Source: an uncultured Campylobacterales bacterium
GTDB taxonomy: Bacteria; Campylobacterota; Campylobacteria; Campylobacterales; Arcobacteraceae
Direction: 5' to 3'
Assembly: GCA_947503785.1 (NCBI GenBank)
Contig: CANNFB010000001.1
Span: forward strand, 124,001 to 188,000
Length of the DNA: 64,000 bases
Notes under the pieces: model-generated
The model's database searches: none
What the model was told of the DNA's origin: nothing
What the model saw: the letters and a program-made list of their open reading frames with translations, nothing else
Part shown: positions 1 through 64,000 of the stretch, piece by piece
How positions within the stretch are numbered: position 1 is the first letter of the stretch
Layout of the letters: each line of letters starts with the position of its first letter
Position numbers and translations under genes: made by a program

Positions 1-58
1 ACTTGCTGGACTTGTATATTTAGCTTCTATGGTTGTAGTTTATTTTATATTTTCTTAA
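1..58 (+). CDS. C-terminal end of a membrane protein (partial)
   Basis: The plus strand is open from the first base to a TAA stop, giving 18 codons read as LAGLVYLASMVVVYFIFS. The stretch is hydrophobic, as in a last transmembrane helix. The rest of the gene lies outside the window, so no family can be named. It converges on the thiamine transporter operon with only 13 bases between the two stops. Confidence 0.55.
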   Translation, partial: LAGLVYLASMVVVYFIFS

Positions 59-71
59 GTAGAATAAAGAA

Positions 72-728
72 TTAAACGAAGTTCTTGATGGAAGTTTTTC
101 CATCTTCTACTTTGTATACTCTATTAGCTATTTTTTCGCAATCACTCAAATCATGTGTAACCATGATAGTAAATAGCTTTCGTTTTTTTGAAATATCTTT
201 TACTAACTCAAGCATTTTTTCTCTAGTACTTAAGTCTAATCCTGTAAAAGGTTCATCTAAAAGTAAAATTGGTTTTTTTCTTATAAGTGATCTAGCTAAA
301 GCAACTCTTTGACTTTGTCCACCTGAAAGTGTTGAAGCTAGTTTATCTTCAAAACCTTCTAGCCCTACTTCTTTTAAAATCATTTTTGCTTCTTCTATCT
401 CTTCTTTTTTGGGTTTTATAGAAGTACTAATACCTAAAAGTACATTTTTAATAACACTTAAATGCTCAAAGGTATTGTATTTTTGAAAAAGAGTAGTTAG
501 TGGTCTAGCTTCTGCACTTAAAGTACTGATTTCAACATCATTAAGAGTTATACTTCCACTTAGAGGATTTAAAAAACCTGCTATTAAATCTAATAGTGTT
601 GATTTACCACTTCCACTTTGACCTATGATTCCTACAATTTCATTTTCTTTTACAAATAAAGAAAAATCATAATCATTTTTTATATTATTCTCTTCATAAC
701 TATATTTTAGATTGCTAATATTAAGCAT
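72..728 (-). CDS. thiQ: Thiamine ABC transporter ATP-binding protein
   Basis: This is the cytoplasmic ATPase of the ThiBPQ importer, which drives uptake of thiamine or its phosphates. The 218-residue protein has Walker A GQSGSGKS (36-43), signature LSGGQ (134-138), Walker B ILLLDEP (154-160) and an H-loop VTHD. The frame opens 14 codons earlier, but the start chosen here (MLNISNLKY) has AAGGA just upstream and matches ordinary ABC ATPases. Its ATG overlaps the last codons of the permease gene, so the two are translationally coupled. ATPases of this size also serve iron and sulfate importers; the thiamine call rests on the linked ThiB homologue. Confidence 0.85.
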   Translation of the reverse strand: MLNISNLKYSYEENNIKNDYDFSLFVKENEIVGIIGQSGSGKSTLLDLIAGFLNPLSGSITLNDVEISTLSAEARPLTTLFQKYNTFEHLSVIKNVLLGISTSIKPKKEEIEEAKMILKEVGLEGFEDKLASTLSGGQSQRVALARSLIRKKPILLLDEPFTGLDLSTREKMLELVKDISKKRKLFTIMVTHDLSDCEKIANRVYKVEDGKTSIKNFV

Positions 729-2355
729 TGTTTTTCCTTGTAAAAATTCTTGGTAAAAGTATAAAAACACTTAGTGTTAAAACAAGAAGTATCAAAGCTA
801 CTCCTGCACCATCTTTTGTTTGATATGAACCCATTAGACTATAAAGATACCATGGTAGTGTTGTAATTTCGTCACTTCCAAATAAAGCAATTACTCCTAA
901 ATCTCCTAAGGAAAGACAAAAAGAAAGTGCAAAAACATAGAGAACTGATGACTTTAGATATGGCCATTCACAATACAGCCATCTTTTACTTCCTTTTAAA
1001 TTTAAAGAAAAGGAAAGCTTGTCATATCTTTGAGCAATATTTAACATAGGTGGATAAAGGATTGAAAGTGCAAAAGGTAATGACATCAAAATATTTGCAC
1101 ATAAAACTGCTCCAAAAGCCCAAAGGGATAATGGAGCTTCAAACTTTTGTGAAAATAGGAAAAAGCCTAATCCTAAAATAAGTGAAGGAATTGCTAAGTA
1201 TATATTTCCAGAGAAAGCTATTAGGATATTTATAAAACTTCTTGTTTTTGATTGTTTTATTCTATGCTTAATATTAAAGTTTCTTCTTGTATCACTAATT
1301 AAAAGAGCAAATAGAACTGTTAATATACTAGAAACTGTAGCTATTACTAAACTTGTAAGAAGTGATTTTAAAAACACCTCATCAGTAAAAATTCTTTTAA
1401 AATCAGCACCTAAACCATCTACAACAATAGAGATTAGAGGTAAAACAAAAACAAGTGTTGAAAAAGTAATTATAAAGATTTGAAAAGCTTTTATTTTTTT
1501 TGTTTCACTCCAAGGAATATGAGTAGTACTTGTTTTGATATTTGAAATACCTGCTTTAAAATTAGCAGATAGAAAAACTAAAACTATTGTAATACTAAGC
1601 TGTATCAATGCTAATTTTAAAGCCAAAGGTATATCAAAATCAAGTCTTACTGCTTCATAAATAGCAACTTCTAAAGTGTTATATGAAGGTGAACCTCCAA
1701 GTGTTAGTACTATTGCAAACGAGGTAAAACATAATAAAAGTATAGTTGAAGAAATACTTCTTAGAGAAAGTTTTATTGCTGGATACTCTATAAGTCTAAA
1801 TCGTTGAAGTACAGAGAAGTTTAAACTTTTTGCTAGTTTATATCTCTCTTTAGGAATAGATTCAAACACATGTAATAAACTTCTTGCTGCAAAAGAGGCA
1901 TTTAGATATACATGAGCTATTAAAATACCTCCCAATCCATAAATAGAGTTTTCAAAAGAGTAATCGAAAAGATATAAAAGCGTTCTATTTAGCCAACCAT
2001 TTTGTCCTAAAACTGTAATAATACCAAATACAACTATTAGAGTTGGAAGTATTAAAGATGAAGAAAGAAGTGCTATAAGATAAGTTCTTCCTTTAAACGA
2101 CTTTTGATGAGATAGCGCCCACGCTAAAAGTGTTCCAATAATGATAGATAAAACAGTGGATAAAAAAGCTTGATAAATAGTAAACTTTACAAGTCCAAGG
2201 GTTCTATTGGTAATTAATGATGAGTAAAAGTCATTAGTATCTATACTTAAAAATAGTATATAAAAAACTCCAAAAGCTAAAAGTAAAAGAAAGATTGCTA
2301 CAAGGCCTCCTGGTATTACAGAAGACCTAAATCTATATATACTATTTAATAGCAT
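721..2355 (-). CDS. thiP: Thiamine ABC transporter permease
   Basis: This inner-membrane permease has two fused halves (544 residues), the usual size for ThiP and related FbpB-type proteins. There are about twelve hydrophobic segments. Each half carries an EAA-type loop that docks on the ATPase: around residues 165-192 (with PKERYKLAKSL) and 430-457 (with YDKLSFSLNLKGSKRW). Its start overlaps the end of the substrate-binding gene by 14 bases, and its end overlaps the ATPase start, so thiB-thiP-thiQ form one operon. By sequence alone it could serve iron; the neighbouring ThiB argues for thiamine. Confidence 0.85.
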   Translation of the reverse strand: MLLNSIYRFRSSVIPGGLVAIFLLLLAFGVFYILFLSIDTNDFYSSLITNRTLGLVKFTIYQAFLSTVLSIIIGTLLAWALSHQKSFKGRTYLIALLSSSLILPTLIVVFGIITVLGQNGWLNRTLLYLFDYSFENSIYGLGGILIAHVYLNASFAARSLLHVFESIPKERYKLAKSLNFSVLQRFRLIEYPAIKLSLRSISSTILLLCFTSFAIVLTLGGSPSYNTLEVAIYEAVRLDFDIPLALKLALIQLSITIVLVFLSANFKAGISNIKTSTTHIPWSETKKIKAFQIFIITFSTLVFVLPLISIVVDGLGADFKRIFTDEVFLKSLLTSLVIATVSSILTVLFALLISDTRRNFNIKHRIKQSKTRSFINILIAFSGNIYLAIPSLILGLGFFLFSQKFEAPLSLWAFGAVLCANILMSLPFALSILYPPMLNIAQRYDKLSFSLNLKGSKRWLYCEWPYLKSSVLYVFALSFCLSLGDLGVIALFGSDEITTLPWYLYSLMGSYQTKDGAGVALILLVLTLSVFILLPRIFTRKNNA

Positions 2356-3343
2356 CTAACCATTCGTTTTGGTATTGTTTTCTATTTTGTTCTATTTCTT
2401 TATCTTCAAGAAGAAGCATTTGAGCAGGCACTTGTAAAGAATCAAAGCCTTTAGGAAGCCCTTTTTGTGTTTTAAGTACAGGATATGACCAGTTTGTAGT
2501 TGGAATAATATCTGCAAAAGCTTCACTATTAGTAAACTCTAAAAACTGCTTTGCTAAATCTTTTTGTTTTGATGACTTCAAAATTGCTGACACTTCAACT
2601 TGTCCATAGTGACCTTCTTTGAAGTTAGCTGTTTTATAGTTTGTTTTATTTTCTGCAATTATATGATAAGCAGGTGATGTTGTATATGAAAGAACCATCT
2701 GGGCTTCACCTTTTAAAAACAATCCATAAGCTTCAGACCAACCTTTTGTAATAGTTAGTATTCTAGGTGCTAATTTTTTCCAATAAGCATTAGATTCATT
2801 CCCATATACCTTTTTAATCCAAAGTAAAAGCCCAAGTCCTGGAGTTGAAGCTCTTGGGTCTTGAATGATAATTTTAAAATCTTTTGGCATTGCTAATAAC
2901 TCTTCAAAAGAGTTTGGAGCTTCTTTAGTTTTTAAACTATCATATACAAAAGCAAAATAACCATAATCATATGGCAAGAATTCTTTATCATTCCATTCTA
3001 TAGGAAGATTTAACTTTGAAGTATCAATACCATGTTCTATAAATAAATTTGTTTTTCTAGCTATTCCTGCTGAACTTTTATCTAATCCTAAAAGCACATC
3101 TGCTTTTGTTTTTGAACCTTCAAGTTGAATTTTTCGTAAAGAACTAATGGCACTTGAAGTTGAGATAAACTTTACATTACAATTACAAGTCTTTTCAAAA
3201 ACTTCTTTTATTTTAGGAGCTGGTCCCCATGAAGCTGTAAATGAGTCATAAGTATATACAACTAAGCTTGGTTTATTTTCTTCTGCTTGGATTATCGTTG
3301 TTAAAACTAAAAGATATAAAAAATATTTTAGTAATCTTGTCAT
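2342..3343 (-). CDS. thiB: Thiamine-binding periplasmic protein
   Basis: This 333-residue protein begins with a signal peptide (MTRLLKYFLYLLVLTTIIQA) and continues with the ThiB/TbpA signature VYTYDSFTASWGPAP. Other segments closely match E. coli ThiB from memory: CNCNVKF, DYGYFAFVYDS, QDPRASTPGLGLLLW, TKGWSEAYGLFLKGE and LSYTTSPAYHI. It captures thiamine, thiamine monophosphate or diphosphate in the periplasm and delivers it to ThiP. AAGGAG lies just before the ATG. It is the first gene of the operon. The short leader shows no TPP riboswitch. Confidence 0.92.
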   Translation of the reverse strand: MTRLLKYFLYLLVLTTIIQAEENKPSLVVYTYDSFTASWGPAPKIKEVFEKTCNCNVKFISTSSAISSLRKIQLEGSKTKADVLLGLDKSSAGIARKTNLFIEHGIDTSKLNLPIEWNDKEFLPYDYGYFAFVYDSLKTKEAPNSFEELLAMPKDFKIIIQDPRASTPGLGLLLWIKKVYGNESNAYWKKLAPRILTITKGWSEAYGLFLKGEAQMVLSYTTSPAYHIIAENKTNYKTANFKEGHYGQVEVSAILKSSKQKDLAKQFLEFTNSEAFADIIPTTNWSYPVLKTQKGLPKGFDSLQVPAQMLLLEDKEIEQNRKQYQNEWLDAIK

Positions 3344-3366
3344 AAAAGCTCCTTATTATTCGTGTG

Positions 3367-3372
3367 ATTATA
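3367..3372 (-). promoter_or_regulatory. Putative -10 box for thiBPQ
   Basis: On the minus strand TATAAT lies 23 bases upstream of the thiB ATG. A weak TTTGAA is 15 bases further up. The leader between box and gene has room only for the ribosome binding site, so a leader riboswitch is unlikely from this promoter. Confidence 0.45.
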
Positions 3373-3418
3373 CAAATATTGATTAAATTCAAACTTAACA
3401 AAGAGTGGGTATACATCA

Positions 3419-4228
3419 CTAAAGTTCAGTATTTTCTTTTTTTATTTCTTTAGCTTTTTCTCTTTGTCTTTCTTCTCTTTGTTTTTCTTCTAGTTTTCTT
3501 TGTTTTTTATCATTAATTTTTTCCAATAATGCTGAGGTAAAAATACTGCCTGGAATTGCATAAAAGGCGATGCCTAAAAAGCTTACAAAAGTTGTAAGTA
3601 TCCTTCCCATTAAAGTAACAGGATACATATCTCCATATCCTACAGTAGTAAAAGTAATAATAGCCCACCACATAGTTGTACCCATACTAGTAAAAATCTC
3701 AGGTTGCGCATCTTTTTCAAAATAGTATACTAAAGGCGTAATCGTTACAACTAATACTAAAAGTGTTACAACAATAAAAATAAATTCTTCTTTTTTATCT
3801 TTTAAAAGTGATAAAATCAAGCCATCAAACTCAGCAAATTTAGCTAATCTAAAAAGTTTAAAAATACGTAAAATTCTAAGTGCTCTTAAGAAACCAAAAT
3901 CTATATTAAAGAAAGTTAAGTAAAAAGGTAATATTGCAATTAAATCTATTACCATCATAGGCCTAGACATATAATTAATTCGTTTAACTTTAGGATTAAA
4001 ACCAACGGAATAAACTCTTAAAATATATTCAAGAGTAAAAAGAAGAACATTTATCATGTTTACAATCTTAAGAATATCAAAATATTCAGATAAGTTCTTT
4101 TCAGTTTGCAAAAACATTACAACTATACTTATGGCTATATTTAAAAAAATTAAGGACTGAATCAATACTCCATACTCATGTTTTCTTGGTTTTTCAAATA
4201 TTGTATATAGTTCTTTTTTTAAATTCAT
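3419..4228 (-). CDS. Voltage-gated potassium channel family protein
   Basis: This is a 269-residue six-helix ion channel subunit. The S4 voltage-sensor helix is visible at about 115-130 as regularly spaced positive residues (RALRILRIFKLFRLAK). The selectivity filter TTVGYGD is at 194-200. A charged tail (238-269) of Lys, Glu and Arg probably forms a cytoplasmic coiled coil. It should form a tetramer in the inner membrane and conduct potassium under membrane-potential control. Its ATG overlaps the stop of the upstream membrane protein gene (ATGA), so the two are co-translated. Confidence 0.88.
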   Translation of the reverse strand: MNLKKELYTIFEKPRKHEYGVLIQSLIFLNIAISIVVMFLQTEKNLSEYFDILKIVNMINVLLFTLEYILRVYSVGFNPKVKRINYMSRPMMVIDLIAILPFYLTFFNIDFGFLRALRILRIFKLFRLAKFAEFDGLILSLLKDKKEEFIFIVVTLLVLVVTITPLVYYFEKDAQPEIFTSMGTTMWWAIITFTTVGYGDMYPVTLMGRILTTFVSFLGIAFYAIPGSIFTSALLEKINDKKQRKLEEKQREERQREKAKEIKKENTEL

Positions 4229-4995
4229 GTAAACTCTTTTTTTAATTTTTTAATTTTTAAAAGTCTTCTATAGGCTTTAAACTGGAAGATAAATCTATAT
4301 TGTTTATTTTTCTTAAACTTATTTTTTAATCTTGAAAGAAAAAGCTTTAGCTTATGAAAAAGTTCTTTTGCTTTTTTAAAACTTGATGTTGTTTCAAACC
4401 ATAATAAAAAAGAAACAAAAAGTTTTTTTCTTCTATTAAACCAAGAAATTGTAACTAACTTGTCATGACCTTCTTCATATAATACTTTTACAGGAAAAAC
4501 CATTAAAAACTTAGCAATATAAAATAAAATCGCTAATATAATATTACCTTGTACGATTAGTATTCCTGAATAAATACCAAAGTATTCCATAATTATAAAT
4601 AAAGAAATAAAGATAAATAATACAAAATATTTATTTGCATTTTGATTTATATATATTTTAAATTTATCATAAATTTTTAAAGAATGTAAGTAAGAAAAAA
4701 TTCTCTTAAAAAGCATATTCCAGAAGAAATCCCAAAAAACAATGATAATAAAAGCTAAAGATAAAAAGATAGTTCTAAAAAACCAATTAGAAACTTTTTT
4801 AATCTTTATTCTTTTACTTTTGTTCTGTAAAGTATTTGAATAGTTTATATTTTCAAGTTGAATTTTTGAATCAAGTTGTTCATAAATATTTGCAAGTTTC
4901 TTTCCAATATTTGAAGCAAAGTTTAGTATATTTTTTGGTAATAACTCATAAGTACAAAAAGTAATCAACAAAAAGATTATAAAATAATGTAACAT
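4225..4995 (-). CDS. Hypothetical membrane protein upstream of a potassium channel
   Basis: I do not recognise this 256-residue protein. It is very basic (Lys-rich), with an N-terminal hydrophobic segment, two to four further hydrophobic stretches around residues 70-165, and a Lys/Phe-rich C-terminal third that is probably cytoplasmic. The frame can be read from a TTG one codon earlier, but AGGAG is better placed for the ATG used here. It overlaps the channel gene by four bases, so a role as a partner of the channel is possible but unproven. The frame is maintained over 770 bases, which supports a real gene. Confidence 0.7.
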   Translation of the reverse strand: MLHYFIIFLLITFCTYELLPKNILNFASNIGKKLANIYEQLDSKIQLENINYSNTLQNKSKRIKIKKVSNWFFRTIFLSLAFIIIVFWDFFWNMLFKRIFSYLHSLKIYDKFKIYINQNANKYFVLFIFISLFIIMEYFGIYSGILIVQGNIILAILFYIAKFLMVFPVKVLYEEGHDKLVTISWFNRRKKLFVSFLLWFETTSSFKKAKELFHKLKLFLSRLKNKFKKNKQYRFIFQFKAYRRLLKIKKLKKEFT

Positions 4996-5012
4996 CAAAC
5001 TCCTAAATATTT

Positions 5013-6254
5013 TTAAGTATATAAATATACAGTAAATCCAATCAAGAAAACATTTAATAAAATAAAAGCCTTTTTACTTTTTATTGATGTAAAAGATAAG
5101 AAAATGAAAAAAATGAAAAAAGACAATGAAGTAGAAACATCAAATACCTCAAATTCTTTAAATAAAAAAATTTCTAAAAACTTATCAAAAATTCCTGCAA
5201 ATCCAAATAAATGTGCTAATAGCTCAATTGGATAAAAGAATGTAAAAGCCATAGTAATAAAAGGTGAGTACAACTGTTCATACGTAGTATTTGTAAAAAA
5301 GTAATGAACAATAGGATTCATAGCAAAATATATCCAAAAGTTAAATAGCAGCAGTTTTACAATCATGCTTTTTAATTCATTAAAATATTTAATATAAAGA
5401 AAAATATAAAACACACCAGAAAGTGAAAACCACAAAGATATTGAAAATATATATTTAGGTAAAAATGCAATTATAATTAAAAATGTAAATAATAAGTTTG
5501 TAAAAGATATAAGCTTTATATTTGAACGCAATAAAAATATACCCAAAGACAACATAATAAAAGCTCTAAGTAAAGAAGCAACCACACCCGTTAGAAGCAA
5601 ATAAAGAAATAAAAGTACTAAACTAATAAGAAGTAAATCAAACTTTTTATTTCTATAGGGAAAGTACCTTTTATGAAAAAAAGTATAGGGAAAATACATA
5701 ATCCAATAAATCAAAAAAGATAACACAGATAAATGAAACCCTGAAAGTGCAATTAAATGAGTAATTCCATAGTTTGCAAAAGTATCTCGTAGTTCACTTG
5801 ACACGGGAATTGCTAAAAACAGAGCGTTAAAAACTTCATTTATTTCGGAACTTTTATGATTTGAGTTTATTTTTTGAATAAGTTTATCTTTAAAAGTATC
5901 ATTTCTTTGAAGTTTTTCAAAATAAATATTCTTTGAATAAAAGCCTTTTAAGTATGAAATAAAATCTAGTTTTTTTGTTAAAAAGGCTATTTCTATAAAA
6001 TCTAGTTTTTTTAAATCGCTATCTTTATTAACTGAAGTAAAAAACTGAAAATCACCATTTTCCAATTTTAAAACATTTACTTTTTCTTTCTCATAAATAT
6101 TTACAAGCTCAACATTTGTTTCATAAATTTCTTCATACACAACTTCTTGATATTTGCTATATTCAATTGAGATATTAAGTAAGAATATTACAAATAACAC
6201 TCCAATAAATGATATAAGGTTTTTATTTTGTTTTATTTGCTCTAAAATAATCAT
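5013..6254 (-). CDS. comEC: ComEC/Rec2-type DNA uptake channel protein
   Basis: ComEC forms the inner-membrane channel for single-stranded DNA during natural transformation. The 413-residue protein has the competence-domain signature ITHLIALSGFHLSVL (about 165-180) and the helix TGVVASLLRAFIM, followed by multiple transmembrane segments. An N-terminal DUF4131-like region precedes it. It ends after the membrane part and has no metallo-beta-lactamase domain, unlike B. subtilis ComEC; I recall the short form as usual in Campylobacterota. No Shine-Dalgarno sequence precedes the ATG, and a TATAAT sits only 7 bases upstream (see findings). Confidence 0.82.
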   Translation of the reverse strand: MIILEQIKQNKNLISFIGVLFVIFLLNISIEYSKYQEVVYEEIYETNVELVNIYEKEKVNVLKLENGDFQFFTSVNKDSDLKKLDFIEIAFLTKKLDFISYLKGFYSKNIYFEKLQRNDTFKDKLIQKINSNHKSSEINEVFNALFLAIPVSSELRDTFANYGITHLIALSGFHLSVLSFLIYWIMYFPYTFFHKRYFPYRNKKFDLLLISLVLLFLYLLLTGVVASLLRAFIMLSLGIFLLRSNIKLISFTNLLFTFLIIIAFLPKYIFSISLWFSLSGVFYIFLYIKYFNELKSMIVKLLLFNFWIYFAMNPIVHYFFTNTTYEQLYSPFITMAFTFFYPIELLAHLFGFAGIFDKFLEIFLFKEFEVFDVSTSLSFFIFFIFLSFTSIKSKKAFILLNVFLIGFTVYLYT

Positions 6255-6261
6255 ATAAATT

Positions 6262-6267
6262 ATTATA
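6262..6267 (-). promoter_or_regulatory. Putative -10 box of comEC, leaderless arrangement
   Basis: The minus strand reads TATAAT, then 7 bases, then the comEC ATG. With usual -10 spacing, transcription would begin at or one base before the start codon. There is no ribosome binding site between them. Confidence 0.4.
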
Positions 6268-6333
6268 CTATAAACAATTTGGATTTATTGAAATATAAAG
6301 TTATAATTTAAAAAACATATTGTAAGGATTAAC

Positions 6334-6552
6334 ATGAAAAGTGTATATGTGCAAAAGTTTGAAAAAAGTATCAATAAATTGAATAATTTAAATAATAATG
6401 AGATATATGACATAACTGGCAGTATACATGCTTTAACAGCACTAATAGGTACGTATGGATTAGTATTTGGTAATACTACATTATTGGTACTATCTCCTTT
6501 AATATTACTAACTTCATTCCATTGTAATTTTTTAATGGAAAATAAAATTTAA
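6334..6552 (+). CDS. Small two-helix membrane protein
   Basis: This 72-residue protein is preceded by AAGGA at good spacing, which supports it as a real gene. The N-terminal third is polar (Lys/Asn-rich). Residues about 30-65 are hydrophobic and contain two short helices (ALTALIGTYGLVFG and LLVLSPLILLTSFHC). I do not recognise the family. It precedes the PhoD-like phosphatase gene by 47 bases on the same strand and may share its transcript. Confidence 0.6.
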   Translation: MKSVYVQKFEKSINKLNNLNNNEIYDITGSIHALTALIGTYGLVFGNTTLLVLSPLILLTSFHCNFLMENKI

Positions 6553-6599
6553 ATTTTCTATTAAACTTAAAAATTGACAGTTTAAATAAAGGAATCAAT

Positions 6600-8081
6600 A
6601 TGAGTGAAAAATTAGTCTTAGGTCCTTTATTATCAGTAGAAGATGATAATAAATACGTTGTGTGTTTTTTAAGTAAAACTGACTTAAATTTTTCTATTGA
6701 GTTTAATAATACAATAATAAAAGCTAGTAAATTAACAAAACTTAATAATGGATATTTTTATAGAGCTGAATATATTATAAAAAGTTCAAAAAAACCAAGA
6801 ACTGTTAAATACAAAATAATAAATGAAAATGGAACACTTCAAGATATTCACAAGAGAGAATCTTGGGAATTTTATATTCCAGCAAAAGATGAAAAAGTAA
6901 AATTTGCCTATGCCTCATGTAATGGATTTTCAAGTCCAGACTTACTTGCAAAAATCAATGAACCTTATAAATTATGGGAAGATATAATCTCAATACATAA
7001 AAAAGAAGCTTTTTCAGTTCTAATAATGGGTGGAGATCAAGTTTACGCAGATGAGTTATGGTCAAAAGTTGATGAACTTGAAGAATGGTCTAAACTTAAA
7101 ATGGAAGCTAAGATAAAAAGAAAAGCTACAAAAGGTATGATTAAACATCTTAATGAGTTTTATGAAAAATTATATATAAGAAAATGGAGTGATAAAAATA
7201 TGTCTTTAGCACTCTCAACAATTCCAACGGTAATGATGTGGGATGACCATGATATATTTGATGGTTGGGGTTCATATCCAAAAGAAATACAAGAAAGTGA
7301 CGTTTATAAAAATATCTTTGAAGTTGCAAAAAAATATTTTGAAATATTTCAAATTAGAAGTATAAAAAATACCACTTTAATAAACAAAGATAGAACCCAC
7401 TACTCTTTTTCTTTAAAATTTAGAAACTTTCATATTTTAGCCTTAGATAATAGAACACAAAGAAGTATCCATCACGTTATGAGTAACACTCAATGGAATG
7501 ATATAAATGCTTATTTAGACACTCATATACTAAACGATAATGTATTAGTTTTATCCGCTGTTCCTGTTGTTTATAGAGATTTTTCTTGTACTGAAAGCTT
7601 AGTTGATTTTACATCTTGGCAAGAAGAGTTAACAGATGATTTAAAAGACCATTGGCGAGCTAAAGATCATCAAGGTGAGAGAATGCGTTTAATTATGAGA
7701 CTATTTATGAATATCAAAAAAAGAAAATCTGCAAAAAATAATACAAGAACTGTAATATTATCAGGTGATGTTCACGTAGGATCACTGGGAGTTATAAATG
7801 ATCATTTAAATAATGACAAAATCCATCAAGTAGTATCTTCAGGAGTTGTTCATACACCACCTTCATATATAGAATGGTTAGGAATAACTGCAATTACAAA
7901 TGATGAAAATGAGTTTTTAAATGAAGATAAAACAATAGAAACATCAATACTAAAACCAATTGGTTCTGCAAAATATTTAAGAGTAAGAAACTTTGTAACT
8001 TTAAATGAAGGAACGGATGAAAAACTTTGGATAAATTGGGTTTGTGATAGTGATGATAAACCTTGTTATGCTTTAAACTAA
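6600..8081 (+). CDS. PhoD-like metallophosphatase
   Basis: This 493-residue protein belongs to the alkaline phosphatase D-like group of metallophosphoesterases. Metal-binding motifs are clear: GGDQVYADE (144-152), WDDHDIFDGWG (214-224) and SGDVHVGS in the C-terminal third. Residues 1-95 form a beta-rich domain like the N-terminal part of PhoD-like proteins. It has no signal peptide or Tat motif, so it is probably cytoplasmic, unlike secreted PhoD of Bacillus. The likely substrates are phosphodiesters or phosphomonoesters. AAAGGA precedes the start. A strong hairpin follows the stop. Confidence 0.8.
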   Translation: MSEKLVLGPLLSVEDDNKYVVCFLSKTDLNFSIEFNNTIIKASKLTKLNNGYFYRAEYIIKSSKKPRTVKYKIINENGTLQDIHKRESWEFYIPAKDEKVKFAYASCNGFSSPDLLAKINEPYKLWEDIISIHKKEAFSVLIMGGDQVYADELWSKVDELEEWSKLKMEAKIKRKATKGMIKHLNEFYEKLYIRKWSDKNMSLALSTIPTVMMWDDHDIFDGWGSYPKEIQESDVYKNIFEVAKKYFEIFQIRSIKNTTLINKDRTHYSFSLKFRNFHILALDNRTQRSIHHVMSNTQWNDINAYLDTHILNDNVLVLSAVPVVYRDFSCTESLVDFTSWQEELTDDLKDHWRAKDHQGERMRLIMRLFMNIKKRKSAKNNTRTVILSGDVHVGSLGVINDHLNNDKIHQVVSSGVVHTPPSYIEWLGITAITNDENEFLNEDKTIETSILKPIGSAKYLRVRNFVTLNEGTDEKLWINWVCDSDDKPCYALN

Positions 8082-8108
8082 AAAAAGTAGAGATATATCT
8101 ACTTTTTT
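8081..8108. terminator. Bidirectional terminator between the phosphatase and the chemotaxis receptor
   Basis: The segment is a perfect palindrome with 14-base arms, from an A-run through GTAGAGATATATCTAC to a T-run. It starts at the last base of the plus-strand phosphatase stop codon and ends inside the stop of the minus-strand receptor gene, so it can serve both convergent genes. Confidence 0.85.
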
Positions 8109-9369
8109 ATTTAATTAATTCTTTTCCCACAAATTGAATTTTTCTAGTATCTTCAACAATTTGCATAGCTACCTCATTACTTTTATTTGCTACATTTTTT
8201 ACATCCATGGCAATAGATGCATTATTTTGAACTGCATGGTCTATTGAATTAATAGCATTACTAATTTGATTAATACCTTTTTCTTGTTCATCCGAAGATT
8301 TACTAATATCATCAATTAATTCAACTGTCTTAGTAATATCTTTAATTAATGTTTCATAACCTAAACTCATTGAACTAGCAATTTCTTTGCCATTTTTAGT
8401 TTTTTCTTGAAGTTTTCCCATTAAACTTTCAATATCTTTGGCAACTTCTGCACTTTTATTTGCTAAATTACGAACCTCTTGAGCAACAACTGCAAATCCT
8501 TTTCCTGCTTCTCCAGCAGTTGCAGCTTCAACCGCAGCATTTAATGAAAGAATATTAGTTTGAAATGCAATTTGAGATATTTGATTTACCGACTCATAAG
8601 CTTTTATTGTAGAGTTATATATTTCATCCATTGCATTATGAGTCTCTTTTGACAATAAAGATCCTTTATTTGATTCTTCTTGAACTTTTATTCCTAATTG
8701 TTGCATTAAATTTACAGAGTGATTATTATTTTCAACTATTGATGTAATTTCTACTATTGAAGCAGCTGTTTCTTCAATTGAAACAGATTGCTCTTGAGAT
8801 GAAGCAGATAAAATTTCTGCTTTTTGTGTCAAGATATGTGATTCTTCTTCTAGAATAAGTCCATTTTTATAACTTTGTTTTGCTTGTAAGGTAATCTTTT
8901 CTTGTAAAGAATTAATTCCTTCTAATAATTCTTTTAATCCACCACCTAAAAATATACTTGTATCAACTTTATTTAAATAGTTTTGTTCTTTATATTCATC
9001 AAGAATATTAAGAGTATTTGTAACACTAATATTTAACTTTTCAAACATTACATTTAAACTTTTAGCAATATAATTAAGTTTACTATCATCTGATATAGAA
9101 GTGATTTGATCATCAATAAACCCATCTGCTATCTTCTCACATGCCAACATAATCTCACCATAAACAGTTAGATTTTTTTGATTTTTTGTCTGAAGTAAAT
9201 CCATAATTTTATGTAATTTTTCTTCAACTTCAATAAATTCTTTTGATTTAATATCAAGTTTAAGATCAATGGAATTTATATTATTTTGGACATATGATTC
9301 TAAAATATCAAGAGAATCTAATATTTTACTTTTATCTTTTCTTTTATTTCTTCTTTTAGTAAAAAACAT
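8107..9369 (-). CDS. Soluble methyl-accepting chemotaxis protein
   Basis: This 420-residue receptor has the conserved signalling hairpin in its C-terminal half ([16 protein letters not shown], then [19 protein letters not shown]), which contacts CheA and CheW. There is no transmembrane helix; the N-terminus is a basic stretch ([14 protein letters not shown]) followed by helical sequence. It is therefore cytoplasmic or only peripherally membrane-bound. The gene follows an Aer-like PAS gene by 8 bases in the same operon, so the PAS protein probably supplies the sensing function, as CetB does for CetA in Campylobacter. AGGAT precedes the ATG. Confidence 0.88.
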
Positions 9370-9377
9370 TTTTTATC

Positions 9378-9767
9378 CTAATCAAGAGTTTTATATAATA
9401 AACTAGCATTATCTATTTCAATGTCAGTAGGTTTAACTCGAACAGATATATATCTTAAACTACCATCTAAAGATTTAGAAGGGTACGCAGTTGCATTAAC
9501 CCAATAAAAGCCACCATTTTTAGTTTTATTTTTAACAATACCATTCCAAATTTTCCCTGAGGAAACCGTTTCCCAAAGATCTTTAAATGCAGCTTTTGGC
9601 ATATCTTCATGCCTCACAATATTATGTGGATTTCCAATAAGTTCTTTTTTTGTATAACCAGCTATTTGACAAAAATCACTATTAGCATATATTATATTAC
9701 CCTTATGATCTGTTTCTGAAACAATCATAGTATTCTTATCTAATTTTACTTCTTGATTAGCACTCAT
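9378..9767 (-). CDS. Aer/CetB-like PAS sensor protein
   Basis: This is a single-PAS-domain protein of 129 residues. It has the Aer-type motifs FCQIAGYTKKELIG, HNIVRHEDMP and WNGIVKNKTKNGGFYWVNA, which in Aer and CetB form the FAD pocket used for redox or energy taxis. It has no transmembrane or signalling part of its own. A start five codons upstream is possible, but AAGG lies 8 bases before this ATG and the shorter N-terminus resembles the family. It is cotranscribed with the soluble receptor gene downstream. FAD binding is inferred from the motifs. Confidence 0.85.
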   Translation of the reverse strand: MSANQEVKLDKNTMIVSETDHKGNIIYANSDFCQIAGYTKKELIGNPHNIVRHEDMPKAAFKDLWETVSSGKIWNGIVKNKTKNGGFYWVNATAYPSKSLDGSLRYISVRVKPTDIEIDNASLLYKTLD

Positions 9768-9850
9768 GTCATTTACCTTCATTAATATATTCTTTTATTA
9801 CTTTAATAATAAATTCTAGCATAAGAATATATAGCAATAATGACAATTTC

Positions 9851-10537
9851 TTATTTTATTCGATAACCTTGACTATATATGTTCTCAATAAAGAAAAAAT
9901 TATTATTTGTTTTTTTGATAGTTTTATTTTTAAATCTAGATATAAGTTGCACTATACTATTGTGCTCAACTTTTTTATTTTCAAAAATTATTTCTGATAA
10001 TTGTTCTGCTGTTAAAAACATATTTTTATTTTTTAATAAAATTTTTATTAATAATATTTCATTTTTGGTTAAAGATAATAATTGTTTTTTATAATAAAGT
10101 TCTGAGTTATATTTATTCCAAGAAAAACCATTATTTAAGAAAATAATATCAGTAGTATTCTTCTCTTTTTTAACAAAATTAACTGCTTTTAAAATTGAAC
10201 TTCTTAACTCGTCAACGTTAAATGGTTTTATAAGATAAGAAGTTGCTTGTAAATTAATGGCACTTAAAAGTTTTTGTGTTTCACTATGAGCAGAAAGAAA
10301 TAAAATCGGTATTTTCTCATTTATTTCTCTTATTTTTGTTGCTAACTGCAAACCATTTATCTTAGGTATATTAATATCTAAAAGCACTATATCTATTGAA
10401 TTAAGAGAAAAAATATCTAAAGCATCTTCTCCATTACTTGCTGTATAAATCTTTTTAAAATATCTTTTTAGTAAAAAAACAACATCTTCTAAGGCCTCAA
10501 TATCATCCTCTACATATAACAAATTTAAATCATTCAT
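9851..10537 (-). CDS. OmpR-family response regulator
   Basis: This 228-residue regulator has an intact receiver domain: acidic pocket YVEDD (9-13), phospho-acceptor Asp in VLLDINIP and a conserved Lys in YLIKPF. A winged-helix DNA-binding domain follows and ends in the typical SQGYRIK. It lies 8 bases after the large histidine kinase gene and is almost certainly its partner. AGGAT precedes the ATG. Targets are unknown. Confidence 0.85.
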   Translation of the reverse strand: MNDLNLLYVEDDIEALEDVVFLLKRYFKKIYTASNGEDALDIFSLNSIDIVLLDINIPKINGLQLATKIREINEKIPILFLSAHSETQKLLSAINLQATSYLIKPFNVDELRSSILKAVNFVKKEKNTTDIIFLNNGFSWNKYNSELYYKKQLLSLTKNEILLIKILLKNKNMFLTAEQLSEIIFENKKVEHNSIVQLISRFKNKTIKKTNNNFFFIENIYSQGYRIK

Positions 10538-10545
10538 AATAAATC

Positions 10546-13086
10546 CTATTTATTTTTTAATTTGATAATAAAAGTTGAATTAGTTCCATAAGATTCTACA
10601 TTCAAACTACCACTCATACTCTCTTCTATTAATACCTTTGCCATGTATAAACCCAGTCCGGCACCTTCTTTTTTGAACTTTGTTGTAAAATAAGGTTCAA
10701 ATATATTTTCTAAATTTTCTATTTTTATTCCACCACTATTATCACTGATATAAAGTTCTAGTTCATCTTTATTCTCAACTTGTTTAATTTTTATGCTCTT
10801 ATTATTTATACCTGTAGTAGTAAAATTATCAATAGCATTATTTAAAATAATAAGTAAAACCTGAAGATATTCATTTTTATAATTATTAATTCTAACTTCT
10901 TTTGAAATATCTAAATCAATTTCAATATCTGAAGTTCTACCTTCTAAAAGTTTTAAACTATGAATAACTGCATTATAAATTGAAAATATATTCTTTTCTT
11001 TCTCTGGTTTAAAGAAATTCATAAAGTCATCAATCGTATCAGACATATACTTAATATTTTTTTCTGCATTTAGAATTTTCTTCTCTATTAGTTCTTTGTT
11101 ATTCTCTTCTGCATAAACAGTTTTAATAATTGATAAGTTTAAATTAATTCTGTTTAATGGTTGTCTCCATTGATGTGCAATATTTCGAATCATTTTACCC
11201 ATACTAGCTAATTTTGATTGTTTAAATAAGGCAATATCTTTAATTCTATTATTTTCAACTTCAACTTTTACTCTTTGTTCTAAAGTTTTATTTAAATTTT
11301 CAATTTCTTCTTTTAACTTATTTTGTTCATATATAAAAATAAATAAAATAATAAATATTGTAATAAAGAAAAAGACTATTACTATAATAATACGATAATC
11401 AATCTCTTCTACGAAATTAATTGACATCCAGTTTTTAATAATATTTTCTTTTTCTTCTTTACTAATACTATTTAAAGCTTTTTCAATTATATTATTTAAA
11501 TGTGGTTCACTAATCTTTGTTGCCATACTAAAATTAATTTTATCATGTTCAAGTTTTCCAGCAATCTTAAGATTATAAAAAGAATTCTTTTTGATTGAAT
11601 ATCCAATAGATACAAGTGTATCAATATAAGCAAAAACATCTAGATTATTTACTTTTGTTAGCCCTTCACTAGGAGAATTTACAGGTATGATATTTATACT
11701 CGGGTACTCTTTTTTTAATATATCTATAAATGCTGTATTTCTAAGAACTGCTATTTTTTTATTTTTTACATCTTTTAACTTATCAATAAACAATTCTTCA
11801 TCTCTTGTGGCAATTACTAAGGCTTGAGAAAAGTATGCTGATGTAAAATTCATAAACTTATGTCTATCCTTAATATCAATAATAAGAGGAATAATATCGC
11901 ACTTTTTTGTATTAAATTGAGAAAGAGACTCTGACCATTCAGCTATATGTTCTATTCTTATTTCAGTATCTATTTTTTTAGAAATTAGAGATATAATTTC
12001 TGATGCAATACCCTCATACATCCCCTCTTCATTTATTTCTCCATAAGGAAGCCAACTTGGACCTGAACAAACTTTTAATACTTTCTTTTTCTTTATATAC
12101 TCTCTTTCTTCATTAGTAAAACTTAAGGCTAATGACTTTTCAAAAATAAAATCTTTATAGTTAATTTGTTTTTTAACAAGCCCCATTAGTTTATATAAAT
12201 CAAACATTCTTTGTATTTTAATTTTATTAATATCACCAAAAGAATTACTATCATAAAAAGATAGTTTTTTTAGTTCTTTAGCTTCAAAGATAAGTTCTTC
12301 TGAACTAAGGTTTTGACTATTATATTTCTTTAAAATTAAATCAACACTATCATTTATATTAGAATAGGCATATCTCCAGCCCCTAATTGATGCTTTTTTA
12401 AAATTTTCTACCATATTTATATCTGTATTTATTAATTTTATATTTGTATATAAAAAATCACTATACATATCAAAACCATGATCTTTTGGATCAAATATTT
12501 TATATTTTATTTTTTTTGCTTTTAAAGTAAAAGGTGTTTTAGATATATAAGCAGAAAGAACATCTATTTTATCATCTATTAAATCATTTATATTATGAGT
12601 ATGTTCAATAAAATTTAAAGTTTTTATATCTACATTTTCTGAACTAATCATTGCTTTTAATGAAGCCTCATCAGAATCTTCAATTGTAGACATTATTTTT
12701 TTATCTTTAAAATCACTAATTGTATTAATACCTGAGCTTTGTTTTGTAAGTAACATTAATGGACTAGTTTGAAAAGTTGCATAAAGTAGCGTTAAGTCTT
12801 CATGTTTATTCGCTCTTTCTAATATAATATTTTCTCTACCAATTGCAAAATCAACATTTTTATTACTAATCATTGAAGGTAAATCCATACCCATTTTATA
12901 AGGAATAATTTCTACATCAAGCCCTAGTTCTTTATAATAACCTTTTTCTTTTGCCATATAATATCCAGCAAATTGAAATTGATTTAACCAAGATAGTTGT
13001 AGTGTAACTTTTTTTAATTCTCCTGTAGCTAATAAATAGCTGTTAAATAATATTATTATAGTAAAAAATTTAAAAAGATATTTCAT
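10546..13086 (-). CDS. Sensor histidine kinase with two periplasmic solute-binding domains
   Basis: This 846-residue protein has an unusual sensor. After a signal or anchor segment (1-20), residues about 24-300 form an NMT1/THI5-like domain (TLQLSWLNQFQFAGYYMAKE, GLDVEII). Residues about 335-560 form a second, family-3 solute-binding domain (LKVCSGPSWLPYG, YEGIASEII). A transmembrane helix (about 570-592) leads to a coiled coil, a HisKA domain with IAHQWRQPLNR and an HATPase domain with DNSGGIKIENL and GAGLGLYMAK. NMT1-type domains bind thiamine-pyrimidine precursors or sulfonates in other proteins; the ligand here is unknown. It pairs with the downstream regulator. Confidence 0.87.
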   Translation of the reverse strand: MKYLFKFFTIIILFNSYLLATGELKKVTLQLSWLNQFQFAGYYMAKEKGYYKELGLDVEIIPYKMGMDLPSMISNKNVDFAIGRENIILERANKHEDLTLLYATFQTSPLMLLTKQSSGINTISDFKDKKIMSTIEDSDEASLKAMISSENVDIKTLNFIEHTHNINDLIDDKIDVLSAYISKTPFTLKAKKIKYKIFDPKDHGFDMYSDFLYTNIKLINTDINMVENFKKASIRGWRYAYSNINDSVDLILKKYNSQNLSSEELIFEAKELKKLSFYDSNSFGDINKIKIQRMFDLYKLMGLVKKQINYKDFIFEKSLALSFTNEEREYIKKKKVLKVCSGPSWLPYGEINEEGMYEGIASEIISLISKKIDTEIRIEHIAEWSESLSQFNTKKCDIIPLIIDIKDRHKFMNFTSAYFSQALVIATRDEELFIDKLKDVKNKKIAVLRNTAFIDILKKEYPSINIIPVNSPSEGLTKVNNLDVFAYIDTLVSIGYSIKKNSFYNLKIAGKLEHDKINFSMATKISEPHLNNIIEKALNSISKEEKENIIKNWMSINFVEEIDYRIIIVIVFFFITIFIILFIFIYEQNKLKEEIENLNKTLEQRVKVEVENNRIKDIALFKQSKLASMGKMIRNIAHQWRQPLNRINLNLSIIKTVYAEENNKELIEKKILNAEKNIKYMSDTIDDFMNFFKPEKEKNIFSIYNAVIHSLKLLEGRTSDIEIDLDISKEVRINNYKNEYLQVLLIILNNAIDNFTTTGINNKSIKIKQVENKDELELYISDNSGGIKIENLENIFEPYFTTKFKKEGAGLGLYMAKVLIEESMSGSLNVESYGTNSTFIIKLKNK

Positions 13087-13199
13087 ATAGTTCCAATAAT
13101 TGTAGATATGTATTAAATTATTTATTTTAGCAATAAATAATTTAACTACAGCAATAATTAGAAATTAATTTTAATAATTAAAGGATGATGTATCAAAAA

Positions 13200-13225
13200 A
13201 AGAAAAAAGCCTAAGCTTTTTTCTT
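13200..13225 (-). terminator. Terminator of the ovoA transcript
   Basis: On the minus strand an 11-base stem (AAGAAAAAAGC with GCTTTTTTCTT, 4-base loop) overlaps the ovoA stop codon and is followed by a T-run. It separates ovoA from the kinase promoter region. Confidence 0.7.
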
Positions 13226-15301
13226 CCATATTGACATTTGAGAGACTGAGTGTTGATATTTTCTATTTGTTTCTTTTATTACAAAAGGTACATCTATTGT
13301 TTCAAGTAATTCAAAATCCTTTAATTCATCTCTTAAAGTATTTAAAGTTGAAACTTCTTTATTATCTTTGATATATCCACCAAGCCAGTTTTCTTTTGGC
13401 GTGTACTCTTCAAGCCATGTATAAGGGCTTAAAAGAACTAATAATCCCTTATCATTTACTCTTGAGGGAATATCATCAATAAACTTTTTGGGATAGTATA
13501 ATCTATCTATTAAGTTTGAACAAAAAATTAAATCATATCCTGTATAGTTATCTTTTAAATTACAGGCATCACCTTGCATAAATGAAACTTTTTCTTTTAT
13601 ATCATCTAAAGCAAAGTCTTTTAATGAAACTGTTCTTTCATTAAAAATATCACCCTCTTTTTTAATATTAAAAGTTAAAGTATCATATTCTTTTAATTTA
13701 ACTCCAACATTTATAAAGTTTGCAGAAAAATCAATTCCTGTTACTTGATCAAAAGTTCTAGCTAATTCAAAAGTACTTCGCCCTACTGAACAACCTAAGT
13801 CTAAAGCTTTTTTTGTTTCAATATTTGTTAAATATGGTTTTAGTAATTCAACTGAATTAACACAAAAGTTTTTAACACCAAAGTTCTCTTCCCCATAATG
13901 AAACTCACAATACTGAGCAATTGACTCATCTGTTTCATAAACATTATTGTTTAATTTTGTTCTATATTCGTTATCTGATTTCACGTATCTAAATCCTGCA
14001 TGTTGGAAGAAATGCTTTCTAAAAGCATATCTAGATTCTCTTAAGATCTCATTTCCTAAGGAAATAAAAGATCCACCTTTCATTAAAGCATGTCTATCAT
14101 CAAATGTTGGTGTAGTAAAATCATCATAAATAGGATGTGTTTCAAAGTCATCAAATGGATACATTGGAGTTATACTCCATTGCCATACATTTCCTCTTAC
14201 ATCATAAAATTCATCAAACTTATACTTATCAACTGGAGATTGATTAAATTGTTTTAATCCGATATTTGCTTCTTTCTCGTTCGCGTTTACATAATCAAAT
14301 AATCTATAATATTCATCTTCACTTGGAAGTCTTATTTCATATCCTAATTTAGCACTTTTATATTTACAAAAGGCCTCTGCTTCATATACATTAATATCAA
14401 CAGGATAGTTTAAAGGTAGTGGAATTACTCTATTAATCTCTCGCAAGTAATATTTGCCATCTTCTTTTATCCAAAAAGGTGGATGCTTTGCTTGAGAGAA
14501 ATCTAACCACTCTTTTCCTTCTGTTGTAAATAGCTCAGGTTTATTATATCCACCTTCTTTTACAAACTCTAAAAACTCGCCATTTGATACTAAATATTTA
14601 GATGCTTTAAAATCTTTTACTGATGCTTTATGAAAAGAAAATTCATTATCCCATCCATAAGATACAGGATTAGCTCTGTCTTTTTGAATAAGAACCTCTC
14701 CACCTTTAACATCAAGTAATTCATTTTGAGGAAAGATTTCACTTTCTTCGTTTACGTACTCAAAAATTTCTTTATCAATTAATCTTTTATTATCAAGTTC
14801 GCGAAGTAAAACTGAAGATGTTTCAATGTGAATATTTTCATGCTCAATTCCCATAAGAATAATCCACATAGGAGATTCCCAGTTTATTGGCATTGTAAAT
14901 TCTATAGTATCAATTAAATCTAAAACTATTTGCTTTATAGCTAGTCTATATTCTTTTGTTTCTTCAACTGTGGGCCAAGCATAATGCTTTGATTCTAAAT
15001 CATCCCATGACATTTCATCAACACCAATTGCAAACTTAGATTCAAAATCTTTATTTACTCTATTTGGCAAGATATTTGCAAGAGTTAATTTATTTACAAA
15101 AAAAGTCGCAGTATGTCCAAAATAGAAAATCAGTGGATGTCTTAGTCTATTTGGTTGTTTGTATATACATTTTTCATCTTTTAATAGTTCAAATAGTTTT
15201 TCATCCAATTCATAAGTTTGAAGAAAATATTTCTTAATTTCTTCTCTTTTTTCTAAAACAGTACCTTGGTTTAAATTTATAGTATTTTTAATATAGTTCA
15301 A
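13211..15301 (-). CDS. ovoA: 5-histidylcysteine sulfoxide synthase / ovothiol synthase
   Basis: OvoA is an iron enzyme that joins cysteine to histidine with oxygen in the first step of ovothiol synthesis. Its fused methyltransferase is thought to methylate the imidazole nitrogen. The 696-residue protein shows the order of the family: an N-terminal DinB-like domain with the iron motif HENIHIE (HxxxHxE), a formylglycine-enzyme-like domain (about 200-450; DVRGNVWQW, MKGGSF, AFRKHFFQHAGFRYV) and a SAM methyltransferase (about 485-690; ALDLGCSVGRS). Translation starts at TTG with AAGGA upstream. No OvoB beta-lyase gene is visible nearby. Confidence 0.9.
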   Translation of the reverse strand: MNYIKNTINLNQGTVLEKREEIKKYFLQTYELDEKLFELLKDEKCIYKQPNRLRHPLIFYFGHTATFFVNKLTLANILPNRVNKDFESKFAIGVDEMSWDDLESKHYAWPTVEETKEYRLAIKQIVLDLIDTIEFTMPINWESPMWIILMGIEHENIHIETSSVLLRELDNKRLIDKEIFEYVNEESEIFPQNELLDVKGGEVLIQKDRANPVSYGWDNEFSFHKASVKDFKASKYLVSNGEFLEFVKEGGYNKPELFTTEGKEWLDFSQAKHPPFWIKEDGKYYLREINRVIPLPLNYPVDINVYEAEAFCKYKSAKLGYEIRLPSEDEYYRLFDYVNANEKEANIGLKQFNQSPVDKYKFDEFYDVRGNVWQWSITPMYPFDDFETHPIYDDFTTPTFDDRHALMKGGSFISLGNEILRESRYAFRKHFFQHAGFRYVKSDNEYRTKLNNNVYETDESIAQYCEFHYGEENFGVKNFCVNSVELLKPYLTNIETKKALDLGCSVGRSTFELARTFDQVTGIDFSANFINVGVKLKEYDTLTFNIKKEGDIFNERTVSLKDFALDDIKEKVSFMQGDACNLKDNYTGYDLIFCSNLIDRLYYPKKFIDDIPSRVNDKGLLVLLSPYTWLEEYTPKENWLGGYIKDNKEVSTLNTLRDELKDFELLETIDVPFVIKETNRKYQHSVSQMSIWKKKA

Positions 15302-15334
15302 AATTTTCCTTAATAATCTTATTCTTAATTGTCT

Positions 15335-17491
15335 TTATAATTTATCTAAAAAATCTAAGTTTAAAATCTTATCAAATTTTATAAACTTTTTGTATAACTC
15401 TAATAGTTGTTTAGTCTCATTTTCATCCAATAAACTAATATGATTTTGCAATCTAAGGCTTAATTCATAAGTCTCATTTTCCAAAATAGACTTAGCTATA
15501 TAATTTTCAATTAAAAGCATTCCTAATCTTTTTATTGAAGATGTTTTATCTAAAATAGAAATTGCATCATCTGTTATTTTTATAATTTCTTTACATAGTT
15601 CAGTATTACTATTGTCATTATTTTCACTACTTAGGAGTTTACATAATAGATTTAATGCTTGATTATGTAAAACCACTGGCATTTCATCTCTATCACCTAC
15701 AGACTCTTTTAAAGAAACCCCTAACTTACCTAATTTTATAGATTTATTTATTGTATCAATGTTTTGTGTATTAGATGTTAAGTATTTAAATCTATAAGCA
15801 ATTGCCATATTTACAAAAGTTGCTCCATATTCAAAAGCTCCTAAAGTTGGAATTGTTAAGCATCTTTTATAGTTTTTAACAGCTTCAAGATAATTCTCAT
15901 TCCACTCTGCATAATTTGCTTTAATATTATAATAATGCCATAACCAAATAGCTTCATTATCATTATTATGAGAAAAAATTAACTTTTTTAAACTATTTAA
16001 AGCATCTAATCCTTCTTCTTTTAAAGCATCTTTCCTTTGACTTACAATAATCCATGCTTTTCGTTGAAAGTACCTAACTTCAATTTCACTTGGCTTTTCA
16101 TTTTTTGCTAAATTTAAACTTTTGGGTAAGCTATCGTAAGCTTTCTCAAACTGGCCCATTCTCTCATGTAAAGAGCTCATAGTTACTGAATACTTATTGG
16201 GATTAATTTCAAATAAATATTTTGCAATTAATACTGCTTGTTCAAAATAGCCATTTCTTTCAAATAAAAATATTAATTTTTCTAAAGATTTAATTGAAAG
16301 TTTTCTGTAAAAAGAGTTAGAAGTTGTTTCAAAAGATTCTATTAAACTTGAATCAAACATCTCGCCTGCAATATCAAACCAATAATCATCAATTAGTTCA
16401 TATTGTTGCTTTTTTTCTACTGTTTGAATAAACTTCTCTAAAATTAAAATAGTTCTTTTTTTATCTAAAACTACATCTTTTACATAATAATACAAGATAA
16501 GTAAAGATATAGGATTATTAAAACATAAGATACAATCTTCTATATGATTTCTTAAATAATAACTTAATCTTTTTTCTTCATCTTCTAAGTTCTTAAATTT
16601 ACAATTAGAAGTAAAATATATTTGCATTGATTTTTCTTGAGTAATAAATTTAAAATCATCAAAGCTTCTATTTATAAAATTTTGGAAACCTGAAATAAGT
16701 TGCTCTTTTGAATCTTTTTCCTCTTCAAAAAAGTTTTTACCACAATATTCAAAAAGTTCAAAAGAGATAAATATCTTTTTCTCTTTTTTATTTAAAAGTT
16801 TTGAAGAAGTAAGTTGCATAAGAGAATACAGTTTTTGTTCTTTATTAGATAGTAAAAACTCTATATCACAAGTATTAGATACTTCTTTATCTTTTATAAC
16901 TTCTATGTTTAAAGTATTCATATCATCAAGTTTTTTTGATAAGCTTTTAATCTGGTCATTTCTTATATATAAATTAATAGTGTTAAATCTTAAAAGTAAA
17001 GTTTTAAGAAGAAGATTAAAAACCCAATGTTCACTATTTACAACATCAAAATTGTATAAATTTATTGCTGTTTTTTTATCAAATAAACAGAAGGCTAGTT
17101 TTAATCTTTTTAGTTTTTTTATATCTTTGTTAAACCAAGAAGATAATAAGCTTTTAAACTCATCACCTTCTGTATCTAAAAGTGATGGCATCATTACTAA
17201 ACCTATAAAAAACACCATTACAAAAATCAAAGAAATAGTATCTGGAATAGTCCAAGCAAAAGGTAATTCAAAGATAATTTTTTTAAATAAGTCTTCATAT
17301 ATTGAAGCAGAAATAAAAGCAAACAGCAAAACAATAACTGAAACAACAGATATAAAAGTGGCAGAAAACTTCTTTTTAATCGAATAAAAAAATGAACTAC
17401 CTGTTAAGGTATTTAAATCACTTTCAAACTTTTCAAAACTATCATTTTCACAAAAAGTTATATGAAGTTCATTATCTTTTTTTAAAATCAT
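15335..17491 (-). CDS. Large membrane-anchored protein with TPR-like repeats
   Basis: I do not recognise a named family. The protein (718 residues from this start) has two transmembrane helices near residues 45-100 (SVIVLLFAFISASIY and ISLIFVMVFFIGLVMMP). A long cytoplasmic part of helical repeats follows, resembling tetratricopeptides (for example FEKAYDSLPKSL, EAVKNYKRCL). An earlier in-frame start would overlap the upstream gene by about 60 bases; this ATG has AAAGAA nearby and avoids that. It sits between ovoA and a gamma-glutamylcyclotransferase-like gene. TPR arrays usually bind proteins, so a scaffold role is possible but inferred. Confidence 0.7.
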   Translation of the reverse strand: MILKKDNELHITFCENDSFEKFESDLNTLTGSSFFYSIKKKFSATFISVVSVIVLLFAFISASIYEDLFKKIIFELPFAWTIPDTISLIFVMVFFIGLVMMPSLLDTEGDEFKSLLSSWFNKDIKKLKRLKLAFCLFDKKTAINLYNFDVVNSEHWVFNLLLKTLLLRFNTINLYIRNDQIKSLSKKLDDMNTLNIEVIKDKEVSNTCDIEFLLSNKEQKLYSLMQLTSSKLLNKKEKKIFISFELFEYCGKNFFEEEKDSKEQLISGFQNFINRSFDDFKFITQEKSMQIYFTSNCKFKNLEDEEKRLSYYLRNHIEDCILCFNNPISLLILYYYVKDVVLDKKRTILILEKFIQTVEKKQQYELIDDYWFDIAGEMFDSSLIESFETTSNSFYRKLSIKSLEKLIFLFERNGYFEQAVLIAKYLFEINPNKYSVTMSSLHERMGQFEKAYDSLPKSLNLAKNEKPSEIEVRYFQRKAWIIVSQRKDALKEEGLDALNSLKKLIFSHNNDNEAIWLWHYYNIKANYAEWNENYLEAVKNYKRCLTIPTLGAFEYGATFVNMAIAYRFKYLTSNTQNIDTINKSIKLGKLGVSLKESVGDRDEMPVVLHNQALNLLCKLLSSENNDNSNTELCKEIIKITDDAISILDKTSSIKRLGMLLIENYIAKSILENETYELSLRLQNHISLLDENETKQLLELYKKFIKFDKILNLDFLDKL

Positions 17492-17549
17492 AGATTCTTT
17501 TTTGTTTTTTCTTTGCGTTTGGCAAAGACTTGAAGTATATATATTACAG

Positions 17550-18119
17550 CTATTTTGTTTCACTAGAAGAAAAACCTTTTTTTGCAAATTTATTTTGTAT
17601 TGGATCACTAAAAGTATAAATTCCTTCTTTTAAAGCAAAGGGATAATCTTTTAAACACTCTTTATATTTATTTACAAAAGTATCAGGATATGAAGGAAAG
17701 GAGCTTGTTAAAATGTCAACATATTTTGCAGGGATAAAGCAATTCTCATCACCTTTATTTGCTAATTTTTTTTCATTTGTAGTCATAAAAGCTGTGATAT
17801 CTGAATCTAAAGGAATATCAGCATTTGAAGCTTTAATAATAATTTGAGAATAGTTTTTTTCTCTAAGTTTTAAAGATTCAAACTCTTCATCTGTAATTTT
17901 TAAAACTACTCCAGAAGTTGAAGTATTTTGATTTTCTTTTAAATTTAAAAACACACCATTCACATTTTCTTCATCAAATCTAATACTTTCAATTGAATTC
18001 CAAACCTTTTCATAACCTTTTATACAAACAGGAATTAAATCTTCCTGTTTTAGTACTCTTTTAAAAGATTTTTGAGCACTTACAATATTAATTAAAGAGC
18101 CATAACCAAAAAGATACAT
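17550..18119 (-). CDS. Gamma-glutamylcyclotransferase-like protein
   Basis: The N-terminus MYLFGYGSLI is the substrate-loop signature of the GGCT/AIG2-like fold, in which YGSL binds the gamma-glutamyl group. Length is 189 residues. Family members convert gamma-glutamyl amines or glutathione to 5-oxoproline, but many members are uncharacterised and the substrate cannot be told here. It starts 2 bases after the stop of the RraA-like gene, so the two are cotranscribed. A thiol-metabolism role would fit with ovoA nearby, but this is only positional. Confidence 0.72.
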   Translation of the reverse strand: MYLFGYGSLINIVSAQKSFKRVLKQEDLIPVCIKGYEKVWNSIESIRFDEENVNGVFLNLKENQNTSTSGVVLKITDEEFESLKLREKNYSQIIIKASNADIPLDSDITAFMTTNEKKLANKGDENCFIPAKYVDILTSSFPSYPDTFVNKYKECLKDYPFALKEGIYTFSDPIQNKFAKKGFSSSETK

Positions 18120-18121
18120 TA

Positions 18122-18601
18122 CTATACTAACTTTTCTTTTGCTATTACAATTCCATCTAGATCAACATAAATATAATCACCTTCAACAATTTCTACATCA
18201 TCAATTTTAATTGGCACATTTATTTGTCCCTCTTGAACTGGAATATATTTTTTAGGACATGTTCCTTTTGCTACTAATCCAACAGAAAATTCTTTAGTTG
18301 TAACAGTATCTCTTACATATCCATTTACAATAATTCCTTCATATTTATTATCACTTGCAAATTTCATTAAGTTATCGCCTACAACAGCATAGTATTTCAT
18401 ATCAACATCAACGACTACAATTTTACCATCGCCTTTTTCTTCTTTTAATAATACTGCTAAATCTTTATTGTTTTTATCTAGCTTAACTGTAATTGCAGTA
18501 CCTTTAAACTTTACAATTCCACCATATGATTTAAAATCAGGCCCTAAAACTTCTGTTTTATCACTAAACTCATCGCACAAATCTGCTGTGAAAAATCCCA
18601 T
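18122..18601 (-). CDS. rraA: RraA-family protein
   Basis: The 159-residue protein matches the RraA/HMG-aldolase family along its length: TADLCDEFSDK (4-14), the middle VVGDNLMKFA and NGYVRDTVT, and the end GDYIYVDLDGIVIA. E. coli RraA inhibits RNase E. Homologues elsewhere act as 4-hydroxy-4-methyl-2-oxoglutarate/oxaloacetate aldolases, whose metal and substrate site includes the GDNL and R-D residues seen here. Campylobacterota largely lack a classical RNase E, so an aldolase role may be more likely. AAGGA precedes the ATG. First gene of the pair with the GGCT-like gene. Confidence 0.85.
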   Translation of the reverse strand: MGFFTADLCDEFSDKTEVLGPDFKSYGGIVKFKGTAITVKLDKNNKDLAVLLKEEKGDGKIVVVDVDMKYYAVVGDNLMKFASDNKYEGIIVNGYVRDTVTTKEFSVGLVAKGTCPKKYIPVQEGQINVPIKIDDVEIVEGDYIYVDLDGIVIAKEKLV

Positions 18602-18688
18602 ATTAATCCTTCTTTTTAAAATTAGATAGATTATCTCATTTTACTATTAATCTATACTTATTTTTTCACTATAATTACACAAAAAGGT

Positions 18689-18694
18689 TATAAT
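18689..18694 (+). promoter_or_regulatory. Putative -10 box for the lipoprotein gene
   Basis: TATAAT lies about 25 bases upstream of the chosen ATG, with AAAAAGGA between. No clear -35 is seen. Confidence 0.45.
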
Positions 18695-18718
18695 ATCTTT
18701 TGAGAAAAAGGAATGTTT

Positions 18719-19699
18719 ATGGGAAATATTTATAAATCAATTTTATTTTTATTGTTTTTAGTTTTACTAAGTGCTTGTAGTTCTAAAAAATTAACTGTTA
18801 AATCACTTCATCCTTCAAAAATTCCAAATGAAAAGATTTATTCACTCTATGTAGAAGATTTTGTAAATGACGATATTTACCAAAGTTTAAAAATTCAGAG
18901 TAAATTAGCAAATAAGACAATTCAAGGTAAAAAAGTTTTTAGAGTTTTAAATGACTATCAAAATGTGGATGCAATAGTTCAAGGTTCACTTAATTCAACT
19001 TTGAATTATTCTATTTATTATGAAGAAGAGATTGATTATAGAAGATGTAGATATTACAGACACGAGGGTAAGAAAAGAACAAAAAAATGCATGAAATACT
19101 ATGTTAGAGTAATTCCTTGTGAAAATAGAGAATATGCAGTGCAAACAAATCTTAAACTTCTAAGAAGAAATACAAATGAAATACTTTTTGCAAAAACATA
19201 TAACAAATCACAAAATATTCAAGAATGTTTTAGATATCACTATTATCCTTACCATACAATTCCAAGAGATAAAAGAGAAGTAAATACACGCCTTGCAGCA
19301 CTTATAGCAGATGAATTTTTAGATGATGTTTCTCCACATTATGAATATTGGGATATTAGTATAATTGAAGAATTAAATGAAAATAGTTTAGTTTTTACAG
19401 ATGAGCAAAGTAATAGATTTGAAAAAATCGTAAAACTAATGGAAAAGAGAAATTTAGATTTATCCTTAGATGCATTAAATAAATTAGATCAAGAATTTGA
19501 AAATAAAAGTTATGAAGTTATTTATAATATGGCTTTAATTTATGAAGTAAAGGCTAATTTATTCAAAGCAAATGAATTATATAATAAAGCTAAATATCTA
19601 GTAAAAGATTTAGATCATTTATCACTTATAAATAATGGAATATTAAGAACAAAAACAAATCTAGAAGAGAAGATAAAAGCAAAATCACAATTGCCTTAA
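18719..19699 (+). CDS. Lipoprotein with a basic cysteine-rich middle region
   Basis: The 326-residue protein has a lipoprotein signal peptide ending in the lipobox LLSACSS. Residues about 25-180 contain a Tyr/Arg/Cys-rich part (RRCRYYRHEGKKRTKKCMKY, CFRYHYYPYH). The last third is helical and TPR-like (EVIYNMALIYEVKANLFKAN). The alpha/beta start of the mature domain recalls CsgG/LpoB-type outer-membrane lipoproteins, but I would not assign it. A start two codons earlier leaves no spacing to AAAAAGGA; the start used has 6 bases. Probably anchored in the outer membrane. Confidence 0.7.
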   Translation: MGNIYKSILFLLFLVLLSACSSKKLTVKSLHPSKIPNEKIYSLYVEDFVNDDIYQSLKIQSKLANKTIQGKKVFRVLNDYQNVDAIVQGSLNSTLNYSIYYEEEIDYRRCRYYRHEGKKRTKKCMKYYVRVIPCENREYAVQTNLKLLRRNTNEILFAKTYNKSQNIQECFRYHYYPYHTIPRDKREVNTRLAALIADEFLDDVSPHYEYWDISIIEELNENSLVFTDEQSNRFEKIVKLMEKRNLDLSLDALNKLDQEFENKSYEVIYNMALIYEVKANLFKANELYNKAKYLVKDLDHLSLINNGILRTKTNLEEKIKAKSQLP

Positions 19700-19790
19700 T
19701 TTTCTTAATCTAAAAAAAGTACACATAAATTACACACAAATATGATAATATATTTTTTTTAAAATAAAGTATAAAAATAAAAGGTTAAAA

Positions 19791-20432
19791 ATGCAAAATA
19801 AAAAAATTGTAATAATATCACTACTTGTACTATTGGTAGTGTTTGTAGGTGGAGGATATGCTTATAAAGCTAAGCAGTCTGAACAATTAGCATCAAATGC
19901 AAAAGCTAACTATTCAGCATTAGTTCGTGAACATTCAACAATTATTGGAAATAAAGATGCAAAAGTTGAACTTGTTGAGTTCTTTGACCCTGCGTGTGAA
20001 ACTTGTGCACAAATGCATCCTTATGTTAAAGAGATAATGAAGAAAAATGAAGGAAACATCAAATTAGTTTTAAGATATGCTCCCTTTCATGCAGGTTCAA
20101 ATAATGTAGTAGTAATGCTAGAAGCTACAAAAGAACAAAATAAGTTTATGGAAACTTTAGAATTATTATTTAATACACAAAGAATTTGGACAGTTAATCA
20201 TAGTGTTGATTTAAATAAATTATGGGGAGTTTTACTAACATCTAAACTTCTTGATATGGATAAATTAGTGGATGATATGAAAAATCCTAAATTAATAAAA
20301 ATAGTAGAACAAGATTTAGCAGATGCTAAAACTTTAAAAGCTACAAAAACACCTGCTTATTATGTAAATGGTAAACCTTTGCAAGTATTTGGATTACAAA
20401 ACTTAAAAGATTTAATCAACTCTGAATTATAA
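19791..20432 (+). CDS. DsbA-like membrane-anchored thioredoxin-fold protein
   Basis: This 213-residue protein has an N-terminal transmembrane anchor (5-22) and a periplasmic thioredoxin fold. The active site is CETC (69-72) after FFDPA, and the cis-proline loop is TPAYYVNGK near residue 185. It resembles DsbA/DsbG-type proteins of the Thioredoxin_4 group, which oxidise or isomerise disulfides of exported proteins. Whether it is an oxidase or an isomerase cannot be read from the sequence. AAAAGG precedes the ATG. It stands alone between the lipoprotein gene and the glutamate mutase operon. Confidence 0.8.
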   Translation: MQNKKIVIISLLVLLVVFVGGGYAYKAKQSEQLASNAKANYSALVREHSTIIGNKDAKVELVEFFDPACETCAQMHPYVKEIMKKNEGNIKLVLRYAPFHAGSNNVVVMLEATKEQNKFMETLELLFNTQRIWTVNHSVDLNKLWGVLLTSKLLDMDKLVDDMKNPKLIKIVEQDLADAKTLKATKTPAYYVNGKPLQVFGLQNLKDLINSEL

Positions 20433-20466
20433 ACTTCTTTATAACTTATATACAAAAAATAAGAAA

Positions 20467-20492
20467 CTATTGAATAACTTTTTATTCAATAG
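20467..20492 (+). terminator. Hairpin after the DsbA-like gene
   Basis: CTATTGAATAA pairs with TTATTCAATAG around a 4-base loop. The run after the stem is T-rich but broken (CTTTCTTATAAATTTT), so it is a probable, not a strong, terminator. It separates the DsbA-like gene from the glutamate mutase operon. Confidence 0.5.
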
Positions 20493-20539
20493 CTTTCTTA
20501 TAAATTTTCCTAATTAAACACTAACCATTTTTTAGATAA

Positions 20540-20545
20540 TATAAT
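20540..20545 (+). promoter_or_regulatory. Putative -10 box for the glutamate mutase operon
   Basis: TATAAT lies 46 bases before the first ATG of the operon, within GATAATATAATTACC. The leader after it is only about 40 bases, too short for a cobalamin riboswitch, and none of the B12-box signature is seen. Confidence 0.45.
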
Positions 20546-20591
20546 TACCTTTAATAAAACAATAAACTAAAAATAATTAGGTAGTAAATAT

Positions 20592-21002
20592 ATGAAAGTA
20601 GTTACAGGAGTTGTAGGTAACGATATACACGTAGTTGCAAATAGACTAATAGATATATCATTACAAGCACGAGGATTTGAAGTATTTAATTTAGGTGTTA
20701 ATACTTATTTAGAAGAATTCTTTGATGCAGTTATAGAAACAAACGCAGATGTTTTACTTATCTCTTCACTAAATGGTGAAGCTGAGGGTTGGTGTAGAGA
20801 AGTGAAAATTTTAAAATCAAAATATGGAAATCATTTAGATAATGTTGTATTTATGATTGGTGGAAACTTGGTTGTAGGAACTGGTTCAGATGAAGATATT
20901 GTTCCTAAGTTTAAGGACTATGGTTTTGATTTAGTATTTCACCAAGTTGATTTAAATACAGGTCTTGATGCCTTAGAAGAGTACTTGAAGGAGAAGAAAT
21001 AA
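20592..21002 (+). CDS. glmS: Glutamate mutase (methylaspartate mutase), cobalamin-binding S subunit
   Basis: This is the small B12-binding subunit (136 residues) of glutamate mutase, which with GlmE rearranges L-glutamate to (2S,3S)-3-methylaspartate by a radical mechanism. (It is not glucosamine synthase, which shares the symbol.) The Rossmann-like domain has GNDIHVVANRL (9-19), with Asp11 and the axial His13 of the DxHxxG motif, then SSLNGE and GGNLVVG, which line the nucleotide tail. The motif glycine is Ala16 here. Its TAA overlaps the ATG of glmE, consistent with equal production of both subunits. Confidence 0.9.
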   Translation: MKVVTGVVGNDIHVVANRLIDISLQARGFEVFNLGVNTYLEEFFDAVIETNADVLLISSLNGEAEGWCREVKILKSKYGNHLDNVVFMIGGNLVVGTGSDEDIVPKFKDYGFDLVFHQVDLNTGLDALEEYLKEKK

Positions 21003-22369
21003 TGAGTTTACTTCAAGAAGAAAGAGAAATCATTGTTCAAAATAAATATGCAGATAACTTTGATTTTGCAGAGATTGAAGAGTTTGTAAAAAACGCTTCA
21101 AAAGATTTGTTTATTTCACATAGATTTAAAAATGCAAATAAAATGCTAGTTCAACCTCGTGGTGGTTTTCCAACTTACCAAAAACAGTATGATTTATATG
21201 AATTTTTTGTAAATGCTGATGTTGATATACTACCTTTAACTATTGATTCAAATACAAGATTAAATGATTATGCAACATCTGCAAAAATGCTTAAACTTAG
21301 TGAAGAAAATGAAGTTGATATGTTAAATGGATATCCTTTAGTAAATCATGGTTATAAAACAACTAGAAAAATGATTACTCACTTTAATAAGCCAGTATCA
21401 CTTCGTCATGGAACACCAGATGCAAGACTTCTAATAGAAACAGCAATAGCTTCTGGAATATTTGAAATAGAAGGTGGTCCAATTACTTACCTTTTACCCT
21501 ACTCTAAAAACTTCCCATTAGATAAAGCCTTTTTATACTGGAAATATGTTGAGAGAGTTTGTGCAAATTATTCAAAACTAAATGAACCAATAAATAGAGA
21601 ATCTTTTGGTCCTTTAACTGCAACACTTGTACCTCCTTGTGTAACTATTGTAATTCAATTATTAGAAATGCTTTTATCACTTGAAGAAGGTGTTAAATCC
21701 TTCTCTGTGTCTTTTTCACAAACTGGTTCTATGAATCAAGATATTGTAACTGGTGCAGTTATTAGAAAAATGGCTAAGCACTACGCAGAGGAAATTGGAT
21801 GTGGTGATGCATCAGTTCATCTTGTATATCATCAATGGATGGGAGCATTTCCAACTGATAAAAACTTTGCAGAGTGTTTAATCAATACTTCAACTGTAAT
21901 TGCTGCTATGGTTGGTGCTGATAAAATTATTACAAAAACAAGAGAAGAAGCATCTGGGATTCCTACAAAAGAAGCAAATGCTAAAACAGTTGCAAATACT
22001 CAATATACACTTAGAATGTTAAATGGGTTACCAAATATTGTGGATAAAGAAGAAGAAGAAATTCTTACAGAAGAAGTTATGAGTATTATGGAAGCTGTGT
22101 TTAACGACCCTGCTGATACATTATGGAGAAAAGTATTTAACTCTATTAAAAATGGAACTATTGATGTTCCTTTCTCTCCACATATTATAAATCATAATGA
22201 AGTAGTAACTGTACGAGATAAAAATAAAAACATTAGAATTATTAAAAAAGGTAAATTACCAATTTCTGACAGATGTTTTGAATATGAAAAAAAACAATGT
22301 GATTTAAATAAAGATGCCTCATCAATAGTAAATGACATCATCCATGATATAGGAATTATGCAATGGTAG
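21002..22369 (+). CDS. glmE: Glutamate mutase (methylaspartate mutase), catalytic E subunit
   Basis: The 455-residue protein is the TIM-barrel subunit that holds glutamate and the adenosyl part of coenzyme B12. Family hallmarks are LVQPRGGFPTYQKQYDL, LPLTIDSNTRLNDYA, SLRHGTPDARLL and the late segment TKTREEASGIPTKEAN. The Arg in RHGTPDAR binds the substrate carboxylate in the Clostridium enzyme. Length is close to the usual 480. It overlaps both neighbours by a few bases, so the set is one translational unit. No methylaspartate ammonia-lyase gene is present in the window. Confidence 0.93.
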   Translation: MSLLQEEREIIVQNKYADNFDFAEIEEFVKNASKDLFISHRFKNANKMLVQPRGGFPTYQKQYDLYEFFVNADVDILPLTIDSNTRLNDYATSAKMLKLSEENEVDMLNGYPLVNHGYKTTRKMITHFNKPVSLRHGTPDARLLIETAIASGIFEIEGGPITYLLPYSKNFPLDKAFLYWKYVERVCANYSKLNEPINRESFGPLTATLVPPCVTIVIQLLEMLLSLEEGVKSFSVSFSQTGSMNQDIVTGAVIRKMAKHYAEEIGCGDASVHLVYHQWMGAFPTDKNFAECLINTSTVIAAMVGADKIITKTREEASGIPTKEANAKTVANTQYTLRMLNGLPNIVDKEEEEILTEEVMSIMEAVFNDPADTLWRKVFNSIKNGTIDVPFSPHIINHNEVVTVRDKNKNIRIIKKGKLPISDRCFEYEKKQCDLNKDASSIVNDIIHDIGIMQW

Positions 22370-23547
22370 AAAATAAACTTTTAATCGATATAGGAAGTAC
22401 ATACTTTAAAGTTGCCACTTCTAATAATGTTGAACAACACTTTAGAGATTTTAACAAAGATATTTATAATGATTTAGTTAGTAAATGTTCAAGTACACTT
22501 GAGAACTTCAAAAAAGAAGAAATATTTATTTGTTCATCTGCAAATGGTGGATTATCTACTTTAGTAATTGGAGTAACTAACTCTTTTTCTTTAAAATATG
22601 CTACTAATATTGCATATAATTCTGGTATTAATATTATTGATACTGTTTTATATCAAGATATAGCAAAAGCTTCAGTTCCAAGTGATTTAATTGATGTTGT
22701 AATTATTGTTGGGGGAATTAATAGTGTTGATAATATCTTTAAAGAAGATTTATTCAAATACCTAGAAAATGTAAACTATTCAAATGTAGTTTTTGCAGGT
22801 TCATCTAAAGATGCTGCTTATTTAAGCTCACATATTGAGAGTCTAGTACTAATTGATAATGTAATTGATAATAAACTTCATGTAGTTGAAGAGCCTTTAA
22901 AAGAATATTTAACTAACCTTTATCAATCTGATATTATGGGGAAGGAAGATATTAAACATCTATATGACTTAACATCAAATCAGATTTACTCAACTCCATA
23001 TATTGTAAATAAAACTTTACCTTTAATTGATTCAAAATTTGCAGCTGTTAATCCATTTATCTTAATTGATATTGGAGGAGCTACAACAGATATCCATTAT
23101 TCTAAAGATTTATCTTATGATAATATAGTAACTTCAAATGAATATGATAGATTAGTATTTAAAAAACTAGGTGTTTTTAAATCTAAAGAATCATTAATTT
23201 TTGCAGCTAAAAACAATGAATTTGTATATGAATTATTAGCTCATTTAAAAGTTACTGAAAATATTTTCAATGAAGATAGTACTAAAAGTTTAAAAATCTT
23301 AATGCAACTTGCAATTTTTTTAGTTTTATATAAAGTATCAGAAGTTCATCCTTTATATATCAAACTAAAATTACACTTATTAAAATCTGTTGTATTAACA
23401 GGTGGAATTACTAAAGTATTAAGTTTTGAAGAGGTAGAAGATATTATTGCATTTTTCTATAAAAAAATATTAAATAGCGATATTTATCCTGCAATTGTTT
23501 TAGATTCAAATTATGATATTTGGACTCTTGGAATAACTCAAAAATAA
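22363..23547 (+). CDS. glmL: Glutamate mutase reactivation protein, MutL family
   Basis: This 394-residue ASKHA-fold ATPase has the phosphate-binding motifs LIDIGSTYFKVA (6-17) and LIDIGGATTDIHY in the middle, and a C-terminal VLTGGITKVLS. MutL/GlmL proteins sit between or next to glutamate mutase genes and are thought to free the enzyme of inactive cobalamin, like diol dehydratase reactivases. It overlaps glmE by 7 bases. It is shorter than typical clostridial MutL (about 460), with differences mainly in the middle. Function is by family and context, not direct proof. Confidence 0.87.
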   Translation: MVENKLLIDIGSTYFKVATSNNVEQHFRDFNKDIYNDLVSKCSSTLENFKKEEIFICSSANGGLSTLVIGVTNSFSLKYATNIAYNSGINIIDTVLYQDIAKASVPSDLIDVVIIVGGINSVDNIFKEDLFKYLENVNYSNVVFAGSSKDAAYLSSHIESLVLIDNVIDNKLHVVEEPLKEYLTNLYQSDIMGKEDIKHLYDLTSNQIYSTPYIVNKTLPLIDSKFAAVNPFILIDIGGATTDIHYSKDLSYDNIVTSNEYDRLVFKKLGVFKSKESLIFAAKNNEFVYELLAHLKVTENIFNEDSTKSLKILMQLAIFLVLYKVSEVHPLYIKLKLHLLKSVVLTGGITKVLSFEEVEDIIAFFYKKILNSDIYPAIVLDSNYDIWTLGITQK

Positions 23548-23557
23548 AGGAAATAAT

Positions 23558-25129
23558 ATGTCAATAAATTGTATAAGAACACTAATAGAAGCATCAAATA
23601 TTTCAAATCCAAATAAAGTTGCTTTAACTTTTGGACATGAAAAAATTACATATAGTGAATTATTTACTAAAGTAAACCAAATTGCTTATTATTTAAATGA
23701 GTTAAATATGCCAAGCAAAAGCAGAATTGGTATTTATTCAAATAAAGGAATAGACCAAGTTATTGCAATACTAGCTATTTTATCAACTGATTATATTTTA
23801 GTTCCATTAACAAGACTTCTAAAACCTGAGCAGATTGAATATATTATTAACGATTGTAATATTGAATGTATTATTACAGATAGAGTAAAACTTGAAGCTA
23901 TTGAAGAAATAAAATTTGCAGGTAATATTATCTCTTATGAAACTGCACATAAAGATTTAGCATCATTTGAAGAAATTTATAAATACTATAATAAACCATA
24001 TGAATGTAATATATCAGGTCATCAAAATGCAGCAATTACTTACTCATTTGGAATAAGTGGAAAACCAAAAGGTATTGTAATATCACACAGAAACTTTATA
24101 GATTCTGCACGTGTTGTATCACAGTATTTAGATTTAAAAGAAGAAGATGTAATTTCAGGTACTTTAATTTTTAATCTTGACTATGGATTAAATCAAATCT
24201 TTTGTTCTTTATATAAAAGAGCAACTTTAGCACTACATAGATTTGTTTTGCCTAATGATTTTTTTAATCATATTATTAATGATAAAGTTACAGTATTACC
24301 TATTATGCCTATTACATTAACAGATATGTTTGATGAAGAAGAGAATAGACTTCCAAGTAGCGAATTATTACAAAATGTTAGAATTATTACATCTTCAGGT
24401 GGAAATGTTACAAATAAAATGATCACTGATGTAGAAAAATACTTTGTAAGTGCAAAGTTTTATTCAATGCATGGATTAACAGAAGCCTTTAGATCTACAT
24501 ATTTAGAGCCATCTCAATTAAAAATAAGACCAGATTCAATTGGAAAAGCTATTCCTGATGTTGAGTTATATGTAATTGATGAAGAAGGTAATGAATGTGC
24601 TCCAAGAGTTGTAGGAGAGTTAATTCATAGAGGTGGATATATTTATCAAGGTTATTGGAAGGGTCCAAAAGAAACAAAAGAAAGATTTAAATCTGCTCAA
24701 ATTCTAAAAAACATTATCAATCTTGATGGCGAGTTAAATGATGAGATAGTAGTAGCAACTGGTGATTATGTTTATAAAGATGAAGAAGGTTATTTATACT
24801 TTGTTTCAAGACAAGATAATATGATTAAAACTAGAGGTTTTAGAGTAAGTCCTTATGAAATAGAATCTGTTGTTACTAAAAATATTTCTGAAATTGAACA
24901 GTGTGCAGTTTTTTCAATTGAAAATGAAGAGATTGAAGAAGAGATTGTTTTAGTATATAGTGCAAGTAGTGAATTAAGCTCAAAAGAGATTACATTTGAA
25001 TTAAAAAAACACTTAGCATCATATATGATACCTAGTAAAATAATCTACAAAAAATCACTACCCTTAATTCCATCAGATAAAAATAAGATTAATATAGATG
25101 AATTAAAAAAAGAATTAATTATTAAATAA
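23558..25129 (+). CDS. AMP-forming acyl/aminoacyl ligase of the glutamate mutase operon
   Basis: This is a 523-residue adenylate-forming enzyme. The adenylation core has HGLTEAFRSTYLEP, DSIGKAIPDVELYVID, GELIHRGGYIYQGYW and the hinge SRQDNMIKTRGFRVSPYEIE. A C-terminal Lys lies near PSDKNKINI. These segments resemble, from memory, the acyl-CoA ligases described as exosortase A-associated and other carrier-loading enzymes. The P-loop (160-172) is YSFGISGKPKG instead of the usual TSGTTGKPKG. It follows glmL by 10 bases with AAAGGA before its ATG. I infer that it activates 3-methylaspartate or a derivative; CoA or a carrier protein could be the acceptor, but no carrier gene is adjacent. Confidence 0.85.
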   Translation: MSINCIRTLIEASNISNPNKVALTFGHEKITYSELFTKVNQIAYYLNELNMPSKSRIGIYSNKGIDQVIAILAILSTDYILVPLTRLLKPEQIEYIINDCNIECIITDRVKLEAIEEIKFAGNIISYETAHKDLASFEEIYKYYNKPYECNISGHQNAAITYSFGISGKPKGIVISHRNFIDSARVVSQYLDLKEEDVISGTLIFNLDYGLNQIFCSLYKRATLALHRFVLPNDFFNHIINDKVTVLPIMPITLTDMFDEEENRLPSSELLQNVRIITSSGGNVTNKMITDVEKYFVSAKFYSMHGLTEAFRSTYLEPSQLKIRPDSIGKAIPDVELYVIDEEGNECAPRVVGELIHRGGYIYQGYWKGPKETKERFKSAQILKNIINLDGELNDEIVVATGDYVYKDEEGYLYFVSRQDNMIKTRGFRVSPYEIESVVTKNISEIEQCAVFSIENEEIEEEIVLVYSASSELSSKEITFELKKHLASYMIPSKIIYKKSLPLIPSDKNKINIDELKKELIIK

Positions 25130-25130
25130 T

Positions 25131-25160
25131 AAAAAGTATAGCAGTTTTGCAATACTTTTT
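25131..25160 (+). terminator. Terminator of the glutamate mutase operon
   Basis: AAAAAGTAT pairs with ATACTTTTT, and the stem continues inside as GCA with TGC after one mismatch, with a GTTT loop. It directly follows the ligase stop and ends in T5, closing the four-gene unit. Confidence 0.75.
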
Positions 25161-25249
25161 AGAAAGACAAATTTTATTGATTAATGTCAATTACTTCTAA
25201 TATAGAATATTATATAATTACATCAATTAAAAATAGAAGGATCAAAATT

Positions 25250-25525
25250 ATGAAAAAAATTATCGCATTATCACTTATTACAGCATGTGTTGCATTAGCA
25301 AACCCTTACGCAAAATGTGCAGGATGTCACGGAGCTGATGGTGGAAAAGCTGCTTTAGGTAAATCAAAAATTATTAAAGATATGACAAAAGCTGATTTCG
25401 TTGCTTCTTTAAAAGGTTACCAAGATGGATCTTACGGAGGTCCTATGAAAGGTCTTATGAAAGGTCAAGTTAAAGGTATGGACGAAGCAACTATGCAAGC
25501 TATTGCTGACAAAATTGCTAAGTAA
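25250..25525 (+). CDS. Periplasmic c-type cytochrome (c553-like)
   Basis: This 91-residue class I cytochrome c has a signal peptide (MKKIIALSLITACVALA), the heme-binding site CAGCH (23-27) and a Met-rich region with a candidate sixth ligand (GPMKGLMKGQVKGM). An open frame extends 22 codons upstream, but AGAAGG lies 9 bases before this ATG and the signal peptide begins here. It would carry electrons in the periplasm, for example to an oxidase or peroxidase. A hairpin follows. Confidence 0.88.
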   Translation: MKKIIALSLITACVALANPYAKCAGCHGADGGKAALGKSKIIKDMTKADFVASLKGYQDGSYGGPMKGLMKGQVKGMDEATMQAIADKIAK

Positions 25526-25541
25526 TTCTTAACAAAACTTT

Positions 25542-25568
25542 ATAATAGCTAGACTTTCTAGCTATTAT
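25542..25568. terminator. Terminator after the cytochrome c gene
   Basis: ATAATAGCTAGA pairs perfectly with TCTAGCTATTAT around a 3-base loop, followed by T6 on the plus strand. It lies between convergent genes and may serve both. Confidence 0.8.
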
Positions 25569-25583
25569 TTTTTATCATTTATT

Positions 25584-26423
25584 TTATGTAAACTCAATTC
25601 TATCTCTACCTTTATTTTTTGCCATATATAATCCTGCATCAGCTTTTTGTATCATTTCCTTTGCATCTTTACAATCACCAAAAAAAGAAACCCCCATACT
25701 AACTGTAATAGAAATATCTCTTAAAGGATGATAGATTTTTTTTGATTTTATATCCTCTCTTAAATCATTAAGTTTTTGAACAATATGCGTCTTTGTTATA
25801 AAACAAAGAATAATAAACTCTTCTCCTCCATATCTATAAACTTCACCATTTAATATTTTTGCATGTTTAATTAATTTTTCACTTAAATATATTAAGGCCT
25901 TGTCCCCTGTTTCATGTCCAAAGGTATCATTTATTCCTTTGAATCTGTCAGCATCAATAAAAATAGTACTTAAGAATCCAGAATTACTCTGTCTTGATAA
26001 AACTTTTAAATCATCTTCCATTTTTCTTCTATTATAAACTTTTGTTAAGTGATCTCTATTCATTGTATCTTGAAGAAGTTCTTTTTCTTTTAATAGTTGT
26101 TCAATTAAATTATCTTTATAATTTTCTTCTAAATTAGTATTTTTTTGCTCAATCACTTTTCCTAAAGTAAATTCAAAACAGTCTTTAGAACTTGAGTAAT
26201 CAATCTTCTTACACTCTATTACCAAAGAAGGATTTTCTTTTCCTAAACCATTAGTAATTGTTAATGTATCAAATTGTTTTATTGAATATTTAATATTATC
26301 ATCAATAATTTTTGGTTCCAAAAGTACTTTTTTCCAATATTTATTATTATCTTTAGAAAGAACTGAGATTTTCTTTAATAAAATATTTTCAAATAATTCT
26401 TTTGAAAGTGAAATTTTCTGCAT
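25584..26423 (-). CDS. Diguanylate cyclase
   Basis: The 279-residue protein has a C-terminal GGDEF domain (about 120-278) with an intact active site, YRYGGEEFIIL, and the start DHLTKVYNRRKMEDDL. It makes cyclic di-GMP from two GTP. The N-terminal 110 residues match no domain I recognise; no transmembrane helix is seen, so the protein is soluble. An RxxD inhibitory site is not present five residues before GGEEF, so simple product inhibition is not expected. GGAAT precedes the ATG. It is monocistronic. Confidence 0.87.
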   Translation of the reverse strand: MQKISLSKELFENILLKKISVLSKDNNKYWKKVLLEPKIIDDNIKYSIKQFDTLTITNGLGKENPSLVIECKKIDYSSSKDCFEFTLGKVIEQKNTNLEENYKDNLIEQLLKEKELLQDTMNRDHLTKVYNRRKMEDDLKVLSRQSNSGFLSTIFIDADRFKGINDTFGHETGDKALIYLSEKLIKHAKILNGEVYRYGGEEFIILCFITKTHIVQKLNDLREDIKSKKIYHPLRDISITVSMGVSFFGDCKDAKEMIQKADAGLYMAKNKGRDRIEFT

Positions 26424-26545
26424 ATTATATAATTCCTAAAATAATCTATTGAAACTATATCAAGTAATAACTTAGCTATATATTTTAAATTTACTTCTAA
26501 ATTTTAATAATAAGTTTTACTTATATTAGTTTCATAAGTATTTAA

Positions 26546-26551
26546 TATAAT
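26546..26551 (+). promoter_or_regulatory. Putative -10 box
   Basis: TATAAT lies about 38 bases before the ATG of the TDT/TsoY-like membrane protein gene, in an AT-rich divergent intergenic region shared with the diguanylate cyclase gene. Confidence 0.4.
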
Positions 26552-26589
26552 CTTTAGTATTATTCTAAAAATTAATTTAAGGAATCAAA

Positions 26590-27750
26590 ATGACTTTAAG
26601 AGAAAAATTTTCTCCAATGTGTTTTTTATCAGCCTTAGGCGCTGGTGGACTGTCTGTATCATTTTTTATGTATCTAATGTTTTTAGTACCACACGAAGGT
26701 TCACCTATGGCAACATTTGATTTTATTATAATTGAACTAATGAAAGGTTCATGGCTTTCACTTGTTATATCTTTTTCTCTTGTTTTTATTATAGCTTTTG
26801 CATATTTTCACTTTAAACTTTTAATTTGGAATACAAAACAGTTTCTTTTATATAAGAAAACTCAAAGTTATAAAAAGCTTATTAACTCAAATGCTGAAAT
26901 ATCACTAATGACTATTCCATTAACATTTACAATGAGTATAAATGTATGTTTTGTTTTAGGTGCAGTTTTTGTACCAGGACTTTGGGATATAGTTGAGTAC
27001 TTATTTCCTTTTGCATTAATAGGTTTTTTACTCACTGGATTTTATGCATTAAAAATATTTTTCAATTATTTTTCAAGACTTTTAGTTACTGGAGATTTTG
27101 ATTTTACAACAAACAACAATCTTTCACAAATGATTTCTATTTTTGCATTTGCAATGGTAGCAGTTGGATTTGCAGCACCAGGAGCTATGAGTCATAATAT
27201 AGAAGTAAATGCAATTGGTATTTTTGGTGCTTTATTTTTTATGGCACTATCAGTATTATTGCTAATGATAAAATTAACGCTTGGTTTTAAAAATATGTTT
27301 GAACATGGTATTTCAATAGAAGCTTCACCTTCATTATGGATTATAATTCCCATTCTAACTCTTTTAGGAATTACTGCTGTAAGAGTAACCTTTGGGTTAG
27401 ATCATAATTTTAATGCAAATGTTAATAAGTCATCATTATTTACTTTAACGTCAGTAATTTTATCATTGCAAATCATATTTGGTATTTTAGGATATAAAGT
27501 AATGAAACAAATTGGTTATTTTGAAAAATTTGTAGAGGGGAACGATAAATCCTCTGTGTCTTTTGCATTGATTTGTCCTGGCGTAGCTTTTATGGTATTT
27601 GGAATGTTTTTTATAAACTTTGGATTAACATATAATGATGTTATTAGTAAATACTCACTTGCATATTTTATTTTAATGTTGCCATTTATATTTGTTCAAT
27701 ACAGAACAGTTATGTATTTCTTTAAATTAAAGAAAAAATTCTCAATTTAA
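26590..27750 (+). CDS. Ten-helix membrane protein, TsoY / TDT-like
   Basis: This 386-residue integral membrane protein has about ten hydrophobic helices. Its start, LREKFSPMCFLSALGAGGLSVSFFMYLMFLVPH, and its internal GFAAPGAMSHN recall the proteins named TsoY, a selenoprotein-containing family similar to TDT/SLAC1 transporters. This match is from memory and tentative. No in-frame TGA or selenocysteine signal is seen; the segment has an ordinary cysteine near residue 12. It may transport a small anion or acid. AAGGA precedes the ATG. Confidence 0.65.
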   Translation: MTLREKFSPMCFLSALGAGGLSVSFFMYLMFLVPHEGSPMATFDFIIIELMKGSWLSLVISFSLVFIIAFAYFHFKLLIWNTKQFLLYKKTQSYKKLINSNAEISLMTIPLTFTMSINVCFVLGAVFVPGLWDIVEYLFPFALIGFLLTGFYALKIFFNYFSRLLVTGDFDFTTNNNLSQMISIFAFAMVAVGFAAPGAMSHNIEVNAIGIFGALFFMALSVLLLMIKLTLGFKNMFEHGISIEASPSLWIIIPILTLLGITAVRVTFGLDHNFNANVNKSSLFTLTSVILSLQIIFGILGYKVMKQIGYFEKFVEGNDKSSVSFALICPGVAFMVFGMFFINFGLTYNDVISKYSLAYFILMLPFIFVQYRTVMYFFKLKKKFSI

Positions 27751-27809
27751 TAAATAAAAAAATTATAAGATGATACAATCTCTAAATTAAAACTTGGAGC
27801 TTGTATCTT

Positions 27810-29087
27810 ATGACAAATATAAAAAAACTAACTAATATTCTTTTACTTTCAACAACACTACTTTTCACTGCTTGTTCAGTTAAAGAGCCTATTGTAAAGG
27901 TAGAAACGGATGACCTAAATAATACAACAAAATATGCAAATAATAACTTTATGAATCAAAATAAAGAAACAAATGACTATATAAAAAAATATTTTATACC
28001 ATGGAATCAAAATAAAGTAACATATACAGTAGAAGATGCAACATGGGGTTTCGCATATAAACAAAAAACTATTTATTTAGAAAACCATATACAAGCTTCA
28101 CAAGAATGGTTTGATAAACAAATTGAAAATTCTAATTTTGAAAATTATAATACAATTTTAAAAAAAGCTATTACTCTTAAAAACAGTGATATTAGAGTTT
28201 TCCCTACATCTTCCCCTATGTTTTACAATCCAAAAAAATTAGGAGAAGGTTTTCCTTTTGATTATAATCAAAACTCGGCAATAAAGATAAACACACCAAT
28301 CTTTTTATCACACTATTCAAAAGATAGAGCATGGGTTTATATGCAATCAAATAGTGTTGGTGGATGGATTAAAGTAAATGATATTGCAATTGTAGATGAA
28401 GAGTTTATACAAGGGTTTAAAACAAATAATTATGCAGTTGCAATAGAAGAAAAATTTCCTATTTATGATAATAGTTTTAGGGAGTATGTAAAAGTTGCTA
28501 CAATATTTCCTAAATTTCAAGATAAATATATTATTGCAAAAAAAGACATTTCTAACAAAGCAATAATTACATACATAACAATTAAGCCTTCAAGTGTAGA
28601 AAGTATACCATTAGAATTTAATTCTAATAATAGAATTAAAATTGCTAAATCTTTATTAGATGAACCTTATGGTTGGGGTGGATTACTAAACAATAGAGAT
28701 TGTTCTAGTTTTACACAAGACTTTTTTATTCCTTTTGGAAAATTTCTTTCAAGAAACTCAAAAGCACAGACAAAAAATGGTAAATACCACGATATTTCTA
28801 ATTTTTCTAAAAAAGAGAAAAAAGAGTATATAAAACAAAATGGAATTCCTTTTTCTACTTTAGTGTATTTAAAAGGACATATTATGTTGTATGTCGGAAT
28901 AAAAAATAATGAACCACTTGTAATGCACAATATGTGGAGTGTAAGACTTAAAAATAAATGGGGTAAGAAAGCTAGACATATTATAGGAAAAGCAACTATT
29001 ACAACACTAGAACCAGGGAAAGAGTTAAAAGACTTTGATGAGAACAATAATGTTCTTCGTCAAGTACTTGGTATTGTGGTTTTATAA
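27810..29087 (+). CDS. NlpC/P60 (C40) cell-wall hydrolase lipoprotein with SH3 domains
   Basis: This is a lipoprotein (lipobox LFTAC, followed by SVKEP) of 425 residues. The middle (about 130-240) has SH3-like repeats (DRAWVYMQSNSVGGWI). The C-terminal NlpC/P60 domain shows the catalytic Cys in NNRDCSSFTQDFF and the His in KGHIMLYVG. It is expected to cut peptide bonds of the peptidoglycan stem from the periplasm. A TTG three codons earlier is less likely because GGAG sits directly against it; the ATG has about 10 bases spacing. It is a single gene. Confidence 0.85.
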   Translation: MTNIKKLTNILLLSTTLLFTACSVKEPIVKVETDDLNNTTKYANNNFMNQNKETNDYIKKYFIPWNQNKVTYTVEDATWGFAYKQKTIYLENHIQASQEWFDKQIENSNFENYNTILKKAITLKNSDIRVFPTSSPMFYNPKKLGEGFPFDYNQNSAIKINTPIFLSHYSKDRAWVYMQSNSVGGWIKVNDIAIVDEEFIQGFKTNNYAVAIEEKFPIYDNSFREYVKVATIFPKFQDKYIIAKKDISNKAIITYITIKPSSVESIPLEFNSNNRIKIAKSLLDEPYGWGGLLNNRDCSSFTQDFFIPFGKFLSRNSKAQTKNGKYHDISNFSKKEKKEYIKQNGIPFSTLVYLKGHIMLYVGIKNNEPLVMHNMWSVRLKNKWGKKARHIIGKATITTLEPGKELKDFDENNNVLRQVLGIVVL

Positions 29088-29179
29088 ATAGGTACTATCA
29101 CTATAATTTGATTGCTAGTGTAGAAATAACTGTGTAAACATTAAAAATACAAATTTAGTAAAGTAACCCTTTTTTATAT

Positions 29180-32100
29180 TTAATTTCGTAAATAAATAAT
29201 TCGATAAACCATAGGTACATAATATAGATTTAAAACAGTAGCCCATAAAATTCCAAAGCCTAAAGATATAGCCATTGGTTGTAAAATCAAGGCTTGACCA
29301 GAAGCAAAGAAGATTAAGCTACTAAGACCTAATACTGTTGTAATAGATGTTAATAAAATAGGTCTTAGTCTCATTTTTGCATATTTTTCTAACTCTTCTA
29401 GATTTTTAGCTTTTTTAATAAAATCCATCATAATAATTCCATCATTAACGATAACACCTGCAAGTCCTACCATTCCAATCATACTTGGCATTGTTATATT
29501 TATATCCATAATTAAATGCCCTACTAAAACACCTAAAATAGATAAAGGAACTGTACTTATAATAATTAAAGGTTTTATTAAAGAATCAAACATCCATACA
29601 AGTGCTATAAAGATTAAAACAACTGCAATTAAAGCAGCTTGTCCCATTTCACTTTGTACTTTTTTATTCTCTTGTTGTTCACCTTTAATATCTAAGCTTA
29701 CTTCACTTTTTAATACATTTAACTCTTCATCTAACTTTTCAAAAACTTCTGCTGATGTAATATCACTTAATGATGCTGTTACACTTATAATTTGTTCATT
29801 ATTTTCTTTAAATATTTGAGAATATGCAGGTACCTTTATAAAGTCAACAACTTGTGAAAGTAAAACTTTTTGATTTGAACTAGTTGTAATTTGGAAGGTA
29901 TCTAAACTACTTAACATATCTTTAGATTTACTTTTAAATACAATATCAACAATACCCTCATCATCAAACATTTTTGAGTAAGTTGCTTTAAAATAGTAAG
30001 GTCTTAATTCATTTAAAACTGTTTGCTCACTTATTCCTAAATCACTCCCATAAGAGTTTACTTTAAACTTTAATTCATAGTTTCCTATTAGTGCATCATC
30101 TGCAATATTTGATACACCATCAATTGAATCTAAATGTTCTTTAAGAGATTTTACAGCTTGTGTAACCTTATTCTTATCACCTGATACTGCAATTTCAACA
30201 TCATTTTTTACAATTCCTGCTTGTGGTACAAATATTTTTAATTCGTCAAAAACACCAGAATTTACATCATCTTTTAAAATCTCTTTTAATTGTTTTTCCA
30301 TATCCTGAGCACTAGATTCTCTTATCATATTTGTATCATCATACTTTGGAGATAAATAGGGATTTATATACTTTTCAAAAATATTTATAGGAGCTCTTTC
30401 ATTTAAATTTATAAATAATTGGAAATAAAACTCTTCATAATGAGCTTGATTTTTACCATCTAGCTTTAAGCCAGTTACTGAGGTAACGGAACTTACTACA
30501 TTTTTAAAATCAACATTATCTAATATTTTTCTTTCTATATTATAAACTAATTGTTCTGTTTGCTCTATTTTTTTTCCAACTCCAACAGAACCTGTAATAT
30601 AAACTTGAGTTGAGTCAAAAGCTGGCATGAATTCAAACTTTTGAGATTTAAAAACCATAACACTAGCACCTAAAATAGCTGCTACCATTAAAAAGATTGC
30701 TAAATATCTACCTTTTAGTAAGAAGTCTAAAATCTTTCCATAAAGTCTGTAGTTAAAATCCCAAATTTTATGAGATTTTCTATCACCTTTATTTACTTTA
30801 AAAATCTCTTTTGCATGTAATGGCAAAAAGAAAAAAGCTTCAAGAAGTGAACTCAAAAGAAGCACAGTAATCATAATAGGAAGTATTTGCATAAACTTTC
30901 CAGTTTCACCAGTCATTAATAATATTGGTAAAAATGCAAAGATAGTTGTAGCAGTTGCTGTTAAAACAGCTGGATACATTTCCATTGCACCATCACGTGC
31001 TGCTGTAAACTTATCTTTTCCCATTTCCATATGACGATAAATATTTTCACCAACAACAATAGCTTCATCAACAAGCATTCCCAGAGCTATTAAAGCACCT
31101 AAAAGTGAAAGCATATTTAAACTATAACCTAAATAATCAGCAGCAATTAAACCTATCATAAATGAAGTTGGAATTCCAATTGCAATTACAATAGCAATTC
31201 TAATATTTATAAATATTAATAGGGCAATAAATAGTAAACACAAGCCAAATAATATATTTGAAACAACAGTATTTAGTCTATTTTTAATCCAAATAGAAGT
31301 ATCAATATATGTACTAAACTCTAAATTTTTATATTTTTGTTCAAACTCTTTAGTTATCTCTTTAATCTCTTTAACAAGCTCAATAGCATCACCACTAACA
31401 CCTTTATTTATTCCAACTGCAATATTTGGCTTAGCATTATAATGTGAGATATCAGCAACATCTCCTAATGAAAACTTAACATCAGCAATATCTTTTAAAT
31501 AAAATTTTTTGCCATCAACTTTAATTAATGTATTTTTAATTTTATCAATATTTTTTTCACCATTAAAAGTTGATAAATAATAGTGTCTAGAACTATCTTT
31601 TATTATTCCCACTGGGAATATAGAGCTTATAGATTGAACAGCTTGAATCACCCTACTTTTATCTAAACCATAAGCATTTATTTTTTCATCATTAAAACTT
31701 ACAAGTAATTCTTTATCGCTTTTTCCAAAAACAGAAACTTGAGATAAATCTTTTAATTGCATCACTTTTGATTTTACTTTTTCGGCAACTTCAAGTAAAG
31801 CCTCACGAGAATCATCACTTTTTGAGTAAACAGCAACTGTTATTAGGGGAAAAGAGTGTTCAATACTTTTTACAACTGGCTCATCCATATCTGAAGGAAG
31901 ATTTGTTTTAATTTTAGAGATGATATCTTTTACATCTGAAACTTCATTATCAGCTTTATATCCATCTTTTAAATCAACTTTTATAGAGAAAAAACCATTT
32001 TTAATTGTTGATGATATTTTATCAGCAGCACTTAAACCTAATAATTCATCTTCAATATCAGCAACAGCAATCTTATCTAAAAGCTCAGAACTAGCTCCCG

Positions 32101-32260
32101 CATACGAACCTGAAATAGAAATAGCATCAAGTGATGAGGGAGGGAATATCTCCTTTGGGATTTTAAAATATGAAAAAATTGCAAGTAAAAAAATAAAAAG
32201 AAGTAATAAATGGTTTAAAATAGGCTTTCTAAGTGCAAACTCAATAATCCCTTGCATCAT
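29180..32260 (-). CDS. RND-family efflux transporter permease
   Basis: The 1026-residue protein has the AcrB/CzcA architecture: a first helix (12-30), a large periplasmic loop, a helix block with the proton-relay segment LGALIALGMLVDEAIVVGENIY, then a second loop and a matching block with GVIVNDGIIMMDFI. It would export toxic compounds or other solutes with proton influx. No membrane-fusion or TolC-like partner gene is adjacent. Its ATG overlaps the stop of the FtsL-like gene (ATGA), so its translation is tied to the rsmH operon. The substrate is unknown. Confidence 0.88.
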   Translation of the reverse strand: MMQGIIEFALRKPILNHLLLLFIFLLAIFSYFKIPKEIFPPSSLDAISISGSYAGASSELLDKIAVADIEDELLGLSAADKISSTIKNGFFSIKVDLKDGYKADNEVSDVKDIISKIKTNLPSDMDEPVVKSIEHSFPLITVAVYSKSDDSREALLEVAEKVKSKVMQLKDLSQVSVFGKSDKELLVSFNDEKINAYGLDKSRVIQAVQSISSIFPVGIIKDSSRHYYLSTFNGEKNIDKIKNTLIKVDGKKFYLKDIADVKFSLGDVADISHYNAKPNIAVGINKGVSGDAIELVKEIKEITKEFEQKYKNLEFSTYIDTSIWIKNRLNTVVSNILFGLCLLFIALLIFINIRIAIVIAIGIPTSFMIGLIAADYLGYSLNMLSLLGALIALGMLVDEAIVVGENIYRHMEMGKDKFTAARDGAMEMYPAVLTATATTIFAFLPILLMTGETGKFMQILPIMITVLLLSSLLEAFFFLPLHAKEIFKVNKGDRKSHKIWDFNYRLYGKILDFLLKGRYLAIFLMVAAILGASVMVFKSQKFEFMPAFDSTQVYITGSVGVGKKIEQTEQLVYNIERKILDNVDFKNVVSSVTSVTGLKLDGKNQAHYEEFYFQLFINLNERAPINIFEKYINPYLSPKYDDTNMIRESSAQDMEKQLKEILKDDVNSGVFDELKIFVPQAGIVKNDVEIAVSGDKNKVTQAVKSLKEHLDSIDGVSNIADDALIGNYELKFKVNSYGSDLGISEQTVLNELRPYYFKATYSKMFDDEGIVDIVFKSKSKDMLSSLDTFQITTSSNQKVLLSQVVDFIKVPAYSQIFKENNEQIISVTASLSDITSAEVFEKLDEELNVLKSEVSLDIKGEQQENKKVQSEMGQAALIAVVLIFIALVWMFDSLIKPLIIISTVPLSILGVLVGHLIMDINITMPSMIGMVGLAGVIVNDGIIMMDFIKKAKNLEELEKYAKMRLRPILLTSITTVLGLSSLIFFASGQALILQPMAISLGFGILWATVLNLYYVPMVYRIIYLRN

Positions 32261-32514
32261 TTCACTTCTTGAATTAAAGGATTAAATAAAAGTGAATCAA
32301 TAATTTGATTTTTAAATTTCATATCTTCAAGCTGTTGTGCTAAGAATTTATTCTCTTCTTGTAATGAAATATAGTGTGCATAAAGTTTATTTATATCTTT
32401 ACTAATATAATAAATATTATTTCTAAAATATATTTTTGGAAAATATAAAACAATTGCTAAAAGAAGCATTGCAAAAACAAGAATCAAAGTATTTATAGCA
32501 TTTAATCTAATCAA
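32257..32514 (-). CDS. ftsL: FtsL-like small cell-division protein
   Basis: This 85-residue protein has a short cytoplasmic start, one transmembrane helix (about 9-28) and a periplasmic coiled coil with heptad-like spacing (INKLYAHYISLQEENKFLAQ). This is the build of FtsL, a bitopic division protein that is too divergent to match by sequence. Position supports it: ftsL follows rsmH in many bacteria, and here the two overlap by 8 bases. It could instead be another DivIC-type protein. Confidence 0.6.
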   Translation of the reverse strand: MIRLNAINTLILVFAMLLLAIVLYFPKIYFRNNIYYISKDINKLYAHYISLQEENKFLAQQLEDMKFKNQIIDSLLFNPLIQEVK

Positions 32515-33409
32515 ACTTAAAAATCCTTAATTTAGAACTTCTGCTTCTTGGATTTTGTTTAATCTCTTCTTTTGTAGGAATAATTGGTTTTCTTGTAATC
32601 ACTTTTCCTAAAGAATGATCATTTCCACATTCACATCTAAAAGCTTCAGGAGGACAAATACAAGACTTAGTCCATTTTTTAAAATAGTTTTTTACAATTC
32701 TATCTTCAAGTGAATGAAAAGAGATAATTGCAACAATACAGTTTTCTAATTTTGCAGATTCTAAAGAATCAAAAAGTCTTGTTAGCACTCCTAGTTCATC
32801 ATTTACTTCAATTCTTATACCTTGAAAAGGAAGAGTTGCTGGATGTATTTTACCTTTTGACATTTTTTTTGATAATAAAGTTGATATTTCCTTTGCTGTT
32901 GTAAAGGGTCTATTATTTACTATAAGTGAAGCTACTTTTTTATACTCTCGAACCTCTCCACATTCTTTAAAAACTCGTTCTAACTCACTTTGTGAATATG
33001 TATTTACAACTATTGAAGCATCTAAACTTTGATTTTGATTCATTCTCATATCTAATGTTTCACTCTCAAAACCAAAACCACGATCTAGCTTGTCTAACTG
33101 TAAAGATGAAACACCAATATCTGCAAGAATACCTCTTATATCATACTCTTTAAAGTTATCAAGAACATGTTCAAAATTACCCTTATTAAATGTAACTCTT
33201 GAAGAAAAAGGTTCAAGTCTTTTAGCACAAAAAGCCAAAGCTTCATCATCTTGATCATTACATATTAAATTCACAGTTTCATTTTGTTCAAGTAAGCCTT
33301 GAGTATGTCCACCAAAACCGGTAGTACAATCTATTATATATCCCTCTTTTATATCAGAGAAAGCATTTAGTGTTTCATTAAATAAAACGGGAACATGAGG
33401 TATTTGCAT
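32507..33409 (-). CDS. rsmH: 16S rRNA (cytosine1402-N4)-methyltransferase
   Basis: RsmH methylates N4 of C1402 in 16S rRNA near the P site. The 300-residue protein shows the start HVPVLFNETL, the SAM-binding loop DCTTGFGGHTQGLLE, ADIGVSSLQLD, the central DMRMNQ and the late FHSLEDRIVKNYFKKW, all typical of MraW/RsmH. It begins the operon that continues with the FtsL-like and RND genes. The divergent aldolase-like gene lies 61 bases away. Unlike in many bacteria, no other dcw-cluster genes accompany it in the window. Confidence 0.95.
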   Translation of the reverse strand: MQIPHVPVLFNETLNAFSDIKEGYIIDCTTGFGGHTQGLLEQNETVNLICNDQDDEALAFCAKRLEPFSSRVTFNKGNFEHVLDNFKEYDIRGILADIGVSSLQLDKLDRGFGFESETLDMRMNQNQSLDASIVVNTYSQSELERVFKECGEVREYKKVASLIVNNRPFTTAKEISTLLSKKMSKGKIHPATLPFQGIRIEVNDELGVLTRLFDSLESAKLENCIVAIISFHSLEDRIVKNYFKKWTKSCICPPEAFRCECGNDHSLGKVITRKPIIPTKEEIKQNPRSRSSKLRIFKFD

Positions 33410-33435
33410 TCAAACAGTCCTTATTAAAATTAGTA

Positions 33436-33441
33436 TATAAT
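33436..33441 (+). promoter_or_regulatory. Putative -10 box
   Basis: TATAAT lies 29 bases upstream of the aldolase-like ATG, within the short divergent spacer shared with rsmH. Confidence 0.45.
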
Positions 33442-33470
33442 ACCCAAAAATATATTTAAGGCTTTTTAAA

Positions 33471-34049
33471 ATGGTTGACAAGGCTACAGTTAAACAACTG
33501 AGTGATTTATCACTTACAATGTTTAGAAAGAACTTTTTTGGGATTTATCATGGAGCTATTTCTGCAAAACTTGATCAAGAAAACTTTTTAATAAATACAA
33601 ATGATGCAATTTTTGATGAAATGAGTTCAAACTCTTTTTGTTCTTTAAATCTTAATAAACAAGATTATAGATGGAAAATAGCAAGTATAGAATCACATAT
33701 TCATGCAACTATTTATACAAATATTCATGAAGCAAAATATATAGCTTTTGGAATGCCTATTTATACAACAGCATACACTTTTGATCATGACTCAATTATT
33801 TTTGAAGATTACTTTGGGAAAACAACATTTGGCGAGATTCCAATTTATGATCCAGGGGAAGGTAAAACTTGGTATGACAGAAATGCACTTGAAATCACTA
33901 AGTATTTAAAAGAGTCTACTAATAATGTAATGGTTATAAAAGGCGTTGGTGCCTATGTATATGATAGGGACTTAAATGAATTAGTAAAAAAAATAGCTAT
34001 TTTGGAAAATTCATGTAGATTACTTAGTATAAAAACATCTTTTTGCTAG
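33471..34049 (+). CDS. Class II aldolase/adducin-like protein
   Basis: This 192-residue protein fits the class II aldolase/adducin fold. It begins with a short helical part, followed by FGIYHGAISAKLD, the metal/substrate-type SIESHIHATIYTNIHEAKYIAF and a C-terminal GVGAYVYDRDLNELV, as in AraD/FucA relatives. The metal-binding His pair is only partly matched, so it may not be a sugar aldolase; small proteobacterial members are uncharacterised. AAGG precedes the ATG. It is monocistronic. Confidence 0.72.
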   Translation: MVDKATVKQLSDLSLTMFRKNFFGIYHGAISAKLDQENFLINTNDAIFDEMSSNSFCSLNLNKQDYRWKIASIESHIHATIYTNIHEAKYIAFGMPIYTTAYTFDHDSIIFEDYFGKTTFGEIPIYDPGEGKTWYDRNALEITKYLKESTNNVMVIKGVGAYVYDRDLNELVKKIAILENSCRLLSIKTSFC

Positions 34050-34170
34050 TAAAATGACTTATGTAGTTATTATTTTAATTATTTATTAATATGAAGCCCT
34101 AGTTTTAGCTATTTTAAAGCTTAAATACTATAAAGTTTATTCAAATTTATTTTAATTAAGGATTTCATTC

Positions 34171-34449
34171 ATGAACAAAGCTGAATTTATTGACGCAGTA
34201 GCTGCAAAAGCTGGATTATCTAAAAAAGACGCAAAAGGTGCAGTTGATTCTGTATTAGAAACAATTACTGAAACATTAGTAAAAAGAGAATCTGTAAGTT
34301 TCATTGGTTTTGGTACATTTACAACTGCTGATAGAGCGGCAAGAACTGCTAAAGTTCCAGGAACTGATAGAACTGTAGATGTTCCAGCTACAACTGTTGG
34401 AAAATTTAAAGTTGGTAAAGCTTTAAAAGAAGCTATTGCTAAAAAATAA
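34171..34449 (+). CDS. hup: HU-family DNA-binding protein
   Basis: HU is a small dimeric nucleoid protein that bends DNA. The 92-residue sequence has NKAEFIDAVAAKAGLSKKDA at the start, the GFGTF turn and a DNA-binding arm (GTDRTVDVPA) before VGKFKVGKALKEAI. The arm has less of the usual RNP-type basic sequence. AAGGA precedes the ATG. The codon choice looks like that of a highly expressed gene. It has its own strong terminator. Confidence 0.93.
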   Translation: MNKAEFIDAVAAKAGLSKKDAKGAVDSVLETITETLVKRESVSFIGFGTFTTADRAARTAKVPGTDRTVDVPATTVGKFKVGKALKEAIAKK

Positions 34450-34475
34450 TTTATATTTATAAATTGAACAACTTT

Positions 34476-34506
34476 AAAAGGATCTGTTTTAACAGATCCT
34501 TTTTTT
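34476..34506 (+). terminator. Terminator of the HU gene
   Basis: AAAAGGATCTGTT pairs with AACAGATCCTTTT, followed by further Ts. It is a textbook intrinsic terminator placed 27 bases after the stop. Confidence 0.92.
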
Positions 34507-34588
34507 ATGTCTAAAATATACAAAAATCACTTAAACCATAAAAAATAAAAAAAACTATATAATTGTATAAACTATAAAAAGAGTACTT

Positions 34589-35497
34589 ATGATTAGATTT
34601 CTTATATTAATAATTTTTTTATATGTAAATATTAATGCAAATGTAATTACACCAATTCCACAAAATATACAAATAAATAAAGAAAAAGTAAACTTAGGTA
34701 AACTATTATTTAATGATACTAGACTATCTTTGGATAATACAATTTCTTGTGCATCATGTCATTTCTTAGACCAAGGAGGAGATGATAATAAAAGAGTTTC
34801 AAGGGGAATAAATGGATTAGAAGGAGAAATAAACGCTCCAACTGTTCTTAATTCTGTGTTTAATTTTAGACAATTTTGGGATGGGCGAGCTAATTCTTTA
34901 AAAGAACAAGCCTTAGGACCTATTGAAAATCCTGTTGAAATGGGCAATGACTTTAATATTTTAATTCCAAAACTAAAAAAAACTGATTATAAAAGACTTT
35001 TTAATAATATATATAGTGACGGAATTACAAAAAACAATATTGCTGATGCAATTAGTGAATTTGAAAAAACTCTAATTACTCCAAATTCAGATTTCGATTT
35101 GTATTTAAAAGGTGATAAAAATGCTATTACAAAAATACAAAAAGAAGGATATGCAATATTTAAAGAAAAAGGTTGTATTTCTTGCCATCATGGTGTAAAT
35201 ATCGGAGGTAATTTGTATAGTAAATTTGGAGTAATAGTAAATCCAAATATAACTAATCTTGGAAAATTTAATCATACAAAAAGAGATAAAGATAAATTTA
35301 AATTTAAAGTACCCACTCTTAGAAATATTGAAAAAACTGCTCCATATTTACATAATGGAAGTATAGATAATTTAAGTGAAGTAATAAAAGTAATGGCTTT
35401 ATATCAATTAGGAAGAGATATTAGTTCTATAGAAATTTTTAAAATTAAAGAATTTTTAAAATCACTTAATGCAGAAGTACAAGAAGAGGTTAAGTAG
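34589..35497 (+). CDS. Di-heme cytochrome c peroxidase family protein
   Basis: This 302-residue periplasmic protein has a signal peptide (1-18) and two heme-binding sites, CASCH near residue 55 and CISCH near residue 196, in the order of bacterial cytochrome c peroxidases. Other family segments are LGKLLFNDTRLS, NAPTVLNSVFNFRQFWDGRA, NPVEMG and PTLRNIEKTAPYLHNG. It would reduce hydrogen peroxide with electrons from a small cytochrome c. The next gene begins 2 bases after its stop, so the two are cotranscribed, which ties it to cyclic di-GMP signalling. Confidence 0.9.
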   Translation: MIRFLILIIFLYVNINANVITPIPQNIQINKEKVNLGKLLFNDTRLSLDNTISCASCHFLDQGGDDNKRVSRGINGLEGEINAPTVLNSVFNFRQFWDGRANSLKEQALGPIENPVEMGNDFNILIPKLKKTDYKRLFNNIYSDGITKNNIADAISEFEKTLITPNSDFDLYLKGDKNAITKIQKEGYAIFKEKGCISCHHGVNIGGNLYSKFGVIVNPNITNLGKFNHTKRDKDKFKFKVPTLRNIEKTAPYLHNGSIDNLSEVIKVMALYQLGRDISSIEIFKIKEFLKSLNAEVQEEVK

Positions 35498-35499
35498 TT

Positions 35500-38355
35500 A
35501 TGAAATTTACTAAAAAAATATTTTTAATTTATATATTAATTATTGTATTTATTTTTTTATCTATATTATTCGCATATTTATTTCAAATAGAAAGTAATAT
35601 AAAAAACTATGCTACATATAAAACAAAACTTTCAAGCCTTATCCTTTCAGAAAAAGAGTTCAAAAATTTCTTTTTACAAAAAGATAAATTTATCAATTTT
35701 GATAAAATAGTAAAAGAAACAAAAAAGTTTGAAGAAACATTAAATTCATTAAATAACAGTGAATTAAATAAAAATTTTGGAAATAATTTTTTAGAAAAAC
35801 TAGAAATAATAAATACTGCATATAATGACAAGTTAATACTTATAGAAGATTATAAATCTTTACAAGCTTCTATTTTAAATTCCATGCATTATATTTTAGA
35901 TTTAAATAAATCATTGCAAATTAATGATAATTTTGATCTCTCTTTTAAAACAGAAATCAATAATATCATGTTTCTTGTTCTTCATAACTTTATTGATATT
36001 AATAGCGATTTTAAAAATATATTTTCTAAAATTGATACTATACAAAAGATAAATAATAAATATTCTGATGACAGAATAAAATATTTTGCAATTCATTCTA
36101 AAAAGCTAGTTAATTTGATTATAGAGGCTACAGAACTATCAAAAGAATCTGAAAAAGTATTACTTGAAGAACCAATTATAAGTGCTTCTTTACTTCTTGA
36201 TAAAATATATAATAACTACTTGCATAAGCAATTATTAATAGCTTCCTTATTTTTTATCTCATCAATTGCTATTATGATGATACTTGTAAAAATATCTTTT
36301 ACTACTACAAGAATAAAAAATGAACTTTTAGCTTTTAAATATGCTGTTGAGCATAGTGATAACTCAATAGTTTTAACAGATGCAAATAAAAAAATATTAT
36401 ATGTGAATGAAAATTTTGAAACAAATTCAGGTTATTTAAAAGATGAACTTTTAGGAGAGAATCCAAAAATTTTATCATCAGGTCTTAATGATGAATCTAC
36501 ATATAAAAATTTAAATCAAAAGCTTTCAAATGGTGAAAGATGGGAAGGTGAATTTGTAAACAAAAAAAAAGATGGCACTTTATATTACGAAAAAGCTTCA
36601 ATTGTACCAATTTTCATCAATGAAAAAATAGAAAATTATCTTGCTATTAAACTTAATGTTACAGAATACATTCAACAAAGAGAAGAATTAATAGAATCAT
36701 CTATAGTTTTTGAAAATACAGAAGAAGGTATTTTAATTACAGATGAAAAACAAAGAATAACATCTTCTAATAAAGCCTTTGAAAAAATATTTGGATACAA
36801 AAAAAAAGAATTACTTGGTAAAAAACCTTCTTTTCTTAAGTCCTTTAAACATGATAAATTCTTCTATAAAAAAATGTGGTTAAGTATTAAAGATACAGGT
36901 TGTTGGAAGGGTAAAATTTATGATAAAAGTAAAGATGGCTCTATTATACCAACATGGCTAAGTATAACTGCAGTTAAAGATAAAAAAGGAAAGACAATAA
37001 AGTATATTTCTATGCATACAAACTTACAAGAAATTATGCAAAGTCAAGAAAAAGCTGATTATCTTGCATATCATGACAGTTTAACAGACTTACCAAATAG
37101 AATAAAATTAGAAGAACATTTAGACCATGTAATCTCTGTTGCTAACAGAGATAATCTTACTATGAGCATTTTATTTATTGATTTAGATAGATTTAAAATT
37201 ATAAATGACACACTTGGTCATCAAGTAGGAGATGTTCTTTTGCAAAACGTATCAAAACGAATAAAAAGAGTTTTAAGAGATACAGATATGGTTGCAAGAA
37301 TGGGTGGAGATGAATTTATTGTAGTGCTAGAAACTGCCCGAGATAAAAAATCAGCTGCATATGTATGTCAAAAAATACTTGATACGATCAAAGAGCCAAT
37401 TAAAATTGGTGAACACTCTTTAAATACAAGTGCAAGTATTGGAATTGCAATGTTTCCTGATAATGGTAACAATATTACAACACTAATCAAAAATGCAGAT
37501 ACAGCAATGTATCATGCAAAAAACCTCGGTAAAAATAATTTTCAATATTACAATGAAGAACTATCTATAAATATTCACTATCAACTAAAAATAGAACAAG
37601 CTTTAAAATATGCTATTTCAAGAAATGAGTTATACCTTAATTATCAACCACAATATAACTTAGAAACTAGAAAAATCATATCATTTGAGGCCTTAGTTAG
37701 ATGGAATAGTAAAAAAATTGGTTTTACAGGACCTGATATATTTATTCCTGTTGCTGAAGATACAGGTATGATAATAGAAATTGGAGATTTTATTTTTGAA
37801 CAAGCATGTAGTGATTTTAAAAAATTCAAAAAGATTAATAAAGAGCTTCAATATATAGCAATTAATATTTCAACTATCCAATTTAGGGATAAGTATTTTG
37901 TAGAAAAAATTAAAGAAATCATAGCAAGAGTAGATATCCTTCCTTCACAGATTGAATTGGAAATCACAGAGAGATATATAATGGAATTTAATGAATCAAA
38001 TATGACTGTACTTGAAGAGTTAAGAGATTTAGGCTTTAGAATGTCTATTGATGATTTTGGAACTGGTTACTCATCTATGAACTACTTAACTAAACTTCCA
38101 ATTGATATTATAAAAGTAGATAAATCTTTTGTAGATGGAATACCAGATGATAATAACAATATGCAAATATCCAAAGCAATTATTGCACTATCAAAAAGTT
38201 TGGGTTATAAAACAGTAGCTGAGGGTATAGAAACAAAAGAACAAGAAGAAACACTACTTAACTTGAATTGTAATATTGGACAAGGATATCTATTCTCTAA
38301 GCCATTAAACTATGAAGATGCCGTACACTTTTTGAAAGAAAAAGCTACTATATAA
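35500..38355 (+). CDS. PAS-PAS-GGDEF-EAL cyclic di-GMP protein
   Basis: This membrane-bound protein of 951 residues has two transmembrane helices (about 8-28 and 243-265) enclosing a helical periplasmic sensor of the DAHL type. Two PAS domains follow (about 280-390 and 400-515), then GGDEF (about 520-680; RMGGDEFIVVLE) and EAL (about 690-945; FEALVRWN, DDFGTGYSS). Both catalytic motifs are intact. An RxxD inhibitory site (RDTD) lies five residues before GGDEF. Net cyclase or phosphodiesterase activity cannot be predicted. It is coupled to the peroxidase gene. Confidence 0.9.
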   Translation: MKFTKKIFLIYILIIVFIFLSILFAYLFQIESNIKNYATYKTKLSSLILSEKEFKNFFLQKDKFINFDKIVKETKKFEETLNSLNNSELNKNFGNNFLEKLEIINTAYNDKLILIEDYKSLQASILNSMHYILDLNKSLQINDNFDLSFKTEINNIMFLVLHNFIDINSDFKNIFSKIDTIQKINNKYSDDRIKYFAIHSKKLVNLIIEATELSKESEKVLLEEPIISASLLLDKIYNNYLHKQLLIASLFFISSIAIMMILVKISFTTTRIKNELLAFKYAVEHSDNSIVLTDANKKILYVNENFETNSGYLKDELLGENPKILSSGLNDESTYKNLNQKLSNGERWEGEFVNKKKDGTLYYEKASIVPIFINEKIENYLAIKLNVTEYIQQREELIESSIVFENTEEGILITDEKQRITSSNKAFEKIFGYKKKELLGKKPSFLKSFKHDKFFYKKMWLSIKDTGCWKGKIYDKSKDGSIIPTWLSITAVKDKKGKTIKYISMHTNLQEIMQSQEKADYLAYHDSLTDLPNRIKLEEHLDHVISVANRDNLTMSILFIDLDRFKIINDTLGHQVGDVLLQNVSKRIKRVLRDTDMVARMGGDEFIVVLETARDKKSAAYVCQKILDTIKEPIKIGEHSLNTSASIGIAMFPDNGNNITTLIKNADTAMYHAKNLGKNNFQYYNEELSINIHYQLKIEQALKYAISRNELYLNYQPQYNLETRKIISFEALVRWNSKKIGFTGPDIFIPVAEDTGMIIEIGDFIFEQACSDFKKFKKINKELQYIAINISTIQFRDKYFVEKIKEIIARVDILPSQIELEITERYIMEFNESNMTVLEELRDLGFRMSIDDFGTGYSSMNYLTKLPIDIIKVDKSFVDGIPDDNNNMQISKAIIALSKSLGYKTVAEGIETKEQEETLLNLNCNIGQGYLFSKPLNYEDAVHFLKEKATI

Positions 38356-38360
38356 ACTGC

Positions 38361-38393
38361 AGCTACATAAACTTTTTAGTTTTTCGTGTAGCT
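38361..38393. terminator. Hairpin between the EAL-protein gene and hrpB
   Basis: AGCTACA pairs with TGTAGCT, with a second stem inside (AAACT with AGTTT, TTTT loop). It lies in the 7-base gap and the end of hrpB, between convergent genes. A good T-run is lacking on either strand, so termination is plausible but not strong. Confidence 0.4.
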
Positions 38394-40879
38394 ATAGCTT
38401 CTAGTGGGTCTTCTGGCCAATAATGCTTTTTATACTTTCCTCTTAACTCTTTCCTTATTTCACTGTATGAATTTATCCAAAAGCTTTCTAAGTCATAGGT
38501 AATTTGTATGGGTCTTAAAGCTGGTGTTAAAAGATGTATTTGTAAAAGAATTTGATTTTTTAAGATTCCTGGTGTTTTATTTAATCCAAATATTTCTTGA
38601 ATCTTTACAGCTAATATTGGAGTTTTTGTATTTGAATAATCTATATTTATATTAGAACCACTAGGAACTTTTATCGTCATTGGAGCTAAGGTATCAAGTG
38701 TTTGTAAACTATCCCAAGGAATCAAAGCTTTTAACATTGAAAAAGTATCTATTTGTTCTAAGTGTTTTACTGTTCTTACATTTTCTAAATAAGGTTTTAA
38801 ATAATCATCAATATTTTCTAGTAAGTTTTCATCATCAAAATATGGTAAATTTATATCTAAATCAAACTCTTTTTTATTTTCATTTATAAAGTTAACCCTA
38901 GCTATTAAATCTTTTGTTTTTTTACTCCAAATTAAAAGATTTAGGCCTTCTTTTTTTATCAAGTCGATAAATAAACTAGGATATTTATCTTTTGAAATAT
39001 TTGTATTAATATCAGAGGATAGTTCAAGTTCAAGAAAATAGGTAAGAGTTTTAATATCAAGTTTATTTAACTCTTTTTTATAAGAAATCACATCTTTTTC
39101 ATAAATATATGAAGAAAAATACTTCTTTATATTTTCAAAAGAAATACTTGAGGCCAAATGAATAATAGAATCTTTTTCTTTTGCATTTATATTTGGAACT
39201 ACTAAATACTCACTATTAAAAAGTGTATCTTTTGCATTTATAATAGCACCTTTTGCATTGCTTAGTTTGTATTTATTCTCATTTTTCACTCTTAGTTTTG
39301 CTAATCTATTTGGATATGCGAAAAGAAGTAAAACTCCAAGCATATTTTTTGTTAAAAATTTTTCTTCTTCTTTTATATTTTTCGAGTTCTTTAAACTCTT
39401 TAATTTTTTATAAATATAACTAGCTTGATTTAAAACTTGTTTAGCTGTATAAATATTTAATTCTGCATTAGAAAAATCCTTCTGCTTTAAAACTATATAT
39501 CTTTCATAAATATCACAAGAAGCAAACTGTTTTGAAAATATATCTTTTTCAATCAACATTGAAGCTAATAAGCAAGAATCATAAGCAAAACCTAATTCAT
39601 CAGCTTTTAATATCATATTTGCAAATCTTGGATGAACACCCAAAGATATAGCTTCATTTCCAAATGATGTAATATTTCTGTTATCATCTATCATATTGAT
39701 ATTCTGTAATAGTTTTCTAGAAGATTTAATAATCTGTGAAGATGGAATATTTAAAAATTTTAACTCATCAAATTCTTTAACTCCAAAAAAAGCTAAATCT
39801 AAAAGTAAACTTGATAAGTCAGCTCTTAATATCTCAGGTTTACTTGACTCTTCTAATATTCTATTTTTATGCCATAACTTATAACACTTTCCTTCACTTA
39901 ATCTTCCAGCTCGTCCTGCTCGTTGTATTGCTGAAGATTGTGAAATAAAACTATACTCTAAATGATCCATATCATTTGAAGGATTAAATCTTATCTGTTT
40001 TTCTATTCCACTATCAATTACTACTTTTATACCTTCAATGGTAAGTGAGGTTTGAGCTATATTAGTAGATAAAATCACTTTTCTTTTCTCATTACTATAT
40101 ATTGCTTTTTCTTGTTCCTCTTTTGAAAGATTTGAGAATAAAGGAAAGACATCAATCTTTTCAAATTTTAGTTTCTCTTCTATCTCTTTTATTTCTTTAG
40201 CACCAGCTAGAAAAACTAAAATATCACCCTCATCTTCTTGAATTGATTTTAAAATTGTATTTAGAACTATTTTACTTAAATCATTTTTTGTAGGATGTTT
40301 TATATTTACAGCTAAATATATATTTTCAACATCATACATTTTTCCTTTACTTGTAATTACAGGAGTATTTTCAAGTAAAAAAGACAACTCCTTTGAATTT
40401 AATGTTGCAGACATAAGCATGATTTTTAAATCATCTCTTAATATTTCTTGTAATTGTAAAGATAAAGCAAGTGATAAATCAGTATAAATACTTCGTTCAT
40501 GAAATTCATCAAAAATTATCAATGCTACATCTTCTAAAGCTTCATCATTTTGTATTTTACGTACTAATATACCTTCAGTTACTACTAATATTTTTGTATT
40601 TTTTGAAAAACAAGAATCCATTTTTACTTGATATCCTACACTTTGCCCTACTTTTTCATTAAGGAGTTTTGACATTTGAACCGCTAGTGCGCGAGCAGCC
40701 ATACGTCTAGGTTCTAGCATAATGATAATTTTATCTTTAAGCCATGATTCTTTTAGTAAAGAGATTGGTACAAGTGTACTTTTTCCAGCACCTGCTGGTG
40801 CTTCTATAATTAATCTTGTATTTTTATTTAATACATTTTTTATATCATCTAAGACATCATTTATAGGTAGTTTTTTCAT
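38363..40879 (-). CDS. hrpB: ATP-dependent DExH helicase HrpB
   Basis: The 838-residue protein is a DExH-box helicase. Motifs are Walker A AGAGKSTLVP (about 28-37), motif II DEFHERS (about 125-131), SAT and QRAGRAGR. A C-terminal HrpB-specific region ends near GKYKKHYWPEDPLEAIATRK, which is typical of HrpB and not HrpA. Its substrate is unknown in most bacteria. There is no Shine-Dalgarno sequence, and a TATAAT sits 7 bases before the ATG (see findings). It is divergent from the DEAD-box helicase gene. Confidence 0.92.
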   Translation of the reverse strand: MKKLPINDVLDDIKNVLNKNTRLIIEAPAGAGKSTLVPISLLKESWLKDKIIIMLEPRRMAARALAVQMSKLLNEKVGQSVGYQVKMDSCFSKNTKILVVTEGILVRKIQNDEALEDVALIIFDEFHERSIYTDLSLALSLQLQEILRDDLKIMLMSATLNSKELSFLLENTPVITSKGKMYDVENIYLAVNIKHPTKNDLSKIVLNTILKSIQEDEGDILVFLAGAKEIKEIEEKLKFEKIDVFPLFSNLSKEEQEKAIYSNEKRKVILSTNIAQTSLTIEGIKVVIDSGIEKQIRFNPSNDMDHLEYSFISQSSAIQRAGRAGRLSEGKCYKLWHKNRILEESSKPEILRADLSSLLLDLAFFGVKEFDELKFLNIPSSQIIKSSRKLLQNINMIDDNRNITSFGNEAISLGVHPRFANMILKADELGFAYDSCLLASMLIEKDIFSKQFASCDIYERYIVLKQKDFSNAELNIYTAKQVLNQASYIYKKLKSLKNSKNIKEEEKFLTKNMLGVLLLFAYPNRLAKLRVKNENKYKLSNAKGAIINAKDTLFNSEYLVVPNINAKEKDSIIHLASSISFENIKKYFSSYIYEKDVISYKKELNKLDIKTLTYFLELELSSDINTNISKDKYPSLFIDLIKKEGLNLLIWSKKTKDLIARVNFINENKKEFDLDINLPYFDDENLLENIDDYLKPYLENVRTVKHLEQIDTFSMLKALIPWDSLQTLDTLAPMTIKVPSGSNINIDYSNTKTPILAVKIQEIFGLNKTPGILKNQILLQIHLLTPALRPIQITYDLESFWINSYSEIRKELRGKYKKHYWPEDPLEAIATRKTKKFM

Positions 40880-40886
40880 ATAAAGT

Positions 40887-40892
40887 ATTATA
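40887..40892 (-). promoter_or_regulatory. Putative -10 box of hrpB, leaderless arrangement
   Basis: The minus strand reads TATAAT, 7 bases, then the hrpB ATG. This is the same layout as at comEC, down to TTTAT before the ATG. No ribosome binding site is present. Confidence 0.4.
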
Positions 40893-40952
40893 TGAAAATA
40901 TCCTTATAATCTAACTTTTTTACACTTTGGTCAAAAATCTTTAAAATTTAGA

Positions 40953-40958
40953 TATAAT
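40953..40958 (+). promoter_or_regulatory. Putative -10 box for the DEAD-box helicase gene
   Basis: TATAAT (in GATATAATCGC) lies 17 bases before AAAGGA. The predicted transcript would start about 12 bases upstream of that ribosome binding site. Confidence 0.5.
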
Positions 40959-40975
40959 CGCAAAATATATAAAAC

Positions 40976-40990
40976 AAAGGAATTGTTATC
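40976..40990 (+). promoter_or_regulatory. Ribosome binding site and likely non-canonical AUC/AUU start of the DEAD-box gene
   Basis: AAAGG is followed after 7 bases by ATC, in frame with the helicase. The only in-frame ATG is 18 bases further on and has no ribosome binding site of its own. No ATG, GTG or TTG occurs between the upstream in-frame TAA (40970-40972) and that ATG. Reading from ATC adds M/I-K-T-F-T-S, which supplies the conserved Phe ahead of the Q-motif. Confidence 0.5.
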
Positions 40991-41005
40991 AAAACATTTA
41001 CTTCT

Positions 41006-42295
41006 ATGAACTTAAATTCTCTATTAATCGACGCGTTAAAAGATTTAGAGTTTGAAAAAGCAACGGAAATACAACAAAAGTCTATACCAATAGCACTAAA
41101 GAAAAAAGATATTCTAGCAGCCGCGCAAAGTGGTACTGGAAAAACAGCAGCATTTTTATTACCTATTTTAAATGAAATACATGAAAATGAGCAAGGACTT
41201 AAAGCTAAGACTTTAAGAGCACTAATTATTGTTCCAACAAGAGAATTAGCAAACCAAATATCAAAAGTAATCGAAGACTACTCAAAATATATCAGAATTG
41301 AAAAAGCTGTTGTATATGGTGGTGTTTCATCAACTACACAAGCTAAAAAAATTGCACGTGGTTTAGATATTTTAGTAGCAACACCAGGAAGATTACAAGA
41401 GCATATTAGAAATAAAACTGTAGATTTATCTTCTGTTACAACTTTAGTTGTTGATGAAGTTGATACTATGCTTGATATGGGGTTTTTAAATGATATTGAA
41501 GCAATATTTTTAGAAGCAAATCAAACTAGACAAATTTTAATGTATTCTGCAACAATGAATCAAAATGTTAAAAAGCTTGCAAAAGAATTTTTAAAAGATC
41601 CAGTAGTTGTAGAAGTATCTTCTCAAAGATCAAGTGTTAAAAAAATTGTACAAAGAGTAATAGAAGTAGATCCAGGTAAAAAAGCTGAATTATTATCTTA
41701 TATTATTGGTTCAGAAAACTACTCTCAAGTTTTAGTTTTTGTAAATACAAAAAAAGAAGCAGATGGCTTAGTTGAACACTTAAACCTTGATGGATTACCA
41801 GCTTCATGTATTCATGGGGATATTAGACAAACTGCACGTGCAAAAGCTTTAAGAAAGTTTAGATCAGGTGATAATAGAGTTTTAGTAGCAACTGATATAG
41901 CAGCTCGAGGTATTGATATTCAAATGCTTCCACTTGTAGTAAACTTTGAACTACCAGAAGGTGTAAGTGATTATACACATAGAATTGGAAGAACAGGAAG
42001 AGCTGGACAATCTGGTTTAGCAATTACACTATTAAGTGTAAAAGATTATAAGATGATGAAAGAAATCGAAAAAGAGTTAATTCTTGATTTAGGAAGAGAA
42101 ATTGTTGATGATTTCGAGCCAGAAGAAAAGAAGCCTAGAATCTTTGTACATAAAAGAAGACCATTAAGTCAGAAAAAAGGCTTAAAAGATAAATTTGGAA
42201 AACCAAAAAACACTAAAAAAACTACACAAAAAGCTAAACAAAAAGCATCTAAGAAAACTACTAAAAGAGATGAAAACAGAAATTTCAGAAAATAG
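41006..42295 (+). CDS. DEAD-box RNA helicase, RhlE type
   Basis: From its first ATG the protein has 429 residues. It has the Q-motif FEKATEIQQ, motif I AAQSGTGKTAAF, Ia PTRELA, II DEVD (in place of DEAD), III SAT, and VI HRIGRTGRAGQSG. A Lys-rich tail (about 385-429) is typical of RhlE-type proteins that bind RNA non-specifically. It probably acts in RNA decay or ribosome assembly. The true start seems to lie six codons upstream at ATC (see the separate entry). A terminator follows. Confidence 0.92.
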   Translation: MNLNSLLIDALKDLEFEKATEIQQKSIPIALKKKDILAAAQSGTGKTAAFLLPILNEIHENEQGLKAKTLRALIIVPTRELANQISKVIEDYSKYIRIEKAVVYGGVSSTTQAKKIARGLDILVATPGRLQEHIRNKTVDLSSVTTLVVDEVDTMLDMGFLNDIEAIFLEANQTRQILMYSATMNQNVKKLAKEFLKDPVVVEVSSQRSSVKKIVQRVIEVDPGKKAELLSYIIGSENYSQVLVFVNTKKEADGLVEHLNLDGLPASCIHGDIRQTARAKALRKFRSGDNRVLVATDIAARGIDIQMLPLVVNFELPEGVSDYTHRIGRTGRAGQSGLAITLLSVKDYKMMKEIEKELILDLGREIVDDFEPEEKKPRIFVHKRRPLSQKKGLKDKFGKPKNTKKTTQKAKQKASKKTTKRDENRNFRK

Positions 42296-42313
42296 AGTAT
42301 TTATTAAAAAAAT

Positions 42314-42338
42314 AAGAAAACCATATTATGGTTTTCTT
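42314..42338. terminator. Terminator after the DEAD-box gene
   Basis: AAGAAAACCAT pairs with ATGGTTTTCTT around a 3-base loop. The T-rich run is inside the right arm. It lies between convergent genes and can serve both. Confidence 0.75.
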
Positions 42339-42347
42339 TAAATAGTA

Positions 42348-43322
42348 CTATTTTATTTGATACTTTTTAGCACTATTTTTTATGTTGAAATACTTAAATT
42401 GAGTGGATGCCATATTTTGATTGTCATTTACCATTAAAAACAAGCCATCCATAATTTCTGTTAATCCTTCATAATTTCCAGTATAAGAAGTTGTTTCAAA
42501 CTTATTTAAGACAAGAGAATCGCATTCTTTACCTTTATAATTATCACTATATCTTTTATCTTCACATATTCCTAGATTAAGTTTTTTTATAGTTATAATA
42601 AATCGTACATCAGGAAAAAATCCAATATTTTTTCTTTCATATGCTCTTTCTAGTACTAAGATTTCTTTAGAAGAATTTGTAATATCTGCAATTGCAACTA
42701 CAGAGTTTTCAATATAGCTGTCTGCATTTTTATCAATATAAACATCTTCAGCTTGAAATAACCACTTTTTATCTTGACTGTAAATTGTTTGATTCAATAC
42801 AGATTCCGAATTTACAGGGTTTTCAGTGGCTGTGATAATTCCAAAATCTGCAGTATAACCTACTGCTTCAAATTTAAGATTATTTCCTTTATAAATAGCA
42901 CCATCTAAATACTTTGGTAAAGTATACTTATTAGTAATCTTACCTTCTAAATTCATTGAATAAATTCCTGAATTAGTAGAGTTTCCTTCTGTTGATAAAA
43001 CAAATTCATTTTTCAATGGTATAAAAGCTAAGCCTTCACTATCAATAGAGGTCATATTATGGCTTATCTTAATCGTATTTAAATACTTTAAGGTAATAGA
43101 CTTTTTATCTGCTTTAACGCTACAAGTAAATAAGTCACCTTTATCTCCCAGAATATATAAAATTTCTTTTTCTCTATCATAAGCTAAATCTGATCCTTCT
43201 TTTATTTTCTTACCACAATCTTTATCCACAACAGTAAGTGATTCAAAAGTATCATATTCATAACAACCTGTAAATAAGCTAACTACTAATAATAGTATTA
43301 GTACTTTTAGATTTTGTTTCAT
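42348..43322 (-). CDS. Phytase-like domain lipoprotein
   Basis: This 324-residue lipoprotein (lipobox LFTGC, Cys20) has a beta-propeller of the esterase-like phytase group (PF13449 type). Recurrent segments are SDLAYDREKEILYILGDKGDL, MTSIDSEGLAFIP, NLKFEAVGYT and GNYEGLTEI, and the calcium- or substrate-contacting residues lie in these loops in relatives. The function of bacterial members is mostly unproven. An open frame extends 10 codons upstream, but AAAGGAT before this ATG fixes the start. Probably outer-membrane or periplasmic. Confidence 0.75.
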   Translation of the reverse strand: MKQNLKVLILLLVVSLFTGCYEYDTFESLTVVDKDCGKKIKEGSDLAYDREKEILYILGDKGDLFTCSVKADKKSITLKYLNTIKISHNMTSIDSEGLAFIPLKNEFVLSTEGNSTNSGIYSMNLEGKITNKYTLPKYLDGAIYKGNNLKFEAVGYTADFGIITATENPVNSESVLNQTIYSQDKKWLFQAEDVYIDKNADSYIENSVVAIADITNSSKEILVLERAYERKNIGFFPDVRFIITIKKLNLGICEDKRYSDNYKGKECDSLVLNKFETTSYTGNYEGLTEIMDGLFLMVNDNQNMASTQFKYFNIKNSAKKYQIK

Positions 43323-43494
43323 TTTATATCCTTTAATTATAATAATAATCACAAAATGACTTTATATTATTTTTTTATTTTAAAAGTTATTTATTATAAC
43401 ATATACTTCTTTTAGGTATCTTAATAAATTATTTTATTTTACTTTATAATTATTTATATAATTTGCAATAGTATGTTAGTTTTTCATACTAAAA

Positions 43495-43512
43495 GACTAG
43501 ATTAATCTAGTC
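43495..43512 (-). terminator. Terminator of the exonuclease operon
   Basis: GACTAGATT pairs with AATCTAGTC as a perfect 18-base palindrome. On the minus strand it is followed by TTTTAG and lies about 50 bases after the exonuclease stop. The 240-base spacer holds no other feature that I can see except AT-rich sequence and a G-run. Confidence 0.6.
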
Positions 43513-43561
43513 AGTTATTTTAAGTAAAAAAGTGAGGGGGAGTTGTAAATGTGGTTTTAAA

Positions 43562-44083
43562 TTAAATAATATTCATTCTTTTTAATATCTCATAAGTTTT
43601 AGAAACATCATATGTCGCACTATGATATTTTACAGTATCAAAATCAATTTCATAAAAAATACAAGTTTCATCTAGTTTTGGATTTTTAATATTTCCATTT
43701 TTATTTAAAGCTTTTACTATTTTTTTATTCTCTTTCATCGTACAAAAATGATTTTTAAATTTAACCATTCTATCAAGGTGTCTTAATTCAAAAGAAATAT
43801 TATGTGCTACTAGTGTCTCACAATTATCACAGAACTCTATAAAGTCTAAATCTTCTATAAAGTATGAAGCATAATCCATATCTTTTCTATGTGCTAAAAT
43901 AAGCTCAGGGGTAAGTTTATGCACTTCATAAGAGTATGGATTTACACTATATCTTGATAAATAGTATCTATGGAATTTATCTGTAACTTTATAAATACCA
44001 TCAATCTTTTTAAGCTTTACTGCTGCAACTTCTATTACATCACCAATATTTTGTGAGTTTGTTTCAAAATCTAGTATTATCAT
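43562..44083 (-). CDS. DnaQ-like 3'-5' exonuclease, atypical motif II
   Basis: The 173-residue protein has a DEDDh exonuclease fold: motif I LDFETN (Asp5, Glu7), motif II AHNISFELRHL (His94, Asn95, then Glu99 where Asp is usual) and motif III YHSATYDVSKTYEIL (His154, Asp159). It resembles DNA polymerase III epsilon or RNase T-type enzymes and would remove nucleotides from 3' ends. Its ATG overlaps the stop of the unknown upstream gene by 4 bases. The Asp-to-Glu change may lower or alter activity. Confidence 0.85.
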   Translation of the reverse strand: MIILDFETNSQNIGDVIEVAAVKLKKIDGIYKVTDKFHRYYLSRYSVNPYSYEVHKLTPELILAHRKDMDYASYFIEDLDFIEFCDNCETLVAHNISFELRHLDRMVKFKNHFCTMKENKKIVKALNKNGNIKNPKLDETCIFYEIDFDTVKYHSATYDVSKTYEILKRMNII

Positions 44084-44406
44084 TTTTTTTCTTTATCTCT
44101 TTTTTTATAAATTAATTCTTGTATATTTTTATATTCTACTTTATTTATTGAGTTTAATTCATCGATTAAAGGTTCATATTTTTTAAAAAGCTTCCAGATA
44201 TTATTTGCATGTTCGTACCTTTTCATCTTAATTAGTTCAAAAAAAGCAAAGGCATTTACAAAGGCTTTTAGTATAAAGGATTCAGTTCTTGTACTTTTGT
44301 CATTTTTATACACTCGCCATAAGTTTTCTGTTTTATCATGTGCAATTAGAAAATAATTTTTATCTATTAAAAGTATAATTTCACCTAAGTCTTTTTTTAT
44401 ATTCAT
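44080..44406 (-). CDS. Unknown small protein coupled to an exonuclease
   Basis: I do not recognise this 108-residue soluble protein. It is rich in Lys, Glu, Asn and aromatic residues (NYFLIAHDKTENLWRVYKND, NAFAFFELIKMKRYEH) with predicted alpha/beta content and a charged C-terminus (YKKRDKEKK). It overlaps the exonuclease start by 4 bases, so the two are made together. A role as a partner or regulator of the exonuclease is possible but unproven. Confidence 0.6.
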   Translation of the reverse strand: MNIKKDLGEIILLIDKNYFLIAHDKTENLWRVYKNDKSTRTESFILKAFVNAFAFFELIKMKRYEHANNIWKLFKKYEPLIDELNSINKVEYKNIQELIYKKRDKEKK

Positions 44407-44559
44407 AAACTGCCTATATAATGTAATTTAGACATTATATCGAAGTAATTTTAAAGTAATAAAATAACTTTATATTTATTCTAATAAAAGTAGTTTTAAA
44501 ACTTAATAATATTTTAATATTTGTAGTTATACAATATGTAAACTGTACAAGGAGTCACT

Positions 44560-45387
44560 ATGCAAGTAGGAAACAACTCTCAAATAAACGCAGATGTATA
44601 CTTAAATGCCAATCAATCATTAAATAGAATTGCAACAGGTATTACATTAAATCAAGCAAGCGATGATGCTTCAAGTTTGGCAATATCAAATAACTTACAA
44701 GTACAAGCAAATGGATATACACAAGCTATTGAAAATAGTAATTCAGCAATAGCACTAACTCAAATAGCAGATGGAGCTACCAAAGAACAATCAAATATAT
44801 TAGATAATGTAAAAGAAAAACTATTGCAGGCCTCAACTGATACAACAAGCCAAGAAGGTCGAGATGCTATTTTGAAAGATGTAAAAGGTTTACTAGAACA
44901 ATTTGACAATATTGCTAGTAGTACAAACTATAATGGTAATACTTTATTACAAAATACACAAACAGATAATAGTGTAAGTAATGATTTACAATTTCAATCA
45001 GGAAATGAAAATGCAGATATTATAGACTCAGAAGGAGTTCAATCAAATACCCAAGGTCTAGGACTAAGTGGTCTTTTAAATCAAGATGCAAGTACTTTTA
45101 GCTCTAGTGATGCTAGAAGTTTTTTAGATGCTGTTGATGGTGCTATTAGTGGATTAAATGACATTAGAGGTGAATTTGGAGCAGTTGGTAATCAATTAGA
45201 AAGTTCAACAAGAAACTTACTAACGCAAAAAAATCAAACAATTGAAGCTAATTCTGTATTTGATACTGATTATGCAAAAGAATCAGCTAACTTTTCTAAA
45301 CAAAATGTTTTAGCACAAATTGGAGCTTTTGCATCAGCGCAAGCTAATAATATAAATCAACAAACTGTTGGAAGATTATTAACTTAA
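44560..45387 (+). CDS. Short flagellin
   Basis: The 275-residue protein carries the flagellin D0/D1 segments: NQSLNRIATGITLNQASDDA near the start, ALTQIADGATKEQSNILDNV, then SSTNYNGNTLLQN, and the C-terminal NFSKQNVLAQIGAFASAQAN. The variable centre is very short, and the first 15 or so residues (MQVGNNSQINADVYLNA) differ from the common MGFRINTN start. AAGGAG precedes the ATG. I see no sigma-54 (GG-N10-GC) or sigma-28 box upstream; a TACAAT is 25 bases before the ATG. The gene stands apart from any flagellar cluster in the window. Confidence 0.9.
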   Translation: MQVGNNSQINADVYLNANQSLNRIATGITLNQASDDASSLAISNNLQVQANGYTQAIENSNSAIALTQIADGATKEQSNILDNVKEKLLQASTDTTSQEGRDAILKDVKGLLEQFDNIASSTNYNGNTLLQNTQTDNSVSNDLQFQSGNENADIIDSEGVQSNTQGLGLSGLLNQDASTFSSSDARSFLDAVDGAISGLNDIRGEFGAVGNQLESSTRNLLTQKNQTIEANSVFDTDYAKESANFSKQNVLAQIGAFASAQANNINQQTVGRLLT

Positions 45388-45391
45388 TAGA

Positions 45392-45421
45392 TTTTAACTC
45401 AAGTTTAACCTTGAGTTAAAA
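45392..45421. terminator. Terminator between flagellin and the glycine-zipper gene
   Basis: TTTTAACTCAAG pairs perfectly with CTTGAGTTAAAA around a 6-base loop. The right arm contains the stop codon of the minus-strand glycine-zipper gene. It can end transcription of both convergent genes. Confidence 0.8.
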
Positions 45422-45979
45422 GTTTATTGTTTCAGTGATTCTTATTCTATTTTTTCTATGATTTGAAAATTTATGAAACTCTCTATTTTTATAAACAAAG
45501 TAGTTTTTATAGCCTACTAAAACTTTTTGCTTTCTTCTTTTTTTGTGTTTTTTATATCTATTATGATTATCATTATAATCTCTATATCCACTGTTCTGAG
45601 CATAGTTAGTATTGTCATATCTTGAATGATTAGCTATTGAAGCACCTAATAAACCACCTACAATTTTTGCAGCTGTTTTACCATTACCTTTTCCTATTTG
45701 ATTTCCAAGAATAACACCAATTGTTCCACCAACAATAGTATCTAATCCAATGTTATTTGATGAATTTGAAGAATAGTTATTAGTATTATAATTTGATTCA
45801 TAGTCGTCAGAATAATCACTTCTATAATAATTAGAATCATTATATCTGTTATAATTTTCATTATGTCTATATTCATAAACAGGCTCACTATGTGTTACAT
45901 GGGCATGAAAATAAGTTGTATGTTGTTTTGCAAAAGCAAAAGAGCCACACATTAAAATTGATAGTAAAATCTTATTCAT
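45416..45979 (-). CDS. Glycine-zipper protein, 17 kDa surface antigen type
   Basis: This 187-residue exported protein has a signal peptide (MNKILLSILMCGSFAFA). A Tyr/Asn/Ser/Asp-rich stretch (about 30-75) follows, then a glycine-zipper 2TM segment (TIVGGTIGVILGNQIGKGNG, KIVGGLLGASIANHS) and a basic tail (RYKKHKKRRKQKVLVG). Such proteins sit at the outer membrane in other bacteria, with unclear function. AAAAGGAG precedes the ATG. It is monocistronic. Confidence 0.75.
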   Translation of the reverse strand: MNKILLSILMCGSFAFAKQHTTYFHAHVTHSEPVYEYRHNENYNRYNDSNYYRSDYSDDYESNYNTNNYSSNSSNNIGLDTIVGGTIGVILGNQIGKGNGKTAAKIVGGLLGASIANHSRYDNTNYAQNSGYRDYNDNHNRYKKHKKRRKQKVLVGYKNYFVYKNREFHKFSNHRKNRIRITETINF

Positions 45980-46048
45980 TTTGAACTCCTTTTGTAATTA
46001 AACTAAAAGAAGTATATTTTTAAATAGTGAACTTATTGTGAAGATTTC

Positions 46049-46396
46049 TTACTTTAATTTTCCAAAAACTTTATACTTTTCCCAATAAATATCTAAAGCT
46101 TCATTTAACTTTTCATCACTTAGTTTAGTCTTTCTTTTTATCCCAAATCTTTTAATAAAAGCTTCAGGCATAATCGTCATATCTTTATCTGGTTTTTTTA
46201 AATATGTAAACATAGATTTTTTGACATTTGTTTCACTACTATATTTTAATAAATATCTATAAAAATACTTATCAATTGATACAGGAAGTTTTCTATGACA
46301 TTTTATACAATTTTTTTGATATACAGTTTTTTTCTTAGCAGCTTGCAAAGAAGAAAAAGAAGCAAGAAGAATAACTACTAATATTAGCTTTACCAT
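46049..46396 (-). CDS. Small exported c-type heme protein
   Basis: The 115-residue protein begins with a signal peptide (1-19) and has one heme-binding site, CIKCH. The rest is basic (Lys-rich) and ends in YWEKYKVFGKLK. A GGAGG ribosome binding site lies before the ATG, inside the end of the kinase gene. It is the last gene of the DUF1104, regulator, kinase, cytochrome set. A single-heme cytochrome is likely; a Met ligand could come from MTIMPEA. Confidence 0.72.
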   Translation of the reverse strand: MVKLILVVILLASFSSLQAAKKKTVYQKNCIKCHRKLPVSIDKYFYRYLLKYSSETNVKKSMFTYLKKPDKDMTIMPEAFIKRFGIKRKTKLSDEKLNEALDIYWEKYKVFGKLK

Positions 46397-47559
46397 ATTA
46401 CCTCCACTTTAGTTCCTTTATTAAGTTCAGACTCTACTTTAATATCTAGCTTATATTCTTTTGCTATTAAGGAGACGATATTAAGGCCTATTCCAAAGCC
46501 TCCAACACTTTTATCAAACCTTGCATATCTTTCAAAAAGATTTGACAGGTTTTCTTTACTCATACCTTTTCCTGTATCTTCTATACTTAAGAGCTTATCA
46601 TCTATCATAACTGTTATTGTTCCTGCTATTTTATTATATTTGATTGCATTTGAAATTATATTATCTATTAGTTTTGAAATCTTCTTTACATCTGTGTTTA
46701 GATAAATATTTTCTTTTATATTAAGTACAAAATTTATTTTTTTTATAGTTGCTAAACTTTTAAAGTATTCAACTCTTTGCTCTAAAATATTTGATAAGTT
46801 TAGCTTTTCATTTTGAGATATGATTTTATTATTTAGTGTTAAAAATGTCAAATCTTCGTAAATATTTGAAATTGTTTTAGCACCAATATCAATACGATTT
46901 ATTTTTCTAGCTAACTTATCATCTAAATCATCTTTATTTATCATTTCAATATTTGTAATAATTGCAGAAACAGGAGTATTTAACTCATGTGTAGTATCTT
47001 TTATAAATCTATCTAATAAATGCAAAGCATCTCTCATAGGTTTTAAAAATAGTTTTGAAATAAAATACCCAATTATCAGCATAAAAATAAAGGCAATAAA
47101 AGAGTAGGTAATAATTTCACCTTTAACTCCAACAAACCATAAATTATCATCAGGAACTTCTATAATAATATACTTTGTACCCAAATAATATGATTCAGGT
47201 TCTTCAATAAAATGAATCATTTTTTTTGAAATATATGCAACTTTATCAAAGTGTACATCTTTTGATTTTAAAGTTGAGAAAATTAAATTTTTATCGCTAT
47301 CAAAAATAGCTGAATTAAACTTTTCATCTCTTGGATAATATTTATATTTATCGAAATTTACATGTAAATCTTTTAATTTGAAAATAAAATCATTTGAATA
47401 TTCTTGAAGTATGTGACGTTTTTCTTGCAGCATTAAATCTTTTTGAAACTTGTAATATGTAAAAGAAATACCACCAATTATTACAAGAACTAAAAAAGAG
47501 TAGAGAAGACTAAATCCTAAAAGGGTTCTAGCTTCGCTCTTGGTTAAATCGATATCCAA
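46390..47559 (-). CDS. Sensor histidine kinase
   Basis: This kinase of about 389 residues has two transmembrane helices (about 15-35 and 145-165) enclosing a periplasmic sensor of roughly 110 residues. It has the HisKA motif FIKDTTHELNTPVSAII and an HATPase domain with DNIISNAIKYN, EDTGKGMS and GFGIGLNIV. The frame can start at an upstream TTG, but this TTG gives MDIDLTKSEARTLL, which resembles relatives. It overlaps the regulator gene by 32 bases. It pairs with that regulator. The signal is unknown; the cytochrome gene downstream suggests a redox link. Confidence 0.85.
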   Translation of the reverse strand: MDIDLTKSEARTLLGFSLLYSFLVLVIIGGISFTYYKFQKDLMLQEKRHILQEYSNDFIFKLKDLHVNFDKYKYYPRDEKFNSAIFDSDKNLIFSTLKSKDVHFDKVAYISKKMIHFIEEPESYYLGTKYIIIEVPDDNLWFVGVKGEIITYSFIAFIFMLIIGYFISKLFLKPMRDALHLLDRFIKDTTHELNTPVSAIITNIEMINKDDLDDKLARKINRIDIGAKTISNIYEDLTFLTLNNKIISQNEKLNLSNILEQRVEYFKSLATIKKINFVLNIKENIYLNTDVKKISKLIDNIISNAIKYNKIAGTITVMIDDKLLSIEDTGKGMSKENLSNLFERYARFDKSVGGFGIGLNIVSLIAKEYKLDIKVESELNKGTKVEVIW

Positions 47560-48202
47560 GCTTTTTAAGACTAACAATTTTATCTTTTCCTAATACCTTT
47601 CTAAGGTTTTTTATATAAGTTCTTAAAGAATTATCACTATATTCTTCATCATATTCCCAAACATAGTCATATATTCTATCATGGACTAAAAGTTCATTTG
47701 GATGTTGTAAAAAAAACTTTAAAAGTTTTAATTCTTTAAAGTTAAGTTTTACAACTTCGCCATTTGATACAAGCTCATTTGCAATTGAATCAAAAGTAAT
47801 ATTTTCATCAATTTTAATCAAATCATTTTTTACAGAAAATTCTCTTTTTATTATAGTTTGCACTCTTATTAGAAGCTCTTTTAAGGCAAATGGTTTTCTA
47901 ATATAATCATCACAACCACTTGCATAGCCCTCTTCTAGTGAATCCATTGAGTTTAATGATGTGATAAAAATAGCAGGGGTAGTATTTCCTTCTTTTCTTA
48001 TCTCTTTTAAAACTTCAAAACCATTCATAGTAGGAACATTTACATCTAAAAGCAGCAAATCAAAGCTATTTTCATAAATTGAAGAAATAGCATCCTCTCC
48101 GTCATAAACAGAAACTATTTCATAGCCTTCTTCTTCGAAATATTCAACAACAGTTTCATTTAAAGTCAGGTCATCTTCTAGTAATAATAATTTAGTTTTC
48201 AT
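47528..48202 (-). CDS. OmpR-family response regulator
   Basis: This 224-residue regulator has an intact receiver: acidic LLEDD, phospho-acceptor in LLLDVNVPTMNG and the Lys in IRKPF. A winged-helix domain follows (LRTYIKNLRKVLG, ending LGYRFNQERS). It overlaps both the upstream DUF1104 gene (TAATG) and the kinase gene downstream, so all are translated as one unit. It probably controls this operon or genes near it. Confidence 0.88.
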   Translation of the reverse strand: MKTKLLLLEDDLTLNETVVEYFEEEGYEIVSVYDGEDAISSIYENSFDLLLLDVNVPTMNGFEVLKEIRKEGNTTPAIFITSLNSMDSLEEGYASGCDDYIRKPFALKELLIRVQTIIKREFSVKNDLIKIDENITFDSIANELVSNGEVVKLNFKELKLLKFFLQHPNELLVHDRIYDYVWEYDEEYSDNSLRTYIKNLRKVLGKDKIVSLKKLGYRFNQERS

Positions 48203-48420
48203 TATTTATTTAACTTTGGTAAATTATTTTCATAAGAATTTTTCTCACTTACACTCATAGTTGCAACTCTTGATTTTAATTCTTGTACAAATTGTTTTTT
48301 ATTTTCAGCCTTTACATAGCCCATGATTGCTATTAGTTCTTGAGTACTCATTTCTGAATAATCAACCTTTGCAAAAACAAAACTAATCATAAGTAAAAAT
48401 AATATTAATGTCTTTTTCAT
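48202..48420 (-). CDS. DUF1104 family periplasmic protein
   Basis: The 72-residue protein has a signal peptide (MKKTLILFLLMISFVFA) and then the DUF1104 pattern VDYSEMSTQELIAIMGYV and KKQFVQELKSRVATMS, found mainly in Campylobacterota. It is predicted to be a small helical periplasmic protein of unknown function. It heads the operon with the regulator and kinase genes, and could be a periplasmic accessory of that signalling pair (inferred). Confidence 0.8.
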   Translation of the reverse strand: MKKTLILFLLMISFVFAKVDYSEMSTQELIAIMGYVKAENKKQFVQELKSRVATMSVSEKNSYENNLPKLNK

Positions 48421-48456
48421 TTCTTATACTTTTTTATTTTTATTATTATTGTAGCA

Positions 48457-48479
48457 TAACAACTGTGTAATAATTGTTA
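48457..48479. promoter_or_regulatory. Inverted repeat near the DUF1104 operon promoter
   Basis: TAACAA and TTGTTA flank an 11-base spacer, centred just upstream of a minus-strand TACAAT (48448-48453). An operator for a dimeric regulator is possible, and the operon's own OmpR-type regulator is a candidate. The arms are only six bases. Confidence 0.3.
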
Positions 48480-48532
48480 AACGCCTAAGTATAGCAAAAG
48501 TAGCGTCTTTATATCAATAAAATAGCCCTTTC

Positions 48533-48557
48533 ATAGCATCTTAATAATATATGCTAT
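48533..48557. terminator. Weak hairpin in the divergent spacer
   Basis: ATAGCAT pairs with ATGCTAT across an 11-base loop and is followed by T6 on the plus strand. It does not follow any gene end I can define, so it may instead be a leader element. It is followed by a perfect tandem of two TTACTCTTTT units (48561-48580). Confidence 0.3.
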
Positions 48558-48560
48558 TTT

Positions 48561-48580
48561 TTACTCTTTTTTACTCTTTT
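48561..48580 (+). repeat. Ten-base tandem repeat, two copies
   Basis: Two exact head-to-tail copies of TTACTCTTTT. They lie about 90 bases upstream of the HTH-protein gene. A tandem this short can arise by chance in T-rich sequence. Confidence 0.4.
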
Positions 48581-48628
48581 TCTTCATTTTTTAATGACAC
48601 AGTAAGTAAAAAGTTTTCTTGATTATGT

Positions 48629-48634
48629 ATAATA
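48629..48634 (+). promoter_or_regulatory. Putative -10 box for the HTH-protein gene
   Basis: TATAAT lies 36 bases before the ATG, followed by an AT-alternating stretch and AGGAT just before the gene. No clear -35 is seen. Confidence 0.45.
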
Positions 48635-48670
48635 TATATATAGAAAGAGATTTTAGATTTAGGATAAATC

Positions 48671-49441
48671 ATGACACAAGTAGGAAAACTTTTTAATAAC
48701 ATACCTTATTTAGTAAGAGATATTGATAATATATATAAAGACATCGAGTATGTTGAAAAAACTATAAATATTTTACTAGAAAAATATTCTATAAAAGTTG
48801 AAAACATTATAAATGTTTTTTCAAATAATAGAGATAATCTATTGCATTTTCATATTGTAATTAAAACAAATATGCCAAAAGAAAATCTTTGTTTAAAATA
48901 TGAAGATGAAGATATTGAGTTTACATTTGAAGAATACAAAGAATCTAAAACAAAAACTAAATATATAAACTCTTTTATGTTTCTTGAGACCTTCAAGCAT
49001 TTAAGTCAAAAAAACTTAGTTACTGTATTTGACGAAATGATTGGGTGTGATGGAAAAAAACTATTTATTTCAGTTCAAAAAGAGAACTTAAAACTATTTC
49101 AACCAAGTTCAAAACATTACTATTATAGAAATATATTAATTCTTAAAAAAGATATAGTTTGTAATACTGCTAATACATTTAATATAGATACTGAGGAATT
49201 ATATAAAGACTTACATCCAAATGTAATAAAACAAGTTTGTAAAGATTTAAATCTAACATATAAAAAGCTATCTTATGAGTTAGGTTATAAACCTGATACT
49301 ATAAATAAAGCAGCCTCTACGGGAAAAGTAAGTGATCAATTAAGTAAAGCTATTGAACTTTATTTAGAAAACCTAAGATTAAAAGAGCAACTAAAAGATT
49401 TTGATGTGATTAAACAAACACTACAAAATGTTATAGTTTAA
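48671..49441 (+). CDS. Protein with a C-terminal helix-turn-helix domain
   Basis: This 256-residue soluble protein has an unrecognised N-terminal region (about 1-180) and a C-terminal XRE-like HTH (about 188-240; VCKDLNLTYKKLSYELGYKP and NKAASTGKVSDQLSKAIELY), ending in a leucine-rich helix. The HTH suggests DNA binding. No ligand domain is recognised. Its divergent neighbour is the DUF1104 operon. AGGAT precedes the ATG. Confidence 0.7.
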   Translation: MTQVGKLFNNIPYLVRDIDNIYKDIEYVEKTINILLEKYSIKVENIINVFSNNRDNLLHFHIVIKTNMPKENLCLKYEDEDIEFTFEEYKESKTKTKYINSFMFLETFKHLSQKNLVTVFDEMIGCDGKKLFISVQKENLKLFQPSSKHYYYRNILILKKDIVCNTANTFNIDTEELYKDLHPNVIKQVCKDLNLTYKKLSYELGYKPDTINKAASTGKVSDQLSKAIELYLENLRLKEQLKDFDVIKQTLQNVIV

Positions 49442-49490
49442 GCTTTTCTAAATATAATTTTACTACAATCAAACGAAAAAAAGAGTCTGA

Positions 49491-49790
49491 ATGTACAAAA
49501 ACCTATTAGCATTAACAGCCGTAGCCCTAGTTTTTACAGGATGTTGGTCAGAAAAACCAGAAGAGAAATGGTATTCTTTTATTTATCCAGATAAAACAAA
49601 TAGCAAAAGAAGCCTTAAAAGCCCAGTATTTTTCAACACTTTGCAAAAGTGTCAAGAAGAATCAAAAAATCAATTAGCAATTCTTAAACTTTCAGATATT
49701 GGTACATATAAATGTGGTCTTAATTGTGAGTTCCATGATGGAATGAAACTTGAAGTTTGTGAAAAAATGCTAGCTGCTCCGGTAAAATAG
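49491..49790 (+). CDS. Small lipoprotein
   Basis: This 99-residue protein has a lipoprotein signal peptide with lipobox LVFTGC (Cys18) followed by WSEKPEEKWYSFIYPD. The mature part has four cysteines spaced like two disulfides (KCQEE, YKCGLNCEF, EVCEK). I do not recognise the family. It is monocistronic and followed by a perfect hairpin that overlaps its stop. Confidence 0.7.
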   Translation: MYKNLLALTAVALVFTGCWSEKPEEKWYSFIYPDKTNSKRSLKSPVFFNTLQKCQEESKNQLAILKLSDIGTYKCGLNCEFHDGMKLEVCEKMLAAPVK

Positions 49791-49810
49791 TAAATCTTTT
49801 ACTATTTTAC
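49782..49810. terminator. Hairpin overlapping the small lipoprotein stop
   Basis: GTAAAATAGTAAA pairs perfectly with TTTACTATTTTAC around a 3-base loop; the left arm contains the TAG stop. A second palindrome, of 12-base A/T arms, follows at 49819-49842 and ends in T6. One or both probably terminate the lipoprotein transcript. Confidence 0.6.
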
Positions 49811-49890
49811 AATCTCTTAAAAAATAATTTAAATTATTTTTTATACTCTTTATGATATAACTCTTATTATTATTAAAAATAGGAATATAA

Positions 49891-50547
49891 ATGAAAGAGT
49901 TAAAGTACTTAAATGTACTATATATATCAAATGATTTTACTCAAAACACTACTATAGAATATCTAAATATCAATGCTAAAGAATTTTTTATAACATATAA
50001 TCTTAATGATGCAACTAATGTATTAAATACAAAAAAAATAAATATCATATTATCAGAACACAATAACATTCAATACTTTAAAGAAATTAGAAAAAAAAAT
50101 GAAAGAATCCAAATTATAATTGCAAGTAAATTAATAGAACATTTACATTTAATTGAAGCTATGAAAATAAAACTTTTAAAATTCTTGCAAATGCCAATAA
50201 CAAAAGAAGAACTAATTGCTTCTTTAAAAACATGTATTCAAACTGATGATGCAAATAAATCAAATATTATAAACTTGCAAAATGGCTATGTTTATGATTA
50301 CTATAATCAAGTTCTCTTAAAAAACAAAAAAGTGATTTTATTATCCAAAAAAGAAAATGATTTTTTTAAATTTATGGTAAATAAAACAAATAATACAGTT
50401 ACATATAAAGAAATTAATGAAAATATTTGGCAAGGTTCAATGACACATGATGCACTTAGATCACTAGTAAAAGAATTGAGAAAAAAAACATATAAAGATT
50501 TAATCAAAAATATCTCTGGAATTGGCTATAGATTTAATTTAAATTAA
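49891..50547 (+). CDS. Atypical OmpR-type regulator with a degenerate receiver
   Basis: The 218-residue protein has the layout of a response regulator: an N-terminal receiver (1-115) and a C-terminal winged helix (about 135-216; SMTHDALRSLVKELRKKTYK, ending ISGIGYRFNLN). The receiver lacks key residues. The usual acidic pocket reads ISND, the phospho-acceptor position is Glu56 (IILSEHNN) instead of Asp, and the Lys before the final Pro is Gln100 (LQMP). It probably works without phosphorylation, with Glu56 possibly imitating the active state. No kinase gene is adjacent. AGGAA precedes the ATG. Confidence 0.8.
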   Translation: MKELKYLNVLYISNDFTQNTTIEYLNINAKEFFITYNLNDATNVLNTKKINIILSEHNNIQYFKEIRKKNERIQIIIASKLIEHLHLIEAMKIKLLKFLQMPITKEELIASLKTCIQTDDANKSNIINLQNGYVYDYYNQVLLKNKKVILLSKKENDFFKFMVNKTNNTVTYKEINENIWQGSMTHDALRSLVKELRKKTYKDLIKNISGIGYRFNLN

Positions 50548-50592
50548 GGTATTTATAGTAAAACTAAACTTATAAAATAAAGAAAGATTACT

Positions 50593-52365
50593 ATGAATAA
50601 ACACATATCCTTTAAATACATATTTAAACTACTTTTAGACAATAAAAAGCACCTTCTTGTTGGTCAGATTATTACTTTTATAGCTATTTTAATAAGTATT
50701 CCAATTCCTTTGATGCTTCCTATTTTAGTTGATGAAGTATTATTAAAAAAACCAGACTTCTTTGTAAGTACAATTAACGATACTTTAGGAATTGGCAATG
50801 CTTTTTACTATATTGCAATTGTAACTTTAGTAGTTATGCTACTAAGATTAATTCACTTCGTTTTTACCGTATTAATTACAAAGCTTTTTACATATATCTC
50901 AAAATATGTAACTTATAAATTAAGAGTAAAAGTATTAAGTCATTTAAAACTTGTAAATATGAATGAATATGAAAGTTTAGGTTCAGGTGCAATATCATCA
51001 AACCTAGTTACAGATATAAATACGCTTGATACTTTTATTATCTCAATTGCAAGTAAGTTTATAGCTTCAGTTTTAACTCTAATTGGAGTTGCTATTGTAA
51101 TAATAGCAATTGACCCAATATTAGGTTTAATGATTCTGTTTATTCAACCAATTATTATGCTTTTATCTAAAAAAATATCAAAAAAAACAGGTGCTTTGAA
51201 AAAAGAAGAAAACCAAGCAATTGAAGAATTTCAAGATAATGTAGGAGAAACACTAGATTTATTTGGACAAATTAAGGCTAGTAATAAAGAAGAATACTTC
51301 TTTGAAAAAGCTATAAAAAAAGCTAAAAACATTCAAATCACTTCAAATGAATACAATTATAAAAGTGTTGCCTATGAAAGATTGTCTTTTACTGTATTTT
51401 TAATTGTATTTGAAATCTTTAGAGCAACTGGTCTTATTTTAGTTGAATACAATGACTTATCAATTGGTATGATGTTTGCAATGTTTGGATATATCTGGTT
51501 TATAATGACTCCTGTTCAAGATATCTTATCTATTCAATACTCATACGCAAGTGCAAATGCTGCTATTTCTAGAATTAATAGAATTTTAGATTTAGATATT
51601 GAAAAAAGTGGAGATGAAGAACTTTGTGTTAAGAACAAAGAAGTTAATATCTCAATAAAAAACTTAGATTTTTCATATACTAAAGAAAAAAATATACTAG
51701 AGGATATCTCTTTAGATATAAAAAGTGCTGATAAAGTTGCTTTAATTGGTGCAAGTGGAAGTGGAAAAACAACACTAGCTCAAATAATCTCAGGTTTTTA
51801 CTCAAAAAAAAGTGGTGATATTTTTTATAATGGCATGAGTATTGAAAAACTTGATAAAAAAAGTTTGCGAGAAAATATATTTTTAGTACTTCAAATGCCA
51901 ATACTTTTTAATAATACATTAAAGTTTAATATCACAATGGGAAATGAAAACATAAGTGATGAGCAAATTCATAAAGCACTAAAAATAGCACAACTTGATG
52001 ATGTAATAACTAAAATGACAGATGGCTTAGAAACAATGGTAGGACGTCATGGTGTTAGATTAAGTGGAGGTCAAAGACAAAGGCTATCAATTGCTAGAAT
52101 GATTATAGCAGACCCTGCTGTTGTTATATTTGACGAATCAACATCTGCACTTGATGTTCATACAGAAGCAAAACTTTTTATAGCTTTAGAAGAAATATTA
52201 AAAAACAAAACAGTAATTACAATAGCCCATAGATTAAGTACAGTAAAAAATGCAAATATCATTTATGTTTTAGATGAAGGTAAAATAGTTCAAAGAGGTA
52301 ATCATAAAGAACTAGAAGAGGAAGAAGGTCATTATTTGGAGTTTGTTAAAAATCAATTAATTTAG
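50593..52365 (+). CDS. ABC-type exporter, fused permease and ATPase
   Basis: The 590-residue protein has six transmembrane helices (about 15-310) and an ATPase domain (about 340-585) with Walker A GASGSGKTT, signature RLSGGQRQRL, Walker B VVIFDES and D-loop SALD. It forms a dimer in the inner membrane, like MsbA or lipid/peptide exporters, and the substrate is unknown. It follows the degenerate regulator gene by 45 bases on the same strand, and that gene may regulate it. The rnpB 3' end lies 5 bases beyond its stop on the other strand. Confidence 0.88.
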   Translation: MNKHISFKYIFKLLLDNKKHLLVGQIITFIAILISIPIPLMLPILVDEVLLKKPDFFVSTINDTLGIGNAFYYIAIVTLVVMLLRLIHFVFTVLITKLFTYISKYVTYKLRVKVLSHLKLVNMNEYESLGSGAISSNLVTDINTLDTFIISIASKFIASVLTLIGVAIVIIAIDPILGLMILFIQPIIMLLSKKISKKTGALKKEENQAIEEFQDNVGETLDLFGQIKASNKEEYFFEKAIKKAKNIQITSNEYNYKSVAYERLSFTVFLIVFEIFRATGLILVEYNDLSIGMMFAMFGYIWFIMTPVQDILSIQYSYASANAAISRINRILDLDIEKSGDEELCVKNKEVNISIKNLDFSYTKEKNILEDISLDIKSADKVALIGASGSGKTTLAQIISGFYSKKSGDIFYNGMSIEKLDKKSLRENIFLVLQMPILFNNTLKFNITMGNENISDEQIHKALKIAQLDDVITKMTDGLETMVGRHGVRLSGGQRQRLSIARMIIADPAVVIFDESTSALDVHTEAKLFIALEEILKNKTVITIAHRLSTVKNANIIYVLDEGKIVQRGNHKELEEEEGHYLEFVKNQLI

Positions 52366-52370
52366 AAAAA

Positions 52371-52693
52371 AGGTAAGCTCATAAGCCGAGTTTTGTTTTA
52401 AAGACAATAATTTATCTAGCTACTAAATTACTTTAGTAGTCGAGCAAAGACCAAAAATGTGAAGTGAATACCAGGTCTTTTTGCTGCAAGTTGGGTTTAC
52501 AAAGCACTAATGATTGCTCAAAAGTCTGGTGAGCTCTTACCTCACCGTTTCACCATCACCGAAAAATCGGCTGTCTATTCTCTGTTGCACTATCCCTTAG
52601 GTTACCCTAGCCATCAATTAAATGGAACCATACTTCACTGCAGCCCGGACTTTCCTCTTGAATATTAAATTCAAGCTATTGTCAAGCTTACCT
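52371..52693 (-). ncRNA. rnpB: RNase P RNA, class A
   Basis: On the minus strand the RNA opens with AGGTAAGC, which pairs with GCTTACCT at the 3' end (stem P1). The 5' part contains GAGGAAAGTCCGGGCT and GCAGTGAAGTATGG, and the 3' part contains CAAAACTCGGCTTATGAGC, which are the universally conserved cores of bacterial RNase P RNA. Length is about 323 bases, short for class A, as peripheral helices are reduced. It processes tRNA 5' ends with the RnpA protein. Exact ends are judged from P1 and may be off by a few bases. It fills the whole spacer between the ABC exporter and lolA genes. Confidence 0.95.
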
Positions 52694-52700
52694 TTTGCGT

Positions 52701-52706
52701 ATTATA
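52701..52706 (-). promoter_or_regulatory. Putative -10 box for rnpB
   Basis: The minus strand reads GATATAATACGC; TATAAT ends 7 bases before the start of P1, the right distance for a transcript that begins at the mature or near-mature 5' end. Confidence 0.6.
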
Positions 52707-52724
52707 TCTAAGTTAGCTAAAAAT

Positions 52725-53258
52725 TTACTTTCTTATAATATCGTAGTGTTCAGGTGCCGTAAATTTGAAAATATCATCACTTATTTCTTTATTTGAAACT
52801 TGATTTTCAAATTTAATTTCAACACTATTATCTAGTTTATCTTTATATTTAATTATCTCAATTTCATTTGTATCTTTTGAGCTTTCTATTAAATAATCTG
52901 TATCATCAATATTAGCAATATACAAATTTTCATTTATTTTTTTTGATGTATTTAATAATTTTATTATATTTATTTCACTTTGCAATTGAGTGTAAATTGC
53001 TTGCTCTAACTCTGGCTCATCCACTATTGCAAAATCATTTAGAATATAAACATTTTTTTCAATTGGTGTTTTGTATTTCCATAAAATCTTTCCAGTATTT
53101 TTGATAAATACTTCACCTTTATACTCGATAATCTTGTCATTAATTGACTTTATACTTTGTGTAAAATCAGCTCTAAAACTCTCTAAATTTTTAATATTTG
53201 TCGTTGCATTTAACATAGTAAAAGAAACTATAAATGCAAATATCATCTTATAAAACAT
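52725..53258 (-). CDS. lolA: Outer membrane lipoprotein carrier protein
   Basis: LolA carries lipoproteins through the periplasm from LolC-type transporters to the outer membrane. The 177-residue protein has a signal peptide (1-19), then the LolA pattern ESFRADFTQSI and KGEVFIKNTGKILWKYKTP, and a C-terminal half of beta strands. It lies next to secA and upstream of a LolC-like permease, divergently placed. AAGG precedes the ATG. Sequence identity to E. coli LolA is low, but the order of motifs is right. Confidence 0.85.
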   Translation of the reverse strand: MFYKMIFAFIVSFTMLNATTNIKNLESFRADFTQSIKSINDKIIEYKGEVFIKNTGKILWKYKTPIEKNVYILNDFAIVDEPELEQAIYTQLQSEINIIKLLNTSKKINENLYIANIDDTDYLIESSKDTNEIEIIKYKDKLDNSVEIKFENQVSNKEISDDIFKFTAPEHYDIIRK

Positions 53259-53277
53259 ATTTTAACCTTTATTTTTA

Positions 53278-53283
53278 TATAAT
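53278..53283 (+). promoter_or_regulatory. Putative -10 box for secA
   Basis: TATAAT lies 31 bases before the secA ATG, with AAAAGGA between. A GATTATAAC follows, a second possible -10. Confidence 0.45.
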
Positions 53284-53314
53284 CTAGCGATTATAACAAA
53301 AAGGAATTAATTTT

Positions 53315-55933
53315 ATGTTAAATGTTTTTTCAAAGATTTTTGGTACTAGAAATGATAAAGAAGTAAAAAGATATAGAAAAAGAGCTCAAGAGATAAATGC
53401 ACTTGAAAATAAATATGAGTCAATGAGCGATGATGAATTACAAAATAGTTTTAATAAATTAAAAGAGCAAGTACAAAATGAAGAAAAATCATTAAACGAC
53501 GTATTAAACGATTCTTTTGCAATTACTAGAGAAGCTAGTAAAAGAACTTTAAATATGAGGCCTTATGACGTTCAATTAGTTGGAGCTATGGTTTTACATG
53601 ATGGAAGAATTGCTGAAATGAAAACAGGTGAAGGTAAAACACTTGTAGGATCATTAGCAGTGTCTTTAAATGCATTAACAGGAAAAGGTGTACATGTTGT
53701 TACAGTAAATGATTACTTAGCTTCGAGAGATGCACAAGACTTAGAACCTTTATACAATTTCTTAGGTTTTTCTGTTGGATCAATTATTGGTACTTTAAAA
53801 GATGATGATTTAAGAAAAGAGCAATATGCTGCTGATATCACTTATGGTACAAATAATGAATTTGGATTTGACTTTTTAAGAGATAATATGAATTATGATG
53901 TTGAAGAAAAAGTTCAAAGAGAACACTCTTTTGTTATCGTTGATGAAGTAGATTCAATTTTAATTGATGAAGCTAGAACTCCTTTAATTATAAGTGGACC
54001 AACAAATCAAAAAAGTGCAAACTATGCAAATGCAAATAAAATTGCAATGACTTTAGAAAAAGGTACTCTAATTGAGCCTAAAAAAGCTGATGAAAAAGTA
54101 ATTACAACTGGGGATTTTACAGTTGATGAAAAAAATAAATCTGTTGTATTAACGGAAGATGGAACAACAAGAGCTCAAGAATTATTTGAAGTAGATAATT
54201 TATACTCTTTAGAAAACGCATCGTTATCACATAATCTTGACCAAGCTTTAAAAGCTAACTATATTTTTGAAAAAGATGTAGATTATGTAGTAAAAGATAA
54301 TGAAGTAATTATTGTTGATGAGTTTACAGGAAGATTAAGTGAAGGAAGAAGATTTTCAGAAGGTCTTCACCAAGCACTAGAAGCTAAAGAAGGAGTTTCT
54401 ATTCAAGATGAATCTCAAACTTTAGCTGATATTACTTTCCAAAATTACTTTAGAATGTATGATAAACTTGCAGGTATGACAGGAACAGCACAAACAGAAG
54501 CTACTGAGTTTGCAGAGATTTATAGTCTTGATGTTGTTTCTATTCCAACAAATGTACCTGTTACTAGAATTGATAAAAATGATTTAATTTATAAAAGTGA
54601 AGTTGAAAAATTTGAAGCAGTTTGTAATAGAATTAAAACTTTAAATGAAAAAGGACAACCTGTTTTAGTAGGTACTGCTTCAATTGAAAAATCTGAAAAA
54701 CTACATGAGATTTTAAAAGACAAAAAAATTCCTCATACAGTTTTAAATGCAAAACAGCATGAAAAAGAAGGTAAGATTATTGAAGATGCTGGTCAAAAAG
54801 GTGCAGTTACAATTGCAACTAATATGGCTGGACGTGGAGTTGATATTAAACTTTCACAAGAAATTCTTGATCTTGGTGGATTAGTGATTTTAGGGACTGA
54901 AAGACATGAATCAAGAAGAATTGATAATCAATTAAGAGGAAGAGCTGGACGTCAAGGTGATGTTGGTGAATCTCAATTTTTCTTATCACTAGAAGATAAT
55001 CTTCTTAGAATTTTTGGAAGTGATAAAATCAAAGGTATCATGGAAAGACTTGGTATTGAAGATGGTGAGCATATTGAATCAAAAATGGTTACACGTGCAG
55101 TTGAGAATGCTCAGAAAAAAGTTGAGCAAATGCACTTTGAATCAAGAAAACATTTACTTGAATATGATGATGTAGCAAATGAGCAAAGAAAAGTTATCTA
55201 CAAATTTAGAAATGACTTATTAAAACCTGATTATGATATTGACACGAAACTTAATGAAAACAAATTAGAATATGTTCAAACAACACTTTCAAATGCTGAG
55301 ATAATAGAAGGTATGCCTGCTGAAGATTACAATTATGATTATATAATTGCTAAGTTTAAAGAAGAACTTCATCTTATTATTACATTAGAAGATATAAAAG
55401 TTGACTCTTATGAAGAATTAGAAAATAAACTTCTTGAAATTGTTACAAACGTATATGCTAAAAAAATGGAAATGGCAGCACCTGAGCAAAAAAGTGAAAT
55501 AGAAAGAATTCTTTACTTACAGATTTTAGATAATGCATGGAGAGAACATTTATACTCTATGGATACATTAAAAACAGGTATTGGACTTAGAGGTTATAAC
55601 CAAAAAGATCCATTAGTTGAGTATAAAAAAGAATCATATAATATGTTTATTGAGTTAATTTCAAATATTAAACATGAAATTATTAAAGTTTTATTTACTA
55701 TTCAACTTCAAAACCAAGAAGATGCAAAAAAAGAACAAGAAGCAGTAGAAAAAATGAAAGAAAAGATGGAAGAATCTACTGAAAATATTACTACAAATGT
55801 TGCACAAAAAGAAGTAATGGCAAGTGAAAAGAAAATTGCAAGAAATGATACTTGTCCTTGTGGTTCTGGGAAAAAGTATAAACAATGTTGTGGAAAAAGC
55901 GGACCTAAAAGAGGTTTAGCAGCAGGAAACTAA
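53315..55933 (+). CDS. secA: Preprotein translocase ATPase
   Basis: SecA drives unfolded proteins through SecYEG with ATP. The 872-residue protein has Walker [11 protein letters not shown], motif [21 protein letters not shown], the helicase VI segment [13 protein letters not shown] and [13 protein letters not shown]-terminal zinc-binding SEC-C tail, [14 protein letters not shown], contacts SecB or lipids. A highly charged linker precedes it. AAAGGA precedes the ATG. Downstream by 1 base is the LolC-like permease gene, so the two form an operon. Confidence 0.97.
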
Positions 55934-55934
55934 T

Positions 55935-57140
55935 TTGAATAAAAAATTAGTTAATTTTATCGTAAAAAAATATTTACGGTTTGACAAGAAAAACCCTTTT
56001 ATATCTATAAGTGCTATCTTAGCATTTGTAGGTGTAGCTGTTGGTGTTATGGTTTTAATACTCTCTATGGCTATTATGAACGGTACTGCAAAAGAGTTTG
56101 AGAAAAAACTTTTTACTATGAACTACCCTCTTACAATTTACTCTAAGTTTGATAATGCTTTAGATAAAGCACTTTTAGACCAATTACAAAACAAATATCC
56201 TGATTTAAAATTCTCACCTTATATTTCATCTCAAGTAATTGTACAAAGTGGTGAAGATATGAGTGGTGGTATGATTTTTGGTGTAATCCCTCAAAAAGAA
56301 GCCTCTATAAATGATATTTACAAAAAAGCTCTTGGAAATTTAGAACTTAATAAGTATGATATTATAACAGGTGCTGGAATATCTTCTAAACTATTTTTAA
56401 ATCAAGGAACAAAAACAACTTTATATTTTACATCATTAAACCCAACTGGATTTTCTATGATTCCAAAGATGAAAAGATTTACCTTTCAAAGCTCATTTAA
56501 ATCAGGTTTAAATGCTTATGACCAAGCTTATATGTATACTTCAATAGAAGCTTTACAAACTTTGTTAAAGAAGCCTAAGGACACTTATGATGGTATTCAT
56601 ATTTATTCTGATGATGCATTTAAAGATATTGAAAAATTAAAAGTTGAGTTAAAAGATACAGGTGCTGGAGTTTTAGGATGGTGGCAACAAAATGGAAACT
56701 TCTTTGCTGCAATGAAAATGGAAAAAACAGCCCTTTTTATAGTTCTAATGCTAATAATACTAGTAGCTTCTTTAAATATCATATCATCACTACTTATGAC
56801 TGTTATGAGTAGAAGAAAAGAAATTGCCCTACTTTTATCAATGGGTGCTTCTAATAAAGAGATTAAATCAATCTTTTTAAGAGTTGGTATTATTATTGGT
56901 TTCTCTGGAATTTTAAGTGGGATTGCTTTAGGATTTATTGGATATTGGGCTTTAGATACTTTTGATATTGTTTCACTTCCAGCTGATGTTTATGGAACGG
57001 CTAAACTTCCACTTGATTTAGCGCTAAGTGATTTTATATCTATAGTAATTGGTGCAGTTGTTATCGTAACTTTATCATCATATTATCCAGCTGCTAAAGC
57101 TACAAAAATAGATGTTATTGACGTACTAAGAAATGAATAA
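55935..57140 (+). CDS. LolC/LolE-type lipoprotein-releasing permease
   Basis: The 401-residue protein has an N-terminal helix (about 25-48), a large periplasmic domain of the MacB type and three C-terminal helices of an FtsX domain (SRRKEIALLLSMGASNKEI). It matches the LolC/E family, which extracts lipoproteins from the inner membrane and hands them to LolA. It starts at TTG, one base after the secA stop, with AGGA in the end of secA. LolD is not in the window. Campylobacterota may use a single such permease; the name LolC is tentative. Confidence 0.82.
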   Translation: MNKKLVNFIVKKYLRFDKKNPFISISAILAFVGVAVGVMVLILSMAIMNGTAKEFEKKLFTMNYPLTIYSKFDNALDKALLDQLQNKYPDLKFSPYISSQVIVQSGEDMSGGMIFGVIPQKEASINDIYKKALGNLELNKYDIITGAGISSKLFLNQGTKTTLYFTSLNPTGFSMIPKMKRFTFQSSFKSGLNAYDQAYMYTSIEALQTLLKKPKDTYDGIHIYSDDAFKDIEKLKVELKDTGAGVLGWWQQNGNFFAAMKMEKTALFIVLMLIILVASLNIISSLLMTVMSRRKEIALLLSMGASNKEIKSIFLRVGIIIGFSGILSGIALGFIGYWALDTFDIVSLPADVYGTAKLPLDLALSDFISIVIGAVVIVTLSSYYPAAKATKIDVIDVLRNE

Positions 57141-57160
57141 ACCTAAATCTTTTTAGGTTT
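57139..57160. terminator. Terminator between the permease and AsmA-like genes
   Basis: AAACCTAAA pairs with TTTAGGTTT around TCTT. It lies between the stops of convergent genes and overlaps both. The stem is short, and the flanking T-run on the plus strand is broken. Confidence 0.6.
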
Positions 57161-60071
57161 ATTTCTTAGGCTCATCTTTTCCTAAATCTTTTAAAAAGTT
57201 CACAAACTCAACAGGAGATGTTAAAACTCTTTTCGCAATATTTAAAGGAACAGAGAATGCATCTTTTGTTAAGTTTGTAGATATTTTTGGATTCTCTAAA
57301 GGACCAAAAATATTAACTTTTGTCTCAACTCTTTTATCTTTTCCTAACAACACATAATTAACAATAGGAATAGCTCCTACAATTTTTGAATAATCCTTCA
57401 AGAAAATAAGATTAATCTTTGATTTTATAGTTCCTGCATTTAAATCAACCGTTCCAGAACCATCAAAATCAATCCCATTCCCAACAGTTATAAGTTTAGT
57501 AATATCTAAAAGCTTTTTATCTTGATGATAATCAAAGTTTAATACTCCATCAATCATTCTATATCCTGTTAAATTAAAGCCTCCAGTAGTTGCCATTCCA
57601 ACAACAGAGGGGATTGCTAATAAAGGATTAATTAAAGCAGGAGATGTATTTATAAACAATAGTAAGTTATTTAAAATTGCTAAATCTTCAATCTTTACAT
57701 CTTTTAAAATCATCTTTCCTTTTATTGAAGCTGGTGTTCCTTTAGCTAGAAACAGCATATTGTTACCTTTTAAGATTTGCTTATTAAAAATAGCATTTAT
57801 AAATTCATCACTTATATCATTCGCAAAAATATCAATCTGTTTATCTTTTGATTCTTTAAATGTAAAATCAGTTTTTTTATGATTTAAATGAAAATATTTA
57901 TTATGGTCTCGTAATCTTAAAGAAAAAGTATCTGCTAGAAATTTAAATTTATCATTTATAATTATATTTGAATTCTTACCTTCTATATTTAAATCATTTA
58001 TTTTACTTTCTTCTTTTTCATCTGTTTTAACTAAAATATCATAATCACTAATTTTTATATCTAATTTACTAGTTCCTGTATATTTTATTTTTATTTTTTT
58101 ATCCACTGTTTCAATATTTGTAACATTTTTAGAGTAATCACCTTTTATATTAAGCGCTGTAATTTTCTTTTTATCTTTAAAAATTGGTAAGTCTAAGTTT
58201 CTAACATCTGCTATAAAGGAAATAAGTGTTGGTTTTAAAATAGCTTCTGCTGTTTTTATATCATATACCTCATTATCAAGTTTAAACTTTGCATTTTTAG
58301 CACTAATATTTAATAAAGGTAACTCTGTATTTGAGGATTCTTTTGTATTGATAACTATATCTGTATTATTTAAAGCTACAAATATCTCTTTGTTTTTTAT
58401 TTCTACTTTTATATTATTATCAAGGCTATTAACTTTTACATTATTGTTTTTAATTAAACCTTTTACTTTTAATTCCTTGATTTTCTTTGAATTTCTTTCA
58501 AGTGGAAAATTAAGTCCATAAATATTAGAAGTAAAAGATATATCATTTTCATCTTTTATTTTTAAAGATAAATCACCATCTTTGATATCAATCTTTTTTA
58601 AAAGATCTGAATATGTATAAATAGATGATAGTTTATCAATATCAACATATATATAATCTCCTATCTTAATATCAGTATTAATTGCATCTAATTTAATATT
58701 TACATCATCTTTATAAGAGAAGAAAAGAGGTGTTTTTTTATTTACTATATGTACAATTTTATCAGTTTTATCTTCAATTAAAAAAGACTTGATTAAGGCA
58801 GATCCTTTAGCACTTGAGGTATTTGTATCAATTATAAAATCCAAATTTGCATGAATCATATTTTTATGTTTAATATCTGCATTAATGATTTTTACTTTTG
58901 AATTATCCAATAATACAGTAGCTTTTGTAGTTGAAAAAGGAAACTCTTGTAATAAAATATCAGATTTAGAAAGTATAAATTTTCCTTTTGTATCCATTCT
59001 TTTATTTTCTGCATAGGGAATTATTAACTTAACACTTGCATTTGTATTGCCTGTTTTTTGTACTAGAGGAAGGTTTATATCATAAGCTTTTAATATATTT
59101 AATATTCTATTATCAAGTTTAGCTTTTTTTGCTTCAATATTTACTACAACATTACCATTTTTAGAACTAGCAATTTCATTTATATGTACATAAGATCCAT
59201 CAATTTTTATTTTTTCAAATATAGGTTCGATTAAATCTAATGAAAGTTTATTATTATCAAAACCAACATCGATTTTTTTTGTATGGATTTTTTTTATATT
59301 TTTATGAAACTTTATCTTTGCATCTTTTATTACAGCTTTACCATATAATGACTTTTCAATAATTTTATTTTTTACTAAATCAAAGCTTCCATAAAATTCA
59401 TTTAGTTGTAGTTTACCTTCAACATTATCATACATCCAGCTTTCAGCAATTGGTGATAATCTAAAAAATTTCTTTAAAAACTTTAGACTTTCAAATTCAT
59501 TGCTATTTAATGAAAAGTTCGCTATTTTTTCATTCATATCTAAAGTAACATTACCTTCTAAATCTTTATAAAAATATTTACCTAATAAATCTAATTCTTC
59601 ATTAAAATAATCAACTTTTACTTTCCCATTAATCATCAAATCAATATCTTTTAAATACAAAGAATATAAATCAAATACAACTTGATTAGCAATAAAATTT
59701 AAGTTAGACGAGACATTAATAAATTTATTATCTAAGTATAAAGATTCTTCATTTAAAGCAATTGTAAATTCATTTCCATCAATTTTTAGTCTTCTAATAT
59801 CAATTTTTTCAAAGATTTTTAAGACTGTTGGAAGTAATTCTATATTTTTCTTTAAGTCTTCATAGGAGTTCTTTACTTTAGATTTTTTAGATTTTATTTC
59901 TATATTTTCAATGTCTACAATAAGCTTTTTATCAAATTTTATATAAAATTGCGAGATTAAAACATTTCCAAAAGAAAAAGAGTTTATTTTTATGCCCAAA
60001 AACAATAACGAAGATATCAATACAACAGTAAATAATAAAAAGAAAAATAGAAGTTTAATAGCCTTTAACAT
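57159..60071 (-). CDS. AsmA-like (YhdP/TamB-type) large periplasmic protein
   Basis: This 970-residue protein has an N-terminal transmembrane anchor (about 5-26) and a long beta-rich periplasmic part of repeated strands. It ends in an AsmA-like C-terminal region (GSGTVDLNAGTIKSKINLIF, NYVLLGKDKRVETKVNIFGP). Relatives such as YhdP and AsmA transfer phospholipids to the outer membrane. AAGGA lies 12 bases before the ATG. Its first 80 bases overlap the start of mltG on the opposite strand. Function here is by family. Confidence 0.8.
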   Translation of the reverse strand: MLKAIKLLFFFLLFTVVLISSLLFLGIKINSFSFGNVLISQFYIKFDKKLIVDIENIEIKSKKSKVKNSYEDLKKNIELLPTVLKIFEKIDIRRLKIDGNEFTIALNEESLYLDNKFINVSSNLNFIANQVVFDLYSLYLKDIDLMINGKVKVDYFNEELDLLGKYFYKDLEGNVTLDMNEKIANFSLNSNEFESLKFLKKFFRLSPIAESWMYDNVEGKLQLNEFYGSFDLVKNKIIEKSLYGKAVIKDAKIKFHKNIKKIHTKKIDVGFDNNKLSLDLIEPIFEKIKIDGSYVHINEIASSKNGNVVVNIEAKKAKLDNRILNILKAYDINLPLVQKTGNTNASVKLIIPYAENKRMDTKGKFILSKSDILLQEFPFSTTKATVLLDNSKVKIINADIKHKNMIHANLDFIIDTNTSSAKGSALIKSFLIEDKTDKIVHIVNKKTPLFFSYKDDVNIKLDAINTDIKIGDYIYVDIDKLSSIYTYSDLLKKIDIKDGDLSLKIKDENDISFTSNIYGLNFPLERNSKKIKELKVKGLIKNNNVKVNSLDNNIKVEIKNKEIFVALNNTDIVINTKESSNTELPLLNISAKNAKFKLDNEVYDIKTAEAILKPTLISFIADVRNLDLPIFKDKKKITALNIKGDYSKNVTNIETVDKKIKIKYTGTSKLDIKISDYDILVKTDEKEESKINDLNIEGKNSNIIINDKFKFLADTFSLRLRDHNKYFHLNHKKTDFTFKESKDKQIDIFANDISDEFINAIFNKQILKGNNMLFLAKGTPASIKGKMILKDVKIEDLAILNNLLLFINTSPALINPLLAIPSVVGMATTGGFNLTGYRMIDGVLNFDYHQDKKLLDITKLITVGNGIDFDGSGTVDLNAGTIKSKINLIFLKDYSKIVGAIPIVNYVLLGKDKRVETKVNIFGPLENPKISTNLTKDAFSVPLNIAKRVLTSPVEFVNFLKDLGKDEPKK

Positions 60072-61113
60072 TATTGAGGTTTTCCTTGTATTTTGTATTA
60101 TAATTTTATTTTATATAACGATTCCGATGAATTCAACGAAAGTATTATTTATTCCTAAAGGTAGTACGAATGATACTGTATCTTACCTAAATAATACAGG
60201 TTACGAACTAAATATAATTGATAAAATTATGCTAAGATCTATTGGTTTTATTCAAAGTGGTTGGATTAGCATAGATGAAAATAAGCTAACAAAAATGGAT
60301 TTTTTATATAAATTAACTACATCCAAAGCTGCTTTAAAAAATATCACTTTAATTCCAGGTGAAACTTCATATATATTTTTAAAACAATTATCTAAAGATC
60401 TTAATCTTTCAGAAGAAAAACTTCAAAAAGTATATGAAAAGCATGCCTATAAATTAGATGGAAATATTCTAGCAGATACATATTCACTACCCTATGGAAT
60501 GAATGAAGATCATTTAGTATTTTATTTATTATCTCAAAGTAATAAAAAATATGAAGAGTTTTCTAAAAAAATATTCGGCTTATATGATAAGAAAAAATGG
60601 TATCACTATTTAAGTTTAGCTTCTGTAATTCAAAAAGAAGCTGCAAGTGTAGAAGAAATGCCAATAGTTTCAAGTGTTATTCATAATAGATTAAGACGTG
60701 GAATGAAATTACAAATGGATGGAACGTTAAATTATGGAAAATATTCTCACGTTAGAGTAACATCACAAAGAATAAAAGAAGATAAATCTTCATATAACAC
60801 ATATAAACATAATGGCCTACCTGAAAATCCTGTTTCTGCTGTTAGTTTAAATGCAATAAAAGCAGCAATTTTTCCTGTTAAAAGTGATTATCTATATTTT
60901 GTAAAAAACAATAAAACTGGCTTACATGATTTTTCTAAATCATATAGAACTCATGTAAATAAAATTAATGATAATAGAGGTGTAAAGAAAAGTTACACAA
61001 AAGTAAAAGAAAAAGAGAGCAAAATTGATAAGCAAGCCAAAATCATCATGAAGACCGATGTAAAAGAACAAAAGCCTACTTCAATAAAGTCACTTTGGGA
61101 TAATGTAAAATAA
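59992..61113 (+). CDS. mltG: Endolytic murein transglycosylase
   Basis: MltG cuts nascent peptidoglycan in the inner membrane. The 373-residue protein has a cytoplasmic Asn/Lys-rich start, a transmembrane helix (about 28-46), a LysM-like part, and the catalytic YceG domain. The active-site Glu is in ASVIQKEAASVEEM, followed by VIHNRLRRGMKLQMDGTLNYG and LPENPVSAVSLNAIKAA. The C-terminal 45 residues are a charged tail (Lys/Glu-rich) with no obvious domain. The ATG has only a weak AAGAG upstream. It overlaps the divergent AsmA-like gene at the 5' end. Confidence 0.92.
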   Translation: MPKNNNEDINTTVNNKKKNRSLIAFNIIEVFLVFCIIILFYITIPMNSTKVLFIPKGSTNDTVSYLNNTGYELNIIDKIMLRSIGFIQSGWISIDENKLTKMDFLYKLTTSKAALKNITLIPGETSYIFLKQLSKDLNLSEEKLQKVYEKHAYKLDGNILADTYSLPYGMNEDHLVFYLLSQSNKKYEEFSKKIFGLYDKKKWYHYLSLASVIQKEAASVEEMPIVSSVIHNRLRRGMKLQMDGTLNYGKYSHVRVTSQRIKEDKSSYNTYKHNGLPENPVSAVSLNAIKAAIFPVKSDYLYFVKNNKTGLHDFSKSYRTHVNKINDNRGVKKSYTKVKEKESKIDKQAKIIMKTDVKEQKPTSIKSLWDNVK

Positions 61114-61227
61114 GAACTGTGAAAAATTGAAACATACATTTCTTTGACATAAAATTAAACCTAGCTTTAAATAGGCCTAAATTGAATTAGTGCTATTATA
61201 GCTTCAATACAAAAATTCAAAATTTAG

Positions 61228-63429
<2,202 letters not shown>

Positions 63430-63467
63430 ATTAAAAATAAACAAATAAATATATTTGTTTTGTTTAG

Positions 63468-63500
63468 AAAAGGTAAGACTTATAAGTCTTGCCTTTTTTT
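63468..63500 (+). terminator. Terminator of icd
   Basis: AAAAGGTAAGACTT pairs with AAGTCTTGCCTTTT around a 2-base loop (one T-G wobble), followed by T-rich sequence. A shorter hairpin (ACAAATA with TATTTGT) lies before it. It separates icd from mdh, so mdh probably has its own promoter. Confidence 0.85.
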
Positions 63501-63577
63501 ATTTAGAATCAATATGATTTAATTATATTAAATTTAAAATTGATATAATTAAATTATATAATCATTAAGGACACATT

Positions 63578-64000
63578 TTGGTAAATAAAAAAGTTGGTAT
63601 AGTAGGAGTTGGTAATGTTGGCTCAACATTAGCTTATGCCTTAGCAAATAAAGGTATCTGTTCAACTATAGTTTTAAAAGATATTAGAGAAAATATTGTA
63701 CAAGCTATGGCTTTAGATATCTCACAAGCTGCAAATGCTGCAAAATCACATACATTAGTAACTGCTGCTAGTACAGGAAGTGATTTAAAAGGCTGTGATG
63801 TCATTGTTGTAACTGCTGGAATTCCAAGAAAACCAGGTATGAGTAGAGATGATTTACTTCTTACAAATGCAAAAATTATGAAAAGCGTAATTACGGATAT
63901 AAAAGAGAATGCTCCGGATGCTATAATCATCATAGTTTCAAATCCTTTAGATGCAATGGTTTATTCTGCTTTAAAAAGCTCTGGTTTTAAAAGAAATCAA
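63578..64000 (+). CDS. mdh: Malate dehydrogenase (partial, N-terminal 141 residues)
   Basis: The frame begins at TTG, with AAGG 7 bases before it, and stays open to the window end. It has the NAD-binding loop VGIVGVGNVGSTLAYAL (5-21), the middle LDISQAAN, VVTAGIPRKPGMSRDDLL and IIVSNPLDAMVY, as in malate/lactate dehydrogenases. The Arg in the mobile loop (IPRKPGMSR) fits malate rather than lactate specificity. The C-terminal half is outside the window. It probably pairs with icd in the citric acid cycle. TATAAT boxes at 63544-63549 and 63557-63562 may be its promoter. Confidence 0.88.
   Translation, partial: MVNKKVGIVGVGNVGSTLAYALANKGICSTIVLKDIRENIVQAMALDISQAANAAKSHTLVTAASTGSDLKGCDVIVVTAGIPRKPGMSRDDLLLTNAKIMKSVITDIKENAPDAIIIIVSNPLDAMVYSALKSSGFKRNQ

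Follow-up and report, generated by a model that had tools for sequence, protein, structure and literature searches.

The clostridial glutamate mutase operon combines GlmS-GlmL-GlmE with methylaspartate ammonia-lyase. In vicenistatin-type loading, the mutase VinH/VinI is accompanied by the adenylation enzyme VinN, the carrier VinL and the decarboxylase VinO. A further route, leading to 2-oxobutyrate, was reportedly described physiologically in E. coli by Abramsky in 1962. VinN, VinO and VinL act on 3-methylaspartate (PMC11284099), and PMC7476758 lists a glutamate mutase route to 2-ketobutyrate with a 1962 citation (Abramsky). No gene set assigned to the glutamate mutase pathway was found in the literature searched.

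The locus presented here lies in a window of 64,000 nucleotides, the whole stretch of DNA that was analysed, and has the following features:

17550..18119, minus strand: ChaC/gamma-glutamylcyclotransferase-like protein (PF04752, 24 bits)
18122..18601, minus strand: RraA-like / class II pyruvate-aldolase-family protein, 159 aa (PF03737, 113 bits)
20592..21002, plus strand: glutamate mutase S subunit, B12-binding, 136 aa (NF002612, 159 bits, over cut-off)
21002..22369, plus strand: glutamate mutase E subunit, 455 aa (PF06368, 390 bits)
22363..23547, plus strand: MutL/GlmL-like ATPase, 394 aa (PF13941, 99 bits; NF040745, 79 bits, cut-off 475)
23558..25129, plus strand: ANL-superfamily (AMP-forming ligase) homologue, 523 aa (PF00501, 202 bits; TIGR03098, 425 bits)
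25130..25161, plus strand: terminator-like hairpin after the ligase gene (RNA fold -11.1 kcal/mol, z -5.1)

An earlier note had described the four genes from 20592 to 25129, in the order S-E-MutL-ligase, as an operon closed by a terminator; the coordinates, the overlaps of 1 and 7 bases and the gap of 10 bases were all exact on recheck, and the hairpin bears out the terminator. The unit had been drawn too narrowly, since the divergent RraA-like gene, which the note missed, belongs to it as well. A consensus terminator scan did not list the hairpin. No riboswitch or structured RNA was found upstream by Rfam search, a single 21-bit match (gathering score 86) being taken as chance, and the promoter scan was uninformative (64 found, 57 expected).

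The identities proposed for the mutase subunits were upheld by the scores on NF002612 (cut-off 110 bits) and PF06368 (cut-off 26.6) and by an intact active site, while on TIGR01503 the E subunit reached 375.8 bits, below the cut-off of 390.1. The S subunit keeps the D and H of DxHxxG (DIHVVA, the Gly being replaced by Ala across the family) as well as SSL and GGN, and these motifs are invariant across 74 sequences. Alignment of E with the solved GlmE 6h9e revealed conservation of every residue checked (R66, R100, N123, R149, E171, Y177, Y181, H291, K322, K326 and E330), including the substrate arginines, Glu171, Tyr181 and the cobalamin-contact residues Lys326 and Glu330. On sequence grounds, S and E are a glutamate mutase with the substrate-binding residues of E intact. 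The assignment of the third gene to a MutL-type reactivator held at the family level (PF13941 cut-off, 27 bits) but not at that of the GlmL equivalog NF040745; the protein is a probable mutase reactivator, shortened and divergent from clostridial GlmL. The locus shares with the clostridial operon both mutase subunits, the catalytic residues of E being intact, and an adjoining MutL-type protein, but it differs in its divergent short MutL, in its gene order and in the absence of ammonia-lyase, instead of which the cassette has the RraA-like gene, the ligase homologue and, in gammaproteobacteria, an AspC-type aminotransferase.

In 66 of the 80 loci fetched, from several phyla, genomic context analyses placed the RraA-like gene beside the cassette. 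In genus g10 (Aliarcobacter-type), where it sits over 70 kb from the cassette or on another contig, it was nevertheless present in 12 of 13 mutase-positive and in 0 of 15 mutase-negative genomes (p 4e-7, kinship being ignored). The catalytic motif D-x20-R-D is present in the window's protein; among homologues, 59 of 67 have E-x20-R-D, with Glu for the first Asp, and two rows lack a pattern match. HMG/CHA aldolases, which are structurally related to RraA, act as oxaloacetate decarboxylases (PMC5065237), and the RraA-like protein is a candidate 3-methyloxaloacetate decarboxylase. The AspC-type aminotransferase adjoins the cassette in 31 gammaproteobacterial loci, where mutase, aspartate-type transaminase and RraA-like genes thus co-localise. 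It scored 570 bits on PRK09257, is nearest to E. coli AspC and aligns with it at both substrate-binding arginines; no relative was found in the genome of the window at E 1e-20. Because the RraA-like and AspC-like proteins are conserved partners, transamination and decarboxylation are favoured over activation of 3-methylaspartate, and the neighbourhood evidence from many marine bacteria suggests that this compound is used by a route without ammonia-lyase.

In the proposed scheme, S and E with AdoCbl would isomerise L-glutamate to 3-methylaspartate, a well-supported step, and the MutL-like ATPase would, judging from its family, reactivate the mutase. An aspartate aminotransferase, cassette-adjacent in gammaproteobacteria and presumably a housekeeping enzyme in Arcobacteraceae, would then convert 3-methylaspartate and 2-oxoglutarate to 3-methyloxaloacetate and glutamate, and the RraA-like protein would decarboxylate 3-methyloxaloacetate to 2-oxobutyrate and CO2. 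The net conversion would be of 2-oxoglutarate to 2-oxobutyrate and CO2, feeding isoleucine or propionyl-CoA, with the ligase homologue as a mutase-dedicated accessory that is probably no standard adenylating enzyme. A main flux from glutamate to 2-oxobutyrate, the isoleucine precursor, is rated the best explanation of the cassette, although it stops short of being probable. It is favoured by one genome (G030, locus L124) that keeps RraA-S-E-MutL and in which the ligase was not found. It is weakened by the conservation of the RraA-like protein, the lowest in the cassette (21% of columns reach 98% or more), by the Glu for Asp in most of its homologues and its threshold score on the RNase E-regulator model PRK09372, by the lack of a linked aminotransferase in Arcobacteraceae, by the absence of a CobA-type adenosyltransferase (PF02572) from this genome, and by threonine deaminase, which 100 of the 101 Arcobacteraceae genomes have above cut-off whether or not they carry the mutase, so that 2-oxobutyrate is already available and the mutase route would be supplementary. 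An isoleucine bypass of missing threonine deaminase was ruled out by the same ilvA matches. Relative to the 1962 pathway, as cited in PMC7476758, glutamate mutase is shared, and gammaproteobacteria group it with an aminotransferase of the aspartate type and a protein resembling an oxaloacetate decarboxylase; the original was reportedly described from physiology. If the 2-oxobutyrate reading is correct, a route known from physiology since 1962 would gain candidate genes that could be tested in numerous marine bacteria, and a metabolic role would fall to an RraA-family protein.

The last gene had been called an adenylate-forming ligase, of which the homology stood (PF00501) while the P-loop departs from the family signature. 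Its best NCBIfam model was TIGR03098, under the cut-off of 592 bits. The P-loop reads YSFGISG where YTSGSTG is canonical, and it is altered in all 77 cassette homologues, nearly all of them having YSFG[LMIV][ST]G. None matched the PROSITE-type AMP-binding pattern [STG][STAG]G[ST][STEI][SG], whereas 8 of 8 other ANL proteins compared did. The nucleotide-site residues E309 (GLTE), D403 (TGD) and R418 (hinge region) are invariant in the 77 ligases, and Mg- and ribose-binding motif residues are kept. For the C-terminal catalytic lysine two registers are possible, K508 (65/77) and K510 (34/77), both being Lys in the window's protein; a count of the lysine as lost in 43 of 77 was withdrawn, since a two-residue insertion leaves the second register. 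Asp208 is invariant and corresponds in alignment to the Asp by which adenylation domains bind the alpha-amino group; an Arg in the conserved block SMHGLTEAFRS is likewise invariant. The structural model matches ANL structures, but its confidence was moderate (pLDDT 68.7, below 50 at the P-loop), and no pocket was therefore read from it. The nearest outside kin, the exosortase-A-associated TIGR03098 enzymes (about 35-38% identity), adjoin a TIGR03099 PLP decarboxylase and a small carrier protein, in neighbourhoods that yielded no mutase. They share the pocket motifs FDYG(L/F)(N/S)Q and GLTEAFRS with the cassette ligases but keep the YTSGSTG P-loop and the NGK(I/F)D lysine. The ligase was present in 56 of 59 mutase-positive Arcobacteraceae and in 4 of 4 mutase-positive gammaproteobacteria; among those without the mutase it occurred in 0 of 42 and 0 of 270, respectively. 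This near-perfect tie is left unexplained by the 2-oxobutyrate reading. The ligase homologue may be an altered or repurposed adenylating enzyme, and there is reason to doubt automatic annotations that call it an acyl-CoA or AMP-forming ligase.

Two further readings were weighed. The operon might serve a classical methylaspartate fermentation or methylaspartate cycle whose ammonia-lyase has diverged and is encoded elsewhere. Glutamate mutase with a MutL-type protein is the classical start of that pathway, and one cassette genome (G115) has a full-strength match to PF07476 (364 bits). The lack of ammonia-lyase reported in the earlier note, which had proposed a whole-genome search, was nevertheless confirmed, as the window's genome gave no match to PF07476. 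A full-strength match was also missing from 20 of the 21 other cassette genomes; the partial matches of 28-29 bits over cut-off in two of them span a portion of the domain and resemble enolase-family proteins. A hidden ammonia-lyase is ruled out for this genome and nearly all other cassette genomes tested, and the fermentation reading, largely refuted by this absence, is very improbable. The RraA-like neighbour might instead be a ribonuclease regulator with no part in the pathway, given that PRK09372, the model for "ribonuclease E activity regulator RraA" with a cut-off of 136, was its best NCBIfam match (135.9 and 142.2 bits). Its linkage to or co-occurrence with the mutase across phyla, the retained R-D of the catalytic motif and the presence of aldolase/RraA proteins in organisms without RNase E (PMC5065237) make this improbable.

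The ligase itself admits two other roles. Along the lines of the earlier note, the mutase would make 3-methylaspartate, and the ligase would adenylate it or a derivative and pass it to CoA, a fatty-acid ACP or an amine, with the RraA-like protein and aminotransferase disposing of or recycling the excess. The strict tie of ligase to mutase, the invariant Asp208 and Arg, the kept Mg- and ribose-binding residues and the neighbours of its TIGR03098 kin, whose logic is that of VinN/VinO/VinL acting on 3-methylaspartate (PMC11284099), argue for it. The altered P-loop, a catalytic lysine strictly conserved in neither register and the genome without ligase argue against it, and since TIGR03098 enzymes carry DYG(L/F)(N/S)Q and EAFRS too, these residues are no proof of specificity for 3-methylaspartate. 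The operon was correctly said to lack carrier and decarboxylase: the whole genome has only one PP-binding protein, with no dedicated carrier, and only two group-III PLP decarboxylases, outside the cassette and presumably lysA and speA from their lengths. Vicenistatin-type loading is thus matched in a mutase and a stand-alone adenylation-type protein, but not in carrier, decarboxylase, polyketide synthase or P-loop, and the cassette E shares no more than about 27-30% identity with mutases from Streptomyces plasmids. Activation of 3-methylaspartate by the ligase is not supported and rather unlikely, as the missed partners also suggest, and the earlier interpretation as a whole is partly supported; if the ligase does act in this way, it would mean carrier-free use of 3-methylaspartate. 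Under either this or the 2-oxobutyrate reading, the presence of glutamate mutase in these bacteria does not signal the classical fermentation. Alternatively, the ligase homologue would have lost adenylation and would regulate, help to assemble or help to repair the mutase, perhaps by sensing the state of a nucleotide or cofactor. The altered P-loop beside invariant E309, D403 and R418, and the presence of the gene only with the mutase, adjoining that of the reactivator, fit this role; against it, the invariant pocket residues suggest a small-molecule ligand, G030 manages without the protein, and no ANL protein is known to have such a role, which leaves it unlikely.

The arrangement had been thought unusual for the phylum, which is wrong, as the mutase was present in 59 of the 101 Arcobacteraceae genomes. 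Closely similar cassettes were also seen in Sulfurimonas, in many marine gammaproteobacteria, in betaproteobacteria and in a single Rhodothermales bin, and no published account of them was found in literature text searches. It is possible, if doubtful, that the cassette is a previously undescribed, widely spread B12-dependent gene set that would supply the glutamate mutase pathway genes (mutase, AspC-like transaminase, RraA-like 3-methyloxaloacetate decarboxylase) together with a P-loop-less ANL protein of new mutase-linked function. A tree of the E subunit places Sulfurimonas and Arcobacteraceae separately among gammaproteobacteria and groups the Rhodothermales row with Granulosicoccus, which suggests transfer, but its deep forks are weakly supported and the Rhodothermales bin may be mis-assigned. 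The ChaC-like gene that adjoins the RraA-like gene (cluster 12, at position -1 in 6 loci) is peripheral, accompanying it only in some Arcobacteraceae.

The operon in the window proved to be exactly the four-gene unit that the earlier note had described, and Pfam and NCBIfam backed the names of all four genes. The features, together with the conserved RraA-like partner, are:

20592-21002, glutamate mutase S
21002-22369, glutamate mutase E
22363-23547, MutL-like gene
23558-25129, ligase gene
25130-25161, hairpin, confirmed by an RNA fold well beyond those of shuffled sequences
18122-18601, strand opposite to the cassette, RraA-like gene (family of ~160 aa), separated from S by two genes and about 2 kb

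Alignment of E with the solved clostridial GlmE revealed that the functional residues of that enzyme (numbered as in the C. cochlearium structure) R66, R100, N123, R149, E171, Y177, Y181, H291, K322, K326 and E330 are all kept. The S protein retains the aspartate and histidine of the cobalamin motif, while its last position is changed from Gly to Ala family-wide. Because of this conservation in both subunits, the pair likely converts glutamate to 3-methylaspartate, and by every sequence feature tested it is a glutamate mutase. A CobA-type adenosyltransferase for AdoCbl supply was not found in this genome.

The cassette does not represent the methylaspartate fermentation pathway, as the search for methylaspartate ammonia-lyase, extended to the whole genome, again found none. 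Nor does it represent a vicenistatin-type loading system, having no carrier or decarboxylase; the genome-wide check that had been proposed for these returned one carrier protein and a pair of group-III PLP decarboxylases, of the sizes expected for diaminopimelate and arginine decarboxylase. The idea of a new use of 3-methylaspartate was supported. Among 21 genomes, only Pseudomaricurvus alkylphenolicus carried a full-strength methylaspartate ammonia-lyase besides the cassette (G115:C70:41020-41766, locus L111).

Contrary to what had been supposed, the arrangement is not unusual in the phylum, since a protein search showed that 59 of the 101 Arcobacteraceae genomes encode E, and relatives occur across other taxa. 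When 84,980 species genomes were scanned, 215 relatives emerged, and the best 80 of these, fetched at 80-100% identity, came from Arcobacteraceae, Sulfurimonas, Colwellia, Neptuniibacter, Amphritea, Haliea, Vibrio, betaproteobacteria and one Rhodothermales bin. High identity between phyla and an interleaved tree, the deep forks of which are weak, suggest that the cassette may have spread horizontally.

Clustering of all proteins around 100 loci yielded six families: S, E, MutL, ligase, RraA-like and an AspC-type aminotransferase. The last was present in 31 gammaproteobacterial loci, scored 570 bits on PRK09257 and had E. coli AspC and its variants as nearest solved structures. In the Aliarcobacter-type genus, the RraA-like gene lies more than 70 kb from the mutase or on a different contig; it was nevertheless present in 12 of 13 mutase-positive versus 0 of 15 mutase-negative genomes, a comparison of related genomes in which the p-value overstates independent events.

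The ligase was found in 56 of 59 mutase-positive versus 0 of 42 mutase-negative Arcobacteraceae genomes, and in 4/4 versus 0/270 gammaproteobacterial genomes, where the next-best ligases were only 37% identical. A naturally ligase-free cassette occurs in a small Arcobacteraceae genome (G030, 1.4 Mb): RraA-S-E-MutL stand together (C32, 4948-8482, locus L124), a different gene occupies the ligase position, and no ligase was found in this 97% complete bin.

The closest kin of the ligase outside cassettes are exosortase-A-associated TIGR03098 ligases, with a TIGR03099-type PLP decarboxylase adjacent at most examined loci and a small carrier protein nearby at some. This arrangement is like that of VinN/VinO/VinL, which handle 3-methylaspartate in vicenistatin biosynthesis (PMC11284099), and suggests an ancestry among amino-acid-activating enzymes. 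Asp208, invariant in 77/77 sequences, aligns with the adenylation-domain Asp that holds the alpha-amino group. Activation of 3-methylaspartate by the ligase, through a CoA or carrier route as first proposed, is possible on these grounds, but the altered motifs weaken it and we consider it unlikely. Nearly all cassette ligases have YSFG[LMIV][ST]G as their P-loop rather than YTSG[ST]TG; Phe and a bulky aliphatic residue fill two positions where the family signature calls for small or hydroxylated ones. That signature was matched by 8/8 true outsiders and by no cassette ligase (72 recognised automatically and six more assigned by locus), and this departure makes ordinary adenylation doubtful. 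At the C-terminal lysine, an insertion leaves two possible registers.

The simplest chemistry employing mutase, transaminase and RraA-like protein, and the most likely one, would run from glutamate to 3-methylaspartate (mutase), then to 3-methyloxaloacetate (a transaminase of four-carbon dicarboxylic amino acids, cassette-linked in gammaproteobacteria) and to 2-oxobutyrate (RraA-like protein). The analysis established what the genes are, which residues they conserve and that they co-localise and co-occur; every post-mutase reaction is inferred. HMG/CHA aldolases, in the family of the RraA-like protein, decarboxylate oxaloacetate as well (PMC5065237). The same chemistry is listed, with a 1962 citation, as a 'glutamate mutase pathway' to 2-ketobutyrate in a study of isoleucine routes (PMC7476758), and the cassette may encode that pathway. 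The main weaknesses of the 2-oxobutyrate scheme are that threonine deaminase is present almost everywhere, so that a benefit is hard to see, that no part of the cassette varies more than the RraA-like protein, and that the ligase would fit only as an accessory.

Several other loci were also recorded. In the Methylobacter sp. YRD-M1 plasmid NZ_CP091425.1 (L110, 6871-13589), a distant E homologue (31%) lies with a B12-binding protein, asparagine synthetase A, an EamA transporter and an aminotransferase, and the product is perhaps of 3-methylasparagine type. On a plasmid of Streptomyces sp. NBC_01003 (L109, 11456-20735), S/E cluster with aspartate kinase, aspartate-semialdehyde dehydrogenase, a TauD-type dioxygenase and LeuCD-like genes, in what looks like a specialised amino acid pathway derived from methylaspartate. 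The gammaproteobacterial genome G135 holds, on separate contigs, an E homologue (26% identical, C25:99909-100976) and a ligase (32% identical, C30:5117-6655); together they may represent a remote relation of the cassette. In the window, a ChaC/gamma-glutamylcyclotransferase-like gene (17550-18119, minus strand) adjoins the RraA-like gene, a pairing also seen in some Arcobacteraceae, and may tie the cassette to gamma-glutamyl compounds. An OvoA/EgtB-type sulfoxide synthase look-alike (13211-15301, minus strand), judged by eye to be of ovothiol type with a C-terminal methyltransferase domain, recurs at a syntenic position close to the cassette in 8 Arcobacteraceae loci (cluster 13).
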